A DNA stretch of 57,737 nt from a bacterium (GTDB lineage Bacteria > Verrucomicrobiota > Verrucomicrobiia > Limisphaerales > UBA11358). A program made the translations under genes and the position numbers. Every line of letters begins with the position of its first letter. The first letter of the stretch is position 1. The stretch spans positions 1 to 57,737 of the forward strand of contig JAKALA010000019.1 of the NCBI GenBank assembly GCA_021813325.1. The letters run 5' to 3'. Below, piece after piece: positions 1 through 57,737 of this stretch. Under the pieces are notes generated by a model, which searched no databases, was not told the DNA's origin, and was given only the letters and a program-made list of their open reading frames with translations.

Positions 1-32
1 CGATCTGGTTTTGGCAAAGTTACCAAAGCCAT

Positions 33-614
33 CTATTTTCCCGGTGGCGAATTTTTCAATTGTTTGCGGAAATGGAAAATCGAGGGCACATCCACTGGCG
101 GTTTTGACGCGAGCAAATGCATCAGGATAATTTCGCCATTGGTGAGCGCGGCGACGACTGCCAGCGTGATCACCGCCCATTGGCCGGCCTCAAATGCCAG
201 CAAGGCGATGAGACAGGCGAGCAGGCACAATCCGTAGGTTTTGGCGAGCCACGAATGCGTGGCGGGATACTTTCCGAATTTGATGACACAAACACCGACG
301 GCGATAGCTTCGGTCCCAAGCACCACGCTCACGGCCCAGAGATTCGCGCTGAGAACGGGATGGCATAACCGCCAAAGTGCTCCGAGAACAAAGAGGTAAT
401 AGACGACATCCGTGATGCTGTCGAACCGCCGCAATGTCTGCGTGGCGACGCCAAACCGGCGAGCCAAAATGCCGTCGAAAATGTCGGAAAGCGTGCCCGT
501 CACCAGCAGCGGGAAAAAAATCCACCGGCTGGCTTGGGCATAAGCCAGCCCCAAAGCCACCGGTCCAAGCAGGAGGCGCAGGATGGTCAGCGCCATCGGG
601 AGGTGCCGTTTCAT
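33..614 (-). CDS. CDP-alcohol phosphatidyltransferase family membrane protein
   Basis: About 193 residues, hydrophobic, with several membrane segments. Near residue 45 it carries the family motif in the form D-I-F-D-G-x2-A-R, followed by R-F-D-S-I-T-D, which supplies the four metal-binding aspartates that join a CDP-linked lipid to an alcohol acceptor. The glycine normally found eight residues after the A-R pair is a leucine here, so this is a divergent subfamily and the acceptor (glycerol phosphate, inositol, serine or other) cannot be named. I chose the ATG at 614 because the protein then begins with a typical short basic stretch and a membrane segment; an upstream start at 665 would add 17 polar residues. 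Family confident, substrate unknown. Confidence 0.8.
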   Translation of the reverse strand: MKRHLPMALTILRLLLGPVALGLAYAQASRWIFFPLLVTGTLSDIFDGILARRFGVATQTLRRFDSITDVVYYLFVLGALWRLCHPVLSANLWAVSVVLGTEAIAVGVCVIKFGKYPATHSWLAKTYGLCLLACLIALLAFEAGQWAVITLAVVAALTNGEIILMHLLASKPPVDVPSIFHFRKQLKNSPPGK

Positions 615-737
615 GTTAATTTCAGGCCGTTGCGTGAAATTACCGCATTCCGTGGCGGCCTCCAAGCGATCAAAACCAGCTTGGGGCGCTAGTTTAATTT
701 TCTTTCACGCAAGACCGGTGTTTGTTACATAAACGCC

Positions 738-1631
738 GTGCGAAAACTCCTTTTCATTTTCAGTTTGTGGCTGGGCATGGCTTTGGCGGCTTCGGCGGCA
801 GAAACGCTGACGCTGACGGATGGCACGACGGTTTCCGGCAACATCATCAAATTTGACGACCGGGGCATTATGCTGCGCGACGCCACGGATGCTTATGTCA
901 ACATTCCCTGGGCGAAATTTTCGCAGGATGCCTTGATGCAATTGGTGGCCAATCCAAAAATCAAGCCATTCGCCGAGGTTTTCATTGAGCCGGACCAATC
1001 GAAGCGCCCTGTCCGGCCCGAAATCAGCGTGAATCCGGTCCAGCGCATGGAACGTCCGGCGCATCTCTCGATTTTCGGCGGCTTGGCGGCCTCAGCGGTC
1101 GGCGGGTTTATCCTTTTGGTGCTTTACCTCGCCAACCTTTACGCGGCGTTCGAGGTTTCGCTGATTCGGGCGCGTCCGATTTTACAGGTGGTCGGCTTGG
1201 CGGCGGTGCTGCCAATCTTGGGTCCCATCATCTTTTTGGCCATGCCGGTTAGAGTGGAGCCAGCGCCCGTCGTCGATGACTTGAACGAGGCCCAGGCTCC
1301 CGCGAAAGTTTTCAAGGCTTCCGAAGACAAGCCGGCCGGAGAAGCGGAAGTTGGCAAACCGGAGAAATCTCTGGATCAAGTTTTTGCGCGCGGCAAATTC
1401 ACGTTTAACAAACGATTCATGGAAACGAAGTTTGCCAACCACCTTGGGGTGCCCAAGGGCGACGCCTTGAATCTCACCATGTCGCTGAAGAGTCCGCAAG
1501 GCCAGTTCACGGTGGAACGCATCGCCCAGGTTGGAGCCTCGGATGTAATGTTTGATACCGTCGAGCGCGGGCAAATCACCGTTGCCCTGGCGGATATTCT
1601 TGAAATCAAACTGACGCCCAAAGCGGCCTAA
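738..1631 (+). CDS. Predicted secreted/membrane protein of unknown function
   Basis: 297 residues from a GTG start. Residues 1-21 look like a signal peptide ending in ASAAE. Residues 22-65 read as a small beta-rich module (T-L-T-D-G-T-T-V-S-G), and a related-looking strand-rich stretch recurs near the C terminus (about 220-295). Two strongly hydrophobic helices lie near residues 112-135 and 147-170. The layout suggests a periplasmic sensor-like N-terminus anchored by a helical pair with a cytosolic C-terminal domain. I do not recognise the family. It lies 47 bp upstream of fmt on the same strand, so the two may share a transcript. Confidence 0.6.
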   Translation: MRKLLFIFSLWLGMALAASAAETLTLTDGTTVSGNIIKFDDRGIMLRDATDAYVNIPWAKFSQDALMQLVANPKIKPFAEVFIEPDQSKRPVRPEISVNPVQRMERPAHLSIFGGLAASAVGGFILLVLYLANLYAAFEVSLIRARPILQVVGLAAVLPILGPIIFLAMPVRVEPAPVVDDLNEAQAPAKVFKASEDKPAGEAEVGKPEKSLDQVFARGKFTFNKRFMETKFANHLGVPKGDALNLTMSLKSPQGQFTVERIAQVGASDVMFDTVERGQITVALADILEIKLTPKAA

Positions 1632-1643
1632 GCGCCGCCGAAT

Positions 1644-1656
1644 GGGGCTTTGCCCC
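1644..1656 (+). terminator. Short GC hairpin between the membrane-protein gene and fmt
   Basis: A perfect GGGGC-TTT-GCCCC hairpin sits 12 bp after the upstream stop codon, with a short T-run about 12 bp further on. It is too short to call a firm terminator; it could be an attenuator. Confidence 0.25.
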
Positions 1657-1678
1657 GCACCGAAGTTTTCTCAATCTC

Positions 1679-2626
1679 ATGGCGGCGCTCAAACTAGTCT
1701 TCATGGGCACGGCGGATTTATCGTGCGCCAGTTTGCAAAAACTGGCCGGGAACCCGGACTTTCAAGTGCTCGCTGTTGTCACCCAACCGGACAAGCCGAA
1801 GGGACGTGAACTCAAACTGACGGCTTCGCCGGTCAAAGTTCTGGCCGAAAAATTGCGCCTGACAGTCCTGCAACCACTCAAGGCGAGGGACGATCAATTC
1901 ATTGGCCAGTTGCGCGCGCTTAAACCTGACTTGCTGGTGGTCGTGGCTTACGGACAGATTTTGCCGCAGGCTCTTTTGGATGCGCCGCCGCATGGCTGCC
2001 TGAATGTGCATACTTCGCTGTTGCCCAAATATCGCGGCGCGGCCCCCATTCAGCGGGCGATTGCCGACGGCAACCCCGAAACGGGCGTGACCATCATGAA
2101 GATGGACGCGGGTTTGGACACCGGGCCAATCCTCTCCCTGCGCCGCACCCCGATTTTGCCGACAGACGATTCGCAAATTCTGCATGATCGCCTGGCGCAA
2201 CTCGGGGCTGATTTGCTGGTTGAAACGATTCCGGGTTATGTCTCGGGAATGATCCAGCCTCAGCCGCAACCGACTGAGGGTTCAACCTACGCCGCAAAAA
2301 TCCGGAAGGAAGACGGGAAAATTGACTGGAATCAACCGGCCGGGAAAATCTGGAATCGACTGCGAGCTTTTACCCCTTGGCCGGGCGGCTTTACGTTTCT
2401 TCAAGTCGAACCGAAGCCACAACTGCTGAAAATCTGGAAGGCCGAGCCAGTGGATAAAAATGGTCGCTCGGGAGACGTTTTAGCTGCTGACAAGACCGGG
2501 ATCATTGTCGGCTGTGGCCAAGGTTCTTTGCGGATAACGGAACTTCAACGGGAAGGCGGCAAGCGGCTGACGGCAGAGCAATTCCTCGCCGGTTTCCCCT
2601 TGAAATCCGGCGCACGGCTGGGCTAA
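1679..2626 (+). CDS. fmt: Methionyl-tRNA formyltransferase
   Basis: 315 residues, the usual length. It formylates Met-tRNAfMet with 10-formyltetrahydrofolate to make initiator tRNA. The N-terminal Rossmann domain starts L-V-F-M-G-T-A, and the catalytic segment reads H-T-S-L-L-P-K-Y-R-G-A-A-P-I followed by G-V-T-I-M-K-M-D-A-G-L-D-T-G, matching the signature around the conserved Asn/His/Asp active site. The C-terminal OB-like domain begins near residue 205 (K-I-R-K-E-D-G-K-I-D-W). The ATG at 1679 gives the canonical N-terminus. The usual partner def (peptide deformylase) is not beside it. Confidence 0.95.
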   Translation: MAALKLVFMGTADLSCASLQKLAGNPDFQVLAVVTQPDKPKGRELKLTASPVKVLAEKLRLTVLQPLKARDDQFIGQLRALKPDLLVVVAYGQILPQALLDAPPHGCLNVHTSLLPKYRGAAPIQRAIADGNPETGVTIMKMDAGLDTGPILSLRRTPILPTDDSQILHDRLAQLGADLLVETIPGYVSGMIQPQPQPTEGSTYAAKIRKEDGKIDWNQPAGKIWNRLRAFTPWPGGFTFLQVEPKPQLLKIWKAEPVDKNGRSGDVLAADKTGIIVGCGQGSLRITELQREGGKRLTAEQFLAGFPLKSGARLG

Positions 2627-2697
2627 ACCCGAAGCCCAAGGCAGCGGGGCCAAGGTGGCCGCGAAGCCCGCGACGCCGCGTCCCCGGTTTTCGGGTT
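2626..2697 (+). repeat. Long-loop inverted repeat after fmt
   Basis: AACCCGAA at 2626-2633 is matched by TTCGGGTT at 2690-2697. The loop is GC-rich and long, and a short T-stretch follows at about 2712. It might help end fmt transcription, but the pairing is weak evidence. Confidence 0.25.
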
Positions 2698-2769
2698 AGG
2701 GGTCGGGCGCATTTTTAAATCCGTCATTTGCCTGTAACACCAAAGCAAATTTCTTTAATCTCCAGGTGC

Positions 2770-3522
2770 ATGGCTCCAACCGAAACCAGCGGATCGCAGC
2801 CGCGCAATCCACCCGTCTTCGCCACCACCCGCTGGTCGGTGGTGTTGGCGGCTGGACATGCCGATTCCAGTCAGAGCCGCGACGCGCTGGCGCATTTGTG
2901 CCAGACCTATTGGTATCCGCTTTACGCGTATGCCAGGCGGCGGGGGCATTCGTCCCACGACGCCCAGGATTTGACCCAGGAATTTTTTGCGCGGTTGCTG
3001 GAGGGGAACTGGGTTGCACAGGCCGACCGGCAGCGCGGTCGTTTCCGGTCTTTTCTGCTCACCGCCATGAAGCATTTCATGGTCAACGAATGGCGCAAGG
3101 CCACCACCCAAAAACGCGGCGGACCGCGGCCGGCGGTCTCGCTCGACGATGCTTCCGCCGAGCAACGCTACCAACTTGAGCCGCAGGAGAAATCCACTCC
3201 GGAAAGCCTGTTTGAACGCGGCTGGGCGTTGACTTTGTTGAACGACGTCCTGGCAAAGCTGGAGCACGAGTATGGCCGTGAAGGCAAGCGGGATTGGATG
3301 GAAGCCCTGCGTCCGGCGTTGACCGTCACGCGCGACGGGATCAGATACAGCGACATCGCAGACCGACTCGGCATCACCGAGACCGCCGCCCGCGTGGCGG
3401 TTCACCGGCTGCGCCAGCGCTATCGCCGGCTGATCCGGGCCGAAGTGGCCCACACCGTTGATTCCCCGGACGAGGTGGAGGAAGAGATGCGCCATCTATT
3501 CAAGATTTTGGGCGGGGAATGA
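2770..3522 (+). CDS. ECF-type RNA polymerase sigma factor, partner of the downstream kinase
   Basis: About 250 residues. Region 2 is seen in F-A-T-T-R-W-S-V-V, then Q-T-Y-W-Y-P-L-Y-A-Y-A-R-R and D-A-Q-D-L-T-Q-E-F-F-A-R, the core-binding and -10 recognition segment. Region 4 is the C-terminal helix-turn-helix Y-S-D-I-A-D-R-L-G-I-T-E-T-A-A-R-V-A-V-H-R-L-R. This is the kind of sigma factor common in Planctomycetes and Verrucomicrobia. I prefer the ATG at 2770, which has an AGG purine stretch just upstream; a TTG at 2728 is also open. The kinase gene begins 51 bp after the stop, suggesting a sigma/kinase signalling pair without a classic anti-sigma factor. The regulated genes cannot be read from the sequence. 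Confidence 0.85.
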   Translation: MAPTETSGSQPRNPPVFATTRWSVVLAAGHADSSQSRDALAHLCQTYWYPLYAYARRRGHSSHDAQDLTQEFFARLLEGNWVAQADRQRGRFRSFLLTAMKHFMVNEWRKATTQKRGGPRPAVSLDDASAEQRYQLEPQEKSTPESLFERGWALTLLNDVLAKLEHEYGREGKRDWMEALRPALTVTRDGIRYSDIADRLGITETAARVAVHRLRQRYRRLIRAEVAHTVDSPDEVEEEMRHLFKILGGE

Positions 3523-3573
3523 AAATTTGTCGTAACAACGGCACCGCATTCTTTCAGCAACGGGTAGGAACCA

Positions 3574-6500
3574 ATGAACATGGACACCGAGAAATCCTGC
3601 GCAAGCTGCGGAAAACCGCTGGCCCCCGACGCGCCCCGCGGTTTGTGCCCGGCGTGTTTGATGAAAGCGGCGATGGCGACCGGTTCGGCAGCCGGAGACG
3701 AACCGCAAGGGTTTCACGCCCCGCCCGTGGCCGAGCTGGCCCCGCTGTTCCCGCAACTGGAAATCCTCGAACTCATCGGGCGCGGCGGCATGGGCGCGGT
3801 TTACAAGGCTCGACAAAAGCCGCTGGACCGCGTCGTGGCGCTGAAAATCCTCCCGCCTGGCATTGGCGACGACGCGGCCTTCGCCGAACGATTCACCCGC
3901 GAAGCCAAGGCGCTCGCCAAGTTGAATCATCCCGGCATCGTGACCATCCATGAGTTCGGGCGGGCGGAATTGCCGGTCCGCCAAGACTGCGCAGGCGCGC
4001 CGCCAGCGCCGCTCTACTACTTCCTGATGGAATTTGTGGACGGCGTGAATCTCCGGCAACTGCTGGCGACCAACCGGGTTTCGGTGCGGGAAGCCCTGGC
4101 CATCGTGCCGCAGATTTGCGACGCGCTCCAATTCGCGCACGATGCCGGCATCATTCATCGCGACATCAAGCCGGAGAATATTTTGCTGGATCGCCGCGGC
4201 CGCGTGAAGGTGGCGGATTTTGGGCTGGCGAAGATCGTGGCCAATGATGCCGGGGCGGCGGTGCCGGCCCGCCGCGAAGAAGGGGCGGCGCCGGCGCCCC
4301 GTCCTGCCACGGAACTGACTGACGCCGGCAAAGTCCTGGGCACCCTGCACTACATGTCGCCCGAGCAGCGGAATCACCCCGGAGAGGTGGATCATCGCGC
4401 CGACATCTACGCCTTGGGCGTGGTGTTCTATCAAATGCTCACCGGCGAACTTCCGGGCAAACAGCTCCAGCCGCCCTCCTCAAAAGTCCAGATAGACGTT
4501 CGGCTGGACGAAATTGTGATGCGCGCCCTGGAAAGGAAACCCGAACTCCGCTATCAGCAGGCCAGCGTCCTGAAAACAAAGCTGGAGACCCTTTCCACGG
4601 AAGACGAGCCTGAGCCAGGCGCAGCCCGGAAGACGCCAATGGAACCGCCGGTTGCGCCTTGGTTTATCAGACCGGAGGCCGAGGAGTTTTGGCTGGATCT
4701 TGCGCGTTTATTTACCGGTAAAGGCCTGCTTTTGGCCGTTAGAAAACTGGTGGTTTGGCTGGCCGAACAAGCCCTGCTGCTCTTCGACTTCGCTGCGAAG
4801 CCCGGACGCAACAGCGTCTGGCTGGGTTTGTTGTTATTCTGCGCGAACATAGGGTTTATCGTGAACGGCGCGATTGCCATCATGGCGCTGGTAACGCGGA
4901 TTCTTCAGGGGGCGGCCCATCCTTTTGTCGTGCCGGCGCAGGAACGTCACATGCTCTGGTGGGCGCTTTATTGCGCTCTGGGAAGGCTGGTGGCATTGAA
5001 CTGGGGCGCCAAGGACGCGTCCGGAAACAGGGCCGGCCAGGCCAGCAACGCGCTTTCGGCGCATCGGGTTTGGGGCGTTTTGCGAAAACTGGCCTGGCTG
5101 GCGGTCTTGATGGCCGGCGGCGGGCTGGTTGGCCTGCTATTGGGCAAATTGTTGGTGGCTTACTCGGATGTTGTGTTGAACGCCTACCCAAACCTTGCCC
5201 GACACCTCACCTCCTTCGGCCTCGTCGGTTTGATGCTCATGGGGGCCGTGCTGGCCTGGGCGGCAATCCGGTTTGTCCGCTTTTTTGCCCGCATCCTGCA
5301 TAACGTGAATGAAATCATTTTGAAACGCGCCCAAGCGGAAGGCCAAAGCCGGGCGGACGCCAATGCCGTCAGTCAAGTCACCGGGCAGACGGCTTCTGCG
5401 GGCCAACCGCAGGCATTGCCACCCAGCCCTTGTTACATTTCCTCGCCACGGCATGTGCGCAGCCTGGTCGGCAAATATATTTACATCTACGAGGGCAAGG
5501 GAACGATTCAACTGACTGCCAGCCAGCTCGAATTCGCGGAATCCACCGGCTCCATTCTGCGCATCCCGTGGCGTTCGATTCAAGCTGTGCAGCTCGGCGA
5601 ATACTCCAGAAAAGCGAAGCCGGGCGGGTTGAATTATATCTCAGTCACCTATCAGGAAGCCGGCGTCATCCGGACCCGGTTGTTTACGCCGCATCAGTCC
5701 CCGTTGGCCGTCTGCTGGGACACCAATCAGGTGGTGGCGATTTGGTTCAACGCCATTCAAACGAACCTGAAGAAAGCAGCGGAGGAGAGCATCGTAACGA
5801 AGCCCGAAGCCACCAACGGACGAGCGGACGAGGCTCAAGCCAACAACCCCGCAACGGCGAGCCTCCTCGCCTCGGCACCTGCAAAACCAACGTCAGGTGG
5901 ACGCGAGGCGACCGCCATCGGCTGCGTGGTGCCGATAATGATCGGGCTGGTTTTTATCACTTTGGCAGTGGCAGGATTCTTCTGGTTAAGGAATGCAAAA
6001 GTGGATCCGGCCAGGCCGACATTTCAGTCCCGGCAGCAGCCGGAGCCAGCCGTTCACCAAGCCCTCGCCGGACCTGCCAGTCAAGATCTCACACGGACAA
6101 ATCCCGCTTTTGGCCCGGTGATGGAGCGGGTGGTGGATGATGATGTTTCGGACCGGCTGTCCGGCCTTGATTTGGATTCCGGAAAAATATTCGTATTCCC
6201 GCTCTATCCGGCCCGGGCGACTAATTCAGAAACTTCAAAACACACAACCGGCGAGGAGTTTTTTGCCGCAAACGGGGTGGATGCGATGGGCTTTGGAACT
6301 CCCGGCAGTTCTGCGGCCAGCGGATTGAACTGCATTAACACGACGTTTGCCATGCCGGTTGCAGCCATTGATTGGGACAATGCCAGCGCCGCCACCGTTC
6401 TGGCTCACGCACAGAATCTCCCCTCGGCCGCCCATCCGGTGGTGGACACGCCGGAGTTTAAAAAAATGACCGTCCTGCTGTGGCAAGAGGATGGCGCGCT

Positions 6501-6645
6501 TCCCCAGACCTACATCTTCCGAACTGGCGCTGGCGGCATGGGCATTTTGCAAATCACCGGCTTTACGGAGAATCCACGCGGCGTAAAGCTCCGCTACAAA
6601 CTGGTGCAATCCGGCCCGGCCAAGACCACGGCCGTCCGTGACTAA
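3574..6645 (+). CDS. Membrane Ser/Thr protein kinase with zinc ribbon and GRAM/PH-like domain
   Basis: 1023 residues. A zinc ribbon (C9, C12, C25, C28) opens the protein. The kinase domain covers about 64-340: glycine loop G-R-G-G-M-G-A-V-Y, ATP-binding K91, catalytic H-R-D 195-197, D-F-G 215-217, and an M-S-P-E-Q activation-loop end, so it should be active. An Ala/Arg-rich insert (about 225-248) sits just after D-F-G. Hydrophobic helices lie near 413-440, 458-478, 504-529 and 545-571. Residues ~620-735 resemble a GRAM/PH-like beta barrel (I infer this from strand pattern only). One more helix follows near 790-813, then an extracytoplasmic ~200-residue C-terminal domain I do not recognise. 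It probably signals together with the sigma factor encoded just upstream. Confidence 0.85.
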   Translation: MNMDTEKSCASCGKPLAPDAPRGLCPACLMKAAMATGSAAGDEPQGFHAPPVAELAPLFPQLEILELIGRGGMGAVYKARQKPLDRVVALKILPPGIGDDAAFAERFTREAKALAKLNHPGIVTIHEFGRAELPVRQDCAGAPPAPLYYFLMEFVDGVNLRQLLATNRVSVREALAIVPQICDALQFAHDAGIIHRDIKPENILLDRRGRVKVADFGLAKIVANDAGAAVPARREEGAAPAPRPATELTDAGKVLGTLHYMSPEQRNHPGEVDHRADIYALGVVFYQMLTGELPGKQLQPPSSKVQIDVRLDEIVMRALERKPELRYQQASVLKTKLETLSTEDEPEPGAARKTPMEPPVAPWFIRPEAEEFWLDLARLFTGKGLLLAVRKLVVWLAEQALLLFDFAAKPGRNSVWLGLLLFCANIGFIVNGAIAIMALVTRILQGAAHPFVVPAQERHMLWWALYCALGRLVALNWGAKDASGNRAGQASNALSAHRVWGVLRKLAWLAVLMAGGGLVGLLLGKLLVAYSDVVLNAYPNLARHLTSFGLVGLMLMGAVLAWAAIRFVRFFARILHNVNEIILKRAQAEGQSRADANAVSQVTGQTASAGQPQALPPSPCYISSPRHVRSLVGKYIYIYEGKGTIQLTASQLEFAESTGSILRIPWRSIQAVQLGEYSRKAKPGGLNYISVTYQEAGVIRTRLFTPHQSPLAVCWDTNQVVAIWFNAIQTNLKKAAEESIVTKPEATNGRADEAQANNPATASLLASAPAKPTSGGREATAIGCVVPIMIGLVFITLAVAGFFWLRNAKVDPARPTFQSRQQPEPAVHQALAGPASQDLTRTNPAFGPVMERVVDDDVSDRLSGLDLDSGKIFVFPLYPARATNSETSKHTTGEEFFAANGVDAMGFGTPGSSAASGLNCINTTFAMPVAAIDWDNASAATVLAHAQNLPSAAHPVVDTPEFKKMTVLLWQEDGALPQTYIFRTGAGGMGILQITGFTENPRGVKLRYKLVQSGPAKTTAVRD

Positions 6646-6654
6646 GCCGCCGCG

Positions 6655-6690
6655 CTCAAGCGTCAAACCGCCATTGCGGTCTTGTTTGAG
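6655..6690. terminator. Putative bidirectional hairpin between the kinase gene and arsC
   Basis: ACCGC-CATT-GCGGT forms the inner stem and CTCAA/TTTGAG the outer stem with small internal loops. It lies between two convergent genes, where a shared terminator is expected, but no clear T-run follows on either side. Confidence 0.35.
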
Positions 6691-6774
6691 CCGGCGCCTG
6701 CCCAAATTCATCCCGAGCGCGACACCGCTTTCACGGTCTCACACGATGGCGAGCACACTGTCCGGACAATCAAT

Positions 6775-7317
6775 TCAGCGGGGGGCTTGATCGCATGAAT
6801 CGCCATTGCAGTGAAGTCGTGACGACACCGCCACCTTGCCGGCTGCTTCAGTTTTCGGGTAGATGCCGGCAGCGTTATTGCTTTCCATACGCAGACCGGC
6901 GGCATAAGCATCAAACACCCGGCGCATCTTGTCGCGCACGTTGCGGAAGCATTGCAGGATTTCCTCGTCGCTGCCGGTGGCTTTGGCCGGGTCGAAGAAC
7001 GGCCAGTGGTGACGGCTTAATTGGCCGGGGAAAAGCGGACAAGCCTGGCCGGCATTGTCGCAGACGGTGATGACCGTGGTCACGGGTTGGTTAAGAAATT
7101 CCTTCAAATGCTTGGAGCGCTGGCCGGAAATGTCAATGCCGGCTTCGGCCATGACCTTGATGGCCAGCGGATGAACGTAACCGGACGGATTCGAGCCGGC
7201 GCTTTGCACGTTGGCCAGATCGCCAAGCGCGGCGCGCAAAAAACCTTCGCCCATGTGACTGCGGCAGGAATTGCCGGTGCAGAGAACGAGAATGGTGGGT
7301 TTTGAATTTGTGTTCAT
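6775..7317 (-). CDS. arsC: Arsenate reductase, LMW-phosphatase/thioredoxin type, with extended tail
   Basis: 180 residues from the ATG at 7317. Reduces arsenate to arsenite for export. The P-loop C-T-G-N-S-C-R (C13-R19) and the pair in V-C-D-N-A-G-Q-A-C-P (C86, C93) match the thioredoxin-coupled ArsC family, in which these cysteines relay the disulfide. The family usually ends near residue 140; here about 40 extra residues follow, finishing in H-C-N-G-D-S-C, which adds a C-x4-C pair of unknown role. The gene starts 5 bp after the acr3 stop and is the last gene of the ars operon. The longer open frame (start 7365) overlaps acr3 and is unlikely. Confidence 0.88.
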   Translation of the reverse strand: MNTNSKPTILVLCTGNSCRSHMGEGFLRAALGDLANVQSAGSNPSGYVHPLAIKVMAEAGIDISGQRSKHLKEFLNQPVTTVITVCDNAGQACPLFPGQLSRHHWPFFDPAKATGSDEEILQCFRNVRDKMRRVFDAYAAGLRMESNNAAGIYPKTEAAGKVAVSSRLHCNGDSCDQAPR

Positions 7318-7322
7318 GCGTG

Positions 7323-8417
7323 TCAATTTGTGGCTGGTGTTTCTGAAAATGGGGTTTGATACCATTTGCCTGACGCGTTGCAGATTTTACACACCGATAG
7401 CATCACCGGCACCTCCACCAACACGCCCACCACACACGCCAGCGCCGCGCCGGAACCGGGTCCGAACAACGTGATGGCCACCGCCACCGCCAACTCAAAA
7501 AAGTTGCTTGCACCGATGAGTGCGCCCGGGGCGGCCACGTTCTGGGGCACTTTCAGCCAGCGCATGAGTAAATAGGCCAGGCTGGAATTAAAATATACCT
7601 GAATTATAATCGGCGCCGCCAGCAACAGCACCGCGAACCATTTCGACACCAGGTTTTCGGCTTGAAACGCGAAAATCAGCACCAGCGTCAGCAACAGCGC
7701 GTTGATCATCACCGGATGGAACTTCGGCAGGAACTTCTGCTCGAACCATTCTTTGCCGTGTGATTTCAGCAGCGTCGTCCGGGTGAGCCAGCCCGCCGTG
7801 AGTGGAATCACGATGAAAACCACCACTGAAGTTATCAACACTTTCGGCGGCACGACCACCTGGGCCACGCCGCAGAGAAGCATCACAATCGGCGCGAACG
7901 CCACCAGCATGATGAGGTCGTTCACCGCCACTTGCACCAACGTGTAAACCGGGTCGCCATCCGTAAGATGGCTCCAAACAAAGACCATCGCCGTGCAGGG
8001 CGCTGCCGCCAGAATAATCAGACCGGCGGTATAATTTCTGGCCATCTCGGCATCAATCCAATGTGCGAAGATATGCTGCATGAATACCCACGCCAGCAGC
8101 GCCATGCTAAACGGCTTCACCAGCCAGTTCACAAATAATGTCACCAGCAGTCCCTTGGGCCGCTTGGCAATCCCGCCGATGGCGCTGAAATCCACCTTGA
8201 GCATCATGGGATAAATCATCAACCACAGCAGAATGCCAATCGGCACGTTCACTTGCGAACCCCGCCCGAATTCCAGTCCGCTCAACCTGCGCGTCAGGTC
8301 AGGCAGCAGTTTCCCCAAAGCCACGCCCACCACCAGGCAGACCAGCACCCACACCGTCAGATACCGTTCAAAAAAAGCCAGCTTGCGCTTGACGATTGGC
8401 GTGTCCGATTGGTTCAT
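7323..8417 (-). CDS. acr3: ACR3-type arsenite efflux permease
   Basis: 364 residues with about ten membrane helices. It exports arsenite, using the membrane potential or proton gradient. Recognisable ACR3 blocks are F-E-R-Y-L-T-V-W-V at the N terminus, L-I-L-A-A-A-P-C-T-A-M-V-F-V-W-S (containing the cysteine that is essential in studied ACR3 proteins) and the late A-A-P-G-A-L-I-G-A-S-N-F-F-E-L-A-V-A-V segment. Its ATG overlaps the stop of the upstream ATPase gene by 4 bp, so its translation is probably coupled to the ABC exporter genes. Confidence 0.92.
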   Translation of the reverse strand: MNQSDTPIVKRKLAFFERYLTVWVLVCLVVGVALGKLLPDLTRRLSGLEFGRGSQVNVPIGILLWLMIYPMMLKVDFSAIGGIAKRPKGLLVTLFVNWLVKPFSMALLAWVFMQHIFAHWIDAEMARNYTAGLIILAAAPCTAMVFVWSHLTDGDPVYTLVQVAVNDLIMLVAFAPIVMLLCGVAQVVVPPKVLITSVVVFIVIPLTAGWLTRTTLLKSHGKEWFEQKFLPKFHPVMINALLLTLVLIFAFQAENLVSKWFAVLLLAAPIIIQVYFNSSLAYLLMRWLKVPQNVAAPGALIGASNFFELAVAVAITLFGPGSGAALACVVGVLVEVPVMLSVCKICNASGKWYQTPFSETPATN

Positions 8418-9139
8418 ATTTTTTCAGACCGTTCAGATTCTAACCGGCCATCTTCCATTTGTATTGTCCGGTCAAACACGTCCAGCGCCCGGTGATCGTG
8501 CGTGACGACCAAGACGCCCGCGCCGCGTTCGTGCGCCACCTGGCGAAATAATTCCATTACCTGCCGGCCGCGGTGGCTGTCGAGCGCGGCGGTCGGTTCG
8601 TCAGCGAGAATCAAATTCGGTTCGTTGGCCAGCGCGCGGGCCACGGCCACGCGCTGTTGCTGGCCGCCGGAAAGCGCGGCGGGCAGGTTGCCTGCGCGGT
8701 CGGCCACGCCTAGATAGGCAAGCAATTCCAGCGCGCGGCGGCGCGCGGCGCGTGGCGGCGTGTCATTGATTTCCAGGGCGACTTGGACGTTCTGCGCCGC
8801 GTTGAGGAACGGAATCAAATTTGCTTTCTGAAAGACGAAACCCAGATGTTGTCGCCGGAACGCGGCGAGGTCCGTCAGCGGTTGTGCGCCATCCATCACG
8901 GGGACGCCGCCAATGGTGATATGTCCGACGGTGGGCGGATTGATGAGGCCCACCGCCGTGAGCAGCGTGCTTTTGCCCGCGCCGCTCGGTCCAAGCAGCG
9001 CGACGACTTCGCCGCGCTCGATGCGCAATGAAACATCCCGCATCGCCACCACTTCGGTGTTGCCGCTGCCGTAGATTTTCGTCAGCCCGGTGGCGGCCAC
9101 CGCCGGCGCGTCGCTCGAAAATGTGCGGTCGCCGTTCAT
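8414..9139 (-). CDS. ABC exporter ATP-binding protein (MacB/LolD/DevA type) in the ars operon
   Basis: 241 residues. Walker A G-P-S-G-A-G-K-S, signature L-S-G-G-Q-Q-Q-R, Walker B L-I-L-A-D-E-P-T and the switch histidine in V-T-H-D-H are all intact. The sequence is of the LolD/MacB/DevA class that works with FtsX-type permeases. It overlaps the permease gene upstream and acr3 downstream by 4 bp each. It should power the exporter formed with the two preceding products. The cargo is unknown; the position among arsenic genes suggests an arsenic compound or a conjugate of one. Confidence 0.9.
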
Positions 9140-10347
9140 GCCAGCACTGTGTTGGGTGAAATGCGCATGGCCTTCCAGATGCCCAGCAGGCTTGCCAGCA
9201 CGGAAATGCCCAGCACCGCCACCGCCAGCAGCCAGAAATCCTGCGGCGTAATGACGACCAGTCGCGGAAAGAGCGGAAAGAGCCCTTGTCCCAACAGCGC
9301 CGCCAGCGCGTAACCGATGACGCCCAGCAGCAGCGCCTGTTGCAAAATCAGGCCGATGACAACCCGGTTGCGCGCGCCCATGAGCTTGAGCATCGCGATG
9401 TCATGTGTTTTGTCGAGCGTCAGCGTGTAGAGAATCAGCGTCATGATGATGGTGGAAACGATCACCAGAATCGCGCGGAACAAACCGATTTGCCGGCGTG
9501 AACGATCCACGAGGCCATGCACCAGCAAATCATTTTCCTGCGCCTGCGTATAGACCGTCAGATCCGGCCAGCCGTTGATCGTGGCGATGATTTTTTGCGC
9601 GTCCGCGCCCGGCGCGAGCTTCACCAGCACGGCGCTGACCGTGGGCGGCAGGATCGCGGGCAAATCCGCCGTCTGGCCGGAAACGCGCGGGAGCAATGCG
9701 GGTTGCTGTTGGCCCAGATCGAGCCGTTGCATCTGGCGGAAGCGCGTGTTGCGCTGCAAGCGAATGGCCTCGCCGGGTTCGTCGAATTGAATCGCCTGCG
9801 CGTCCGGCAGCGAGAAAAACGCCATGCCGTCACCGGAGGCGGACGTCATGCCCTTGGTCAGGCCCACGACGGTGTAAAAGTCCTTGCCCAGTTTGATGCG
9901 TTCGCCGAGTTGCAGGCCGAGGGTGCGGTCGGCGATCATTTGATAATGTGCCTGGTGCAACGGCCCGCCAGCGGCGAGCGGCAGCCACGCGCCGTTGTCG
10001 TCTGGCCAGACCAAGCCTTGAATCGCCAGACGCAAGGGGCGGCCCGAGGTTTCGCGCTGGATCGTCCAATAGACAAACCGTCGCGCCGCCGCCACGCCCG
10101 GCACGGCCAGCACGCGGCTTTCCACGTTGGCCGGCACGGAAGAAACTTCCGCGAACGGGCCGCGCGTGTTGTGTTGCACCACCCACAAGTCGGCGTTCAC
10201 GCGATCCACCAGCAGCGTGGCCTCATACACGAGGCCGCGGTAAATGCCGCCCATGCCGAGCACGATCATCAGCAGCAACCCAATGCCGCAGGCCGTCAGG
10301 CCGAAGCGGGGAAGGTTGTGGCGGATGTCTTGCGCGGCGAGGTTCAT
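9136..10347 (-). CDS. FtsX/DevC-type ABC transporter permease in the ars operon
   Basis: 403 residues: an N-terminal membrane helix (R-F-G-L-T-A-C-G-I-G-L-L-L-M-I), a ~250-residue extracytoplasmic domain, then three helices near the C terminus. This is the MacB/DevC topology in which the periplasmic domain passes force or cargo to a membrane-fusion protein. The segment V-D-R-V-N-A-D-L-W-V-V-Q is typical of the DevC branch. It has essentially one cysteine, in the first helix, so thiol-based As(III) binding is not evident. 4-bp overlaps on both sides tie it to the fusion protein and the ATPase. Confidence 0.88.
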   Translation of the reverse strand: MNLAAQDIRHNLPRFGLTACGIGLLLMIVLGMGGIYRGLVYEATLLVDRVNADLWVVQHNTRGPFAEVSSVPANVESRVLAVPGVAAARRFVYWTIQRETSGRPLRLAIQGLVWPDDNGAWLPLAAGGPLHQAHYQMIADRTLGLQLGERIKLGKDFYTVVGLTKGMTSASGDGMAFFSLPDAQAIQFDEPGEAIRLQRNTRFRQMQRLDLGQQQPALLPRVSGQTADLPAILPPTVSAVLVKLAPGADAQKIIATINGWPDLTVYTQAQENDLLVHGLVDRSRRQIGLFRAILVIVSTIIMTLILYTLTLDKTHDIAMLKLMGARNRVVIGLILQQALLLGVIGYALAALLGQGLFPLFPRLVVITPQDFWLLAVAVLGISVLASLLGIWKAMRISPNTVLA

Positions 10348-11537
10348 GGTGCGACCGATTTGCCCGGCGCTGCCGCCGTTGTTTGAACCCGCACGCGCCG
10401 GTCGTCCAACGCCAACGCATTTTCACCCGGCGCTGGCGCGACCACTTGGTCGCCAGCCGCCAGCCCGGATAATACTTGGACCGTGTCATGCCCCCGCAGG
10501 CCAAATTTCACATCGCGCCAGCGCGCCCGGCCGTGCTCGTTCACCAACACGTCGGAATGGCCGGCGCGCCACAGCAGAAATTTCACCGGCAGAACCGGAG
10601 CGTTGGCGCCGCGGCCGGTTTCAATGTAAACCTCCGCGCGCTGGCCGATAGTCCAGTTCGCCGGCAACTCGCGCAACCGCACGTCCACGACGAACTCGCG
10701 CGTCTCCGGGTCGGTTTCGCGGCCAATCCGGGCGACCTGGCCGGGATAATTTTTGTCCGGTTCGGAACGGAACACCACGCCCGCCGGCTGATTTGTCCGC
10801 AACGGCGCCATCGCGGTTTCATCCACCCACGCGGACACCCAAATTTCGTTGGTGTCCACCAAGTCGAGAATGGACGCGCCGGGCGTCACCACGTCGCCGG
10901 GATCGTGATTGCGTTTGATGACCAAGCCGTCGAACGGCGCGCGAATGAGCGTGTCGGTGAGCAATTCCTTTTGGTAATCAAGCTGCTTTGCAGCGGTGAT
11001 TTGCTGGCGGTCAACCTCGACAATAGCCGATTGCGCCACGGCCAAACCGGATTCGGCGGCGCGCAGTTGCTCCACGGCGTGGTCATAATCGGACGCGGAA
11101 GCGATTTTGTTGGTGAAAAGGAGGCCGACGCGTTCGAAATCGGTTTGCGCCAGCTTCAGCACCGCTTGCGCCCGCGTTTCGTCGTCGCGGACGCGGCGGG
11201 CCGTGGCTCGCGCCGCGTTCAGAGTTGCGTCAGCCATTTCCACTTGGCGGCGCTGTTCACCGTCATCCAGCACCGCGAGCAACTGGCCATTGGTGACGAA
11301 ATCATTTTGGTCAACCAGCACCCGAACCAGCCGGCCCTGAAAAATTTTGGGACTCGCCGCGGCCTTGAAATGCGAGGCCAGCGTGCCGGTGCCCATCACC
11401 TCGGCGCGCACTTCTCCGGTGGCGACGGTGTGCGCGGCCACTGGCACCGGACGGAACTCGACGCGATAAATGCCCAAGGCAATGACCGCGACCACAGCCA
11501 GCCAAGGCAGAAGTTTGCGGCAGGGAAGCGGCTTCAT
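10344..11537 (-). CDS. HlyD/DevB-type membrane fusion protein in the ars operon
   Basis: 397 residues from the ATG at 11537; the longer open frame reading back into arsM is spurious. A single N-terminal membrane anchor (L-L-P-W-L-A-V-V-A-V-I-A-L-G-I) is followed by a split lipoyl/barrel-sandwich (A-S-P-K-I-F-Q-G-R-L and R-A-P-F-D-G-L-V-I-K), a coiled-coil hairpin (about residues 95-185, Ala/Arg/Glu rich) and beta-barrel domains. It should bridge the ABC permease to an outer-membrane channel; no TolC-like gene is present in the window. The only cysteine is in the N-terminal tail. It lies 79 bp after arsM. Confidence 0.88.
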   Translation of the reverse strand: MKPLPCRKLLPWLAVVAVIALGIYRVEFRPVPVAAHTVATGEVRAEVMGTGTLASHFKAAASPKIFQGRLVRVLVDQNDFVTNGQLLAVLDDGEQRRQVEMADATLNAARATARRVRDDETRAQAVLKLAQTDFERVGLLFTNKIASASDYDHAVEQLRAAESGLAVAQSAIVEVDRQQITAAKQLDYQKELLTDTLIRAPFDGLVIKRNHDPGDVVTPGASILDLVDTNEIWVSAWVDETAMAPLRTNQPAGVVFRSEPDKNYPGQVARIGRETDPETREFVVDVRLRELPANWTIGQRAEVYIETGRGANAPVLPVKFLLWRAGHSDVLVNEHGRARWRDVKFGLRGHDTVQVLSGLAAGDQVVAPAPGENALALDDRRVRVQTTAAAPGKSVAP

Positions 11538-11616
11538 AGAATATTTTCTGGCGCGGAACGAATCAGCCGGATGCTGCCGTTGCACATGAGATTCAAGGGA
11601 TGGGGCATTTCTCGTC

Positions 11617-12477
11617 TCATGGTTGTTTGCGCGCCGTGACTTCCACGCTGGCAATGTATTCGGCCGGTTTGGCGCCGGCGGGGAGCAGTTCGATGAGTTT
11701 TTGGTAGAGCGGATCTTCCCAGTCGGTGAGGGCTTCCACATAACCAGCTTTAGGCTTGATGAGGATTTCAGCCAGTCCGGCCTGCTTGGCCATTTCTCCG
11801 GTTTCCGAAACCAGCACCGCACCGGCCACACAGCCAATTCGGGCTTCCACCAGCTTGAGAATTTCCGTCGGCAACGGCTTGAGCAGCGCCATGTCGGAAA
11901 CCGCAACGCGGCCGCCGGGTTTGAGCACGCGCGCCATTTCGCGCCAGACCTGCGTCTTGTCGGGTGAAAGATTGATGACGCAGTTGGAGATGATGACATC
12001 CGCCGAGTTGTCGGCCACGGGGAGATGTTCGATTTCGCCGAGGCGGAATTCCACGTTGTCCAACCCGGTTTCCTGACGGTAATGCGCGATATTGTTGCGG
12101 GCTTTGGCCAGCATTTCCGGCGTCATGTCCACGCCGATGGCGCGGCCAGTGGCGCCAACTTTACGGCCGGCGATGAAGATGTCGAAGCCTCCGCCGGCAC
12201 CGAGATCAAGCACGGTTTCGCCCGGTTGCAAAGCCGCGAGCGCGGCGGGGTTGCCGCAGGAAAGGCCCATGTTGGCGCCTTCCGGCAGGGCTTGCAGTTC
12301 TTCCACGGTGTAACCGAGTTCGCGGGCGAGTTGGTCGGCTTCTTGGGGGGTGGAGCCGCAGCAGGAAACGCCGGGGGCGCAGCAACCGGCGTTGTTTTCT
12401 TCCGCGATTTTGGCGTAGCCTTCGCGCACCAAGCGGCGCACGGACTCGTTTTGTTCGTAATCCATCAGCGTTTTCAT
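11617..12477 (-). CDS. arsM: Arsenite S-adenosylmethionine methyltransferase
   Basis: 286 residues, the usual length. Transfers methyl groups from SAM to As(III), giving methylated and eventually volatile arsenicals. The SAM site D-L-G-A-G-G-G-F-D (91-99) and the arsenic-binding cysteines C74 (G-L-S-C-G-N-P), C166 (S-N-C-V-I-N-L) and C216 (R-I-G-C-V-A-G-A) match the three catalytic cysteines of characterised ArsM. Two extra vicinal pairs, C32-C33 and C39-C40, precede the fold and could collect As(III). The gene starts 3 bp after arsR. Confidence 0.93.
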
Positions 12478-12480
12478 AAA

Positions 12481-12846
12481 TCAACAGCATTTTTGCCGGC
12501 GGCAAATAACGGCCCGGTCGGTTTTTAAAATTTGTTTCAGCTTCCGGCCGTCGGTCGCGGCTTCATCCGATTGGGCGAGCGATTTGCGCACCCAGTCCAG
12601 CGCTTCGCGAACCGTGACGGGTGCGCTTTTTTCAGCCAGCCGGTAATAGACCCAGCGTTTGGATTTCCGGGAAAGGATCAGTCCGGCGTGGTGCAAAATG
12701 GACAGGTGTTTGGAGACGGTGGATGGCGCAAAGCCAAACAGTTCGGTGATCTGGCAGACGCACAACTCGCCGGCGCGCAGCGCCAGAAGAATGCGCACCC
12801 GGTTGGGGTCCGCGAGCGCCTTGGTGATGGCCATGAATTCACGCAT
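12481..12846 (-). CDS. arsR: ArsR-family arsenic-responsive repressor
   Basis: 121 residues. Winged-helix repressor that releases DNA when As(III) binds. The classical metal site E-L-C-V-C-Q (C29, C31) lies in the region known from plasmid R773 ArsR, followed by the recognition helix A-P-S-T-V-S-K-H-L. Unusually the C-terminus also carries C-R-R-Q-K-C-C (C115, C120, C121), resembling the C-terminal cysteines used by a second type of ArsR. It begins 7 bp from a palindrome that is likely its own operator and heads the seven-gene ars operon. Confidence 0.92.
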   Translation of the reverse strand: MREFMAITKALADPNRVRILLALRAGELCVCQITELFGFAPSTVSKHLSILHHAGLILSRKSKRWVYYRLAEKSAPVTVREALDWVRKSLAQSDEAATDGRKLKQILKTDRAVICRRQKCC

Positions 12847-12852
12847 GTATAT

Positions 12853-12872
12853 ATTTCGTCAAACAACGAAAT
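12853..12872 (-). promoter_or_regulatory. Probable ArsR operator
   Basis: A perfect 7-bp inverted repeat, ATTTCGT and ACGAAAT with a 6-bp centre, sits immediately upstream of arsR. Symmetry, position and AT-richness fit an autoregulatory ArsR site. The promoter elements themselves cannot be fixed by eye. Confidence 0.6.
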
Positions 12873-12911
12873 AAAAGTGCCGCAAAACCACCGCTTTGCA
12901 AGGGAAATAAA

Positions 12912-13592
12912 TCAGGCCGGGTTGGCGGGCGTTTGGATTTTGGCCGCCGGGTGGCGAATGTCCAGCGCCTCGTAGAGGTAAACCACCTCCTCGGCGATGT
13001 TCTTGGCGTGGTCGGCGATGCGCTCCAGGCTCTTGGCGGCCACGATCCAGTGCAGGCAGCGGGCGATGGATTGCGGTTCGCCGATCATGTGCTGGGTCAA
13101 CTGCTGATGCATCTGCTTGTTGAGCGCATCCACTTCCTTGTCGCGGGGAATAATGGCGCGGGCGGCATTCGGATCGCGATGCACAAAGCAATCCAAAGCG
13201 TCTTTGACCATGGCCAAAGCCAGCGTGGCCATTTTGGGCAGATCCAACGTGATTTTGACCGGCGGTTCCTGGGCAAGGTCGCGGGCGCGCTTGGCGATCT
13301 TGGTGGCCTCGTCGCCGATGCGTTCGAGATTCTGCGAAATCTTCATGGCCACGGTGATCAGGCGCAGGTTGGTGGCGAGCGGCGCCTTGGTCAGGAGTTG
13401 AATGGCCATTTCATCGATTTCGATCTCAAAATTGTCGATGACTTGATCGCTTTCCCGGACGCGCACGGCCAGGTCATGGTCGCGTTGCATGAGCGCCTGC
13501 ACGGATTCGTTCACGGCGGTTTCGGCGCGGCTGGCCATCAACAACAGCTTCTGTCGCAAGTTGTCGAGGCCGGTTTCAAAATGATTTTCCAT
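12912..13592 (-). CDS. phoU: Phosphate uptake/signalling regulator PhoU
   Basis: 226 residues, all alpha, two PhoU repeats of about 100 residues. Metal-binding type motifs are E-I-D-E-M-A in the first repeat and D-K-E-V-D-A-L-N in the second. PhoU links the Pst transporter to the PhoR/PhoB two-component system and represses uptake when phosphate is plentiful. It ends the pst operon, 21 bp after pstB. No phoR or phoB gene is in the window. Confidence 0.93.
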   Translation of the reverse strand: MENHFETGLDNLRQKLLLMASRAETAVNESVQALMQRDHDLAVRVRESDQVIDNFEIEIDEMAIQLLTKAPLATNLRLITVAMKISQNLERIGDEATKIAKRARDLAQEPPVKITLDLPKMATLALAMVKDALDCFVHRDPNAARAIIPRDKEVDALNKQMHQQLTQHMIGEPQSIARCLHWIVAAKSLERIADHAKNIAEEVVYLYEALDIRHPAAKIQTPANPA

Positions 13593-13613
13593 ACGAATTT
13601 ATCCGACGATAGC

Positions 13614-14405
13614 TCAACCGAACCGCCCTGTCACATAATCTTCCGTCTGCTTGTTGGCCGGATTGGTGAAGATCTTGGCGGTTTGGCCGAATTCAACCAG
13701 GTTGCCCAGATAGAAAAAGGCGGTGAAATCCGAGATGCGCGCGGCCTGCTGCATGTTGTGGGTGACGATGACGATGGTGTAATCCTTTTTCAAGTCGATG
13801 ATGAGGTCTTCGATTTTTTGCGTGGCCAGCGGGTCCAGGGCCGAGGCCGGCTCATCCATTAAAAGCACCTCGGGGCGGACGGCCAGGGCGCGGGCGATGC
13901 ACAGGCGTTGTTGCTGGCCGCCGGAAAGGCTGATGGCCGGGGCGTTCAGGCGGTCCTTCACCTCATTCCACAACGCCGCCATCTGGAGCGATTCTTCGGT
14001 GCGTTCGGCCAGCAGTTTCCGGTCGCGCAGGCCGTTCAGGCGCAGTCCCACGGTGACATTTTCCGCGATGGACATGGTGGGAAACGGATTGGATTTTTGG
14101 AACACCATGCCGACGCGCCGGCGGACGATGACCGGTTCCACGTGCCGCGCATAGATGTCTTCGCCAAACAGGCGGATTTCGCCGTCCATGCGCGCCTCGG
14201 GGGTCAGTTCATGCATCCGGTTGAGCGCGCGCAGGAAGGTGGATTTGCCGCAGCCGCTGGGGCCGATGATGGCGGTCACCGCCTTGGCGGAAACGTCGAT
14301 GGAAACCTCCTTCAACACCTTGTTTTGCCCGAAATAGATCGAAAGCTTGCGCACCGTCAAAGCCGGGGCGGCGGAGAGGAAACTGTGTGCGGGAGTCGAT
14401 TGCAT
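13614..14405 (-). CDS. pstB: Phosphate ABC transporter ATP-binding protein
   Basis: 263 residues. Walker A G-P-S-G-C-G-K-S, signature L-S-G-G-Q-Q-Q-R, Walker B V-L-L-M-D-E-P, and the PstB-typical L-R-A-L-N-R-M-H-E after Walker A, which together identify PstB rather than another ABC ATPase. Supplies energy for high-affinity phosphate import with PstS, PstC and PstA. Only 1 bp separates it from the pstA stop. Confidence 0.95.
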
Positions 14406-14406
14406 T

Positions 14407-15288
14407 TCAATTGTTGGGGTGGCGTTTGATAACTTCGGCTTGAATCCGGCTGAAACGGTCGCGGGTCAGGAAACGCACACTGATGTTGATGGTGAGCATG
14501 AGCATGAGCAGCACAAAGGCGCCCGCCCAAGCCACCCGGTGCCAGTCTTCATAGGGCGAAATGGCGTAGTTGAAAATCACCAGCGGCATGGCGGCGACCG
14601 GTTCCTTCAAGCTATGCGTCCAGCCGAGGTTGCCGAACGCGGTGAAGAGCAGGGGGGCGGTCTCGCCGGCCACGCGTGCCACCGCCAGCAAGACCCCGGT
14701 GACAATGCCCTTGAGCGCGGTGCGCAGCACGATTTGGACGATGGTCTGCCATTTGGTGATGCCCAGTGCCAGCGACGCTTCGCGGTAGCCGCCGGGCACG
14801 AGTTGGAGGACTTCCTCAGTCGTGCGCATGATCAGCGGAACCATCATCATGCCGAGCACGATGCCGCCCGCCAGCGCCGACGGCCCGTGCATGGGCACCA
14901 CCAGCAGCGCATAGACGACGATGCCCCAGGTGATGGATGGCACGCCGTTCAGCACGTCGGCCGCGAAACGAATCCACCAGTTGAGCCGGGAGCCGCCGTA
15001 TTCAGACAGATAAACGCCGCCCAGCACGCCGATGGGCACGCCGACCAGCGCCGCCTCGCCAATCAGAATAAAAGTGCCGACAATGGCGTTGGCCATGCCG
15101 CCGCCGGTTTCGCCGACAGCTTTGGGCAGCTTGGTGAAGAAATCCCAGTTGATCGAACTGAAACCCTGGCTGATCGTGTGTTCAAAAACCAGCACCAGCG
15201 GCAGCAACACCAGGATGGCGCAGCCAAAGGCGATCACCTGCATGAAGCCGGACTTGAACTTGCGCCATTTATGATTGGGGGCGGTCAT
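14407..15288 (-). CDS. pstA: Phosphate ABC transporter permease PstA
   Basis: About 293 residues with six membrane helices. The permease coupling loop reads [18 protein letters not shown]. The ATG at 15288 follows the pstC stop by 1 bp; an upstream start at 15321 would overlap pstC by 32 bp and is less likely. Partner of PstC in the channel. Confidence 0.93.
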
Positions 15289-15289
15289 T

Positions 15290-16249
15290 TCAGGGTTGCG
15301 GTTTGACGGAGGGACCGGCAAAGGTTTTCAGCAGCAGTTGCGCGAAAATGTTGACCAGCACGGTCACGCCCAGCAACACCAGGCCGAGTTCGAACAGCGC
15401 GCTCACATACAGGCCGACGGGCGGGGCCTCATTAAATTCGTTGGCGATGATGCTGGCCAGTGTTTGCGCGGGCTTGAACAACGACGAACCAATGTAAGGC
15501 GAGTTGCCGATGACCATGGTGACGGCCATGGTTTCACCCAACGCCCGGCCCAGGCCCAGGATGATCGCCCCAAAGATTCCCTTTTTGGCATAACTGAGCA
15601 CGGCGATGCGGGTGACTTCCCAGCGGGTGGCGCCCAGCGCGTAGGCGGCTTCGCGCTGCAAGCCGGGAACCGAACGCAAAATTTCGCGCGAGACGGAAGT
15701 GATGATCGGCACGATCATGATGGCCAGGATGACGCCGGCGGCCAGCATGCAGGGACCGTAGTTGTGGCCCTTGAAAAACGGCAGAAAACCGAGCGTTTTC
15801 TCCAAGGAGGGGGCCAGATATTTGTGCAGCCATGGCACCATGACGAAAAATCCCCAGAAACCAAGGATCACGCTGGGGATGGCGGCCAGCAGTTCAATGA
15901 ACATGATCAGCGGCTGGCGCAGCCAGTGCGGGGCCAGCTCGGTCAAATATACGGCCGTCCCCACACTGATGGGCACGGCAATAATCAGGGCAAGGATCGA
16001 AGAGACCAGCGTGCCAAAGATATAAGGCAGCGCCCCGTAAACATCGTTGACCGGATCCCAGTCGGTGCTGACCAGAAAATGCCAGCCGAACTGGTGCATC
16101 GAGGCGCGCGCCCCTTTGGCCAGTTCGTAGCCGATCAGCCCGATGAGCACGAAGACGGCCAGCGCCATGAGCCGCGTGAGCCATTTAAACGCATGATCAC
16201 CGAAACGCGACGAGGTGTGGTTCTTCGTTTTGCCTTGCGGTTCGTTCAC
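15290..16249 (-). CDS. pstC: Phosphate ABC transporter permease PstC
   Basis: 319 residues, six predicted helices. Typical PstC features are the N-terminal helix, the periplasmic W-D-P-V-N-D-V-Y-G-A-L-P-Y-I segment, I-P-S-V-I-L-G-F-W and the coupling loop V-P-G-L-Q-R-E-A-A-Y-A-L-G-A-T. It lies 103 bp downstream of pstS, with a terminator-like hairpin in the gap that probably lowers its expression relative to pstS. Confidence 0.94.
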   Translation of the reverse strand: MNEPQGKTKNHTSSRFGDHAFKWLTRLMALAVFVLIGLIGYELAKGARASMHQFGWHFLVSTDWDPVNDVYGALPYIFGTLVSSILALIIAVPISVGTAVYLTELAPHWLRQPLIMFIELLAAIPSVILGFWGFFVMVPWLHKYLAPSLEKTLGFLPFFKGHNYGPCMLAAGVILAIMIVPIITSVSREILRSVPGLQREAAYALGATRWEVTRIAVLSYAKKGIFGAIILGLGRALGETMAVTMVIGNSPYIGSSLFKPAQTLASIIANEFNEAPPVGLYVSALFELGLVLLGVTVLVNIFAQLLLKTFAGPSVKPQP

Positions 16250-16265
16250 TGTATTTTCAATACAA

Positions 16266-16313
16266 AGGTAAAATTAAAAGGACGAAGAGCGGGAGGAACA
16301 GCGCTCTTCGTCC
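16266..16313 (-). terminator. Intra-operon terminator/attenuator after pstS
   Basis: Reading leftward, an 11-bp perfect stem (GGACGAAGAGC with GCTCTTCGTCC, loop 12) is followed directly by a run rich in T (CTTTTAATTTT). It is a good intrinsic terminator between pstS and pstC, expected to make the binding protein more abundant than the membrane subunits. Confidence 0.7.
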
Positions 16314-16352
16314 GGCTCAACGCCCGATAGTCTAGCGGGCGGCAAAGCCAAG

Positions 16353-17357
16353 TCAGTATTTAATTGTGTCAATCAGTTTCAATTCGCGGGTCTGGACGTT
16401 TTCCGGGAGCGGCGCGTAGTCCAGTTTGGAGGAAAGCTTTTGGCCATCCGTGATCGCCCATTTCAAGAAAGCCACGAGCTTTTTGCCGTGGTCGGCGTTA
16501 TTTTGTTGCTGGTAAACGAGCACCCAGCTGGTGCCGGCAATGGGATAGGCTTGCGCGCCGGGCGGGTTGACCATGGAGAACCGGAAGTCGTCCGGGATGT
16601 TGGCGGTGGCCAGTGCCGCGCTGACGGATTCCGGCGCGGGCGAGATGAAATTGCCCGATGAATTCTTCATGTCGGCATAGGGAATCTTGCTTTGGTCGGC
16701 ATAGGCCAGTTCACCGTAGCCAATGGCGCCGGCGATTTGCTTGACCTGGCCGGCGACCCCTTCGCTGCCTTTGGCGCCGAGACCGATGCCGGCGGGCCAC
16801 TTCACCGAGGTGTTTTTACCCACGGTATCCGCCCACGCCTTGTTCACGCTGGTCAGATAGTCTGTGAAAATGAACGTGGTGCCGCTGCCTTCAGTGCGAT
16901 GCACGGGCACGATGTCCAGATCGGGCAATGTGAGCCCGGGATTGAGCGCGGCAATTTTGGCGTCGTTCCATTTGGTGATGTTGCCCAGGTAAATTCCCGC
17001 CAGGGTATCGCCATCCAGCTTCACTTTGGGCGTGCCGGGGAGGTTATACATGATGGCCACGCCGCCGGCCACGATGGGCAGATGGAGGATTTTGCCCGGC
17101 GCCTTGGCCATGGCTTCGTCGGTCATCGGCGCGTCAGAAGCGCCGAAATCCACCGTCTGGTTGAGCAGGTTTTTCTGGCCGCCGCCGGAACCGATGGAGG
17201 CGTAGTTGAAACGAACCTGGTCATCCAATTTGCCATAGGCTTCAAACCATTTGGTCAGGGCCGGGTAGTCGAAGGTGGAACCGGCGCCATTGATGAGCTG
17301 GGCTTGCGCGCCGAGCGTGACGGCGCCTGCGAGGATGGAGAGAATGATTTTTTTCAT
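16353..17357 (-). CDS. pstS: Periplasmic phosphate-binding protein
   Basis: 334 residues from the ATG at 17357, which directly begins a signal peptide (M-K-K-I-I-L-S-I-L-A-G, cleavage near A-Q-A-Q). Phosphate-binding loops are clear: N-G-A-G-S-T-F at the N terminus, G-S-G-G-G-Q, D-F-G-A-S-D-A-P-M and R-T-E-G-S-G-T-T-F. Delivers phosphate to PstCAB. GTTAC-type 11-bp repeats lie just upstream and a terminator-like hairpin just downstream. Confidence 0.95.
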   Translation of the reverse strand: MKKIILSILAGAVTLGAQAQLINGAGSTFDYPALTKWFEAYGKLDDQVRFNYASIGSGGGQKNLLNQTVDFGASDAPMTDEAMAKAPGKILHLPIVAGGVAIMYNLPGTPKVKLDGDTLAGIYLGNITKWNDAKIAALNPGLTLPDLDIVPVHRTEGSGTTFIFTDYLTSVNKAWADTVGKNTSVKWPAGIGLGAKGSEGVAGQVKQIAGAIGYGELAYADQSKIPYADMKNSSGNFISPAPESVSAALATANIPDDFRFSMVNPPGAQAYPIAGTSWVLVYQQQNNADHGKKLVAFLKWAITDGQKLSSKLDYAPLPENVQTRELKLIDTIKY

Positions 17358-17396
17358 TTGTCGTTTTAAGTAAAACAGGTTTTTTCGAATGTTCAC

Positions 17397-17425
17397 GTTA
17401 CGTTACCGTTACGATGGGGTTACAC
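17397..17425 (-). promoter_or_regulatory. PHO-box-like repeat array upstream of pstS
   Basis: On the + strand GTTAC starts at 17397, 17408 and 17419, exactly 11 bp apart, with further GTTAC/GTTCAC copies at 17391 and 17402. An 11-bp (7+4) direct-repeat period is the known geometry of PhoB boxes; the core here reads GTAAC on the leftward strand instead of the E. coli CTGTCAT. Confidence 0.55.
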
Positions 17426-18756
17426 TAAAATTTCCACATGACGTCCGCCATGGCGTGGATGGCACCGGAATTTGGCTTGCCAGAGGTGTTTTTGATGAGG
17501 TCGTTGGCGTAACAAGTGAAGGTCAGGCTCAACGAGTCGGTAAGATTGTAATTGGCTTTGACCAAATGACCTTTGATGTTAGTTCCACCAGAGATGCCGG
17601 TCGGAGCGCCGAAATAGGCGGCGTTGTCATCGTCAACAAGCTGGGCATACCAGGCATCTGATTCAAGGTATTCGTAGCGGTAGGATAAGTCCCAATTGTG
17701 TTTTTTGCCGGCTTTGCCGAACGTGACGCCCGCCCAGAAACCGTTATTATTGGAAGGGGCGCCTGGATTGTTCATGAATTCGCCGGCCAGCTTGATGGGA
17801 AACTTGCCTTGATAGAGCGGAAAACTATTCAGTGTGTAGGTCACACTGGCGTCGGCAATTAATGGATTGAAATTATAAGCGGGGGCATTTCCGGCCCCGA
17901 GGGTGTTGCCATAGTTGTATAATTTGATGGTGTTGGTGGTGGTGAGCTGTCCCGGGCTGACAATTTGGAATCCGCCTGCGCCGATGGTGCTGGACAACTT
18001 GTCGTTCCATTTGGAATTCAAAGTCACCTCGCCACCATACATGAACGGATCATGGGTCGAGCTGGCAACCTCTGCCAGCACCAAACCTGCGCCGGCAAAG
18101 GTGATGTTTTGCCGGTCGTTGAGGGTGTATTTACCCGTTAACGCGCCGCCTTCGGGCGTAAGGTCCGGATCAAACACCATGGGCGTGAAATGAAACGGGT
18201 TGTCCATTTTACCAATGGTGCTGGACAGCATCCAGGTGCCATCGTTGATCGGCGTCCATTTGCCGTAGGCCGCGTCGATGTAAATGTTCTTCTTGGTCGA
18301 AAGATCCTGCAGGGTTTGGTTGTTTGAGAGCGGGCCGCCATCACCGGAACCCAGGCGGAAACCAACTTCAAGATTGTCTTTCATGTTTACGACCAAGCCG
18401 GCGCGAATACGGTAGCGCAGCCGGCCGCGATCCGTGGTGTAATCACTGCCCAAATAATCGTAGCGTCCGCGGAAATCGCCGCTGAACTTATAGCCGGTCA
18501 CCCAGTCGGGCATGCCGGTCATTTTGCCGAATGCTTTGTTGAAATTGTTTGTGAAACTGCTGTTGTAATCTTGCTGATTCTCCAAACGCAACTGTTTGGC
18601 TTCATCGGTGGTCAGAACGCCCTTTTGCTCCAGTTTGTTGATGAGAGCGTCGCCGGCCACATCGGCCTGGGCGTGGCTTGCCAGCATGGCGGTGGCGGTG
18701 GCCCCGGCCAATAGCGTCATTTTATGGGTCAATTTATTTGGTTTGTGTTTGTTCAT
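17425..18756 (-). CDS. Outer-membrane porin, probably for phosphate
   Basis: 443 residues from the ATG at 18756. A long signal peptide (ending S-H-A-Q-A) precedes an N-terminal helical stretch (K-G-V-L-T-T-D-E-A-K-Q-L) and then alternating beta strands to a C-terminal M-W-K-F, the terminal aromatic typical of outer-membrane barrels. It resembles OprP/PhoE-class or putative porins seen in Verrucomicrobia. Leading the pst operon behind a PHO-like site, it most likely lets phosphate or phosphorylated compounds cross the outer membrane. The specificity is inference from context. Confidence 0.8.
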   Translation of the reverse strand: MNKHKPNKLTHKMTLLAGATATAMLASHAQADVAGDALINKLEQKGVLTTDEAKQLRLENQQDYNSSFTNNFNKAFGKMTGMPDWVTGYKFSGDFRGRYDYLGSDYTTDRGRLRYRIRAGLVVNMKDNLEVGFRLGSGDGGPLSNNQTLQDLSTKKNIYIDAAYGKWTPINDGTWMLSSTIGKMDNPFHFTPMVFDPDLTPEGGALTGKYTLNDRQNITFAGAGLVLAEVASSTHDPFMYGGEVTLNSKWNDKLSSTIGAGGFQIVSPGQLTTTNTIKLYNYGNTLGAGNAPAYNFNPLIADASVTYTLNSFPLYQGKFPIKLAGEFMNNPGAPSNNNGFWAGVTFGKAGKKHNWDLSYRYEYLESDAWYAQLVDDDNAAYFGAPTGISGGTNIKGHLVKANYNLTDSLSLTFTCYANDLIKNTSGKPNSGAIHAMADVMWKF

Positions 18757-18800
18757 AACAGTTAGACAGTCTTGAAACGCCGACATAATGATGACTCAAA

Positions 18801-18840
18801 GTTACGGAAAAACGTCGGTAAGGTTACAAAATGGTGACAA
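18801..18840. promoter_or_regulatory. PHO-box-like repeat array between the porin and DUF47-pit operons
   Basis: Four 7-mers spaced 11 bp apart: GTTACGG, ACGTCGG, GTTACAA, GTGACAA (starts 18801, 18812, 18823, 18834). Read leftward the best pair is TTGTCAC-CATT-TTGTAAC. The array sits in the 172-bp divergent gap and could serve both operons. Confidence 0.5.
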
Positions 18841-18928
18841 CAATGACTTTGCGGCTTGTGGTTGGCCCGATAAATAGCAAAATCCGTGCGGCTTGTTTCG
18901 CCTTTTTCGTTAAAATCAGAAGACAATT

Positions 18929-19558
18929 ATGTTCTCACTTCAGAAACTGTTCGGCAAAGAAGACCGTTTTCAGGAATTGCTGGAAGCGGCGGCCAAGGAA
19001 TCCCACGAAAGTGTGCGGCTGGTGATTGAGTTGATGAAATCGCCGCGGAATTCGCAAACGTATGACGATCTCATCCTGACGCGCCGCAAGGAGAAGAAGA
19101 TTTCCGAGCAAATTTCCAGTGAACTCGTCCAGACCTTCATCACCGGGCTGGAACGTGAAGACATCGAAGCTTTGGCGCGCGGCTTGTATCGCATTGCCAA
19201 GGCCTCCGAAAAACTGGCGGAACGTCTGGTCATGGCCGGCAAGCACATTGACGGGCTGGACTTCACCATGCAGGCCGAAATGATGGCCAAAGCCACGGAC
19301 GCGGTGCATGGCATGGTGCAGCAGCTCCGCGACATGAAGGATTTGGAGAAGATCAAGAACTTCAACGATCGTTTGCAGTTGGTCGAACTCGAAGCGGACA
19401 AATACATGAACGAACTGCTGCGCGAGATTTACAGTGGCAAACACGAGCCGCTGCGCGCCATGATCATCCGCGACATCAATGAGCTGATGGAGAAGGTGAT
19501 CGACCGGTGTCACGACACCGGGGTGGTGGTGATGCACGTGGTCCTCAAAAACTCCTGA
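18929..19558 (+). CDS. DUF47/PhoU-like protein, PiT partner
   Basis: 209 residues, all helical and charged. It belongs to the DUF47 (distant PhoU) family whose genes usually precede a PiT transporter; proposed to regulate low-affinity phosphate uptake. Clear PhoU-like features include L-A-R-G-L-Y-R-I-A-K-A-S-E-K and the C-terminal I-N-E-L-M-E-K-V-I-D-R-C-H-D. GAAGACAAT upstream is a weak ribosome site. It is followed by the transporter 5 bp later. Confidence 0.88.
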   Translation: MFSLQKLFGKEDRFQELLEAAAKESHESVRLVIELMKSPRNSQTYDDLILTRRKEKKISEQISSELVQTFITGLEREDIEALARGLYRIAKASEKLAERLVMAGKHIDGLDFTMQAEMMAKATDAVHGMVQQLRDMKDLEKIKNFNDRLQLVELEADKYMNELLREIYSGKHEPLRAMIIRDINELMEKVIDRCHDTGVVVMHVVLKNS

Positions 19559-19563
19559 CAATC

Positions 19564-20955
19564 ATGCTCCTGGCTTTCACGGTCATACTGGTGGCGTTGA
19601 TCTTCACCTATACCAACGGGTTTCACGACACGGCCAATGCCATCGCCACCGTGGTGGGCACCAAGGTGCTGACGCCGCGCCAGGCCATTTTGCTGGCGGC
19701 GGTGACCAATCTTTTCGGCGCCTTTTTTGGACTGGCCGTGGCCAAAACCATTTCCAGCGGGCTGGTTGAGGCTCAATTCATCACCGAAGGCGTTTTGGTT
19801 TGCGGCCTGATTGCGGCAATCGGCTGGAACCTGTTGACCTGGTATTTCGGCATGCCCTCCAGTTCCAGCCACGCGTTGGTCGGCTGTCTCATTGGCGCGG
19901 CGCTGGCTTACGCGGTCTGCGCGAACGACCAGAAACCGCTCGTCGATCAAGGCGGCAAACCGATGTCCGTTTGGAGCGCCGTCAAATGGACCGCAGTGAA
20001 GGACAAAAAGGAAAAGCAACTGCTCCCGGCGCCGCCGGAAATGGTCGCCGCCTTGGGCGACGGGATCAAAACGAATGGCACGCATAACTTTGTCATGGGC
20101 ACCAACAAGGTGCAAATGGTGGTTTTCTGCGGGCGCGCGGCTTTGGTCGAAACCGTGATCAAACCCAAGGCGGACAAAGACGGCTTGTTTTACAAAGTGG
20201 TCATGCCCATGATCACTTCACCGTTGCTGGGTTTTATCGGCGGTTTTATTTTCATGGTCTTTCTCTATTTTCTGTTGCGCAATTGGCGTCCGAGCAAAGT
20301 GGGCCGCGTCTTTGGCCGGTTGCAACTTTGCAGCTCCGCCTACATGGGGTTTGGCCACGGCATGAATGACGCCACCAAATGTATGGGAATTATCACGTTG
20401 GCCTTGGTGGCGGCCACCACCTCGGGCGTTTTTCATGATTTGCCATCGTGGGCCAGCTTTTTAATCACCAAGGAAGGGTCCGATCCGTATGCGTTGACCC
20501 TGGGCGATCATCTGGTCGCGGCGTTGCCCCAAAGTCTTCAGTTCGGTTACATGCCGTCGCCGGTGGATGTAAAAAGCCAGGGAATCCCGAACTGGGTGGT
20601 CGTGCTTTGCGCGCTAACCATGGCCGCCGGCACCGCCGCCGGCGGATGGCGCATCATCAAGACCATGGGACATCGCATGGTCAGGTTGCAGCCGGTTCAT
20701 GGTTTTGCCGCCGAAACCACGGCGGCCACCGTGCTGGCGGTGACCGGCACTTTGGGCATGCCGGTGTCCACCACTCATGCCATTAGTTGCAGCATCATGG
20801 GGGTCGGCTGCGCCAAACGTTTCAACGCGCTCAAGCTGGGCGTGGTGGAGCGCATCGTGTGGGCTTGGATATTGACGATTCCCGTGACCGCCGGCGCTTC
20901 CTTCTGCCTGGTCTGGCTGTGCATGAAGCTGGGAATCGTGCATCTGGCGGGCTGA
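19564..20955 (+). CDS. pit: PiT-family inorganic phosphate transporter
   Basis: 463 residues from the ATG at 19564; the longer frame overlaps DUF47. Duplicated PiT signatures are seen: T-N-G-F-H-D-T-A-N-A-I-A-T-V-V-G near the N terminus and G-H-G-M-N-D-A-T-K-C-M-G-I-I-T in the second half, plus G-M-P-S-S-S-S-H-A-L-V-G and G-M-P-V-S-T-T-H-A-I-S. It moves phosphate with H+ or Na+. A ~90-residue hydrophilic loop (about 122-210) separates the halves. It gives the cell a low-affinity route beside the Pst system. Confidence 0.93.
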   Translation: MLLAFTVILVALIFTYTNGFHDTANAIATVVGTKVLTPRQAILLAAVTNLFGAFFGLAVAKTISSGLVEAQFITEGVLVCGLIAAIGWNLLTWYFGMPSSSSHALVGCLIGAALAYAVCANDQKPLVDQGGKPMSVWSAVKWTAVKDKKEKQLLPAPPEMVAALGDGIKTNGTHNFVMGTNKVQMVVFCGRAALVETVIKPKADKDGLFYKVVMPMITSPLLGFIGGFIFMVFLYFLLRNWRPSKVGRVFGRLQLCSSAYMGFGHGMNDATKCMGIITLALVAATTSGVFHDLPSWASFLITKEGSDPYALTLGDHLVAALPQSLQFGYMPSPVDVKSQGIPNWVVVLCALTMAAGTAAGGWRIIKTMGHRMVRLQPVHGFAAETTAATVLAVTGTLGMPVSTTHAISCSIMGVGCAKRFNALKLGVVERIVWAWILTIPVTAGASFCLVWLCMKLGIVHLAG

Positions 20956-21029
20956 CCGGCCCGGCTTTTGCGGTTGGCGCGTGACAACTTGCGGCGGTGA
21001 CGGATATTTAAGAAACTCAGTCGTTCACC

Positions 21030-24000
21030 GTGAAAAATCCCTCACCCGCCAACGCGATTTGGATGATGCCGCTTAACCCGGTGGCGTTGGCTTTGATGGT
21101 TTTTTGGTTCTTGGCCAATTCCGATGGCTTCGCTGATTCCTATTGGCAAGGTGGCCCCAGTGATTTCAACGCACCCGGTTCCTGGAATCCGGCGGGTGTG
21201 CCCACCGGCGTGAATGCCTTCAATGACAGCGGTTCCAACAACGTGGTTCTAATCCAAGCCGGCGACCCGATTTGGAGTCCGTGGGACATCCGCGCCGGAG
21301 ACGGCAGCGGCACTTCTGGATCTTATCAGCAAAATGGATCAACCAACGTCGTCAATGGCTGGTTTCGTTTGGGCGATAACACCAATGCCGCCGGCTTTTA
21401 TACGTTGAACCAAGGCACGGTCAACGCGGTGTTGCAGGCCCACGTCGGCGAAATTGGCAACGGCGTTCTGAGGCTGAATGGCGGCACGTTCAACGTGGGG
21501 CAAACGCCATTTTGCCTTGGCTATGGCGACTACGGGCCGGGCGGTTCCGGCACGCTGGTCATGAATGGCGGCACGCTCAACACGGCCATCGGAGTGGATG
21601 TTTGGATTGGCGAAGGTTACAACGGCGGCGCCGGCGGCGCCGGCAACATGATCCTGTCGGGCGGCAGCGTGAATGTCGGTGGCTGGCTGGCCATCGGACG
21701 CTTTGGCGGCGTGGGCGATTTGGAACTGTCCGGCGGTTCGATCACCATGTTGCCCGGCGCCACCGGCACGTTCAATCTCGATGGCGGAGATTTGTTCGTG
21801 AGCAAAATTTCCGACAGCGGCGGCAACGGCGCCTTTAATTTCAACGGTGGCACCCTGCATGCACGCGCCAATTCCGACAATTTTTTGCAGGCCGTTCAGG
21901 GAATCCACGTGCAAACGGGCGGAGCAATCATAAATTCCGAAGGTTGCGACGTGACCATCACTCAGGCGCTTGATGGCAATGGCGGTTTGACCAAACTGGG
22001 CGTTGGGTCGCTGACATTCGGTGGCGCGCCGGCGTATTCCGGCCCAACTGTGGTGAGCAATGGCACGCTGACCGTTTTTGCCCCGAATGCATTCGCCTCG
22101 TCAAGTTGCACCGTGGCTGGCGGAGCCGCCTTTGGCATCGCGCTGACATCGGCGAAGGCGCAACTGGCCATCCCGCAACTGGCCATGGCTTCCACTGGCG
22201 GAGCCTTGAACTTCGATTTTGCCGGCACGGGCGGACAGACGTTCGCCCCGTTGCAGGTTGATTTGCTGGCGGTCGAGGGTCTGACGACGATTAATGTTTC
22301 GGGTTATAATTTTTCCGCCGGGCAATACCCGTTGATTCAATTTGGTTCCCGGACCGGCACCGGAAGTTTCACGCTGGGTTTAGTGCCGGCGGGCATGACG
22401 GCGCAACTCACCACCAACATCGCCAACCAGTCCATCGACTTGGTCGTGAGCCGCGCGGTGACCAAAAGCGCCCCGTGGCAGGCCAAACAGGCCGCGTTGA
22501 TGACCGCGTGGGCCAGTCAGGTGAATCCCACCAACGTGTTGCCGGAATATCCCCGGCCGCAAATGGTGCGTTCCAATTGGATGAATTTAAATGGCGTCTG
22601 GCAGTTTCAACCCGGCGCCACCAATGAGGCCGCGCCTGCCGGGATTAATCTGGCGGGCACCATTCTGGTGCCGTTTCCGATGGAATCCGCGCTTTCGGGC
22701 GTCATGCGGTATTACGAGAATTCCTGGTATCGGCGGAAATTTGTGGTTCCGGCGGACTGGTCCGGCCAGCGGATTCTGCTGCATTTTGAGGCGGTGAACT
22801 GGCGCTCGCACATTTATGTAAACGGGCAGAGTGTTGGCGTTCACACCGGCGGTTACGACCCTTTCAGTTTTGACATCACGCCATATCTCAACGGTGGCAC
22901 CAATGAGTTGATTGTGCAGGTTTACAGTCCTGTGGATCACGGCTCCGAGCCGCGCGGGAAGCAGACGCTGACACCGGCGGGCATCATGTTCACCTCCGCC
23001 TCCGGCATTTGGCAGACGGTCTGGCTGGAACCTGTTCCGGCATCCAGTATCAATAACATCCAGTTGCGGCCGGATATTGATAATAATCGTTTGCGGGTGG
23101 ATGTGGCCATCAGTGGCCCGACGAATCAGTTGGTGTTGAAAGCCACTGCCTTTGACGGGACCAACCAGGTGTCCGCGACGTCAAGTTCTCCCGGCAACAG
23201 TCTCTATCTGAACGTATCGTCGCCCAAACTCTGGTCGCCCACCAATCCCTTTCTCTACAACCTGCAAATTTCCTTGGTGAGCAATTCGGTTCCGATTGAT
23301 TCGATCAAAAGTTATTTTGGCATGAGAAAAATCAGCCTGGGCACCGACAACGGCTTCAAAAAAATCTGCCTGAATAATCACTTTCTGTTCGAATTTGGGC
23401 CGCTGGATCAGGGCTTCTGGCCGGATGGAGTTTATACGGCGCCCACCGATGACGCGCTGAAGAGCGACCTGAAAATGGAAAAGGCGCTGGGCTTCAACAT
23501 GGTGCGAAAACATATCAAGGTGGAACCGCGCCGTTGGTATTATTGGGCGGATAAATTGGGAATCCTCGTCTGGCAGGACATGCCCAGTTGCAATTCCTAC
23601 ACGCCCAACCCGTCGCCGCCGCCGGTGGATGCATTGGATTTTGCCGGCGAACTGACGGCCATGGTAACGAACCACTGGAACAGCCCGGCGATTATTTCCT
23701 GGATTCTGTTCAATGAAGGCCAGGGACAGCAAGGCGATGTGACCGGAACCGGTCAGGCAAGCACCGCGTATTTGGCTTCACTCGTCCGGGCGTTGGATTC
23801 CACCCGCCTGATCAACCAGGCGAGCGGCTGGATCAATTACGGGGTCGGCGATATTCTTGATGCGCATCATTATCCCGAACCTGAATGTCCGGTGAGCGCC
23901 AGCCAGGCCGTGGTGTGTGGCGAGTTCGGCGGCGTTTATTCGGCAATCCAAAATCACACGTGGACGCCAGTTTCGGGCGCGGTGACTCCCGCGCAGGCCA

Positions 24001-24722
24001 CCAATGCCGTGGCGACCCAGTTTGAAGCGCTGGCCAATCTCTTGCCGGACTTGATTCAAAACCACGGATTGAGCGCAGCGGTTTATACGGAAATCAGCGA
24101 TGTCGAAATTGAACTTGGCGGATTGATCACTTTCGATCGAAAAATCCTCAAGCCGGATCCGCTTCAAATGCAGGCGGGCATTACCGCTTTGACTGGTGCG
24201 CCCTTTCCAATCAATACGCCGTCGGTGCCAGCGCCGCTTTCAAACGCAATGATTACCGCCGGACAAACCTTGTTGGTTACCAATTCGGCAACGGATATTG
24301 ATGTCCCTTCTCAGTCATTGACCTGGAGCCTGCTCAATCCACCGGCGGGGGCAGCCATCAATGCAACCAACGGTTTGGTGCAGTGGCGGCCGACCCTGGC
24401 GCAGTCGCCTTCGACGAATGTTTTCACAGTGGTGGTTACCGACAGCGGCACTCCATCGTTAAGTGCCACGCAAACCTTCTCCGTGTTTGTGTCGAGGCCG
24501 GCGGCTCCGAAATTTTCTTCGGCTGGAGTGTTAAATGGGAAGTTTTACTGTGCGATCGCCGGCAGCCTGAGGCCGGATTATTCCATCTACACGACGACCA
24601 ATCTTTTCAATGGCTGGCAGTTGCTGCTGACCACCAATCCAAGCGCATTCCCGTTTCAATTTACGGACCCGTTTCCGGCCGGGTTCAATCAACGTTTTTA
24701 TCGGGTGTCATTGGGGCCATGA
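21030..24722 (+). CDS. Secreted GH2-type glycosidase with autotransporter-like repeats
   Basis: 1230 residues from a GTG start. An N-terminal signal/anchor is followed (about 30-470) by Gly/Asn-rich beta-helix repeats including the autotransporter-associated motif G-V-G-S-L-T-F-G-G. From about 520 a GH2 sugar-binding domain (N-L-N-G-V-W-Q-F), an immunoglobulin-like domain and a TIM barrel follow. The acid/base Glu is at ~896 (I-L-F-N-E-G-Q-G) and the nucleophile Glu at ~965 (V-C-G-E-F-G-G), so it should be catalytically active on a beta-galactoside, mannoside or glucuronide. A C-terminal Ig-like domain (about 1070-1155) and a terminal T-N-L-F-N-G-W tail complete it. Fusion of the repeat region to a GH2 enzyme is the notable part; substrate unknown. 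Confidence 0.82.
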   Translation: MKNPSPANAIWMMPLNPVALALMVFWFLANSDGFADSYWQGGPSDFNAPGSWNPAGVPTGVNAFNDSGSNNVVLIQAGDPIWSPWDIRAGDGSGTSGSYQQNGSTNVVNGWFRLGDNTNAAGFYTLNQGTVNAVLQAHVGEIGNGVLRLNGGTFNVGQTPFCLGYGDYGPGGSGTLVMNGGTLNTAIGVDVWIGEGYNGGAGGAGNMILSGGSVNVGGWLAIGRFGGVGDLELSGGSITMLPGATGTFNLDGGDLFVSKISDSGGNGAFNFNGGTLHARANSDNFLQAVQGIHVQTGGAIINSEGCDVTITQALDGNGGLTKLGVGSLTFGGAPAYSGPTVVSNGTLTVFAPNAFASSSCTVAGGAAFGIALTSAKAQLAIPQLAMASTGGALNFDFAGTGGQTFAPLQVDLLAVEGLTTINVSGYNFSAGQYPLIQFGSRTGTGSFTLGLVPAGMTAQLTTNIANQSIDLVVSRAVTKSAPWQAKQAALMTAWASQVNPTNVLPEYPRPQMVRSNWMNLNGVWQFQPGATNEAAPAGINLAGTILVPFPMESALSGVMRYYENSWYRRKFVVPADWSGQRILLHFEAVNWRSHIYVNGQSVGVHTGGYDPFSFDITPYLNGGTNELIVQVYSPVDHGSEPRGKQTLTPAGIMFTSASGIWQTVWLEPVPASSINNIQLRPDIDNNRLRVDVAISGPTNQLVLKATAFDGTNQVSATSSSPGNSLYLNVSSPKLWSPTNPFLYNLQISLVSNSVPIDSIKSYFGMRKISLGTDNGFKKICLNNHFLFEFGPLDQGFWPDGVYTAPTDDALKSDLKMEKALGFNMVRKHIKVEPRRWYYWADKLGILVWQDMPSCNSYTPNPSPPPVDALDFAGELTAMVTNHWNSPAIISWILFNEGQGQQGDVTGTGQASTAYLASLVRALDSTRLINQASGWINYGVGDILDAHHYPEPECPVSASQAVVCGEFGGVYSAIQNHTWTPVSGAVTPAQATNAVATQFEALANLLPDLIQNHGLSAAVYTEISDVEIELGGLITFDRKILKPDPLQMQAGITALTGAPFPINTPSVPAPLSNAMITAGQTLLVTNSATDIDVPSQSLTWSLLNPPAGAAINATNGLVQWRPTLAQSPSTNVFTVVVTDSGTPSLSATQTFSVFVSRPAAPKFSSAGVLNGKFYCAIAGSLRPDYSIYTTTNLFNGWQLLLTTNPSAFPFQFTDPFPAGFNQRFYRVSLGP

Positions 24723-24764
24723 ATTCCAGCCGCGCTGGATCACTGTTGCATCTTGTGAAATATT

Positions 24765-25781
24765 TCAGCCGGCGTTCTCCACCGCCCGCGCTGAAATTTG
24801 CAGCATTCGCTCAATTGGCAGCCGGGCGCGGTCGATGATTTCTTTCGGCAACTCCACCTGCGGCGCCAATTTTTTCATGCAATCGCGGACCTTTTCCAGC
24901 GTATTCAACTTCATGTATTTGCACTCGCTGCAACGACAGCCATCGGTCGGCAATTTCAGGGCATTAAACACCGGCGCACAGTAAAACTCCTTGTCTGGAC
25001 ACTCGTGGCGCATCCGGTGGATGATGCCGCTTTCGGTGACGATGACAAAGCGTTTGGCCGGACTCGCTTTGCAGTAAGTGATCATCTTTTCCGTCGAACA
25101 GACCGAATCTGCGAGTTCACGCACTTCGCGAATGCTTTCGGGATGGACGACAATCTTCGCGTCCGGGAATTGTTGTTTCGCAGCCAGAACCCGCTCGCGC
25201 TGAAATTCCATGTGCGCGTAGCAGTTACCTTTCCACAGCGTCATGGGACGACCGGTTTGCTCCATGACCCATTGACCCAAATTTTCATCCGGCACAAACA
25301 GCAGCTCCTTGTCTTTGGGCGCGGCGCGAACGATCTTTTCGGCGTTGCCGCTCGTCACGATCACATCGCATAGCGCCTTCACTGCCGCGCTGCAATTGAT
25401 GTAGGCGATGGTCCAGAAATTAGGGTTGGTGGCTTGCAGTTTTGCCAATTCTGGCGCCGGACAACTTTCCTCCAAGGAACAGCCGGCGTCGCGATCCGGC
25501 AGCACGACAATTTTGTTTGGGTTCAAAATTTTAGCCGTTTCAGCCATGAAATGAACGCCACAGAAAACAATGACATCGGCATTCGTCTTGGCCGCCTGTT
25601 GAGCCAATCCAAGAGAATCACCGACAAAATCCGCCACGTCCTGTATTTCCGGCACCTGATAATTATGCGCCAGAATCACGGCATTGAGCTGCTTCTTGAG
25701 TGTGAAAATTTCCGCTGCCAGCGGATCAAACTGGGCTTTGGCCATCACCGTGCGCGGCTGGATGTCGGCTGCATTTAACAT
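24765..25781 (-). CDS. nadA: Quinolinate synthase
   Basis: 338 residues. Condenses iminoaspartate with dihydroxyacetone phosphate to quinolinate for NAD synthesis, using a [4Fe-4S] cluster. Typical blocks are I-L-A-H-N-Y-Q-V-P-E-I-Q-D-V-A-D-F-V-G-D, F-C-G-V-H-F-M-A-E-T-A-K and V-H-P-E-S-I-R-E-V, with conserved cysteines also in Y-I-N-C-S-A and H-R-M-R-H-E-C-P. A C-terminal C-R-C-S-E-C cluster is close to the end. NadB and NadC genes are not adjacent. Confidence 0.95.
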   Translation of the reverse strand: MLNAADIQPRTVMAKAQFDPLAAEIFTLKKQLNAVILAHNYQVPEIQDVADFVGDSLGLAQQAAKTNADVIVFCGVHFMAETAKILNPNKIVVLPDRDAGCSLEESCPAPELAKLQATNPNFWTIAYINCSAAVKALCDVIVTSGNAEKIVRAAPKDKELLFVPDENLGQWVMEQTGRPMTLWKGNCYAHMEFQRERVLAAKQQFPDAKIVVHPESIREVRELADSVCSTEKMITYCKASPAKRFVIVTESGIIHRMRHECPDKEFYCAPVFNALKLPTDGCRCSECKYMKLNTLEKVRDCMKKLAPQVELPKEIIDRARLPIERMLQISARAVENAG

Positions 25782-25928
25782 GCTTGAAATTTACCGCCGT
25801 GACGCGGCTCCGTCAATGAAGTGGAATGTCCGTCGGCCATTGGTTTCACGGTGTTCTTTGGAGAAACATCGCAATATCCGGCACTTCTCGGTTGCTAAAT
25901 GTCTTGGCCAAACCATAAGCTCCACCAG

Positions 25929-28169
25929 ATGAAATTTCCCGTAGTGTTTTGGGCATTGGTTTTCATTTTTTGCCTCGAGACTGGCATTTTGCGGGCAGAA
26001 ACGCCGGTAACAACCGCCAAGGCAGTTCCGGCCGCTGCGGCGATCCAGTCAACAAATGTGTTTGCCGGGTATGCCGGCTCGGCCAGTTGTCGCGAATGTC
26101 ACGCGCGCGCCTATGACCTTTGGTCGAAATCGCATCATGCCGAAGCCGAACGTTTGGTTGAAACGAATCGCGATCAATCGGCCTTTGAGCCTGCCCGCGA
26201 ATTGAAAAGCGACACGCAAACCACCCGGGTTCAATGGTGCGACGGTCAGGCGCAGGTTGTCGCCCCCGGCCTCTCTCATATAATGGAAACGAACATTGTG
26301 GATCGCGTCATTGGCGAGGATCCGCTGTGGCAATTTCTCGTTCCGTTTCCGGGCGGACGCTGGCAGACGCTGGAAGCGTCCTACGATCCGCACAGCAACG
26401 CGTGGTTCAATGTTTTCGGCCAGGAAGACCGGCAACCCGGTGAATGGGGCCACTGGACGGGGCGGGGGATGAATTGGAATTCCATGTGCGCAGCCTGTCA
26501 CAACACCCGTTTGCTGAAAAATTACGACGCGGCTTCAGACGCCTATCATACGACCATGGCGGAACGCACTGTTAGTTGCGAAGCCTGCCATGGACCCTTG
26601 AAAGCGCATGTGGAGTGGCAGAAGAAATATGGTGGCACCGGTCAGAAAGACCCGGTTTTTCCCAAGCTTTCGCGCGGGCAAATTTTCGACATGTGCGCCT
26701 CCTGTCATACGCGACGGGCGGATTTGACGGGCAATTTCGTTCCCGGCGACAAGTTTCTGGATCATTACGAACCCTCCACCGTGGATGCCAGCGAGTTGTA
26801 TTATCCCGACGGCCAGGTGCACGACGAGGACTACGAAACGTCGGCTTTTCTCGGCAGCAAAATGTATCATGCCGGCCTGACCTGTCTGGAGTGCCATCCG
26901 CGCTCGTTGCACATTGCCCGGCTGCATGGCAATGACCTGTGCCTGCAATGTCACAAAGGTGGTTATCCCAAGGCGCCGGTCATCAATCCATTGGAACACA
27001 GCCATCATGCGGCGGGCAGCGTTGGCAATGAATGTGCCTGCTGCCACATGCCGGTCACGGTCTATATGCAGCGCCATCCGCGTCACGACCATGGTTTCAC
27101 CATCCCGGATCCGCTCCTGACCAGGCAATTTGGCATTCCCAATGCCTGTAATCGGTGTCACAAAGATCAGTCCGCCGATTGGGCGCTGACGAACGTCGAT
27201 CAATGGTATGGCGCCAAAATGCAGCGGCACACGCGGGAACGGGCGCAGGTCATTGCCCGCGCCCGCAATGGCGATGTGACGACGCGCACCAACTTGATTC
27301 AATTTCTCCACTCTGAAGATAACGGCTACTGGCGCGCGGTTGCCGCCGTGCTCCTGGCGCCTTGGGCCGGCGAAGCCGACGTTCGCGCCGCCCTGTTGCA
27401 GGGGCTGAATGACACCAACGCCATGGTGCGCAGCGCCTGTGTGCGCGGGCTGGGGCCGCTGGTGGAAGATCAAAACGTAGCCCGCGCGGTTCAGGTTAAA
27501 CTGAATGATCCGCTTCGGAATGTCCGCGTCGCGGCGGCCTGGGCGTTGCGGGCAAGTGTGGATACGAATTCAACCGCCGGCGCCGATTTGCTCCGGATGC
27601 TGGCCTGCAATGCGGATCAACCTGTCGGACAATTGCAACTCGGTGAATTTTACGCGTCGCGTGGCGACTTGGCGGCGGCGGTGAAACATTTGAAATCGGC
27701 GGTGAACTGGGACGAATTTTCCACTCCCTTACGCCTTGAATTGGCGGTGATGTTAAGCGCATTGGGGAAAACTTCGGAAGCCGTTGCCCAGTTGCAAGTG
27801 GCCTGTCAGAAAGCGCCCAAAGATGCCGAGGCGCATTTCAGTCTGGCGCTGGCTTACAATGAACTGGGGGAAAAGGATAAAACCCGGACAGAATTGGAGA
27901 CGGCTGTTCAATTGAATCCCAAGTTTGCGCGCGCCTGGTATAATTTGGGTTTGTTGCAGAACTCCACCGGCGAGACGCAAGCCGCTTTGACTTCGCTGTT
28001 GAACGCTGAAAAAGCCGACCCGTCTGATCCGGCCATTCCGTATGCCCGGGCCACCATTTTGGCGCGTTTGAATCGCACGGACGAGGCCAAAGACTTGTTG
28101 CGCCACATTCTCCGGCAACATCCGGACGCCCTGGCGGCGAAACAGATGTTGGATTACTTGTCGCGTTAA
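25929..28169 (+). CDS. Eight-heme cytochrome c with HEAT and TPR repeats
   Basis: 746 residues from the ATG at 25929, with a signal peptide (M-K-F-P-V-V-F-W-A-L-V-F) for export. Eight CxxCH heme motifs occur within roughly the first 420 residues: CRECH, CAACH, CEACH, CASCH, CLECH, CLQCH, CACCH and CNRCH. Many lone histidines (H-S-H-H, R-H-D-H-G) may be distal ligands. HEAT-like repeats follow (about 455-545) and TPRs fill the C-terminus (about 555-740). The layout suits a periplasmic electron-transfer protein that also docks partners. Its electron donor and acceptor are unknown; such proteins are common in Planctomycetes and Verrucomicrobia. Confidence 0.85.
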   Translation: MKFPVVFWALVFIFCLETGILRAETPVTTAKAVPAAAAIQSTNVFAGYAGSASCRECHARAYDLWSKSHHAEAERLVETNRDQSAFEPARELKSDTQTTRVQWCDGQAQVVAPGLSHIMETNIVDRVIGEDPLWQFLVPFPGGRWQTLEASYDPHSNAWFNVFGQEDRQPGEWGHWTGRGMNWNSMCAACHNTRLLKNYDAASDAYHTTMAERTVSCEACHGPLKAHVEWQKKYGGTGQKDPVFPKLSRGQIFDMCASCHTRRADLTGNFVPGDKFLDHYEPSTVDASELYYPDGQVHDEDYETSAFLGSKMYHAGLTCLECHPRSLHIARLHGNDLCLQCHKGGYPKAPVINPLEHSHHAAGSVGNECACCHMPVTVYMQRHPRHDHGFTIPDPLLTRQFGIPNACNRCHKDQSADWALTNVDQWYGAKMQRHTRERAQVIARARNGDVTTRTNLIQFLHSEDNGYWRAVAAVLLAPWAGEADVRAALLQGLNDTNAMVRSACVRGLGPLVEDQNVARAVQVKLNDPLRNVRVAAAWALRASVDTNSTAGADLLRMLACNADQPVGQLQLGEFYASRGDLAAAVKHLKSAVNWDEFSTPLRLELAVMLSALGKTSEAVAQLQVACQKAPKDAEAHFSLALAYNELGEKDKTRTELETAVQLNPKFARAWYNLGLLQNSTGETQAALTSLLNAEKADPSDPAIPYARATILARLNRTDEAKDLLRHILRQHPDALAAKQMLDYLSR

Positions 28170-28453
28170 CCGCGCAAGCCTGGAAAACAGCGGTCGCCGC
28201 TAAAATTAACCCGGTTCCATCGCGATCCCGCAGAGGCGTCATCGCTTTGGACGATTTACCCGGTTGGCTTTGTAAATGCTACTTTGCGCGCACAGTTTTC
28301 CAGCCGGAACCCAAGGCTTGAACGTTTAGCATTTGGCGGGATTCGCCGGGGTTCTCACTCTGGAAAATGAAAATAGCTGTGCGGGCTTTCCGGGCGGCGG
28401 CTGTTAAAGGGCGGGGCTTTGAAGCAAGGCCATACGGTTTATCGCCGTCACCC
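28170..28453. other. Non-coding stretch before the LuxR relic
   Basis: No convincing gene is visible. From about 28367 the reading frame that leads into the response-regulator relic is open but looks degraded (A-F-R-A-A-A-V-K-G-R-G). Nothing else stands out. Confidence 0.4.
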
Positions 28454-28673
28454 ATGAGCAGCCAGATTGTCCGGCGCGTGCTGCAATCGTTCCATGAACC
28501 TTCGCCCAAGCCGGACGCCGTGCCGCTGACGGAACGGGAAACGGAGATTTTATCATTCCTGTCCCCAGGGCCGGCCAACAAGGAAATCGCGGACAAAATG
28601 CAGATCAGCGTGCCGCCGGTGCGCACACATTTGCGTGCCTGTCTCCGGAAAAATTCATGTGCGTTCGCAGGCC
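28454..28673 (+). pseudogene. LuxR/NarL-type response regulator, C-terminal relic
   Basis: The open frame reads M-S-S-Q-I-V-R-R-V-L-Q-S-F, the linker typical of verrucomicrobial NarL-type regulators, then the helix-turn-helix L-T-E-R-E-T-E-I-L-S-F-L, N-K-E-I-A-D-K-M-Q-I-S and R-T-H-L-R. Just after this the expected K-L-H-V-R-S-R motif is found only in the next frame (K-I-H-V-R-S-Q-A), so a frameshift has occurred. No receiver domain is present upstream. It ends where the pseudouridine synthase gene ends on the other strand. Confidence 0.65.
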
Positions 28674-29383
28674 TACGGCTGGCCCGGTTTGCGGGCGAGC
28701 ACCGACTTGATTTCGCTGGCGTTCAAAATTTTCCACTCACCCGGGGCGAGGTCGCCAAGGTGAAACGCGCCGGTGCGCACCCGCAGCAAACGCAAGGTCG
28801 GATGACCAATGGCGGCGGTCATGCGCCTGACTTGACGGTTTTTGCCTTCGACCAGTTCCAAGCCGATCCAGCAGTCGGGCACGTTTTTGCGGAAACGGAT
28901 GGGGGGCGTGCGCGGGTGGATGATGGTGGGCGTTTCATCGTGGATTGATGGGCCGTCCCGCTGGCTGTCCGCGAGAGCCGGTTGCGGTTCCAGCAACCAG
29001 GCGTGGCACGGCAAGGTTTTTCGGCCTTGAATCACCAATCCGTTTTGCAGCCGATCCAACGCTTCACGGCTGGGAATTCTTTCCACTTGCGCCCAATACT
29101 CCCGTTCGTGGGCGTGGCGGGGATGGAGCAGCGGCTCGTTCCAACGGGCTTCATCGCTCAACAGCAGCAGCCCTTCGGAATCGGCATCCAGCCGGCCAAT
29201 GGCATAAACGTTCTTGGGAAATTTGAAATCGGCCAGCGGACGGTTGGGCGATCCGTCGCGGGTGAACTGTGAAAGCACGCCGTAAGGTTTGTGGAAGGCA
29301 ATCAGCACCGGGGCAGTTTTGAGTGGAACCAGCCCGCTGGCAAGACGGCAAAACGACGGATTTCGTGGCCGGCGGGTTTTCAC
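28673..29383 (-). CDS. RsuA/RluE-type rRNA pseudouridine synthase
   Basis: 236 residues, GTG start (an internal start nearer A-F-H-K-P-Y-G-V is possible). The catalytic motif is G-R-L-D-A-D-S-E-G-L-L-L-L with Asp as nucleophile, and the K-N-R-Q-V-R-R-M-T-A-A-I-G-H-P motif is present. No N-terminal S4 domain, which fits RluE-like enzymes that modify 23S rRNA rather than RsuA or RluB. A proline/His-rich insert (H-D-E-T-P-T-I-I-H-P) is unusual. It is divergent from the HAD-Nudix gene with a 46-bp gap. Confidence 0.85.
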   Translation of the reverse strand: MKTRRPRNPSFCRLASGLVPLKTAPVLIAFHKPYGVLSQFTRDGSPNRPLADFKFPKNVYAIGRLDADSEGLLLLSDEARWNEPLLHPRHAHEREYWAQVERIPSREALDRLQNGLVIQGRKTLPCHAWLLEPQPALADSQRDGPSIHDETPTIIHPRTPPIRFRKNVPDCWIGLELVEGKNRQVRRMTAAIGHPTLRLLRVRTGAFHLGDLAPGEWKILNASEIKSVLARKPGQP

Positions 29384-29429
29384 AAAAACAGTTCGCGTCT
29401 TTCGACGGTTTCGTGCTTAAATCCCGCCT

Positions 29430-30542
29430 GTGATTCGCAACATCATTTTTGACTGGTCGGGCACCTTGGTGGACGATTTGCCGGCCGTTTTAAAGGCATC
29501 GAATTTTGTTCTTCGGCAATCCGGGCAGCCCGCCATGACGCTGGACCGGTTTCGGGCGGAATTTGCGCTTCCGTTCAAGAAATTTTACGACCGGCACACG
29601 CCGGATGTGCCCCTGGCGCAGTTGGAAGCATGGTTTCATCAGGAGTTCAGCCGGTCCCGGGCGTCGGTGTTGGAACTGCCGCATGCCCGGAAATTTTTGG
29701 AGTTTTGTCGCCAGCGCAACCTCCGCACTTTTCTGTTGAGCACCGTGCATGGCGATTATTTCAAGACGCAATGTGAGGTGACCGGTTTTGACGTTTTCCT
29801 CGACAAACCTTACACCGGGGTCTGGGACAAACGTGAAAAGATTCATGAGATTCTGCGTGAAAACCATCTGCGCCCCGAGGAAACGGTGTTCATCGGCGAC
29901 ATGGAGCACGATGTGGAAACCGCGCGGCACGGCGGCATTTATTCCTGTGCCGTGCTGACCGGTTACAACACGCTGGATCAACTTCGCGCCGCGCGGCCGG
30001 ACGTGATTGTGGAACACCTCGGCGAACTGCAAGGTTTGCTGGAGAAACATCGGTTTGATTTCAAAAAACTGACAATTCCGGGCGAGACGGCGGAGCCTCC
30101 GCTGGCGACGGTGGGCGCGTTGATTTTCAATCCGCCCGGCGAAGTTCTGATGATTCGCACCCACAAATGGTCGGGCAAATGGGGCATCCCCGGCGGCAAA
30201 ATCAAACGGGGCGAAACGTCCGAGGCCGCGTTGCGGCGCGAGATCAAGGAAGAGACCAATTTGAGGGTGAAGGATATTGAATTCGTTTTGGCGCAGGACA
30301 GCATCGATTCCAAGGAGTTTTATCGCGAGGCTCATTTCGTTTTGCTGAACTACGTCTGTCGTGCCGTCGGCAAGGGAAACAATGTGATTCTGAATGATGA
30401 AGGTTTTGAGTTCCAATGGATCCCCTTGAAACTGGCCAAGACGCTGAAACTGAACAAGCCCACCAAAATTCTGGTGGATGCGGTGATGGCCAAGAAGCCG
30501 AACCCGGCAAATCCAAACGGGCCTTGGCGAAAACGGGGCTGA
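29430..30542 (+). CDS. HAD-hydrolase/Nudix-hydrolase fusion protein
   Basis: 370 residues from a GTG start. Residues 1-215 are a HAD phosphatase: motif I D-W-S-G-T-L-V-D-D (the second Asp of the usual DxD is Ser), motif III/IV around G-D-M-E-H-D-V-E-T-A. Residues ~225-355 are a Nudix hydrolase with an intact box, G-x5-E-x7-R-E-x2-E-E: G-K-I-K-R-G-E ... R-R-E-I-K-E-E-T. The first domain may remove a phosphate and the second may cleave a nucleoside diphosphate derivative. The neighbour 20 bp downstream is folB; bacterial dihydroneopterin-triphosphate handling can use a Nudix enzyme plus a phosphatase, so a folate role is a possible inference. Confidence 0.8.
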   Translation: MIRNIIFDWSGTLVDDLPAVLKASNFVLRQSGQPAMTLDRFRAEFALPFKKFYDRHTPDVPLAQLEAWFHQEFSRSRASVLELPHARKFLEFCRQRNLRTFLLSTVHGDYFKTQCEVTGFDVFLDKPYTGVWDKREKIHEILRENHLRPEETVFIGDMEHDVETARHGGIYSCAVLTGYNTLDQLRAARPDVIVEHLGELQGLLEKHRFDFKKLTIPGETAEPPLATVGALIFNPPGEVLMIRTHKWSGKWGIPGGKIKRGETSEAALRREIKEETNLRVKDIEFVLAQDSIDSKEFYREAHFVLLNYVCRAVGKGNNVILNDEGFEFQWIPLKLAKTLKLNKPTKILVDAVMAKKPNPANPNGPWRKRG

Positions 30543-30562
30543 TTAAATCCAATCTGACCGGC

Positions 30563-30928
30563 ATGAAGACTGGAAAAATTTCCATCGTGGATCTGGAAGT
30601 GGGCTGTTGCGTCGGCGTCGGCGAGGAGGAGCGCGGCAAACCTCAACGCCTGTTGCTCACACTGGAACTGCAAGCCGATTTTACGGAGGCCGCTGCGACC
30701 GACGACCTTGCCCATACCATCGACTATTTTGCCGTCGCGCAACGGCTCAAGCATTTCTGCGCCGCCGGCTCATGGAAACTGATCGAAAAACTGGCCGCTG
30801 ACATTGCCGATTTGGTGATCAGTGAATTCAGGCCGGGCCGGGTGTTTGTGGAGGTGAAAAAGTTCATTGTTCCCGAAGCGCGTCATGTTTCGGTCAGTCT
30901 GACGAAACGGGCTCAAGCGCGACCTTGA
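30563..30928 (+). CDS. folB: Dihydroneopterin aldolase (FolB)
   Basis: 121 residues from the ATG at 30563. Cleaves 7,8-dihydroneopterin for folate synthesis. Family features are the initial I-V-D-L-E-V-G-C-C-V-G-V, the T-I-D-Y-F-A-V-A-Q-R-L segment, the active-site L-I-E-K-L-A-A-D-I-A glutamate and V-E-V-K-K-F-I-V-P with the catalytic lysine. It lies 20 bp downstream of the HAD-Nudix gene and ends 8 bp from the convergent comEC stop. Confidence 0.85.
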   Translation: MKTGKISIVDLEVGCCVGVGEEERGKPQRLLLTLELQADFTEAAATDDLAHTIDYFAVAQRLKHFCAAGSWKLIEKLAADIADLVISEFRPGRVFVEVKKFIVPEARHVSVSLTKRAQARP

Positions 30929-30936
30929 AAACGTGT

Positions 30937-33378
30937 TCAAAGTTTTTCGCCGGGAACGATGGGAGACAAAGGGAAAATCCATTTCTGGCCGTCCATTGTT
31001 TGCAGCTTCCATTGTCCGGGTTTGAAAACCAACGTGACCGCTCCCGCTTTTCGCGTGTAAATGACGGGGACGTTACGGCGCGCGAGTCGTTCCATCAAAG
31101 CGGGGGATGCGCGCTTGGTGGCGGGAGAATCCGAATCTGCAATGATGATGAGGCGGGGGTTGACGGCATCCAGTAAAACGTCGTTGAGGGGCTGCGATTT
31201 CTCGGGCAGACCGGCAATGACCACGTCGGCGTGTGGTGCATCAACGTGACCGAGCAAATCGGCCTGGCCACTGCGGCCCAGATCGGAGAGCATTAAAACG
31301 CGGACCTGGTGCATCTGTCCCATCAAGACCAGCGAATTATCATCGGCTTGAGCAAAGGTGTTGGTTGCGGCCGGATGCAGCACCCGCCATGCGCCCAGGC
31401 GGTCGCCGCGTTGGACGCGTTGGTGCAGGCCGCTGGAACGATCAATGACCTGCATGATTTCGCGGTAACAGTGCGAACGAAATCGCGCCGGACTGGTGAA
31501 CACTTCATTTGCCGAAAATCCATCGCAAATGATGGCTGCTCCCCCGGTGTCGGAACTGTCGCCTTGCGTCAAAACGAGGCGGGGCAGATGGTTTATGCCT
31601 TGAGCGTGCAGAAAGGGAATGGTGACAAAATTCGCGGCGTTGGTGTTGCCGCAATCCACTAACAAATTGTTGGCCGCCTGGCCGTCGTGAACGAACACGG
31701 CGCTGCCGCCGTTTAGCGGCAACACGGTCAGGGTGGTGGTGTGCCGGGCCTCGTGCCATCGCCAAACGTAAAAGCCTCCAACCGCAACCAGACAAACCAG
31801 CGCCGGCAGACGCCATTTCTGCCGGAACAGTTGTCCGGTTAAAACGGCGACCAACCCCGCGTAGTAAATAATGAAATCCAAAATGCCGGGGCCGCTGACG
31901 AAAAAGTAGGCGCCGGGCCATTGGATGACGGCCTGATTGATCCGCAACATGAGTGACATCCATAGCCAGGCACTGTGATTAAACAGTTCTGTGGCCAGCG
32001 GAAACCATGCGTTGCAAATGAGGCTGCCCACATTGCAGGCCAGGGCCGCGCCCGCCAAGGGGATGACCAACAGATTGGCCAGCAGTGTCACCGGGCTGAA
32101 CAAATGAAAGTAGGCGGCGCACAGGGGCCAGGAACCCAGCCAGGCAGCGAAGGACACCGAGAGCCACGCCAGGATCATGCGGGTGAAAGCGGTGACAACT
32201 CGGCGCCATCGGGGAACCAGTGCCGGCGGCAACATCGGATCGCGGCCGGTGAAGCGATGTCGCATTTTATCGAGAGCCGGCATTAGCAGTGCGATACTCA
32301 AGACCACGCAGAACGAAAGCTGAAAACTGGCTTGAAAGAGCTGAAGCGGATCGCCGATGAGAATGATCAGGGCGGCGGCCGCCAAAGAGTTGAGCAGGTT
32401 GGAGGGTTGTTTCAGCATCCACCCGCCGATGACAATGCTCATCATGATCGTGGCCCGAATCGCCGATGGCTGCCAGCCCGTGACTCCGGTGTAAAACCAC
32501 AGCCAGGGAATGATGATCATGCCGCAGCCGGCCCGCGGCAGTTGGATCACCCGCAGAATGGCGATTAAAATCCCGGCGATGAGCGCAATATGCAGGCCGG
32601 AGATGGCAAAGATGTGCATGGTTCCAGATTCGCGGAAGGGGGCGGAAATTTCGCCCGTGAGTCCGGGGCGCCACCCCAAGGTCATGGCCCACAGCAGCTC
32701 CACCGGCTCGTCAATCGCTGGCAGCCCATAAGCAAGCGTTGCTTTGGCCCAATGCAGAAAACGGTCACTCACGGGGGGCGAGTGTCGGTTGGTGGAAAGC
32801 AGGGTCCAGTCGGCGGGATCAGCCTTCAAGGCAAAATAGATTCCCTGCATCCGCAAAAATCTTTGATAATCCAACAGCCCTGCTGCCACCGGTGGTTTCG
32901 GCGGGCTGATGACGCCGCGAATTTCGACGGTTTGACCAGCAAAATAATTTGACGTAAGCCGGTTGGGGGTGCGAATGGCAATGGTGCCAACGGCTGGCTG
33001 CCAGCCGGCTCCGCGGTGTATTTGGATGACGTCGAGATTGGCGGCGGTGAAACCGCCGCTGTTTTCACCCTGACCGTAATTGTGTTGCGTGGGCGAACTT
33101 TCCAGCCGGCCCCGCACGTTAACCAGTTCCGGCTCCTGCGTTAGGATTGTCCGCAGATCCGCCGGGGAGATTTGTCTTGTGTGGATGGCGAGGTTAATGC
33201 AGCCCGTGCATAGGATCAGCGCCCAAAGCAGGGATGGTCGGAGCCTTTCAAATATGAATGCAATGGCAAGCGCGGCAAAGGTGCCGGCAAACAACCAAGA
33301 GATGGGGGGCGGGCTGCATTGCCCCCAAAGCAGGCCGGCCGCATAGACTAAGACCACGCTGGCGAGCGGCTTGTTCAT
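30937..33378 (-). CDS. comEC: ComEC/Rec2-type DNA uptake channel protein
   Basis: 813 residues from the ATG at 33378. An N-terminal membrane region and OB-like DUF4131 (L-V-N-V-R-G-R-L-E-S-S) are followed by the competence domain with about ten helices (F-A-I-S-G-L-H-I-A-L-I-A-G and R-A-T-I-M-M-S-I-V-I-G-G), then a C-terminal metallo-beta-lactamase-like domain. In that domain the usual L-V-L-T-H-x-H-x-D-H-x-G-G reads L-V-L-T-Q-G-D-S-S-D-T-G-G, so the metal-binding histidines are missing. The channel should import single-stranded DNA; strand degradation by this domain is doubtful. It lies 1 bp after the VanZ-like gene. No comEA is seen. Confidence 0.87.
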   Translation of the reverse strand: MNKPLASVVLVYAAGLLWGQCSPPPISWLFAGTFAALAIAFIFERLRPSLLWALILCTGCINLAIHTRQISPADLRTILTQEPELVNVRGRLESSPTQHNYGQGENSGGFTAANLDVIQIHRGAGWQPAVGTIAIRTPNRLTSNYFAGQTVEIRGVISPPKPPVAAGLLDYQRFLRMQGIYFALKADPADWTLLSTNRHSPPVSDRFLHWAKATLAYGLPAIDEPVELLWAMTLGWRPGLTGEISAPFRESGTMHIFAISGLHIALIAGILIAILRVIQLPRAGCGMIIIPWLWFYTGVTGWQPSAIRATIMMSIVIGGWMLKQPSNLLNSLAAAALIILIGDPLQLFQASFQLSFCVVLSIALLMPALDKMRHRFTGRDPMLPPALVPRWRRVVTAFTRMILAWLSVSFAAWLGSWPLCAAYFHLFSPVTLLANLLVIPLAGAALACNVGSLICNAWFPLATELFNHSAWLWMSLMLRINQAVIQWPGAYFFVSGPGILDFIIYYAGLVAVLTGQLFRQKWRLPALVCLVAVGGFYVWRWHEARHTTTLTVLPLNGGSAVFVHDGQAANNLLVDCGNTNAANFVTIPFLHAQGINHLPRLVLTQGDSSDTGGAAIICDGFSANEVFTSPARFRSHCYREIMQVIDRSSGLHQRVQRGDRLGAWRVLHPAATNTFAQADDNSLVLMGQMHQVRVLMLSDLGRSGQADLLGHVDAPHADVVIAGLPEKSQPLNDVLLDAVNPRLIIIADSDSPATKRASPALMERLARRNVPVIYTRKAGAVTLVFKPGQWKLQTMDGQKWIFPLSPIVPGEKL

Positions 33379-33379
33379 G

Positions 33380-33835
33380 TTACCATCGTTTAAAAAGTTT
33401 ACCCGCCATCCAGAGCAGGAGCATTCCCGCGGCTCCGCCACCAGTGTCTATGAAGATGTCGGAAACCATGCCCGTCCGTGTCGGAACAAACACCTGGTGA
33501 AGTTCATCGGTGGCGGCATACAGGAAAACAATCGCGACGGCTAGTCCGGCTTCGGGCCAGAGCCAGTGATGGTTATTACGGCGGTGGGAATGGATGGCGC
33601 GCCAGAGCAGCATGGCGAGGATGGCGTATTCGGAAAGATGGCAGGCTTTGCGGAATAAATAATGCAAGACCTCCACATGCGCGGCGGATAGGTTTGGAAA
33701 CAACCAGCGAATGAGCGGCTCAAAATAGCGGGAGGAATGTTCGTAGGATTCCGTATCCGCAGAGGCGCAAAAAATGAGGCTCATCCAAAGCAGCGGTGGA
33801 ACCCAATAAAAAATGAGCTTCTTGAATTTCGGCAC
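33380..33835 (-). CDS. VanZ-like membrane protein
   Basis: 151 residues, four hydrophobic helices. VanZ-like features are R-K-A-C-H-L-S-E-Y-A-I-L and D-E-L-H-Q-V-F-V-P-T-R-T-G-M with S-D-I-F-I-D-T-G-G. The family was named for teicoplanin resistance, but most members are uncharacterised envelope proteins; I do not infer resistance. It is translationally linked to comEC (stop and next start 1 bp apart). Confidence 0.82.
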   Translation of the reverse strand: MPKFKKLIFYWVPPLLWMSLIFCASADTESYEHSSRYFEPLIRWLFPNLSAAHVEVLHYLFRKACHLSEYAILAMLLWRAIHSHRRNNHHWLWPEAGLAVAIVFLYAATDELHQVFVPTRTGMVSDIFIDTGGGAAGMLLLWMAGKLFKRW

Positions 33836-33959
33836 ATCCGATGAAAACGGGATTCTGACGGTTCGGCAATCACAAATTGCCCCGCGTCATTCATGGATTG
33901 GTGTTTTTTCCCCTTTGCGATTGCCAAGCGGCGTCGGATTTGGCACAGAAATGCGGCCG

Positions 33960-35468
33960 ATGAAGAAGATTTTCCTGATTTTATCGCTGGCGTTGCTGGT
34001 GGCTGAAGCCGGCGCCGCAGTGCCACCACCGGATTTGATCGCGCAAATTCACTTTGCGGGCGCGCAGAAGATTTTCGCCAATGCCGGGGCCACCAATTTC
34101 ACGGATGAGTTTTGCGGTTCGGAAGCGCTGGCATTGCGCGCGCAAACGGCGGACAAGCTGGCCCCCTGGCTGGCCGGCTGGTGGGAACAATCGAACCGGG
34201 TGAAGGTGGTCAACGGAGCTTCGCGGTTGCGCCCGCTGCTGGATGATCTTCAGAAGGCCGAGTGGTTTTTGGAGGCCAGAAAAACTCCGGGCGGCCAAGC
34301 ACAGTGGTCCCTTGCCATCAAGCTGGCGGCTGACCGTGCCAGGTTATGGCAGACCAATTTGAAGCCGTTTTTCAAGTCCGCGATCTTTGAAACCGCCAAT
34401 GGTTGGTTGTTTTTTGAGTCAGCGTCCGCCGCTCCGAAGCTCGGCGCCAGGCTGGCGCAGGAAATCGACCACACGCAAAATGCCTGGCTGTCGGCGGACA
34501 TCAACTGGCCGCAGTTGGGCGCGTGGAATCCACAGTTGAAAGAACTGGGCCTGCCGGAAATGAAATTTCAGGTGCGTCCCAGCAACGCCGACCTGCGCAT
34601 TGACGGGAAGTGCTTTTTCCCGGAAAACCTCAATTTGGTCATGGACCCATGGCAGTTTCCGACCAACTTGGTGCATCAACCTTTTGTCAGCTTTACGGCG
34701 GCCAGAGGTTTTTCGCACTGGCTCCAATCTCAGTCCTGGGCCAAGCCCTATAATCTCGCCGCCTCGCCCAATCAGGCATTTGTCTGGGCCTTGCAGAAAA
34801 TCGCGTATCAAACATTCGCGGCGGTGCCGGTGCCCGACGCCGACGCTTCCGTAAAACAGCTTTTCCAACGCTGGTCGCCGCTGTTTAATACTCCCGAAAA
34901 GGCGACCAACTTCATCATGCCGATGACCTTGGTGAAGACAAACGCCGCCATCAATCTGCGGGGAGCGCCATTTATCTCTCCATTTGTGCAGGCCATCAGC
35001 CGGGCGGAAGGCCAGTTTTTGTTTGCCGGGGCATTTCCCAACACGCCGCGTTCCGAACCGCTCCCCAAGGAATTATTCCAGCGCCTCGCCCAGAAAAATC
35101 TCTTGTTTTATCACTGGGAAATCACCGCCGAACGCCTGCCGGAAGCGCTTAACCTTAGCCAACTGGCGCTGTTGCTGACCAAACATCGTCAATTGGGTTC
35201 GAAATCGGCGGCGCTGAACTGGATCATGCGCGTCGCGCCAAGGTTGGGCAATACCGTCACCGAAATCACCCAGACCGGGCCGGCGGAACTGACTTTCTCA
35301 CGGGCGGCGCCCGGCGGTTTGACGGCGGTGGAATTTCTGGTGCTGGGCAACTGGCTTTCGGCCCCCAATTTCCCCCAATGTGATTTGCGACTGCCGGAAC
35401 GCCCCAAATTGTCGCACCGAGCCAAACCCGCGTCTCCGGCGATGCCGGCGCCCGCGCCCGCAAAATAA
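33960..35468 (+). CDS. Secreted protein of unknown function
   Basis: About 502 residues from the ATG at 33960 (another ATG, 33951, is equally open). A signal peptide (M-K-K-I-F-L-I-L-S-L-A-L-L) is followed by a globular mix of helices with W-L-A-G-W-W-E-Q-S and several Trp/Phe-rich segments, and a Pro/Ala-rich tail ending P-A-P-A-P-A-K. I recognise no domain. It ends 5 bp before pdxJ on the same strand, so the two may be co-transcribed. Confidence 0.6.
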   Translation: MKKIFLILSLALLVAEAGAAVPPPDLIAQIHFAGAQKIFANAGATNFTDEFCGSEALALRAQTADKLAPWLAGWWEQSNRVKVVNGASRLRPLLDDLQKAEWFLEARKTPGGQAQWSLAIKLAADRARLWQTNLKPFFKSAIFETANGWLFFESASAAPKLGARLAQEIDHTQNAWLSADINWPQLGAWNPQLKELGLPEMKFQVRPSNADLRIDGKCFFPENLNLVMDPWQFPTNLVHQPFVSFTAARGFSHWLQSQSWAKPYNLAASPNQAFVWALQKIAYQTFAAVPVPDADASVKQLFQRWSPLFNTPEKATNFIMPMTLVKTNAAINLRGAPFISPFVQAISRAEGQFLFAGAFPNTPRSEPLPKELFQRLAQKNLLFYHWEITAERLPEALNLSQLALLLTKHRQLGSKSAALNWIMRVAPRLGNTVTEITQTGPAELTFSRAAPGGLTAVEFLVLGNWLSAPNFPQCDLRLPERPKLSHRAKPASPAMPAPAPAK

Positions 35469-35473
35469 TTATC

Positions 35474-36214
35474 ATGCTCAAACTCGGCGTAAACATTGAC
35501 CATGTGGCCACGCTGCGCGAGGCGCGTTATTGCGGTTGGACCCATGGCGAGCCTGATCCGGTCCTGGCGGCGCAGGTGTGCGAGGCGGCCGGCGCGCATG
35601 GGATAACCGCGCATTTGCGGGAGGACCGGCGGCATGTTCAAGACCGCGATGTGCGCCGGTTGCGGGACGTGCTGAAAACCCGGTTGAACCTCGAAATGGC
35701 CAATGTTGCGGAAATCGTAGAAATCGCCTTAAAAATCCACCCGGACATTGTTTGCATCGTGCCGGAGCGCCGGATGGAGATAACCACGGAAGGCGGTTTG
35801 GACGTTGTTGCCGGGGAAAAATCCATTGCCGAAACGTGTCAGCGCATGAAGGACGCTGGCATTGAAGTCAGCTTGTTCATCTCGCCTGACGAGGCGCAGG
35901 TAGAAGCCAGCGCCCGCGCCGGCAGTCAGTTTATTGAATTGCATACCGGAACGTATGCCGAGCATTTTCATGACGAACCCCGGCGGGTGCTCGAATTGCA
36001 GCGCCTGATCGCCAGCGCCCGGCTGGCACACGATTTGGGTTTAAAGGTGAATGCCGGCCACGGTTTGAACTGCCTCAACTTGACCCCGCTGTTTCATGTG
36101 CCTCACCTGGTCGAATTGAACATTGGCCACAGCCTCATCAGCCGGGCGGTTTTTGCGGGCATGGAAAGCGCCGTCAAAGAAATGCTGGGCTTGATGCAAG
36201 GCTACTGCGGTTGA
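35474..36214 (+). CDS. pdxJ: Pyridoxine 5'-phosphate synthase
   Basis: 246 residues. Closes the pyridoxine ring from 1-deoxyxylulose 5-phosphate and 3-amino-2-oxopropyl phosphate in the DXP-dependent route. Signatures are L-G-V-N-I-D-H-V-A-T-L-R, G-I-T-A-H-L-R-E-D-R-R-H, L-E-M-A and V-N-A-G-H-G-L-N. The stop overlaps the convergent CBS gene stop by 13 bp. pdxA is not nearby. Confidence 0.96.
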   Translation: MLKLGVNIDHVATLREARYCGWTHGEPDPVLAAQVCEAAGAHGITAHLREDRRHVQDRDVRRLRDVLKTRLNLEMANVAEIVEIALKIHPDIVCIVPERRMEITTEGGLDVVAGEKSIAETCQRMKDAGIEVSLFISPDEAQVEASARAGSQFIELHTGTYAEHFHDEPRRVLELQRLIASARLAHDLGLKVNAGHGLNCLNLTPLFHVPHLVELNIGHSLISRAVFAGMESAVKEMLGLMQGYCG

Positions 36215-36879
36215 TGTCCGCCGCCCGCTCGGTCAAAGCGCAGCACGTTGATGACGCGATGATCCGAATTCCAAAGATCTTCCAGGAACCCATCGATGTG
36301 CGGGCTGGCCACCCGCACGACACACACCGGAATGCCCTGTTGCACCGATGAAATCAGGCTCAACACGCGCAAATGCCTCTGACGCGCCGTCCGGCTGATA
36401 AACCCGAAGACGTCTTCTCCATTGGACGCGTCAAACGTGATCCGCGCGCTGTTTTCGGGCGCGTCAAAGAAGCTCACGAAGGCCCGGAAAATGTCCGACT
36501 CGGTGATGATGCCGATCAGATGGTGATCATGCAAAACCGGCAGGGAACCAATTTTCTTTTCATCCATCAAACGGGCCGCCTCTTCAATCGGCGTTTCCGG
36601 CGTGGTGGTCACCGGTTGATGCGTCATGATCTGGGCGGCGGTGACCGGCAAACTGCCAATGTCCGGCGCGGTGACGGCAAACGGATTTACGTCCGGGGGA
36701 AAAGCGTGCAGGATATCTTTGGCGGAAATGATGCCGAGCAGATGGCTGCTGGGCGCCGGATGATCCACCACCAGCAATCGCCGAATGCGCCGTTGCGCCA
36801 TCAAGGCCGCCGCCGCCACAATGGGGGTGTCCGGGCTGATGGTCACCAGCTCGCGCGTCATCCACAGGCTGACAATCAT
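36202..36879 (-). CDS. CBS-domain-pair regulatory protein
   Basis: 225 residues from the ATG at 36879; the longer open frame runs antisense to no purpose. Two CBS domains occupy about 1-60 (V-S-L-W-M-T-R-E-L-V-T-I) and 75-140 (A-A-Q-I-M-T-H-Q-P-V-T-T). The last ~75 residues look like an ACT-like fold (L-R-V-L-S-L-I-S-S-V-Q). Such proteins bind adenine nucleotides and regulate a partner; the partner here is not identified. It follows the cysteine desulfurase gene by 32 bp. Confidence 0.75.
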   Translation of the reverse strand: MIVSLWMTRELVTISPDTPIVAAAALMAQRRIRRLLVVDHPAPSSHLLGIISAKDILHAFPPDVNPFAVTAPDIGSLPVTAAQIMTHQPVTTTPETPIEEAARLMDEKKIGSLPVLHDHHLIGIITESDIFRAFVSFFDAPENSARITFDASNGEDVFGFISRTARQRHLRVLSLISSVQQGIPVCVVRVASPHIDGFLEDLWNSDHRVINVLRFDRAGGGHQPQ

Positions 36880-36911
36880 GTTTGGTTTCCGTTGAATTGA
36901 GGGCGCCGCCG

Positions 36912-38054
36912 CTAGGCCGCCTTTGGCTCGCGCAGTTCTTCGTGAACTTTGATCACCGCTTTGAGCAGCGCCTCCCAGTCCGCTTCGTTGGTTTCCCAGC
37001 CGGCGCTCAGGCGCACCGCGCGATGGGCCTGCGCGGATTTGTAGCCCATCGCGGCCAGCACATGGCTCGGTTCTTCCTTGCCCACTGTGCAGGCGGAACC
37101 GGTGCTCACGGCAAACCCGGCCTGGTCGAGGCGGATGACCCATTGCGACTTGCGGTCGCCCTCGGGCATCAGGGCCGAAACGGTGTTCCACAAGCGCGGC
37201 TGGTTGTGGCCGAGAATTGTCGCGCCGGGCAGGGCGCGGAGAAATTGCGCCTCAAAATTGTCGCGCCAGACTTTGCGCAGCAAATGCTGGCTTTGTGAAA
37301 TTTGCTTTTCGCGCGCGTCCAGCGCCGCCAGCATCGCCGCAATGATCGCGGTATTTTCCGTTCCCGCCCGCCGTCCGCCTTCCTGTTTGCCGCCAAGCAG
37401 CAGCGGCGTGATGAGAGAGCGGTGCGGGATCTTCAAAAAACCCACGCCACGCGGCCCGCCGAATTTGTGCGCCGCCCCGGTCACGTAATCGCAGTCGCCC
37501 AGGCTTTTGCACGGCAGCTTGCCGATGAACTGCACGGCATCGGTGAAAAACGGCACTTCGTAGGCCTGGCACATGGCCTGAATTTCCTGCCAGGGCTGGA
37601 TGATGCCGGTCTCGTTGTTGGCGGCCATCACGGCGACCAAGCCGGGTTGTTCATCCGCCAGTTCCGCCGTGAGCCAGTCCATGTCTATCACGCCGTCGTG
37701 CGTGACGGGAATGGTTTTCACGCGTTTGCCAAAATAATGCCTGGATGAATCGTCCACACACGGATGTTCGATGGCGGAGACAAACACTTTTTTTGCCGGG
37801 TCGAGTTTCTTCGCAAAATGGTGCATCACCATGTTGTTGGCCTCGGTCGCGCCACTCGTCCATACGATGTCCTGCGGATGGCAGCCAAGATACGCGGCGA
37901 GTTTTTCGCGCGACTCGGCCAGCACGATGGCGGCTTTGGAGCCGAACTGGTGCAGGGACGACGGGTTGCCGCCGAGTTTCTCGGTGACGTGCAACCACGC
38001 TTCGCGCGCTTCCCGCATCACGGGAGCCGTGGCGTTATAATCGAAGTAGGTCAT
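36912..38054 (-). CDS. Cysteine desulfurase (IscS/NifS family)
   Basis: 380 residues. PLP enzyme that takes sulfur from cysteine for Fe-S clusters and other sulfur compounds. The PLP lysine is in G-A-A-H-K-F-G-G-P-R-G-V-G, the active cysteine in S-T-G-S-A-C-T-V-G (group I-like position), and N-N-E-T-G-I-I-Q-P is typical. Its start overlaps the mutY stop by 4 bp, an unusual and probably functional pairing because MutY needs an Fe-S cluster. No iscU or iscR nearby. Confidence 0.9.
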   Translation of the reverse strand: MTYFDYNATAPVMREAREAWLHVTEKLGGNPSSLHQFGSKAAIVLAESREKLAAYLGCHPQDIVWTSGATEANNMVMHHFAKKLDPAKKVFVSAIEHPCVDDSSRHYFGKRVKTIPVTHDGVIDMDWLTAELADEQPGLVAVMAANNETGIIQPWQEIQAMCQAYEVPFFTDAVQFIGKLPCKSLGDCDYVTGAAHKFGGPRGVGFLKIPHRSLITPLLLGGKQEGGRRAGTENTAIIAAMLAALDAREKQISQSQHLLRKVWRDNFEAQFLRALPGATILGHNQPRLWNTVSALMPEGDRKSQWVIRLDQAGFAVSTGSACTVGKEEPSHVLAAMGYKSAQAHRAVRLSAGWETNEADWEALLKAVIKVHEELREPKAA

Positions 38055-39223
38055 CGGTTTGACAGGATACTTTTGGCCGCAGCGCTGGCGAGTTTTTTGT
38101 GTGCGCTGGAAAACGCGACGGAATCAAATTCATGCGGTTCGAGCCATCTGGGCGAAAGCCGGGTTCCACAAGTCAGAATTTTTAACGGGCTTGAAGGGGA
38201 TCTTGTCTTGGTGAGCCGCACCAGGAACGCCTCCAAGGTGACGCGATAGCGCGTGATGGAATGTTTTACGGTCGCCAGGGGTTGAATAACCTCCGGCTTC
38301 GCGCTGAAAAGCGTTTTGAAGGCAGCTTGGGTATCCGACTTTCCGCCGGTCACTTCGAGGTTTGGAAATTCCCAAAGGTGAGCGTTCACCACGCCGGAAG
38401 GCCTTTGTTGAATCAGGAATTTCCCATTCCATTCGAGGGCGAACGCGACGAAGCGCCGCGTCGTTGCCACCTCGCGTTTGCCGAGGTTTGGCAGTTCGGC
38501 CACGCGGTTTTCTTTGAACGCCACGCATAGTTGGTTCGCCGGACAAATCCGGCACTGCGCATTGCGCGGCGCGCAAATCAGTGCGCCCAGTTCCATCAAA
38601 GATTGATTGAGAAAGGAACAGGAATTATCCCGACGCGAAGCCGCAAAGGTGCGAACCGGGGAATTATTTGCTTGGCGCCTTTGCGTCTTTGCGTGAGCCA
38701 CCAGTTCCTCCGCAATTTTCCAGAGCTTCGCGTTCGCATTCTTCGCTTTCGGATTTTCAGCCAGACCAAACAGGCGGGTCACCACGCGGATCACGTTGCC
38801 ATCCAGAATGGGCATGGGTTGATTGAAGGCAATGCTGCATATTGCGCCGGCGGTGTAGCGTCCGATCCCCGGAAGCGCCAGAACGGCATCGAAATGCTGC
38901 GGGAATTTGCCGCCATGCTTTTCCAGCACAACCTGCGCCGCCTTTTGCAAATTGCGGACGCGGGTGTAATAGCCAAGGCCTTCCCATAGCTTGTGCAACT
39001 GGTCTGAACTGGCGTTCGCCGCCGCCGCGATGGTTGGCAATTCGCGCATCCATCGATCCCAATAGGGAATGACGGTTTTCACCTGCGTCTGTTGCAACAT
39101 GATTTCGCTCACCCAAATGGCGTAAGGATCATGCGTGCGCCGCCAGGGCAGATCGCGCGCATTGGCGGCGAACCAGTCCAGTAATGCGGTGACAATTTGT
39201 TCTGTCTTTGCCTTCAATTCCAC
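38051..39223 (-). CDS. mutY: A/G-specific adenine glycosylase with an in-frame insertion
   Basis: About 390 residues from a GTG at 39223 (no ATG fits). Removes adenine opposite 8-oxoguanine. The catalytic Glu lies in W-V-S-E-I-M-L-Q-Q-T-Q, the helix-hairpin-helix in L-P-G-I-G-R-Y-T-A-G-A, the Asp in P-I-L-D-G-N-V-I-R-V, and the Fe-S cysteines in C-x6-C-x2-C-x5-C (C-A-P-R-N-A-Q-C-R-I-C). A MutT-like C-terminal domain recognises 8-oxoG. About 26 residues (A-H-A-K-T-Q-R-R ... R-R-D-N-S) are inserted between the helix bearing W-K-I-A-E-E-L-V and F-L-N-Q-S-L-M-E-L-G; they derive from a palindromic repeat. The core seems intact. Confidence 0.9.
   Translation of the reverse strand: MELKAKTEQIVTALLDWFAANARDLPWRRTHDPYAIWVSEIMLQQTQVKTVIPYWDRWMRELPTIAAAANASSDQLHKLWEGLGYYTRVRNLQKAAQVVLEKHGGKFPQHFDAVLALPGIGRYTAGAICSIAFNQPMPILDGNVIRVVTRLFGLAENPKAKNANAKLWKIAEELVAHAKTQRRQANNSPVRTFAASRRDNSCSFLNQSLMELGALICAPRNAQCRICPANQLCVAFKENRVAELPNLGKREVATTRRFVAFALEWNGKFLIQQRPSGVVNAHLWEFPNLEVTGGKSDTQAAFKTLFSAKPEVIQPLATVKHSITRYRVTLEAFLVRLTKTRSPSSPLKILTCGTRLSPRWLEPHEFDSVAFSSAHKKLASAAAKSILSNR
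38634..38693. repeat. REP-like palindrome inserted within mutY
   Basis: CGCGAAGCCGCAAAGGTGCG (38634-38653) is an imperfect inverted match of CGCCTTTGCGTCTTTGCG (38676-38693). Elements of the form CGCAAAGACGCAAAGG are common dispersed repeats in related environmental genomes. The insertion keeps mutY in frame. Confidence 0.6.
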
Positions 39224-39331
39224 AATTCTGAAGCGCGGGTTTGTCGCGGTCAATGCGGTCGTGTGATTAAAAATTTTTGCGAGCCGACGTTGTTGCTTTA
39301 TTAAGCCTTCATCGACGGGTAGCCTTTGTGC

Positions 39332-42300
39332 ATGAAGCAATCTGTTCCCCCCGCATGTCATTGCTGTCTGATCCGGTCGTTTGCGCTGAAGGCGTTTGTC
39401 CGGATTGGCCTTCCCGTGCTGCTGTTCATTGCCGGATTGGTTCCTTTTTCGGCTTGGGCGTCGTCCACGATTTTCGGCGGCGGCCCGTTTTACACCGGCG
39501 GTTACACGGTGATGAACACGCTGCGGGCTTCGGGCTACACCACCGTGATGCTCTGGACCATTCATGTGGACGCATCGACCGGCAACCTGATCTACAATGA
39601 TCAACTGGTGGTGGCCAACGGCGCTTATGTGGGCACTCCAGCCTGGACGAATCAATTGAAGACATTGAAAGTGGCGCCCACCTCGGTCAACCGCATCGAG
39701 TGGTCGGTGGCTTCCGCGCCAAGCGGCGGGAATGATTTTCAAAACATTCAAACCCTGATGAACACCTACGGCACGAACACCGGCAGCATTCTGTATCGGA
39801 ATTTTCTGGCCCTGAAAAACGCCACGGGCGCGGATGCCATTGACTATGATGATGAAGCCCTTTACGACGTGGCCACGGCGGTGAAGTTCGGCCAGATGTT
39901 ATCCTCCCTCGGATACAAAGTGACGCTGTGCCCCTACACCAATCCCAGTTTTTGGCAAAGCACCTACAGCCAGCTTGGCACCGGCATTGTGGACCGGGTT
40001 TATCTGCAATGTTACGACGGTGGCGCGGGCAATGATCCGGCCACATGGAATAATTATTTTCCCGGCACCAAGGTGATTCCGGGCATGTGGTGTTTGCATA
40101 ATGGCTGTTCCCAGGGCAGTTCGGCTACCGATGTCCAGGCGCAAATGACGGCGTGGCGCAGTTCGGCGAATATTCCCGGCGGCTTCATGTGGTTGTATGA
40201 CGATATGCTTTCGTGTTCCGTGGGCGGCACGCCGGCGGATTATGCAGCCGCCATCAACAAATCTGTTGATCCATTGATGGTAACACCCCCGGCCGGGTTT
40301 TCGGGTATCGCCGCGTATCGGACAAAAGTTTTCCCGGCCAGCACGCCCTTGGTGTTGTCCAATTCGGGATCGACCAGCCTGGATTGGAGCCTGAACAACA
40401 CCTCAAGCTGGCTGACGGTTTCCAGCACGTCGGGAACACTTGGCGGAGGAGCATCTGCAACTGTGACAGCCAGTTTGGTGGCGTTCGTGGCCACGAATTT
40501 GCCGGTGGGCACCTACACCGCCAACTTGGTGTTCACCAATAAATCCACCGGCATCATCGTTGCGCGGGCTTTCTCGCTGAACACCGCCGTCGCCAACTGG
40601 CCGGTGGCACTGACGGGCTTTAATGCCGCCATTTTGGCCGGCAACACCGCCATCGCTGGCACGTCAACCGCCACCGGATTTGACGTCCCTAACAATTACT
40701 GCTTTTACCAAACCGGCTTGAGCGGCGGCACTCGCGGGCTTCCTTTGGATGGAGTCTTTTCCAGCCTGCTGGACAGCAGCACGGCTTTTCAACTCGGGTC
40801 GTTCGGCGCAACCGATGCCTTAATGCTGGGGACGCCGTATGCCACCAGTGGCACGCTGACGCTGGCGACGCCGGCGGCCTACAATTCGCTGGCGATCCTG
40901 GCCACTTCGGCCAATGGCGGCGGGCAGGGGACCTGTGTTTTAAATTTCACCGATGGCAGTCACAGTCCGGCGTTCGCCTATAACGCACAGGACTGGTTTT
41001 ACGTGGTGACAAACGTCGCGTTGCAAGGTTTCGGACGCCTCAAATTGGGCGCCAGCCTGAGCATTGAAGACAATGGCAGCAGTAATCCCAATCTCTATCA
41101 GACCACGCTCAATCTGTCGGGATTGGGTTTAACCAAGCCGATCAGTTCCATCACCTTTACCAAGCCGGGCGGCACCGGCAGCACGCAAACCACGGCGATC
41201 CTGGCATTGAGCGGTTTGCCGGCCAGCGTGCCGGTTGCTACGCCGACCGGGTTGGTGGCTTTGCCCGGCACCAACGGCACCGTTCAGTTGACGTGGCTGC
41301 CATCAGCCGGCGCCACGAACTACAACATCAAACGCTCCCTGGCGAGTGATGGCAATTATGAATTGGCCGGACGCACCAGCGGAACGGTTTTCTCCGTGAC
41401 TGGTTTGGCCAATGGCACGACCTCTTATTTTGCGGTCAGCGCGCAGGGTTCTGGCAATGAAACCAGTAACAGTGTTCCCGTGAGCGCCACGCCCGGATCG
41501 TATTTCGCCTGGACCATGCAGCCGCAGCCGCTGGCTTATTGGCCCTTGAATGAAACCAACGGCACGGTGGCTTACGATGCGGTGCAGGGCAGCAACGGCG
41601 TTTATGGTGGCGGCTTTGTCCTGCTGCCCGGCGGCGTATCCGGTGCGGGTTTTCCGAGTCCGCACCGGGTTGTTTATTACAATGGCAGCACGGCTTATAC
41701 GCAAATTCCGCGGTTGATCGGCGATGGCGATTTCACCATCGTTTTTTGGATGCGAACCACGGCCACCGGCGGCACTGCGAACTGGTATAATGGCGCCGGC
41801 CTGGTGGACGGTGAAGTCAGCGGCACCACCGGCGACTTTGGGGTGGCCTTGGTCGGAAATAAAATTGGGTTCGGAATTGGCAATCCTGATACCACGTTGA
41901 CTTCCACCGCCACTGTCAATAACGGGGTGTGGCATCAAGTCGCCGTCAGCCGAAACATGAGCAGCGGGCAAATGACCATCTGCATCGATGGAAAATATGA
42001 TGCCGGCATGGTCGGGCCGACGGGCGTGCGGACGAATCCACCCAGTCTGCGACTTGGAAGCCTGCAAACAGCAAACAACTTCTTCAATGGCTATTTATCC
42101 GACGTGGCCATGTATGGACAGGTGTTGGGCACCAACCAGATCGCCACGCTTTACAGCGCGGCCACCGGCTTGTTTTATGCCGTGGCGTTAACCAATCAAT
42201 GGACTGGAAGCAGTCTGAGGTTGACCTGGCCCGGCAATGGAAAACTTTTGGAGGCAACTAATCTATCGGGTCCATGGACGACGAATGCCACGCCATCGCC

Positions 42301-42355
42301 AGTGACGATCACGCCTGATCAACCGCAAAAATTTTACCGGATTCAAACGCAATAA
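39332..42355 (+). CDS. Secreted GH18-like protein with BACON, FN3 and LamG domains
   Basis: 1007 residues from the ATG at 39332, preceded by a TTG-TGC stretch that I do not use. After a signal/anchor segment (about 20-45) comes a TIM-barrel-like region with D168-A-I-D171-Y-D173-D-E175, the D-x-x-D-x-D-x-E motif of GH18 chitinases and endo-N-acetylglucosaminidases. A BACON-like domain follows at about 319-420, an uncertain middle domain (425-625), an FN3 domain (~633-725), a LamG/concanavalin-like domain (~734-925) and a C-terminal tail. It likely acts on exported or extracellular glycans, but the substrate is unknown. Confidence 0.72.
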   Translation: MKQSVPPACHCCLIRSFALKAFVRIGLPVLLFIAGLVPFSAWASSTIFGGGPFYTGGYTVMNTLRASGYTTVMLWTIHVDASTGNLIYNDQLVVANGAYVGTPAWTNQLKTLKVAPTSVNRIEWSVASAPSGGNDFQNIQTLMNTYGTNTGSILYRNFLALKNATGADAIDYDDEALYDVATAVKFGQMLSSLGYKVTLCPYTNPSFWQSTYSQLGTGIVDRVYLQCYDGGAGNDPATWNNYFPGTKVIPGMWCLHNGCSQGSSATDVQAQMTAWRSSANIPGGFMWLYDDMLSCSVGGTPADYAAAINKSVDPLMVTPPAGFSGIAAYRTKVFPASTPLVLSNSGSTSLDWSLNNTSSWLTVSSTSGTLGGGASATVTASLVAFVATNLPVGTYTANLVFTNKSTGIIVARAFSLNTAVANWPVALTGFNAAILAGNTAIAGTSTATGFDVPNNYCFYQTGLSGGTRGLPLDGVFSSLLDSSTAFQLGSFGATDALMLGTPYATSGTLTLATPAAYNSLAILATSANGGGQGTCVLNFTDGSHSPAFAYNAQDWFYVVTNVALQGFGRLKLGASLSIEDNGSSNPNLYQTTLNLSGLGLTKPISSITFTKPGGTGSTQTTAILALSGLPASVPVATPTGLVALPGTNGTVQLTWLPSAGATNYNIKRSLASDGNYELAGRTSGTVFSVTGLANGTTSYFAVSAQGSGNETSNSVPVSATPGSYFAWTMQPQPLAYWPLNETNGTVAYDAVQGSNGVYGGGFVLLPGGVSGAGFPSPHRVVYYNGSTAYTQIPRLIGDGDFTIVFWMRTTATGGTANWYNGAGLVDGEVSGTTGDFGVALVGNKIGFGIGNPDTTLTSTATVNNGVWHQVAVSRNMSSGQMTICIDGKYDAGMVGPTGVRTNPPSLRLGSLQTANNFFNGYLSDVAMYGQVLGTNQIATLYSAATGLFYAVALTNQWTGSSLRLTWPGNGKLLEATNLSGPWTTNATPSPVTITPDQPQKFYRIQTQ

Positions 42356-42399
42356 ACCTGACATCTCCGGTTCAAGCTGAAATGCTTTTGGCGACTTGA

Positions 42400-43365
42400 A
42401 TGAAACCGCTCACCTCGCACACGTGCAAACTGACTGATGACCAGGCAACGGCGCTTCAGAGGGCGCTGGTGGCGCGCAGTTGGAAAACGCGCACGGTGCC
42501 GTATGCGCGTTTTGCTTTTGAGGCAGACAAGTGCAATGTGGTTTTTTACGAGAGCGGCAAGCTGGTGGTTCAAGGCAAAGGCGCGTCGGAATTCATCGAA
42601 TTCGTTCTGGAGCCGGAAGTTCTCAAGCAGGCCAAATTGGGCTACGAAACGGTGCTGAATCCGGATTTGTTGCTGCCACGTTTCGGGGTGGACGAAAGTG
42701 GCAAGGGCGATTTTTTTGGTCCGCTGTGCGTGGCGGGCGTCTATGTGAATGCAGCCGTCATAAACGCCTGGAAGGATCAGGGTATTCGCGATTCCAAAAA
42801 TATTTCCAGCGACAAGAAAATTCATGAACTGGCCGAAGTCATTCGCAAGACGCCCGGCTGCGTGGTGGACACGGTGATGATCGGCAATGAAGCCTACAAC
42901 CGGCTTTATGAAAAAATGAAAAGTGTGAACGCGATGCTCGCTTGGGGGCACGCCCGGGTCATTGAAAATCTGATGGGCAAACGGTATCAGATGGATCCCG
43001 CTCCCGTGCGCGCGATCAGCGATCAGTTTGCCGCCAGCAAAAATGTGATCGAAAAGGCGCTCATGAGTGCGGGGCGGGGGATTGAACTGGTGCAACGGCA
43101 CAAGGCTGAAGAGGACATCGCCGTGGCCGCCGCTTCCATCGTGGCGCGCGATGAGTTTGTGAAAGGTCTGGCCAAGTTGGAACATCAATTTTCTAGTAAA
43201 TTTCCGAAAGGCGCCGGGGCCAATGTGGACACGATGGCCAAACAATTTGTGGCTGAACGTGGCGCGGGCGAATTGCAGAAAGTGTCCAAGCTTCATTTCC
43301 GAACGGCGTTGCGGGCTCAAGGACTCCCGGAACCGCCCAAGGTGGAATGGCGGCGCAAAAGTTAA
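42400..43365 (+). CDS. rnhC: Ribonuclease HIII
   Basis: 321 residues. Cuts RNA in RNA-DNA hybrids. The catalytic segment reads D-E-S-G-K-G-D-F-F-G-P-L, and the N-terminal ~90 residues match the TBP-like substrate-binding domain of HIII. Further acidic residues are in D-S-K-N-I and A-D-D-x (A-E-E-D-I-A-V-A-A-A-S-I-V-A-R-D). Presence of HIII rather than the more usual HII alone is worth noting. The gene is separate from its neighbours by ~45 and 60 bp. Confidence 0.9.
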   Translation: MKPLTSHTCKLTDDQATALQRALVARSWKTRTVPYARFAFEADKCNVVFYESGKLVVQGKGASEFIEFVLEPEVLKQAKLGYETVLNPDLLLPRFGVDESGKGDFFGPLCVAGVYVNAAVINAWKDQGIRDSKNISSDKKIHELAEVIRKTPGCVVDTVMIGNEAYNRLYEKMKSVNAMLAWGHARVIENLMGKRYQMDPAPVRAISDQFAASKNVIEKALMSAGRGIELVQRHKAEEDIAVAAASIVARDEFVKGLAKLEHQFSSKFPKGAGANVDTMAKQFVAERGAGELQKVSKLHFRTALRAQGLPEPPKVEWRRKS

Positions 43366-43425
43366 GGGGGCAACCTGCCCGCTTTTCGCTTGTTTTGGTT
43401 GGGGGATTTGTTTCAGTAATCAACC

Positions 43426-45117
43426 ATGAAATCTCCTTCAGGCTTCAGGGTTTGGGCTTATACCAACATTGTTGTCGTGATGTTTTTGCTCGCTGGCGCA
43501 TCCCCGCGGGTATTGTTGGCAGAAACTGCCAGCGGCAAATCGGCGGAAATTGCCACCAACGAAGATTTCAGTGCGGTGGGGAACACGGTGGTCAAGTTGC
43601 TCAAAACCAAAGATGCCAGCGGGTTCGCCAGCAATTTGGCGGCCTCGGCGGAAGATTGGGACGCTCTCATCCATACAAATTCTTCCATTGAAACGGTGGA
43701 AAATCTGAAGCGCTTTTCCGGCACGGCAAGTTTTGGAATCAAGCGCTTGGAGAATTCTGCCAAAGTTCTTTTGGACAAGGCAGACGCGCTGCATATTGAC
43801 TTTTCCACGAACGAATGGCGGTGCGAGGCGGTTCGGCCGCTTTACTCGGGCAAGGTCACCTTGTCGGGTTCTGGCGACAATGCGGTGACGTTGCCTTATG
43901 AACAGGAATTGCAACTGGTGCTGAAACTGGCTGACGACGGCACCTCGGAAACTCACAATGATTTCAAATTATCTGCCCGCGGCTTGATGAAGTTTCCCAG
44001 CGGCTGGAAGTTGGAGGGCATTCAATGGTCAGCTTTTCCAACCAACTTGGTGGATGCCAGGACGCAGCAGGAGTTGGTGATTTTGCAGAAATTGTCCAAT
44101 TACAAAGGTTTTTCAGGTGAAGATGACCCGGCGTTGTTGCGAGTCGGCGATATACTGGTTCAATTTCTAAAACATCACGACTTGAGCATCTTTCAGACGA
44201 ATCTACTGATCACCAGCGATCAAGTTTGGGCCATGTTCCAAAAGTCTGGGCAGGCCGGCCCCACCCGCCAACAGGTTGATGATGAGATTTCCGCGCGAAA
44301 CAAGGAACAGTTGGTTTTTGCCCAGTCGGTTTTGCAGGTTCTGGCCACCGCTGGAATTGATCTGACCAAAGCGGACATCAAAATTCAGGATGCCAGTGTG
44401 GAGCGCGGCCAGGTTTCCAGCGATGGCGGCTCTTTGGATGGCGCGCGTGCGTATCAATTTGTTTTGAAATTATCCATCAAATCCGATGACAAAACCAAAA
44501 CGGGTGTGCCGGTGTCCGGTGAATATGAACTTGGTATCAAACGACTGCTGCGACAGGAAGACCGATGGCTGGTTGAAGACGAAGTGCTGTGGAAAAAACT
44601 GCCGGCGGGTGTCCTGGATGAAAAGACCGCTGCGAACCTGAAATTTGAAAATTACGTCGCCGAACACGGAACCCTGCCGCTTGATTCCGTTGCGCCGGAC
44701 ATCGAATTCGTAACGTTGGATGGAGAGAAAAAGATGAAACTGTCCGATTTGCGCGGCAAAGTGGTGATTTTGGATTTCTGGGCGACCTGGTGTGGGCCGT
44801 GCCAGCAACCCATGGCCGAGCTTCAAAAGCTTCGGGAAGGGCATGCTGATTGGAAGGACCGGGTGGCCATTGTTCCGTTGAGTATCGACGACACAATTGA
44901 AACGGTCCGGCAGCACGTCAATAAACGTGGCTGGACCAATACCTTCAACGCTTGGGCTGGTGACGGCGGCTGGCATTCAAAACCGGCCACGACTTTTCGT
45001 GTCACCGGTGTGCCGACTTCTTATCTGCTCGATAAAAACGGAAAAATTATCTGGGCCGGACATCCTGCCGGCGCCCAGTTTGCAACCATGATCGACTTTC
45101 AGCTAAAAGGTGAGTGA
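43426..45117 (+). CDS. TlpA-like thioredoxin-fold protein with large N-terminal domain
   Basis: 563 residues. A signal/anchor segment at 10-32 precedes a ~380-residue unknown domain, then a TlpA/ResA-type thioredoxin domain from about 425 with W-C-G-P-C at ~455-459 and the cis-proline loop G-V-P-T-S-Y. It should sit outside the cytoplasmic membrane and reduce or oxidise disulfides. The N-terminal half (many F-x-T-N and K-L-S-x-K segments) is not recognised. Confidence 0.75.
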   Translation: MKSPSGFRVWAYTNIVVVMFLLAGASPRVLLAETASGKSAEIATNEDFSAVGNTVVKLLKTKDASGFASNLAASAEDWDALIHTNSSIETVENLKRFSGTASFGIKRLENSAKVLLDKADALHIDFSTNEWRCEAVRPLYSGKVTLSGSGDNAVTLPYEQELQLVLKLADDGTSETHNDFKLSARGLMKFPSGWKLEGIQWSAFPTNLVDARTQQELVILQKLSNYKGFSGEDDPALLRVGDILVQFLKHHDLSIFQTNLLITSDQVWAMFQKSGQAGPTRQQVDDEISARNKEQLVFAQSVLQVLATAGIDLTKADIKIQDASVERGQVSSDGGSLDGARAYQFVLKLSIKSDDKTKTGVPVSGEYELGIKRLLRQEDRWLVEDEVLWKKLPAGVLDEKTAANLKFENYVAEHGTLPLDSVAPDIEFVTLDGEKKMKLSDLRGKVVILDFWATWCGPCQQPMAELQKLREGHADWKDRVAIVPLSIDDTIETVRQHVNKRGWTNTFNAWAGDGGWHSKPATTFRVTGVPTSYLLDKNGKIIWAGHPAGAQFATMIDFQLKGE

Positions 45118-45266
45118 CTTCCTTTGAGGTTGGCGTGAGGAGCACGCGTCTCGGGTGAAAACCACGCAAGCGATTATGTGTTGCGTCGAAATATCCTGCA
45201 AATTTCGTTGTATTTACTTTGGCATAAGGCATGCAATCAAGCGCCGCGAACCTCTTGATTGTTATG

Positions 45267-45611
45267 ATGCCCATGAAGATTCAATGTGGTTGCGGTCAAC
45301 GCTATGCGGTCGAAATCGAGCCGGTTTGCGGTCGAATGCCGGCTTCAGTCATCTGTCCCATCTGCGGTGCGGATGGCACGGTTACGGCGAATGAAATCAT
45401 CGCCTTTCGCCGGGCATCTGAATTAATTGGGAAAAAAGACGGTCCCGACAAAGTCATGGCTTTGGTGGTCGTCGGTTGTTTGTTGGCGGGTATTGCGGGT
45501 GTCATTAAAGCTCTTAGCATGACGGGTGGAGTGGACGTCTTGCTCTGTCTGCTGGGAGCGACATTTGTGTTTGGCACGGCTCTGGCGGTCTATTTTTGGA
45601 AGCGCGAATGA
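45267..45611 (+). CDS. Small zinc-ribbon membrane protein
   Basis: About 114 residues; ATGs at 45264, 45267 and 45273 are all plausible. N-terminal C-G-C-G and C-P-I-C-G form a zinc ribbon (I-Q-C-G-C-G-Q-R-Y-A), followed by two hydrophobic helices near 70-112. Similar ribbon-plus-membrane proteins occur repeatedly in this group (see 57263-57688). Function unknown. Confidence 0.55.
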   Translation: MPMKIQCGCGQRYAVEIEPVCGRMPASVICPICGADGTVTANEIIAFRRASELIGKKDGPDKVMALVVVGCLLAGIAGVIKALSMTGGVDVLLCLLGATFVFGTALAVYFWKRE

Positions 45612-45672
45612 CCTGAGAAGTCGCGTCGGGATTTAATTGTCCGACGGACGATAATATTCCACAGTTGGGGAT

Positions 45673-45864
45673 ATGAATGAATCGGTCCAGTGGCCGGATG
45701 GAGAATTTACCATCCGGGAAGCGATTGCGCGCAACTCAAATTTACCTGAAAAGTCCGTGCGAGAGAGTTTGTCCGCCGCCATTTCCGCCAAGAAAATTGC
45801 GCAAGTTCGCAAGGGTAACCATAAAATCCAAGGCAAGTTTCAGGTGGTGAAATCGCAAGCTTAG
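45673..45864 (+). CDS. Small hypothetical protein upstream of the RluA-type gene
   Basis: 63 residues, charged, with a helical turn E-F-T-I-R-E-A-I-A-R-N-S-N-L and K-S-V-R-E-S-L that resembles part of a winged helix. The sequence looks natural (no shadow on the other strand is better) and ends 33 bp before the next gene. No function assigned. Confidence 0.45.
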   Translation: MNESVQWPDGEFTIREAIARNSNLPEKSVRESLSAAISAKKIAQVRKGNHKIQGKFQVVKSQA

Positions 45865-45897
45865 TGGATCGGCACTCCCAATTTATTTTTTGAGCCA

Positions 45898-46728
45898 ATG
45901 GCCAAACCCAATTTCATCGAGCTGCCCGGATGCGATCCCATTCCAATTCTGTATGAAGGTCGCTCGGTGCTGGCCATCGATAAACCGCGCGGCTGGATGC
46001 TGGTGCCGCATTCGTGGCGCAAGACGAACTGGAATTTACAGGCAGCCATTGATTCCTCGTTGCGCGCGGGAGATTTTTGGGCCTATTCGCGAAATTTAAA
46101 ATACTTGCGCCACGTTCACCGGCTGGACGCGGACACCAGCGGCGTCATGTTGTTCGCCAAAAGTGAAGGCGCCTTGCACGCCATCAGTGACATGTTTGAA
46201 TCGCGGCGAATGGAAAAGACATATCTGGCCGTTGTCGAAGGCAAGCCGCGGCAAAAGGAATGGACTTGCGAATTACCCATCGGCCCGGATCCTACCAGGT
46301 TTGGCCGGATGCGCGTGGATCAATCGCAAACCGGCAAGGATGCGGAAACAAACTTTCGCTTGTTATTCAGCAATCAACGGTTTTCGCTGATTGAGGCCAG
46401 CCCGCTGACCGGCCGGACCCATCAAATCCGTTTGCATCTCGCCGAATCGGGCGTGCCGATCATGTGCGATGAGCTTTACGGGCGCGTCGAGAAGGGCTAC
46501 CGCCTGGGATTGCGAGCCGTCCGCCTGGCCTACAAAGACACGTTTACGCGCCGTCCGGTAAATATTATCGCGCCGACGGAATCGTTCTTAAAAGAATTTG
46601 GTTTTGCCATCACCCCGGAGTTGGCCATGGCAAATTGGATTCGCCGGCCGCGTGTGCCAAACGAGAAAGGGCAGGGTGGTCAACCACTTCCGCCCCGCGA
46701 AAAATCCGGCCCCAAGCGGCCTCAATAA
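45898..46728 (+). CDS. RluA-family pseudouridine synthase
   Basis: 276 residues, no S4 domain. Motif II reads H-R-L-D-A-D-T-S-G-V-M-L-F with the catalytic Asp, and T-G-R-T-H-Q-I-R-L-H-L is present. Makes pseudouridine in rRNA or tRNA; target unclear. The gene overlaps the convergent redoxin gene stop by 7 bp. Confidence 0.88.
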   Translation: MAKPNFIELPGCDPIPILYEGRSVLAIDKPRGWMLVPHSWRKTNWNLQAAIDSSLRAGDFWAYSRNLKYLRHVHRLDADTSGVMLFAKSEGALHAISDMFESRRMEKTYLAVVEGKPRQKEWTCELPIGPDPTRFGRMRVDQSQTGKDAETNFRLLFSNQRFSLIEASPLTGRTHQIRLHLAESGVPIMCDELYGRVEKGYRLGLRAVRLAYKDTFTRRPVNIIAPTESFLKEFGFAITPELAMANWIRRPRVPNEKGQGGQPLPPREKSGPKRPQ

Positions 46729-47312
46729 TGCACCGCGCAACCGTAGGGCTTGGTTTGCGCTATGGTCACGGGTTGGCCGGCGAGCAACTCATCCACGGCT
46801 GCTTTGACATAGTTTTTAGCCTTGCGCGGATCACCGAACGGGCGCGGACTGTCATCGATCGCTCCGTCGTAAACGAGATTTCCTTTTTGATCGATCACAA
46901 ACATGTGCGGCGTGGTCTTCATGTCGTAGAGATGACCAATGACACCCGAGCTGTCGTCTATCCAGTCGGTGGCAGCCATCTTGAGTTCAGCCCATTCTTT
47001 CCGCGCCTGTTCCGGCGTGCGGTGGCTGTGATTTCTGGGGTTGATTGAGTCAACCAAAAGCCAGATAACGCCTTTGGCGGTGAATTCCTTTTGCAATTCC
47101 TGGGCCGCCCCGCTGTGGTAATGGTTGTGGCAAAACGGACAGTCGGAATTGTAGGATTCCAGCACCACAATCTTGCCTTTGTAATCCGACAGTTTGACGG
47201 TGTTGCCGTGAATGTCCGTGCCCGTGAAATTTGGAGCGGGCTGGTTGATTTCAACCGCCCACGCGGCGGTGCTCAACCAGGTGGCCGCAAATAGGGTTAA
47301 AGCTTTTTTCAT
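46722..47312 (-). CDS. Periplasmic redoxin/AhpC-TSA-family protein
   Basis: 196 residues from the ATG at 47312 with a signal peptide (M-K-K-A-L-T-L-F-A-A-T-W-L). A peroxiredoxin/thioredoxin fold has Y-N-S-D-C-P-F-C-H at the active site (CxxC rather than the single peroxidatic Cys of peroxiredoxin) and a C-terminal G-C-A-V-H-Y. It lies 67 bp after the DsbD gene on the same strand, and DsbD could supply electrons to it. Confidence 0.75.
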   Translation of the reverse strand: MKKALTLFAATWLSTAAWAVEINQPAPNFTGTDIHGNTVKLSDYKGKIVVLESYNSDCPFCHNHYHSGAAQELQKEFTAKGVIWLLVDSINPRNHSHRTPEQARKEWAELKMAATDWIDDSSGVIGHLYDMKTTPHMFVIDQKGNLVYDGAIDDSPRPFGDPRKAKNYVKAAVDELLAGQPVTIAQTKPYGCAVHY

Positions 47313-47379
47313 GGGATGATTAAGTTTGATTGATTTAATCATTCAGACGCTCCAGCCCGGCAGGAAGTTCAAAGAAAAG

Positions 47380-49512
47380 TTAACGGGTGGCACGGTCCAG
47401 CGCTGCCAGGATGATGCGGCTGTAATAGGCGGGCAGGTGCAATGGCGACGGTTGCGGCAAAACCACCGCCGGTAAATCCGGATTTTTGGGATAGACCAAA
47501 ACCAAGGGCACGCCGGCACTCTTATATTTGGAAAGCTCCTCGGTGATGTCCGGTGGTGTGCGCGTATAATCCGCCAGCAGCGGGACGGTGCCGGTTTCTT
47601 TGATTTTCTCGGCGACGGCACTGTTTTCCAGCGCTGGCTTTACGATGGCATTGCAGGTCACGCACCAACTGGCGGTGAAATCCACAAGCACGGCTTTGCC
47701 GTCGGCCCGGGCTTTGGCGATGGCTTCCGGAGACCAGCGTTGCCATTCAATACCGCCCGTGGAATCCGGCGGTGAACGGATCGCCTCGGTCACGGGAATG
47801 GCTTCGCGCCAGTTCAATTCATTCTCCAAGGCAAAATAGTAGCCACCCGCAAGCAAAAGCACAGCGAGGATTCCGGCCATGCTTCTGTGCTGGCGGCCGC
47901 GCTGGGAGAATTCTCCAAAAATCCAGGCAGCAAATGCGACAATGACCAGAAACACACCGAGCCACAAAACACGTTTTCCGTAACTGTCGGCGGCCACGTT
48001 GAACAGCCATACCACTGTGGCCAGCATGGGAAAACCCATGGCGATCTTGAATTTTTCCATCCAAGCCCCGGGTTTGGGCAGGAATTTTAGCAGCGCCGGG
48101 TTACAGCTCAGTAACACATAGGGCGTGGAAAGGCCGAGGCCGACAAACAAAAAAATGGAGATTATGGTCGGCGGCTTTTGTGCGAAGGCAAAACCGAGTG
48201 CCGGAGCCAGAAACGGCGCGGTGCAGGGCGTGGCCAGGACAGTTGCCAGCAGACCATTGAAAAATGCGCCGGGCGCACCATGCTTCGCCGCCAGTTCGCT
48301 GGCGGAGTTCATCGCGCGGCTGCCAAGCGTGACTTCAAAAACACCGAACAAATTAAGCGCGACGAGCGTGACGAGCGTGGTGAGGCAGACCAGAAAAATC
48401 GGGTTGCCGAATTGCATGCCCCAGCCGGCGTGATGTCCGGCCGCATTTACGCCAATGACGACGACTGCGAGGGCGAGAAATGAAACAAGCACGCCGAGGG
48501 CGTAGATCAACCCAAGGTTGCGGACGCGGCGCGGTTCGCTGCTCGCCTCACGAACGAAGCCGAGGATTTTCAGGGCAATCACCGGCAAGACGCAGGGCAT
48601 GATGTTCAGGATCAAGCCGCCGATGAAGGCGTAGATCAGCATCAGCCAAAGCGGTTGGGAGTTGGCTGCCGGACTCGTCGGCATTTCAGTGGCCCCGACA
48701 GGGGTTGGCGGTGTGGATGCCACGGGAATGGTGGTTTCGATGGCATTCCCCGCATTGGCAAAAACGCCGGAGATTTGCCGGGGCCAGTCGCCGGAATATT
48801 TTTTCACCTGCTTGCGCAGATGAATTACGCCGGCGTCGTCCGGAATGATTTCGGTTGGTCCTTGGATTTCAAAGTCATCGCTTGCAGCGGGGAAATACTC
48901 GGGGCCTTCAGCTTTGCCGGGCCATTGAAGATTCAAGGTGCGAGTGTCGTTGGTAGTGGTTGTTTCCCACCATGCCTGGATCCCGGAATTTTCGACGATC
49001 TTTGGCACTTTGTCATGCCAGGCGGCGAGCACGGGCGCTTTGGCGGTGGGCTGGGATTCGTTGGCAACCTGCAAAACGCCCGAGATCTGCGTGCTGGAAG
49101 GAATGCAGGACTCTTTGCATTCCAGCCAGGAAACCTTGGCGGATAGGGACAGATCTCCGGGAGCCACGGTGGCGGCAATCGTCAACGGGACGAGCAGCAT
49201 CACCTCGTTTTCGTAACCGTAGGTGGTGACTTCCGCCGGGGGCAGTTTTGCCGGGAGCGGCCACTGGATTTTGCCGGCGGTAATTCCGGCGGGCAGTTGC
49301 CATTTGATCTCCGTGGCCTCACCGGCGGCGCCGGGATTTTTCCAGTAAGTGTGCCAGCCTGGTTCCATCCGCAGACGCACTCCAGCCAGAATCGTGGTGC
49401 CGGGAGCCGCAGGGTTGGAGAACAATATCAATTGAACTTCAGTGTGCGCTGCGCGGGCGGCGCCACCGCTCAAGATGAACAACAAAACCAGGATGCTTAA
49501 AAAGCGGTGCAT
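47380..49512 (-). CDS. dsbD: DsbD-type thiol:disulfide interchange protein
   Basis: 710 residues. Signal peptide, then a DsbD-alpha-like periplasmic domain with W-L-E-C-K-E-S-C-I-P, an eight-helix CcdA-like core with the redox cysteines in I-M-P-C-V-L-P and T-P-C-T-A-P-F, and a thioredoxin-like C-terminal domain with S-W-C-V-T-C-N. It moves electrons from cytoplasmic thioredoxin to the periplasm, keeping proteins such as TlpA or the neighbouring redoxin reduced. Confidence 0.9.
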   Translation of the reverse strand: MHRFLSILVLLFILSGGAARAAHTEVQLILFSNPAAPGTTILAGVRLRMEPGWHTYWKNPGAAGEATEIKWQLPAGITAGKIQWPLPAKLPPAEVTTYGYENEVMLLVPLTIAATVAPGDLSLSAKVSWLECKESCIPSSTQISGVLQVANESQPTAKAPVLAAWHDKVPKIVENSGIQAWWETTTTNDTRTLNLQWPGKAEGPEYFPAASDDFEIQGPTEIIPDDAGVIHLRKQVKKYSGDWPRQISGVFANAGNAIETTIPVASTPPTPVGATEMPTSPAANSQPLWLMLIYAFIGGLILNIMPCVLPVIALKILGFVREASSEPRRVRNLGLIYALGVLVSFLALAVVVIGVNAAGHHAGWGMQFGNPIFLVCLTTLVTLVALNLFGVFEVTLGSRAMNSASELAAKHGAPGAFFNGLLATVLATPCTAPFLAPALGFAFAQKPPTIISIFLFVGLGLSTPYVLLSCNPALLKFLPKPGAWMEKFKIAMGFPMLATVVWLFNVAADSYGKRVLWLGVFLVIVAFAAWIFGEFSQRGRQHRSMAGILAVLLLAGGYYFALENELNWREAIPVTEAIRSPPDSTGGIEWQRWSPEAIAKARADGKAVLVDFTASWCVTCNAIVKPALENSAVAEKIKETGTVPLLADYTRTPPDITEELSKYKSAGVPLVLVYPKNPDLPAVVLPQPSPLHLPAYYSRIILAALDRATR

Positions 49513-49568
49513 TAAGAATTATTCCTTGGATTATCTTAGCACGAGTGCAAGCGGGTCGATGAAAAAAT

Positions 49569-51809
49569 TTATCCGCGTTTCCGCCAAAGTCGTTGGCGGT
49601 GGATCGTCATCGTCAGGCCAAAAATCATGAGACAGCCCCAGCCAAACCAGTCGCCATGCCGCTGGTAAAATGTTTCTGGATTTTTGTCGCTGGCAGTTCG
49701 CACCGGTATTTCCATGAGCAGGGAGCCGGCACCGTATTCGCTGCCGTGGGCGTTTTGAAAAAACTGGCGCACGCGTCCGCATTCATCAATCCAGCCGGTG
49801 ATGCCGTTATTGGCGCTGCGCACGAGGGGAATGCCGTTTTCCACGGCGCGAAACACGGCATTGGCGAGATGCTGCCATTGCTCGGCACTGTTCCCAAACC
49901 AACCGTCATTGGTGAGATTAACCATGAGATCGGGGGAATCTGTGGCGGCCACTTTGCGAGCCACGGCGGGAAAAACATCTTCAAAGCAGATTAATGGAGC
50001 CAGCTTTACCGGTTGCGCTCTTTCGGACGAGCTGAAGTTATCTCCAATGCGAATGACATTTTCGTGGGACGATTTGGTTTTGTTCCAGTCCGATAGTTGA
50101 AAAACAACCGGCCGGTCCCCCGGAGTCCAGCCGCCCTCGATGGGCGTGAGCCATTTCAGAAAGGGCAGCCAGTTTGCCAGTGGAACGTATTCGCCAAAGA
50201 TGACGAGCTTCTGCTTGTGATAAATCCCGTTGCAGACGCCGTTGGTCTGGATGATGAAGGCGGAGTTGTAGAAGTTGGTGGCCGTCGCCGAAAAATCCAC
50301 GTCGTCGCCGTTGAAGATGATGGCTACATGATTGGATTCAGCGAAATGGCTGATGAGGCTGTAAACGCCGTCAAAAGTTGGGACGGCCGATTCCGGCCAA
50401 AGCAGCAAATCCGGCCGGTTGGTCATGGCCTGCTGGGACGCTGCGAGCAGCGCGCCAAAACGTTTTTCGTCATCATCCTCCGACCAAATCAGCGTTTGCG
50501 GAACGCTCGGTTGAATGCTGACGACCCGGAGTCTTTCGTCCGGGTTCCGCGCCCTGGCGGTTCGGAAGTTATGATTGATCCAAAACATGCCGCCAACAAA
50601 CAACAGCACAATGCCGAAAATGGGCACGGCAATTTCCGCCTGCCACGCGTGACGTCTGGCGGGATGGCGATAAATCATTTCCGCCGCGGCATACAGCGCG
50701 AGGGAAAACCAGGCCACCACGAAGGAAACGCCATAGACGCCCGTGATGGACGCGATTTGAATGAGTGGAACCAGCTTGTATTGCGACACGCCCAGAAAGC
50801 TCCAAGGAAAGCCGGTGAACAGCCAGCCTCGCAACATTTCCAATCCCACCCACGCCGCCGCCCCGGTAAACATCCAAATCACACGTCCGCTCCAACTGGA
50901 ACCCGGAAATTCGGCGCTGGCCACAAACCAGACCCAGATTCCGAAATACACGGCAAGATACGCGCCGAGCGCCATCCAGCCTAAAATTGGAAAACCAGTC
51001 ACCGGCATGAACAACAGCCAGTAAAGCGAAGTCAGCCAAAAGGCCAGGCCGCCAATGTATCCCACGCGAAATGCATCCGCGCCGCGTTTGCCCCTGGCGG
51101 CCAACAGGAGCAATGCGGGAGCAATCCAGGCGAAGCCGGCCAGGCTGGTTTTGGGAAAGGCGCCCGCCAGCAGCATGCCCGCCAAGACAGCCAGCAAATA
51201 GCCGCTGCGCCAGAAGAGTTCCCGGCTCACGCTTCTGGCAATTTCCAGCGAAGAATAATGATCGCAAAACGCTGGCCCAAGCCGGGTGCAGTGGGCGGCC
51301 TGGGCCAGGACGGCGGGACTGGCATTGACCACAACCGCCTGACGCGAGCCGCGCCAGACGGCGTAATCCGCGGTGGAATTTCCCGCGTAATCAAAGCCGC
51401 GTTCGCCAAATTTTTCCGTGAGCGCGCGGAGTTTGTTTTCGCTGCGCAAATTGGTCCGGCCATCGCTGGCAAGCACTTCATCGAACAATCCGACGTGGTC
51501 CGCCACCGGCCTGGCCATTTTAACATCCGATGCCGTGGCCAGAATGAGTTTGCGCCCGGCGGCTTTTTCTTCGCGCAACCAGGCTAAAAACTTCTCGTGG
51601 TAGGGCAGGGTGGACGGATCAACCCGCACGCGGGCGGCAAGTTTTTGTTTGAGCAATGCGCGGCCGCGGGACCACCAAAAAAGAATTTGGAAAAGGGCCA
51701 GCGGATTTCTTCGAAGCAACCGGGAGAGGGATTCCCACATCAGGTCTGTGCGGATGAGCGTGCCATCCAGATCGACGACGAGTGGGATTTGGGAGGCGGG
51801 CGAATCCAT
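49569..51809 (-). CDS. lnt: HAD-phosphatase/apolipoprotein N-acyltransferase fusion
   Basis: 746 residues. Residues ~1-165 are a HAD domain like those fused to UbiA prenyltransferases: D13-L-D15-G-T, the A-T-A-S-D motif and Y-A-G-N-S-T-A-D. Residues ~200-420 contain the membrane helices of Lnt, and 425-745 the nitrilase-like domain with E473 (W-P-E-S-A), K534 (Y-H-K-Q-K-L-V) and C608 (L-I-C-F-E-D), the Lnt catalytic triad. Lnt adds the third acyl chain to lipoproteins. The HAD domain's role is unknown; it may dephosphorylate a lipid product. The gene starts 2 bp after the DUF4202 gene stop. Confidence 0.88.
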   Translation of the reverse strand: MDSPASQIPLVVDLDGTLIRTDLMWESLSRLLRRNPLALFQILFWWSRGRALLKQKLAARVRVDPSTLPYHEKFLAWLREEKAAGRKLILATASDVKMARPVADHVGLFDEVLASDGRTNLRSENKLRALTEKFGERGFDYAGNSTADYAVWRGSRQAVVVNASPAVLAQAAHCTRLGPAFCDHYSSLEIARSVSRELFWRSGYLLAVLAGMLLAGAFPKTSLAGFAWIAPALLLLAARGKRGADAFRVGYIGGLAFWLTSLYWLLFMPVTGFPILGWMALGAYLAVYFGIWVWFVASAEFPGSSWSGRVIWMFTGAAAWVGLEMLRGWLFTGFPWSFLGVSQYKLVPLIQIASITGVYGVSFVVAWFSLALYAAAEMIYRHPARRHAWQAEIAVPIFGIVLLFVGGMFWINHNFRTARARNPDERLRVVSIQPSVPQTLIWSEDDDEKRFGALLAASQQAMTNRPDLLLWPESAVPTFDGVYSLISHFAESNHVAIIFNGDDVDFSATATNFYNSAFIIQTNGVCNGIYHKQKLVIFGEYVPLANWLPFLKWLTPIEGGWTPGDRPVVFQLSDWNKTKSSHENVIRIGDNFSSSERAQPVKLAPLICFEDVFPAVARKVAATDSPDLMVNLTNDGWFGNSAEQWQHLANAVFRAVENGIPLVRSANNGITGWIDECGRVRQFFQNAHGSEYGAGSLLMEIPVRTASDKNPETFYQRHGDWFGWGCLMIFGLTMTIHRQRLWRKRG

Positions 51810-51811
51810 GC

Positions 51812-52384
51812 TCAGACTTTCAATGCGCGGGCAATCAGGCTTCTTTCGTGTTCGCCAAATGGCAGTTTCAAAGCTTCGGTCCGGGCGGCCTCCGTCATCT
51901 TTTCCCAGGATTTGCGGAGCGCATTAATCATCTTTTCATCGTCGCTTTTGGCGGCGAGCGCGGCCAATTGAAATTCCAAGAACACCAAGCACAGAGCGTC
52001 TTCCAGCACGCGACTCTCGGCATCGTTTGGGGAATGCCTTTTCAAGTTCAATTCCTGCACGCGCTGGACGGTTTGATCGTCGTGGCCCAACTCGCGGAGG
52101 ATGGCGCCGGATTTTTCCGCATGAAATTTTTTAAGGTCCGCCCGCCATTTGAGATAACCCGGACGCGTCATGGGATAACTTTCGCGGGGGATTTCCCAAC
52201 GGCAAATATGCTGGCTGCGGGCGGCCAGTTGAAGGGGCGCGGAGGCGTCGGGCGCCAGTTTCAAAACCCAGTTGGTGAGGCGCTGGGCGTAGAGCAGTTC
52301 GCGCGGAAGGCCGTTTTCGCGATGCGGATCACGCGAGTTCTCCGCATCAAAGCGGGCCATGGCGGCGTTAAAAAGATCGTTCAC
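51812..52384 (-). CDS. DUF4202 protein
   Basis: 190 residues from a GTG at 52384. Family-typical features are A-R-S-Q-H-I-C-R-W-E-I-P-R and P-G-Y-L-K-W-R, followed by E-D-A-L-C-L-V-F-L-E. Its histidine/aspartate pattern resembles an HD-like fold, but this is a visual impression. Function unknown. It ends 2 bp from the HAD-Lnt gene start. Confidence 0.75.
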   Translation of the reverse strand: MNDLFNAAMARFDAENSRDPHRENGLPRELLYAQRLTNWVLKLAPDASAPLQLAARSQHICRWEIPRESYPMTRPGYLKWRADLKKFHAEKSGAILRELGHDDQTVQRVQELNLKRHSPNDAESRVLEDALCLVFLEFQLAALAAKSDDEKMINALRKSWEKMTEAARTEALKLPFGEHERSLIARALKV

Positions 52385-52476
52385 AGGGCGATTTTTTCTG
52401 AAGCCCGGCAAATTGCAAGCCGCCGGAAAACAAAAAAGCGCCGCGACTTGACGTGCGGCGCGGGGAATTGAACGGT

Positions 52477-52884
52477 TCAGTGACCGTGGCAGCCGCAACC
52501 GCCATGACCGTCGCAGGAGCTGCCGTTGAGTTCATCGGCGGTCGGAATGCGGCCCAGTTCGATGGTTTTGCCGACTTGCCGGGAAACGTGGTGTTTCAGT
52601 TCGTGCATTTCTTCCTGGGCATCGAGGAAGGCGGACGCCACCGGGTTGTGCAGCAACGCGTCGCGCTCTTGTTCAAATTGGGAGATTTCCGCCGGTTCCA
52701 GCGTCTGGCCATTGTGCTGTTTTTCCTGCAGCGCCTGGCCTTTGTTCATGACGCTTTCATATTGGCCGCGCGCTCCGGCGTCAGCGAGGAAAGTATCAAT
52801 GCGTTTCTTGATGCCATCCGTTTCGATCTTTTGAATGATGGCCTCACACAGTTCGCGCGTCTTAATTTCAACGTTAGTGGACAT
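52477..52884 (-). CDS. YlbF/YmcA-family protein with Cys/His tail
   Basis: 135 residues, mainly helical, in the style of YlbF/YmcA proteins known in Bacillus for RNA processing and competence control. The C-terminal tail N-G-S-S-C-D-G-H-G-G-C-G-C-H-G-H is rich in Cys and His and could bind a metal or Fe-S cluster, as the Bacillus Y-complex does. Separated by 92 bp from the DUF4202 gene. Confidence 0.7.
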   Translation of the reverse strand: MSTNVEIKTRELCEAIIQKIETDGIKKRIDTFLADAGARGQYESVMNKGQALQEKQHNGQTLEPAEISQFEQERDALLHNPVASAFLDAQEEMHELKHHVSRQVGKTIELGRIPTADELNGSSCDGHGGCGCHGH

Positions 52885-53020
52885 AAATTTTAAATTTGGC
52901 CGCGCAATTAATCATATTTTGCCGCTGAATGCAAACGCAATGGCGGGGATTTCTTTCTGCCCGAATCCTTAGCCGGAACGATTCAGATTAAAAAAGGGAG
53001 CGCCGTCTGGCGGGCTTTAG
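52885..53020. other. Short AT-rich gap
   Basis: Nothing recognisable beyond a possible promoter for the YlbF-like gene. The sequence from about 52990 (A-rich run then GGGAGCGCC) may be the edge of the transposase relic. Confidence 0.3.
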
Positions 53021-53455
53021 GTGATGAACCCCAAGCAAGTTACCGAGCCTCGACGAGAGGCGGACCAAACGGTGCGCCTGCCAATTGACACCAAAAATGC
53101 GCCGGCGTCCATTCGGATTTCCTTTACCGATCAGCGTTGGAGTGCCCACGGGGGTATGATTGTTTGGTCGCACTTTCTGCATCAGCCTAAACTCCGCGGT
53201 GGGGATAAATCGAGAACCACGCCAACCCCGCGAAAACCAAGGCCAAAGCGAGTCGGTGAGACCGCCAAACCCCTTCACCCACCCGGGGAAGGGGGGAATG
53301 GTTCCGAAATCCTGGCCGGTTCGTGTATTCCGCGTATTTCGTGGTTTCCATGGCGGCATCTAGGACCAGAAGCGATTTCGCCAGCAGTTGCGTCAAGTGT
53401 TGCCGCCCGCGCCGACAGTCCCAACGCTTACGATCTGACCGACGTGGCGCTGGCT
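53021..53455 (+). pseudogene. IS1380-like transposase, N-terminal relic
   Basis: The frame opens with R-I-S-F-T-D-Q-R-W-S-A-H-G-G-M-I-V-W-S-H-F-L-H-Q, resembling the start of IS1380-type transposases. After an intervening insertion, Q-K-R-F-R-Q-Q-L-R-Q-V-L-P-P-A-P-T resumes in another frame, then S-P-N-A-Y-D-L-T-D-V-A-L in a third, so an insertion and a single-base change have broken it. The rest of the transposase is missing. Family call is from memory of motif order, not a search. Confidence 0.55.
53186..53366. repeat. Nested ~181-bp insertion inside the transposase relic
   Basis: Lies between L-H-Q (53185) and Q-K-R (53367) of the transposase relic. It contains CCCTTCACCCACCCGGGGAAGG (about 53273-53295) related to the arms of the element at 57022-57171, and a TTCGTGTATTCCGCGTATTTCG-type dispersed repeat (53320-53348). 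Confidence 0.5.
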
Positions 53456-53632
53456 TTACGCGTTATGGGTCCAGAAACACCACCACGATGACTGATCGCC
53501 CGCCGACACTTGCAGGTCCCAAGCCGGCCAAACGGGCGGCGCTCCGGTGCGGGGGCCAAGTTGCGCCCAGAAACTTCAATGCCAAAATAATGTGTCGGAT
53601 TTCGGCGGCTAGTGGCGATATGCTTCTGGAAA

Positions 53633-54140
53633 ATGTCACCGACCGATCTGGATTTGCTGCACCAATTTGCCCGCGAGCACGCGCAGGACGCCTTCACCGA
53701 ACTGGTGCGGCGCCATGTGCGCCTGGTTTATTCCGCCGCGCTCCGGCAGGTGCGCGCGCCGCATCTGGCCGAGGAAATCGCCCAATCCGTCTTCATGGAC
53801 CTTGCCCGTGTGGCGGCTTCACCCGCGTCGCCTTTGGCTGGTCGCGCCGCTGCCCCGCCGCAAACCAGCCTGACCCCCTGGCTGTTCACCGTGACGCGGC
53901 GGACGGCGGTGGATGCCATCCGCAAAGAGTCGCGCCGCCAGTTGCGCGAGCAAATCGCCGCTGAAATGAACGCCATGAACGCCAGTGGGACGGGTGGCTC
54001 GCCTGTCTGGTCTGAGATTGAACCGCTGCTCGACGAAGCCATGGCCGCGCTGAACGAAACCGACCGCGCCGCCGTGCTGCTCCGTTATTTCGAGAACAAA
54101 CCCCTGCGCGACGTCGGCGCGCAGCTTGGTATGACCGCCG
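53633..54140 (+). pseudogene. ECF sigma factor truncated in region 4
   Basis: Starts M-S-P-T-D-L-D-L-L-H-Q-F-A; region 2 is L-V-R-R-H-V-R-L-V-Y-S-A-A and E-E-I-A-Q-S-V-F-M-D-L-A. Region 4 begins A-L-N-E-T-D-R-A-A-V-L-L-R-Y-F-E and L-R-D-V-G-A-Q-L-G-M-T, then the similarity stops at about 54135, before the DNA-recognition helix. The frame continues to 54310 with sequence unlike any sigma factor. So the gene is broken and probably inactive. Confidence 0.65.
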
Positions 54141-54243
54141 CACACTCGTGTTTGTCACCGCAACCATCATTGACCCAGCCGGCAATCGGGTGCATGAAGA
54201 CGGAAGTTATACCAACATTCCGCCGCAACCCGTCACTCAGTGA
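54136..54243 (+). pseudogene. C-terminal tail of a secretin-like gene
   Basis: In the frame 54136-54243 the peptide reads R-R-T-L-V-F-V-T-A-T-I-I-D-P-A-G-N-R-V-H and ends at TGA. This resembles the end of GspD/PilQ-type secretins of Verrucomicrobia. No upstream secretin sequence is present; it joins directly to the sigma-factor relic, which implies a deletion between the two genes. Confidence 0.45.
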
Positions 54244-54770
54244 TGTTTGTTTTGCTGATAAAAACACCTTCGCCACGATGTCGCGACGGAAATGCGCGCC
54301 TTCGAATTGAATGCGCTCCACGGTGGTTTGCGCGGCGCAAATTCTTGCCGAGCGTGGTCAATTCATCCGTAGGAGACGGCGTGCGGAATCTCCGACTGAA
54401 CAAAAACACAAGCTGTGCCGGTCAACGGCGGCGGCGAAGTGAGGTTGTCCGCAGATAGCGCGGATTTTTGCAGATAATTCTGAATTGGCGTAAATTCGCA
54501 AAATCTGCGGGAAACATAAGTTTTCACTGGCAAGGAGGTGGTTCGTAAGCCTCCCCCCTCCGGTTTGGAAAGCATGGCGGATGGCCAAAAGGCTCGACGC
54601 GGCCGGTATTAGGCGCGGCTCAACACCTTTTAACGCCAGATTTCTCGAAAAGAGCCGACGGCGGGCAGTCCAAAGCTTTTCACTCGCAGCCCGAGAAGCG
54701 GCCAAGTTTTGGAAAAAATTCCTCGCTGGCCGTGGCAACCTGCGGTCTGGCGGTTCAATTCGACGATGGG
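54244..54770. other. Gene-free stretch between relics and metG
   Basis: No open frame here looks coding. It holds a palindromic repeat (see 54449-54510) and nothing else I can support. Confidence 0.5.
54449..54510. repeat. Palindromic CCGCAGAT...ATCTGCGG repeat
   Basis: CCGCAGAT at 54449-54456 pairs with ATCTGCGG at 54503-54510; the interior contains further CGCGGATTTTTGCAGAT-type units. The pattern of CGCAGAT-rich palindromes resembles dispersed REP-like elements. Confidence 0.5.
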
Positions 54771-56285
54771 CTATTTCTTCGGCTCGTCCTTGCGCGGGAA
54801 CAACGCTGCCGGTTCACCAATGGTATGGCCCGCTGCCAATCCGCCCCAGGCTGCATCGGCCAGTTTATCCGGAGCGCCGCTCAAACCGAGTTGGGTGTAG
54901 ATCTTGGCCGTGGTGCCGGGCAGAAACGGATTCAACAACACCGCCAGCACGCGACAGGTTTCGACAAGGTTATAGAGCACTCCGTCAAGTCGCTGCGCTT
55001 GCGCCGGATCTTTGGCCAGCTTGAACGGCGCGGTTTCGTCCACATATTTGTTCGCGCGGTTCACCAAGCCCCAGATGCTTTGCAGCGCCGCCTGAAGCTG
55101 GCTTTGCTGGAGCAAAGCGCGGGTTTCATCAGCGGCTTTGGTGGCATCGGCGGCAAGTTCGGTTGATTTCACCGGCACCACGCCGTTGCGATAGCGCTTG
55201 AGCATGGAGAGCGAGCGGTTCACGAGATTGCCGAGACCGTTGGCAAGTTCGGCTTGATAGCGCGCCTTGAAACCGGCGTCGGTCCAATTGCCATCTGGAC
55301 CAATGTCGAGTTCGCGCAGAACATAAAAGCGAAAAGCATCCAAGCCCCACTCATTGATGACGGCGATGGGGTCCACTACATTGCCGGTGCTTTTGCTGAT
55401 GCGCGCGCCATCTTTTTGCCACCAGCCATGAACCAGAATCTGCTTCGGCAATGGCAGGTCCATGGCTTTGAGCATGATGGGCCAGTAAACGGCGTGAAAT
55501 TTCACAATGTCCTTGCCGATGACGTGGATGTCTGCCGGCCATAACTCAAGTTCCTGATGCGCGAAAGCGGTGCTGGCGTAATTGACCAGCGCGTCGAACC
55601 AAACATAAGTTACGTAGGCTGGATCAAAGGGCAGGGGAATGCCCCAATTCAGCCGCGCCACCGGCCGGGAGATGCACAAATCTTCGAGCGTGTTGTTTTT
55701 CAGGAAGCCGAGCACTTCATTGCGGCGATAATCCGGCTGGATAAACGATGGATTTTGCTCGATGTATTCAATCAGCCACGCTTGTTGCTCGCCCAGTTTG
55801 AAGAAATAATTTTCCTCCTGCAATTCCGTCACCTCGCCCCATGACGGATCAAATGTGCCGTCGGGCCGGCGATCTTTCTCGGTGAGAAACGTTTCTTCGC
55901 GGGCGGAATAATAACCAGAATAGGTTTTTTTATAAACCTTGCCGGCGGCCATCACACGGCTCAAGCCGGCCTGGACAAATTCCTTGTGGCGTGGCTGGGT
56001 GGTGCGGACAAAATCGTCATTCGTCAGTTCCAGCTTTTTGGCGAACGCCTGCCAGTCCACCGCCAGTTCATCGCAGTAGGCCTGTGGACTTTTGCCTTGT
56101 GCGAGCGCGACCTGCTGAACCTTTTGCCCGTGCTCATCTAGGCCGGTCAAAAAGAATACTTCCTCACCCAAACTGCGGCGTGACCGCGCAATGACGTCGG
56201 CGATGATTTTTTCGTAGGCATGGCCGAGGTGCGGCTGGCCGTTGACGTAATCAATCGCCGTCGTGATGTAAAACCGTTTGTTCAT
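54771..56285 (-). CDS. metG: Methionyl-tRNA synthetase
   Basis: 504 residues from the ATG at 56285 (an ATG at 56300 is also possible). Class I enzyme: H-L-G-H near residue 18 and the signature loop R-I-S-K-S-T later. The zinc-knuckle cysteines are replaced (Y-S-G-Y-Y-S-A-R-E-E-T), so it is the zinc-free form seen in Bacillus, and there is no C-terminal tRNA-binding domain. Long upstream open frame is not used. Its upstream partner across the gap is an IS scrap; no promoter could be fixed. Confidence 0.95.
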   Translation of the reverse strand: MNKRFYITTAIDYVNGQPHLGHAYEKIIADVIARSRRSLGEEVFFLTGLDEHGQKVQQVALAQGKSPQAYCDELAVDWQAFAKKLELTNDDFVRTTQPRHKEFVQAGLSRVMAAGKVYKKTYSGYYSAREETFLTEKDRRPDGTFDPSWGEVTELQEENYFFKLGEQQAWLIEYIEQNPSFIQPDYRRNEVLGFLKNNTLEDLCISRPVARLNWGIPLPFDPAYVTYVWFDALVNYASTAFAHQELELWPADIHVIGKDIVKFHAVYWPIMLKAMDLPLPKQILVHGWWQKDGARISKSTGNVVDPIAVINEWGLDAFRFYVLRELDIGPDGNWTDAGFKARYQAELANGLGNLVNRSLSMLKRYRNGVVPVKSTELAADATKAADETRALLQQSQLQAALQSIWGLVNRANKYVDETAPFKLAKDPAQAQRLDGVLYNLVETCRVLAVLLNPFLPGTTAKIYTQLGLSGAPDKLADAAWGGLAAGHTIGEPAALFPRKDEPKK

Positions 56286-56449
56286 TTGTTGAACGGGCAT
56301 TTTGGCGGACTGTGCATGGGTTTGCAATAACGGGAATCGGCGCCCGCGGTAGTGGGCGCATCTCAATTTCTTGCAAGTGGGTATAGACTTGTTGCCTGAC
56401 AACGACCTGTTTAGCCCCTCCGACTCCGGCCCGGACGTCTGAATCATCC

Positions 56450-56640
56450 GTGGAACCCCTGGCGGTGCTGGCCGCCCGGACGCCGCCGGGATGTCCGGTG
56501 TGCGGACATAAGTTGAGCCGGGTTTCTGGTGGCCATGCCCGCACTTTTCAGACGCGCTTTGGTGCCATCACGATCCAACGCACCCGCAGCTATTGCAAAC
56601 GCTGTCGTAAATGGCGTGTGCCTGCGGATGCGCGTTTCTG
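56450..56640 (+). pseudogene. ISKra4-like transposase N-terminal scrap
   Basis: C-P-V-C-G-H-K-L-S-R-V and S-Y-C-K-R-C-R-K-W-R-V-P-A-D-A form a zinc-binding segment as at the N terminus of ISKra4-family transposases. After P-A-D-A-R-F the frame leaves this similarity. Only a piece remains. Confidence 0.5.
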
Positions 56641-56970
56641 CAATTCATTGAAAATCGCTTCCCGAATGGCCTGCGCATTGCGGCGCAATTGCGAATTCCA
56701 AAACCGCAGCGTCTTGACCCCTCTTGCTTTCAGAAACTGCTCCCGTTCGGCGTCATGCTTTTGCTGGTCTGGGAAGCCATGCTGTCCGCCGTCCAACTCG
56801 ATGTTCAATTCCGCTTCCTCGCAGAAGAAATCCAGGTGGAAATCACCCAGCGGATGCTGACGACGGAATTTGTAGCCGGCAAAGCGACGACCGCGCAGCC
56901 AGCGCCACATAAATTTTTCGGCCCACGTTTCCTTTTGGCGAAGCTGCCGGGCGCGGGTGAAGTCGGCCAT
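56590..56970 (-). CDS. DUF559 (Vsr/endonuclease-like) protein
   Basis: 126 residues. R-Q-H-P-L-G-D-F-H-L-D-F-F-C-E-E-A-E-L-N and I-E-L-D-G-G-Q-H match the catalytic D-x-n-E/D core of DUF559 endonuclease-like proteins. The last ~15 residues (R-A-S-A-G-T-R-H-L-R-Q-R-L-Q) are encoded by the antisense of the transposase scrap, so the natural end is likely near I-F-N-E-L-Q. Function unknown; often associated with mobile DNA. Confidence 0.75.
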   Translation of the reverse strand: MADFTRARQLRQKETWAEKFMWRWLRGRRFAGYKFRRQHPLGDFHLDFFCEEAELNIELDGGQHGFPDQQKHDAEREQFLKARGVKTLRFWNSQLRRNAQAIREAIFNELQKRASAGTRHLRQRLQ

Positions 56971-57021
56971 GACGCAAGCATAATCCGGGGCGTTGAAAAG
57001 GGAAGTTTGATTTGACGTCCG

Positions 57022-57171
57022 CCCTCACCTGTGTTCTCTCCCCCAGGAGAGGATGACGCTTTCACGGTTCCGGTTTTGCGAACGACCGTCAGGTCAATCC
57101 AGTCGCGGGTATTTCCAAAGACGCGGCGAACGTGAAAGCCCTCTCCTTGGGGAGAAGGTTTGGGTGAGGGA
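57022..57171. mobile_element. ~150-bp MITE-like element with long inverted repeats
   Basis: Left arm CCCTCACC ... CTCTCCCCCAGGAGAGG ... CTTTCACG (57022-57066) is the imperfect inverted match of the right arm CGTGAAAGCCCTCTCC ... GGTTTGGGTGAGGG (57131-57171). The ~64-bp centre encodes nothing recognisable. No obvious target duplication was identified. Confidence 0.65.
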
Positions 57172-57262
57172 GGTTGAAAATCCATCTTGCCAGCCGTAGC
57201 GCCAAATAATCTTTTCATCCATCGCCGGGCAGATTTAAGATGCCTCGAATGGACGATAAGCC

Positions 57263-57688
57263 ATGAGCACCGAAGCCAAATGTAATTGCCAGTTGTGCAA
57301 CGGGCATATCGCATTCCCGGCGGAAATGGCCGGGCAAACGACTGCCTGCCCGCATTGCGGAATGGAAACAAAATTATTCATTCCAAATGTGGCGAAAGTT
57401 GCGTTAGACAAATCAACCCCTAATGTCAGTGTTGAAATCAGACGTGCCGCGAGTCCGCTAGGCATGGCCTCGCTGGTTTTGGGCATTATTGCCTGCATTT
57501 TCTGTTGGATTCCACTCTTTGGATTATTCGTGATTCCGATTGCTGTAATAGGCTTGGTGTTGGCGATTATCGGTTTCGTTATGGCAAGACAGAATAAAGA
57601 AACTGGCATCGCCATTCCAACCGGTGGAGTAACAGAGGGTGTTACGAAAGGTTTTGTAACCTGCTCTAAAGGCGGAAGAAGCGTTTAA
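57263..57688 (+). CDS. Zinc-ribbon/DUF4190-like membrane protein
   Basis: 141 residues. N-terminal C-Q-L-C-N and C-P-H-C-G form a ribbon; the helix pair M-A-S-L-V-L-G-I-I-A-C and G-L-V-L-A-I-I-G-F-V-M-A-R matches DUF4190-type membrane domains. The C-terminus (G-V-T-E-G-V-T-K-G-F-V-T) does not look like the family's usual helix end, so the end may be shifted. Function unknown. Confidence 0.6.
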   Translation: MSTEAKCNCQLCNGHIAFPAEMAGQTTACPHCGMETKLFIPNVAKVALDKSTPNVSVEIRRAASPLGMASLVLGIIACIFCWIPLFGLFVIPIAVIGLVLAIIGFVMARQNKETGIAIPTGGVTEGVTKGFVTCSKGGRSV

Positions 57689-57737
57689 AATTTTGGGGTG
57701 GGTCATTGTCGCTGACGAGTTAGATTTCAAGCGGTAG

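Follow-up and report, generated by a model that had tools for sequence, protein, structure and literature searches.

In Escherichia coli, apolipoprotein N-acyltransferase (Lnt) has its N- and C-termini in the cytoplasm and its active site, with the triad E267/K335/C387, in the periplasm, as described in the available part of the source (PMC5500888). Ppm1 of Mycobacterium tuberculosis is an Lnt fused to a polyprenol-phosphate-mannose synthase, according to the accessible text of PMC3460810. HAD-UbiA synthases (PRP-PPPRS; PRK08238) join a HAD phosphatase to a UbiA transferase half. For ORF15 of Citrobacter youngae, the portion of PMC11127046 that was available reports that the homologous phosphatase domain removes the 5-phosphate from polyprenyl-phosphate-ribose, and that the D18A mutant accumulated the phosphorylated product, with some dephosphorylated product remaining. 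The available text of PMC11629553 locates E. coli PgpA and PgpC on the cytoplasmic side of the membrane and reports that they require Mg2+ and also act on lysophosphatidic acid (LPA).

The protein analysed here resembles the HAD-UbiA synthases over residues 4–221, with the same motifs, but has Lnt in place of the UbiA transferase half. It is like the Lnts of known structure (E. coli and P. aeruginosa) in its membrane and nitrilase domains, its triad and its score above the TIGR00546 cut-off, and adds an N-terminal HAD domain of about 200 residues that is expected to be cytoplasmic. Ppm1 and the ppm operon are comparable in pairing Lnt, by fusion or by operon, with a polyprenyl-phosphate-sugar enzyme (PMC3460810, in part), although the partner is an N-terminal HAD phosphatase here and a C-terminal mannose synthase domain in Ppm1. 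With PgpA and PgpC it would share the cytoplasmic face and a proposed reaction (PMC11629553, in part), which for this HAD is a predicted activity; it matches neither profile. No paper describing HAD-Lnt was found in the open-access literature. The one Lnt fusion that was found described is mycobacterial Ppm1, and HAD-Lnt is a second, again linked to polyprenyl-phosphate sugars.

Architecture of the fusion gene

The fusion gene occupies positions 49569–51809 (minus strand) of the window, by which we mean the whole 57,737-nucleotide stretch that was analysed, as a single open reading frame of 746 amino acids with an ATG start. It was delimited by profile matches and by 41 other in-frame fusions. 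Residues 1–186 (51252–51809, minus strand) were assigned from profiles, model and fold to a HAD-IB phosphatase domain of the phosphoribose-phosphatase type. Residues 187–203 (51201–51251, minus strand) are a junction helix ahead of TM1, recognized from the model and from conservation across the fusions, and residues 204–746 (49572–51200, minus strand) are the Lnt part, with a membrane domain and a nitrilase domain identified by profiles and structure matches. Pfam returned HAD (PF12710; residues 11–149, E = 1.7e-10), LNT_N (PF20154; residues 210–370, E = 4.4e-31) and CN_hydrolase (PF00795; residues 445–676, E = 5.8e-19), and the NCBIfam model TIGR00546 (lnt) scored 271.7 bits, above its curated cut-off of 132.9. 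PRK08238 ('UbiA family prenyltransferase') matched residues 4–221 through its HAD half with 218 bits, short of the full-length cut-off of 351, and the UbiA half had no Pfam or NCBIfam match. The initial annotation had described a HAD domain of the kind fused to UbiA, with an intact D-L-D-G-T motif, joined to a complete Lnt with all three catalytic residues; these matches, the motif at residues 13–17 and the triad E473, K532 and C608 bear this out.

PgpC is also a HAD. A PgpC-type HAD was rejected for the window protein, which had no match to the PgpC model (TIGR01545, NCBIfam) at E values up to 0.1; one standalone HAD relative gave a 42-residue match to this model (E = 0.0022), far under the cut-off. 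The PgpA family (PF04608) was likewise without a match in the Pfam search of the window protein, and no glycosyltransferase domain was present among its Pfam or NCBIfam matches.

Directly upstream, after a gap of 2 nt, lies a DUF4202 gene (51812–52498, minus strand), a locus marker that is also found near unfused HAD-UbiA genes, followed by a second marker, a YlbF-family gene (52477–52884, minus strand). A DsbD-like gene identified by profile match (47380–49512, minus strand) stands downstream on the same strand and also occurs at two other loci (L108 and L118). Elsewhere in the window, positions 33–665 carry a CDP-alcohol phosphatidyltransferase gene, the two stronger pgsA matches of the genome being on other contigs, and positions 25899–28169 encode a protein with cytochrome c554/c7-type matches and HEAT and TPR repeats.

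Distribution of the fusion

When 320 genomes of the order Limisphaerales were searched for the HAD domain, 80 loci in 77 genomes were found. At 42 of these loci the HAD and Lnt are joined in a single open frame; all 42 come from one genus, which includes the window's genome, and one of them (G004) stops at a contig end inside Lnt. The genus has 45 HAD-positive genomes: 42 with the fusion, three of which (G007, G020 and G239) also have a separate HAD-UbiA gene, and three (G026, G243 and G023) with HAD-UbiA instead. In four more genomes of the genus, with completeness between 66 and 81%, no HAD was detected. The fusion was not found outside this genus among the 320 genomes of the order, and in a 387-genome sample of the phylum HAD-containing frames of fusion length, counted by length and not by an Lnt match, were limited to the window's genome and a second genome of the genus. 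In a scan of genome contigs (best 80 of 466), the records that carry the fusion come from metagenome assemblies; most of their titles give Verrucomicrobia subdivision 3, Limisphaerales or Verrucomicrobiia, a few give other names, and some isolate names refer to palsa or bog. Many other fusion-bearing genomes are presumably of lake origin.

Since the fusion-bearing genomes named in the contig scan are metagenome-assembled, an assembly or frameshift error that joins two genes was considered. It was rejected, and we assign it next to no probability, because the same in-frame junction recurs in 42 genomes and many assemblies with no stops inside the matches. The frameshift of which the initial annotation had warned thus gives way to one open frame in 42 genomes of the order, and the fusion is genuine.

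Motifs, fold and constraint of the HAD domain

HAD motif I, D13-L-D15-G-T17, lies at 51759–51773, with D13, D15, G16 and T17 present in all 42 fused HADs. T92 (51534–51536) and K126 (51432–51434), which we take to be motifs II and III, are kept in 42 of 42, as are G143, N144, S145 and D148 of motif IV (G-N-S-x-x-D, residues 143–148; 51366–51383; all minus strand). HAD motif IV usually reads GDS. A degenerate motif IV was nevertheless rejected, as the equivalent of N144 is present in 28 of the 29 aligned HAD-UbiA proteins, so that the asparagine looks ancestral. This alignment comprised 42 fused HADs, 29 of 30 from HAD-UbiA and six of eight others; one HAD-UbiA row (L131) and two standalone rows (L129 and L090, the latter cut by a contig end) were left out. 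The fused HADs keep most of the positions conserved in HAD-UbiA, with three fusion-specific positions and one lost. A HAD of the same kind is fused to a WecG/TagA-type glycosyltransferase at L129:819-2216 (G150), a further architecture.

The HAD domain was modelled with a pLDDT of 93.8. The model superimposed on 3fvv_B (Z = 15.9, r.m.s.d. 3.2, 175 aligned residues) and on SerB (3m1y_A; Z = 14.2, r.m.s.d. 3.5, 169 aligned residues), and from it the domain is assigned the HAD-IB fold of the phosphoserine phosphatase class. Comparison of the HAD sequence with PDB chains gave no useful match.

Over the 820 pairs formed by 41 fused proteins, mean identity is 68% in the HAD domain and 58% in Lnt, and the HAD domain is the more similar of the two in 785 pairs. 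In 11 chosen fused pairs the dN/dS of the HAD domain was 0.035–0.215, lower than that of Lnt in ten. Together with the invariant motifs, these values indicate that the HAD domain is under selection, though its former partner is missing from most of the fusion genomes examined, and the constraint on it is strong, and stronger than that on Lnt. They also bear on the proposal that the domain has no catalytic role, being either vestigial or an N-terminal module that serves structure or regulation. Such an outcome is conceivable for a domain that arose by domain loss beside an essential gene, since shortening the protein there could damage Lnt; but catalytic motifs kept in all 42 proteins, a constraint exceeding that of Lnt and the existence of standalone relatives without UbiA in other families make it very improbable.

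The Lnt part, the junction and membrane topology

Alignment to the solved Lnt chains in the PDB placed the catalytic triad at E473 (50391–50393), K532 (50214–50216) and C608 (49986–49988; all minus strand). The model of the full-length fusion, of middling quality (pLDDT 69.6), retrieved solved Lnts in a structure search; this model and the hydropathy profile agree only roughly with the eight TM helices and inside termini of Lnt. At the HAD-Lnt junction the model has a helix at residues 187–202. By eye, the linker is of the same length in the 42 fusions except for L020 and L121, in which it is one residue shorter. E197, L198, S202 and Y204 are invariant in 29 aligned fusions, and L198 is replaced by F in one further fusion (L124).

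Because the HAD domain precedes TM1, and given the topology of the solved Lnts, the HAD would be cytoplasmic and its active site and that of Lnt should face opposite sides of the membrane. The predicted position fits a lipid phosphate of the inner leaflet and not direct handling of the periplasmic by-product of Lnt. The initial annotation had suggested a phosphorylated lipid, for example the lyso-phospholipid released by Lnt: the lipid remains the most plausible class of substrate, whereas joint processing of the by-product is disfavoured by the opposite-side active sites (PMC5500888, available part).

The same topology weighs on a broader alternative, that the HAD is active on another phosphate, whether LPA, a soluble sugar phosphate or the lyso-phospholipid from Lnt turnover. 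HAD-IB enzymes are diverse, and the LPA activity of E. coli PgpA and PgpC (PMC11629553, in part) lends the idea some support; yet the Lnt active site is periplasmic (PMC5500888, in part) when the HAD should be cytoplasmic, and no genomic evidence points to such a substrate. We regard this alternative as unlikely.

Origin of the fusion

Judged by sequence, the window HAD domain is a homologue of the phosphatase half of the HAD-UbiA polyprenyl-phosphoribose synthases. Two genomes of the same genus, G026 and G243, have an unfused Lnt immediately preceded by a complete HAD-UbiA gene. DUF4202 is upstream on the same strand in G026, beyond a divergent membrane gene, an arrangement shared with the fused loci L102, L106, L107 and L115. 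In G023 it adjoins HAD-UbiA, Lnt being on a different contig, and in G243 DUF4202 and YlbF stand on the opposite side of Lnt, from which we take that locus to be rearranged. With HAD-UbiA immediately ahead of Lnt in the unfused relatives, loss of UbiA inside the operon offers a simple origin of the fusion: UbiA was likely lost, leaving the HAD in frame with Lnt just before TM1.

Related arrangements were seen in other families. In one genome each of families f37, f23 and f31 (L080, L085 and L092) the gene order is HAD-UbiA, GMC oxidoreductase, SDR, SDR, Lnt. This operon looks like a polyprenyl-phosphate-pentose epimerization pathway with a GMC enzyme replacing DprE1 and Lnt last, and the verrucomicrobial operon repeats the theme of Lnt and polyprenyl-phosphate sugars with different enzymes. 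At L089:4033-6429 (G257, family f9) a standalone HAD lies directly upstream of Lnt without UbiA, a parallel to the fusion. At L230:4750-5682 (G327, family f65) HAD-UbiA is split by a stop, with the HAD reading frame intact and a UbiA remnant behind it; this genome has no PgpA match.

The HAD tree groups the fused HADs with four HAD-UbiA HADs of the genus, inside the HAD-UbiA rows; the G243 HAD and the second G007 copy fall outside this group, in both cases with weak support. An AU test on the Lnt tree (48 rows, L085 and L092 having been dropped from 50) rejected monophyly of the fused genes (p = 1e-6). In the three unfused members of the genus, different segments are closest to different fused species, as recombination would give, and the junction shared by the fusions argues for one fusion event. 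These observations tentatively suggest a single fusion with later recombination; recurrent fusion could also have produced the pattern.

Fate of the former partners

A UbiA of the DPPR-synthase type is present in two of the 31 fusion genomes checked and was not found in the other 29, the window's genome among them. A match in G030 (E = 4.4e-4) was rejected as an ordinary UbiA-family protein. UbiA-superfamily proteins occur in all 59 genomes searched, so the absence concerns the DPPR-synthase type only. The GMC partner gave only weak matches in 36 genomes of the genus (best E = 6.5e-7). The absences of partner genes and of PgpA refer to draft genomes, some only 69% complete.

The divergent membrane gene at L107:7959-9536 and its homologues beside HAD-UbiA or HAD-Lnt form a membrane family of about 525 residues with no usable Pfam or NCBIfam match. 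Two members that were scored have 8 to 11 hydrophobic segments, and the acidic first loop suggests an undescribed GT-C-like glycosyltransferase. This gene was found in 14 of the 31 fusion genomes (two with a stop inside the match), in 12 of them beside the fusion on the same contig. In the remaining 17 neither it nor the DPPR-synthase-type UbiA was found, and as these genomes still keep the HAD, its role seems independent of both.

The HAD domain may have kept its ancestral job, taking the 5-phosphate off polyprenyl-phosphate-ribose made by an unrecognized phosphoribosyltransferase, for pentofuranosylation of lipoproteins or of the surface near Lnt. This would resemble the actinobacterial ppm/lnt link in style, and it accords with most conserved positions being the same as in HAD-UbiA, with retention of the GT-C-like gene in those 14 genomes and with the operon of three sister families, in which the two SDRs would be epimerases. 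Against it stand the 29 genomes in which the DPPR-synthase-type UbiA was not found, the weak GMC matches and the 17 genomes that keep the HAD without UbiA and the GT-C-like gene, and we consider it improbable.

PgpA, pgsA and PAP2 phosphatases

All 36 relatives searched, 23 of them from the fusion genus, have pgsA, and the match exceeds the cut-off in 35, so phosphatidylglycerophosphate (PGP) should be made in these organisms. The PGP phosphatase families searched across the genomes were PgpA and PAP2. PgpA was detected in all 13 genomes of other families versus none of the 23 of the fusion genus, with no match in the window's genome. In the order it occurs in 208 of 313 genomes, none of them from the fusion family. 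Among 154 high-quality genomes of the order, 44 have the HAD only, 100 PgpA only, four both and six neither, if the same 154 genomes are taken to underlie both searches; at least one of the two is therefore present in 148, a nearly complementary distribution. With the fusion family set aside (126 high-quality genomes), the counts are 16, 100, four and six, respectively. The PgpA search covered 313 of the 320 genomes, so that up to seven 'PgpA-negative' genomes may lie outside it; with this coverage, PgpA was found in none of the 48 genomes that carry a HAD without a UbiA half (42 fused, six standalone), but in six of the 24 that carry HAD-UbiA and lie outside the fusion family. Family f9 includes two genomes in which the HAD, but not PgpA, was matched and ten in which the reverse holds; one of the two is G257, whose HAD is standalone and adjoins Lnt.

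The exclusion of HAD and PgpA in the order follows clades, and the independent events are accordingly few. In the phylum sample the exclusion breaks down and the two tend to occur together: of 33 genomes with the HAD, mostly in frames of HAD-UbiA length, 22 also contain PgpA. Both are missing from 203 of the 387 genomes, which shows that lack of PgpA does not require this HAD. PAP2 phosphatases, which could be an alternative source of PGP phosphatase activity, were present in all 58 genomes searched, with four in the window's genome; of the three of these four that were scanned, two had weak, below-cut-off similarity to PgpB and one had no NCBIfam match. No phosphatase gene directly follows pgsA in three genomes of the genus, where a RodZ-like HTH gene stands instead. 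The gene before pgsA, looked at in the window's genome, encodes a phosphoglycerate-mutase-type enzyme.

Discussion

We tentatively favour, as a possible reading of these data, one bifunctional inner-membrane enzyme in which the HAD acts on PGP, having displaced PgpA, and Lnt keeps its N-acylation. More doubtful is the fuller form, in which the bifunctional HAD-Lnt would be essential and its HAD a new lineage of PGP phosphatase, derived from the phosphoribose phosphatase, that displaced PgpA, could no longer be dispensed with, outlived UbiA and was captured by the next gene. On the evidence from the genomes, PGP is a hypothesis that does somewhat better than its rivals.

In the favoured bifunctional enzyme, the HAD has probably kept its metal-dependent phosphatase activity, and Lnt would hold it at the cytoplasmic face. 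Less surely, its substrate would be PGP and its product phosphatidylglycerol. PGP shares the outline of the ancestral substrate, a lipid with a phosphodiester-linked polyol bearing a terminal phosphate, and a HAD with this activity would explain why it could not be lost with UbiA. Displacement of PgpA would have to predate the loss of UbiA, because 18 of the 24 HAD-UbiA genomes outside the fusion family are not PgpA-positive. The Lnt part would retain its usual periplasmic N-acylation role, in which lipoproteins receive their final fatty acid, and the benefit of the fusion may lie in membrane anchoring and in co-expression of two essential envelope steps rather than in substrate channelling.

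Should the HAD prove to be a PGP phosphatase, the step that is missing from phosphatidylglycerol synthesis would be filled in for one group of uncultured Verrucomicrobia, and the fusion would show how a leftover domain becomes trapped by an essential function. Either way, HAD-Lnt provides a clean, testable case of a domain that has survived the loss of its partner.
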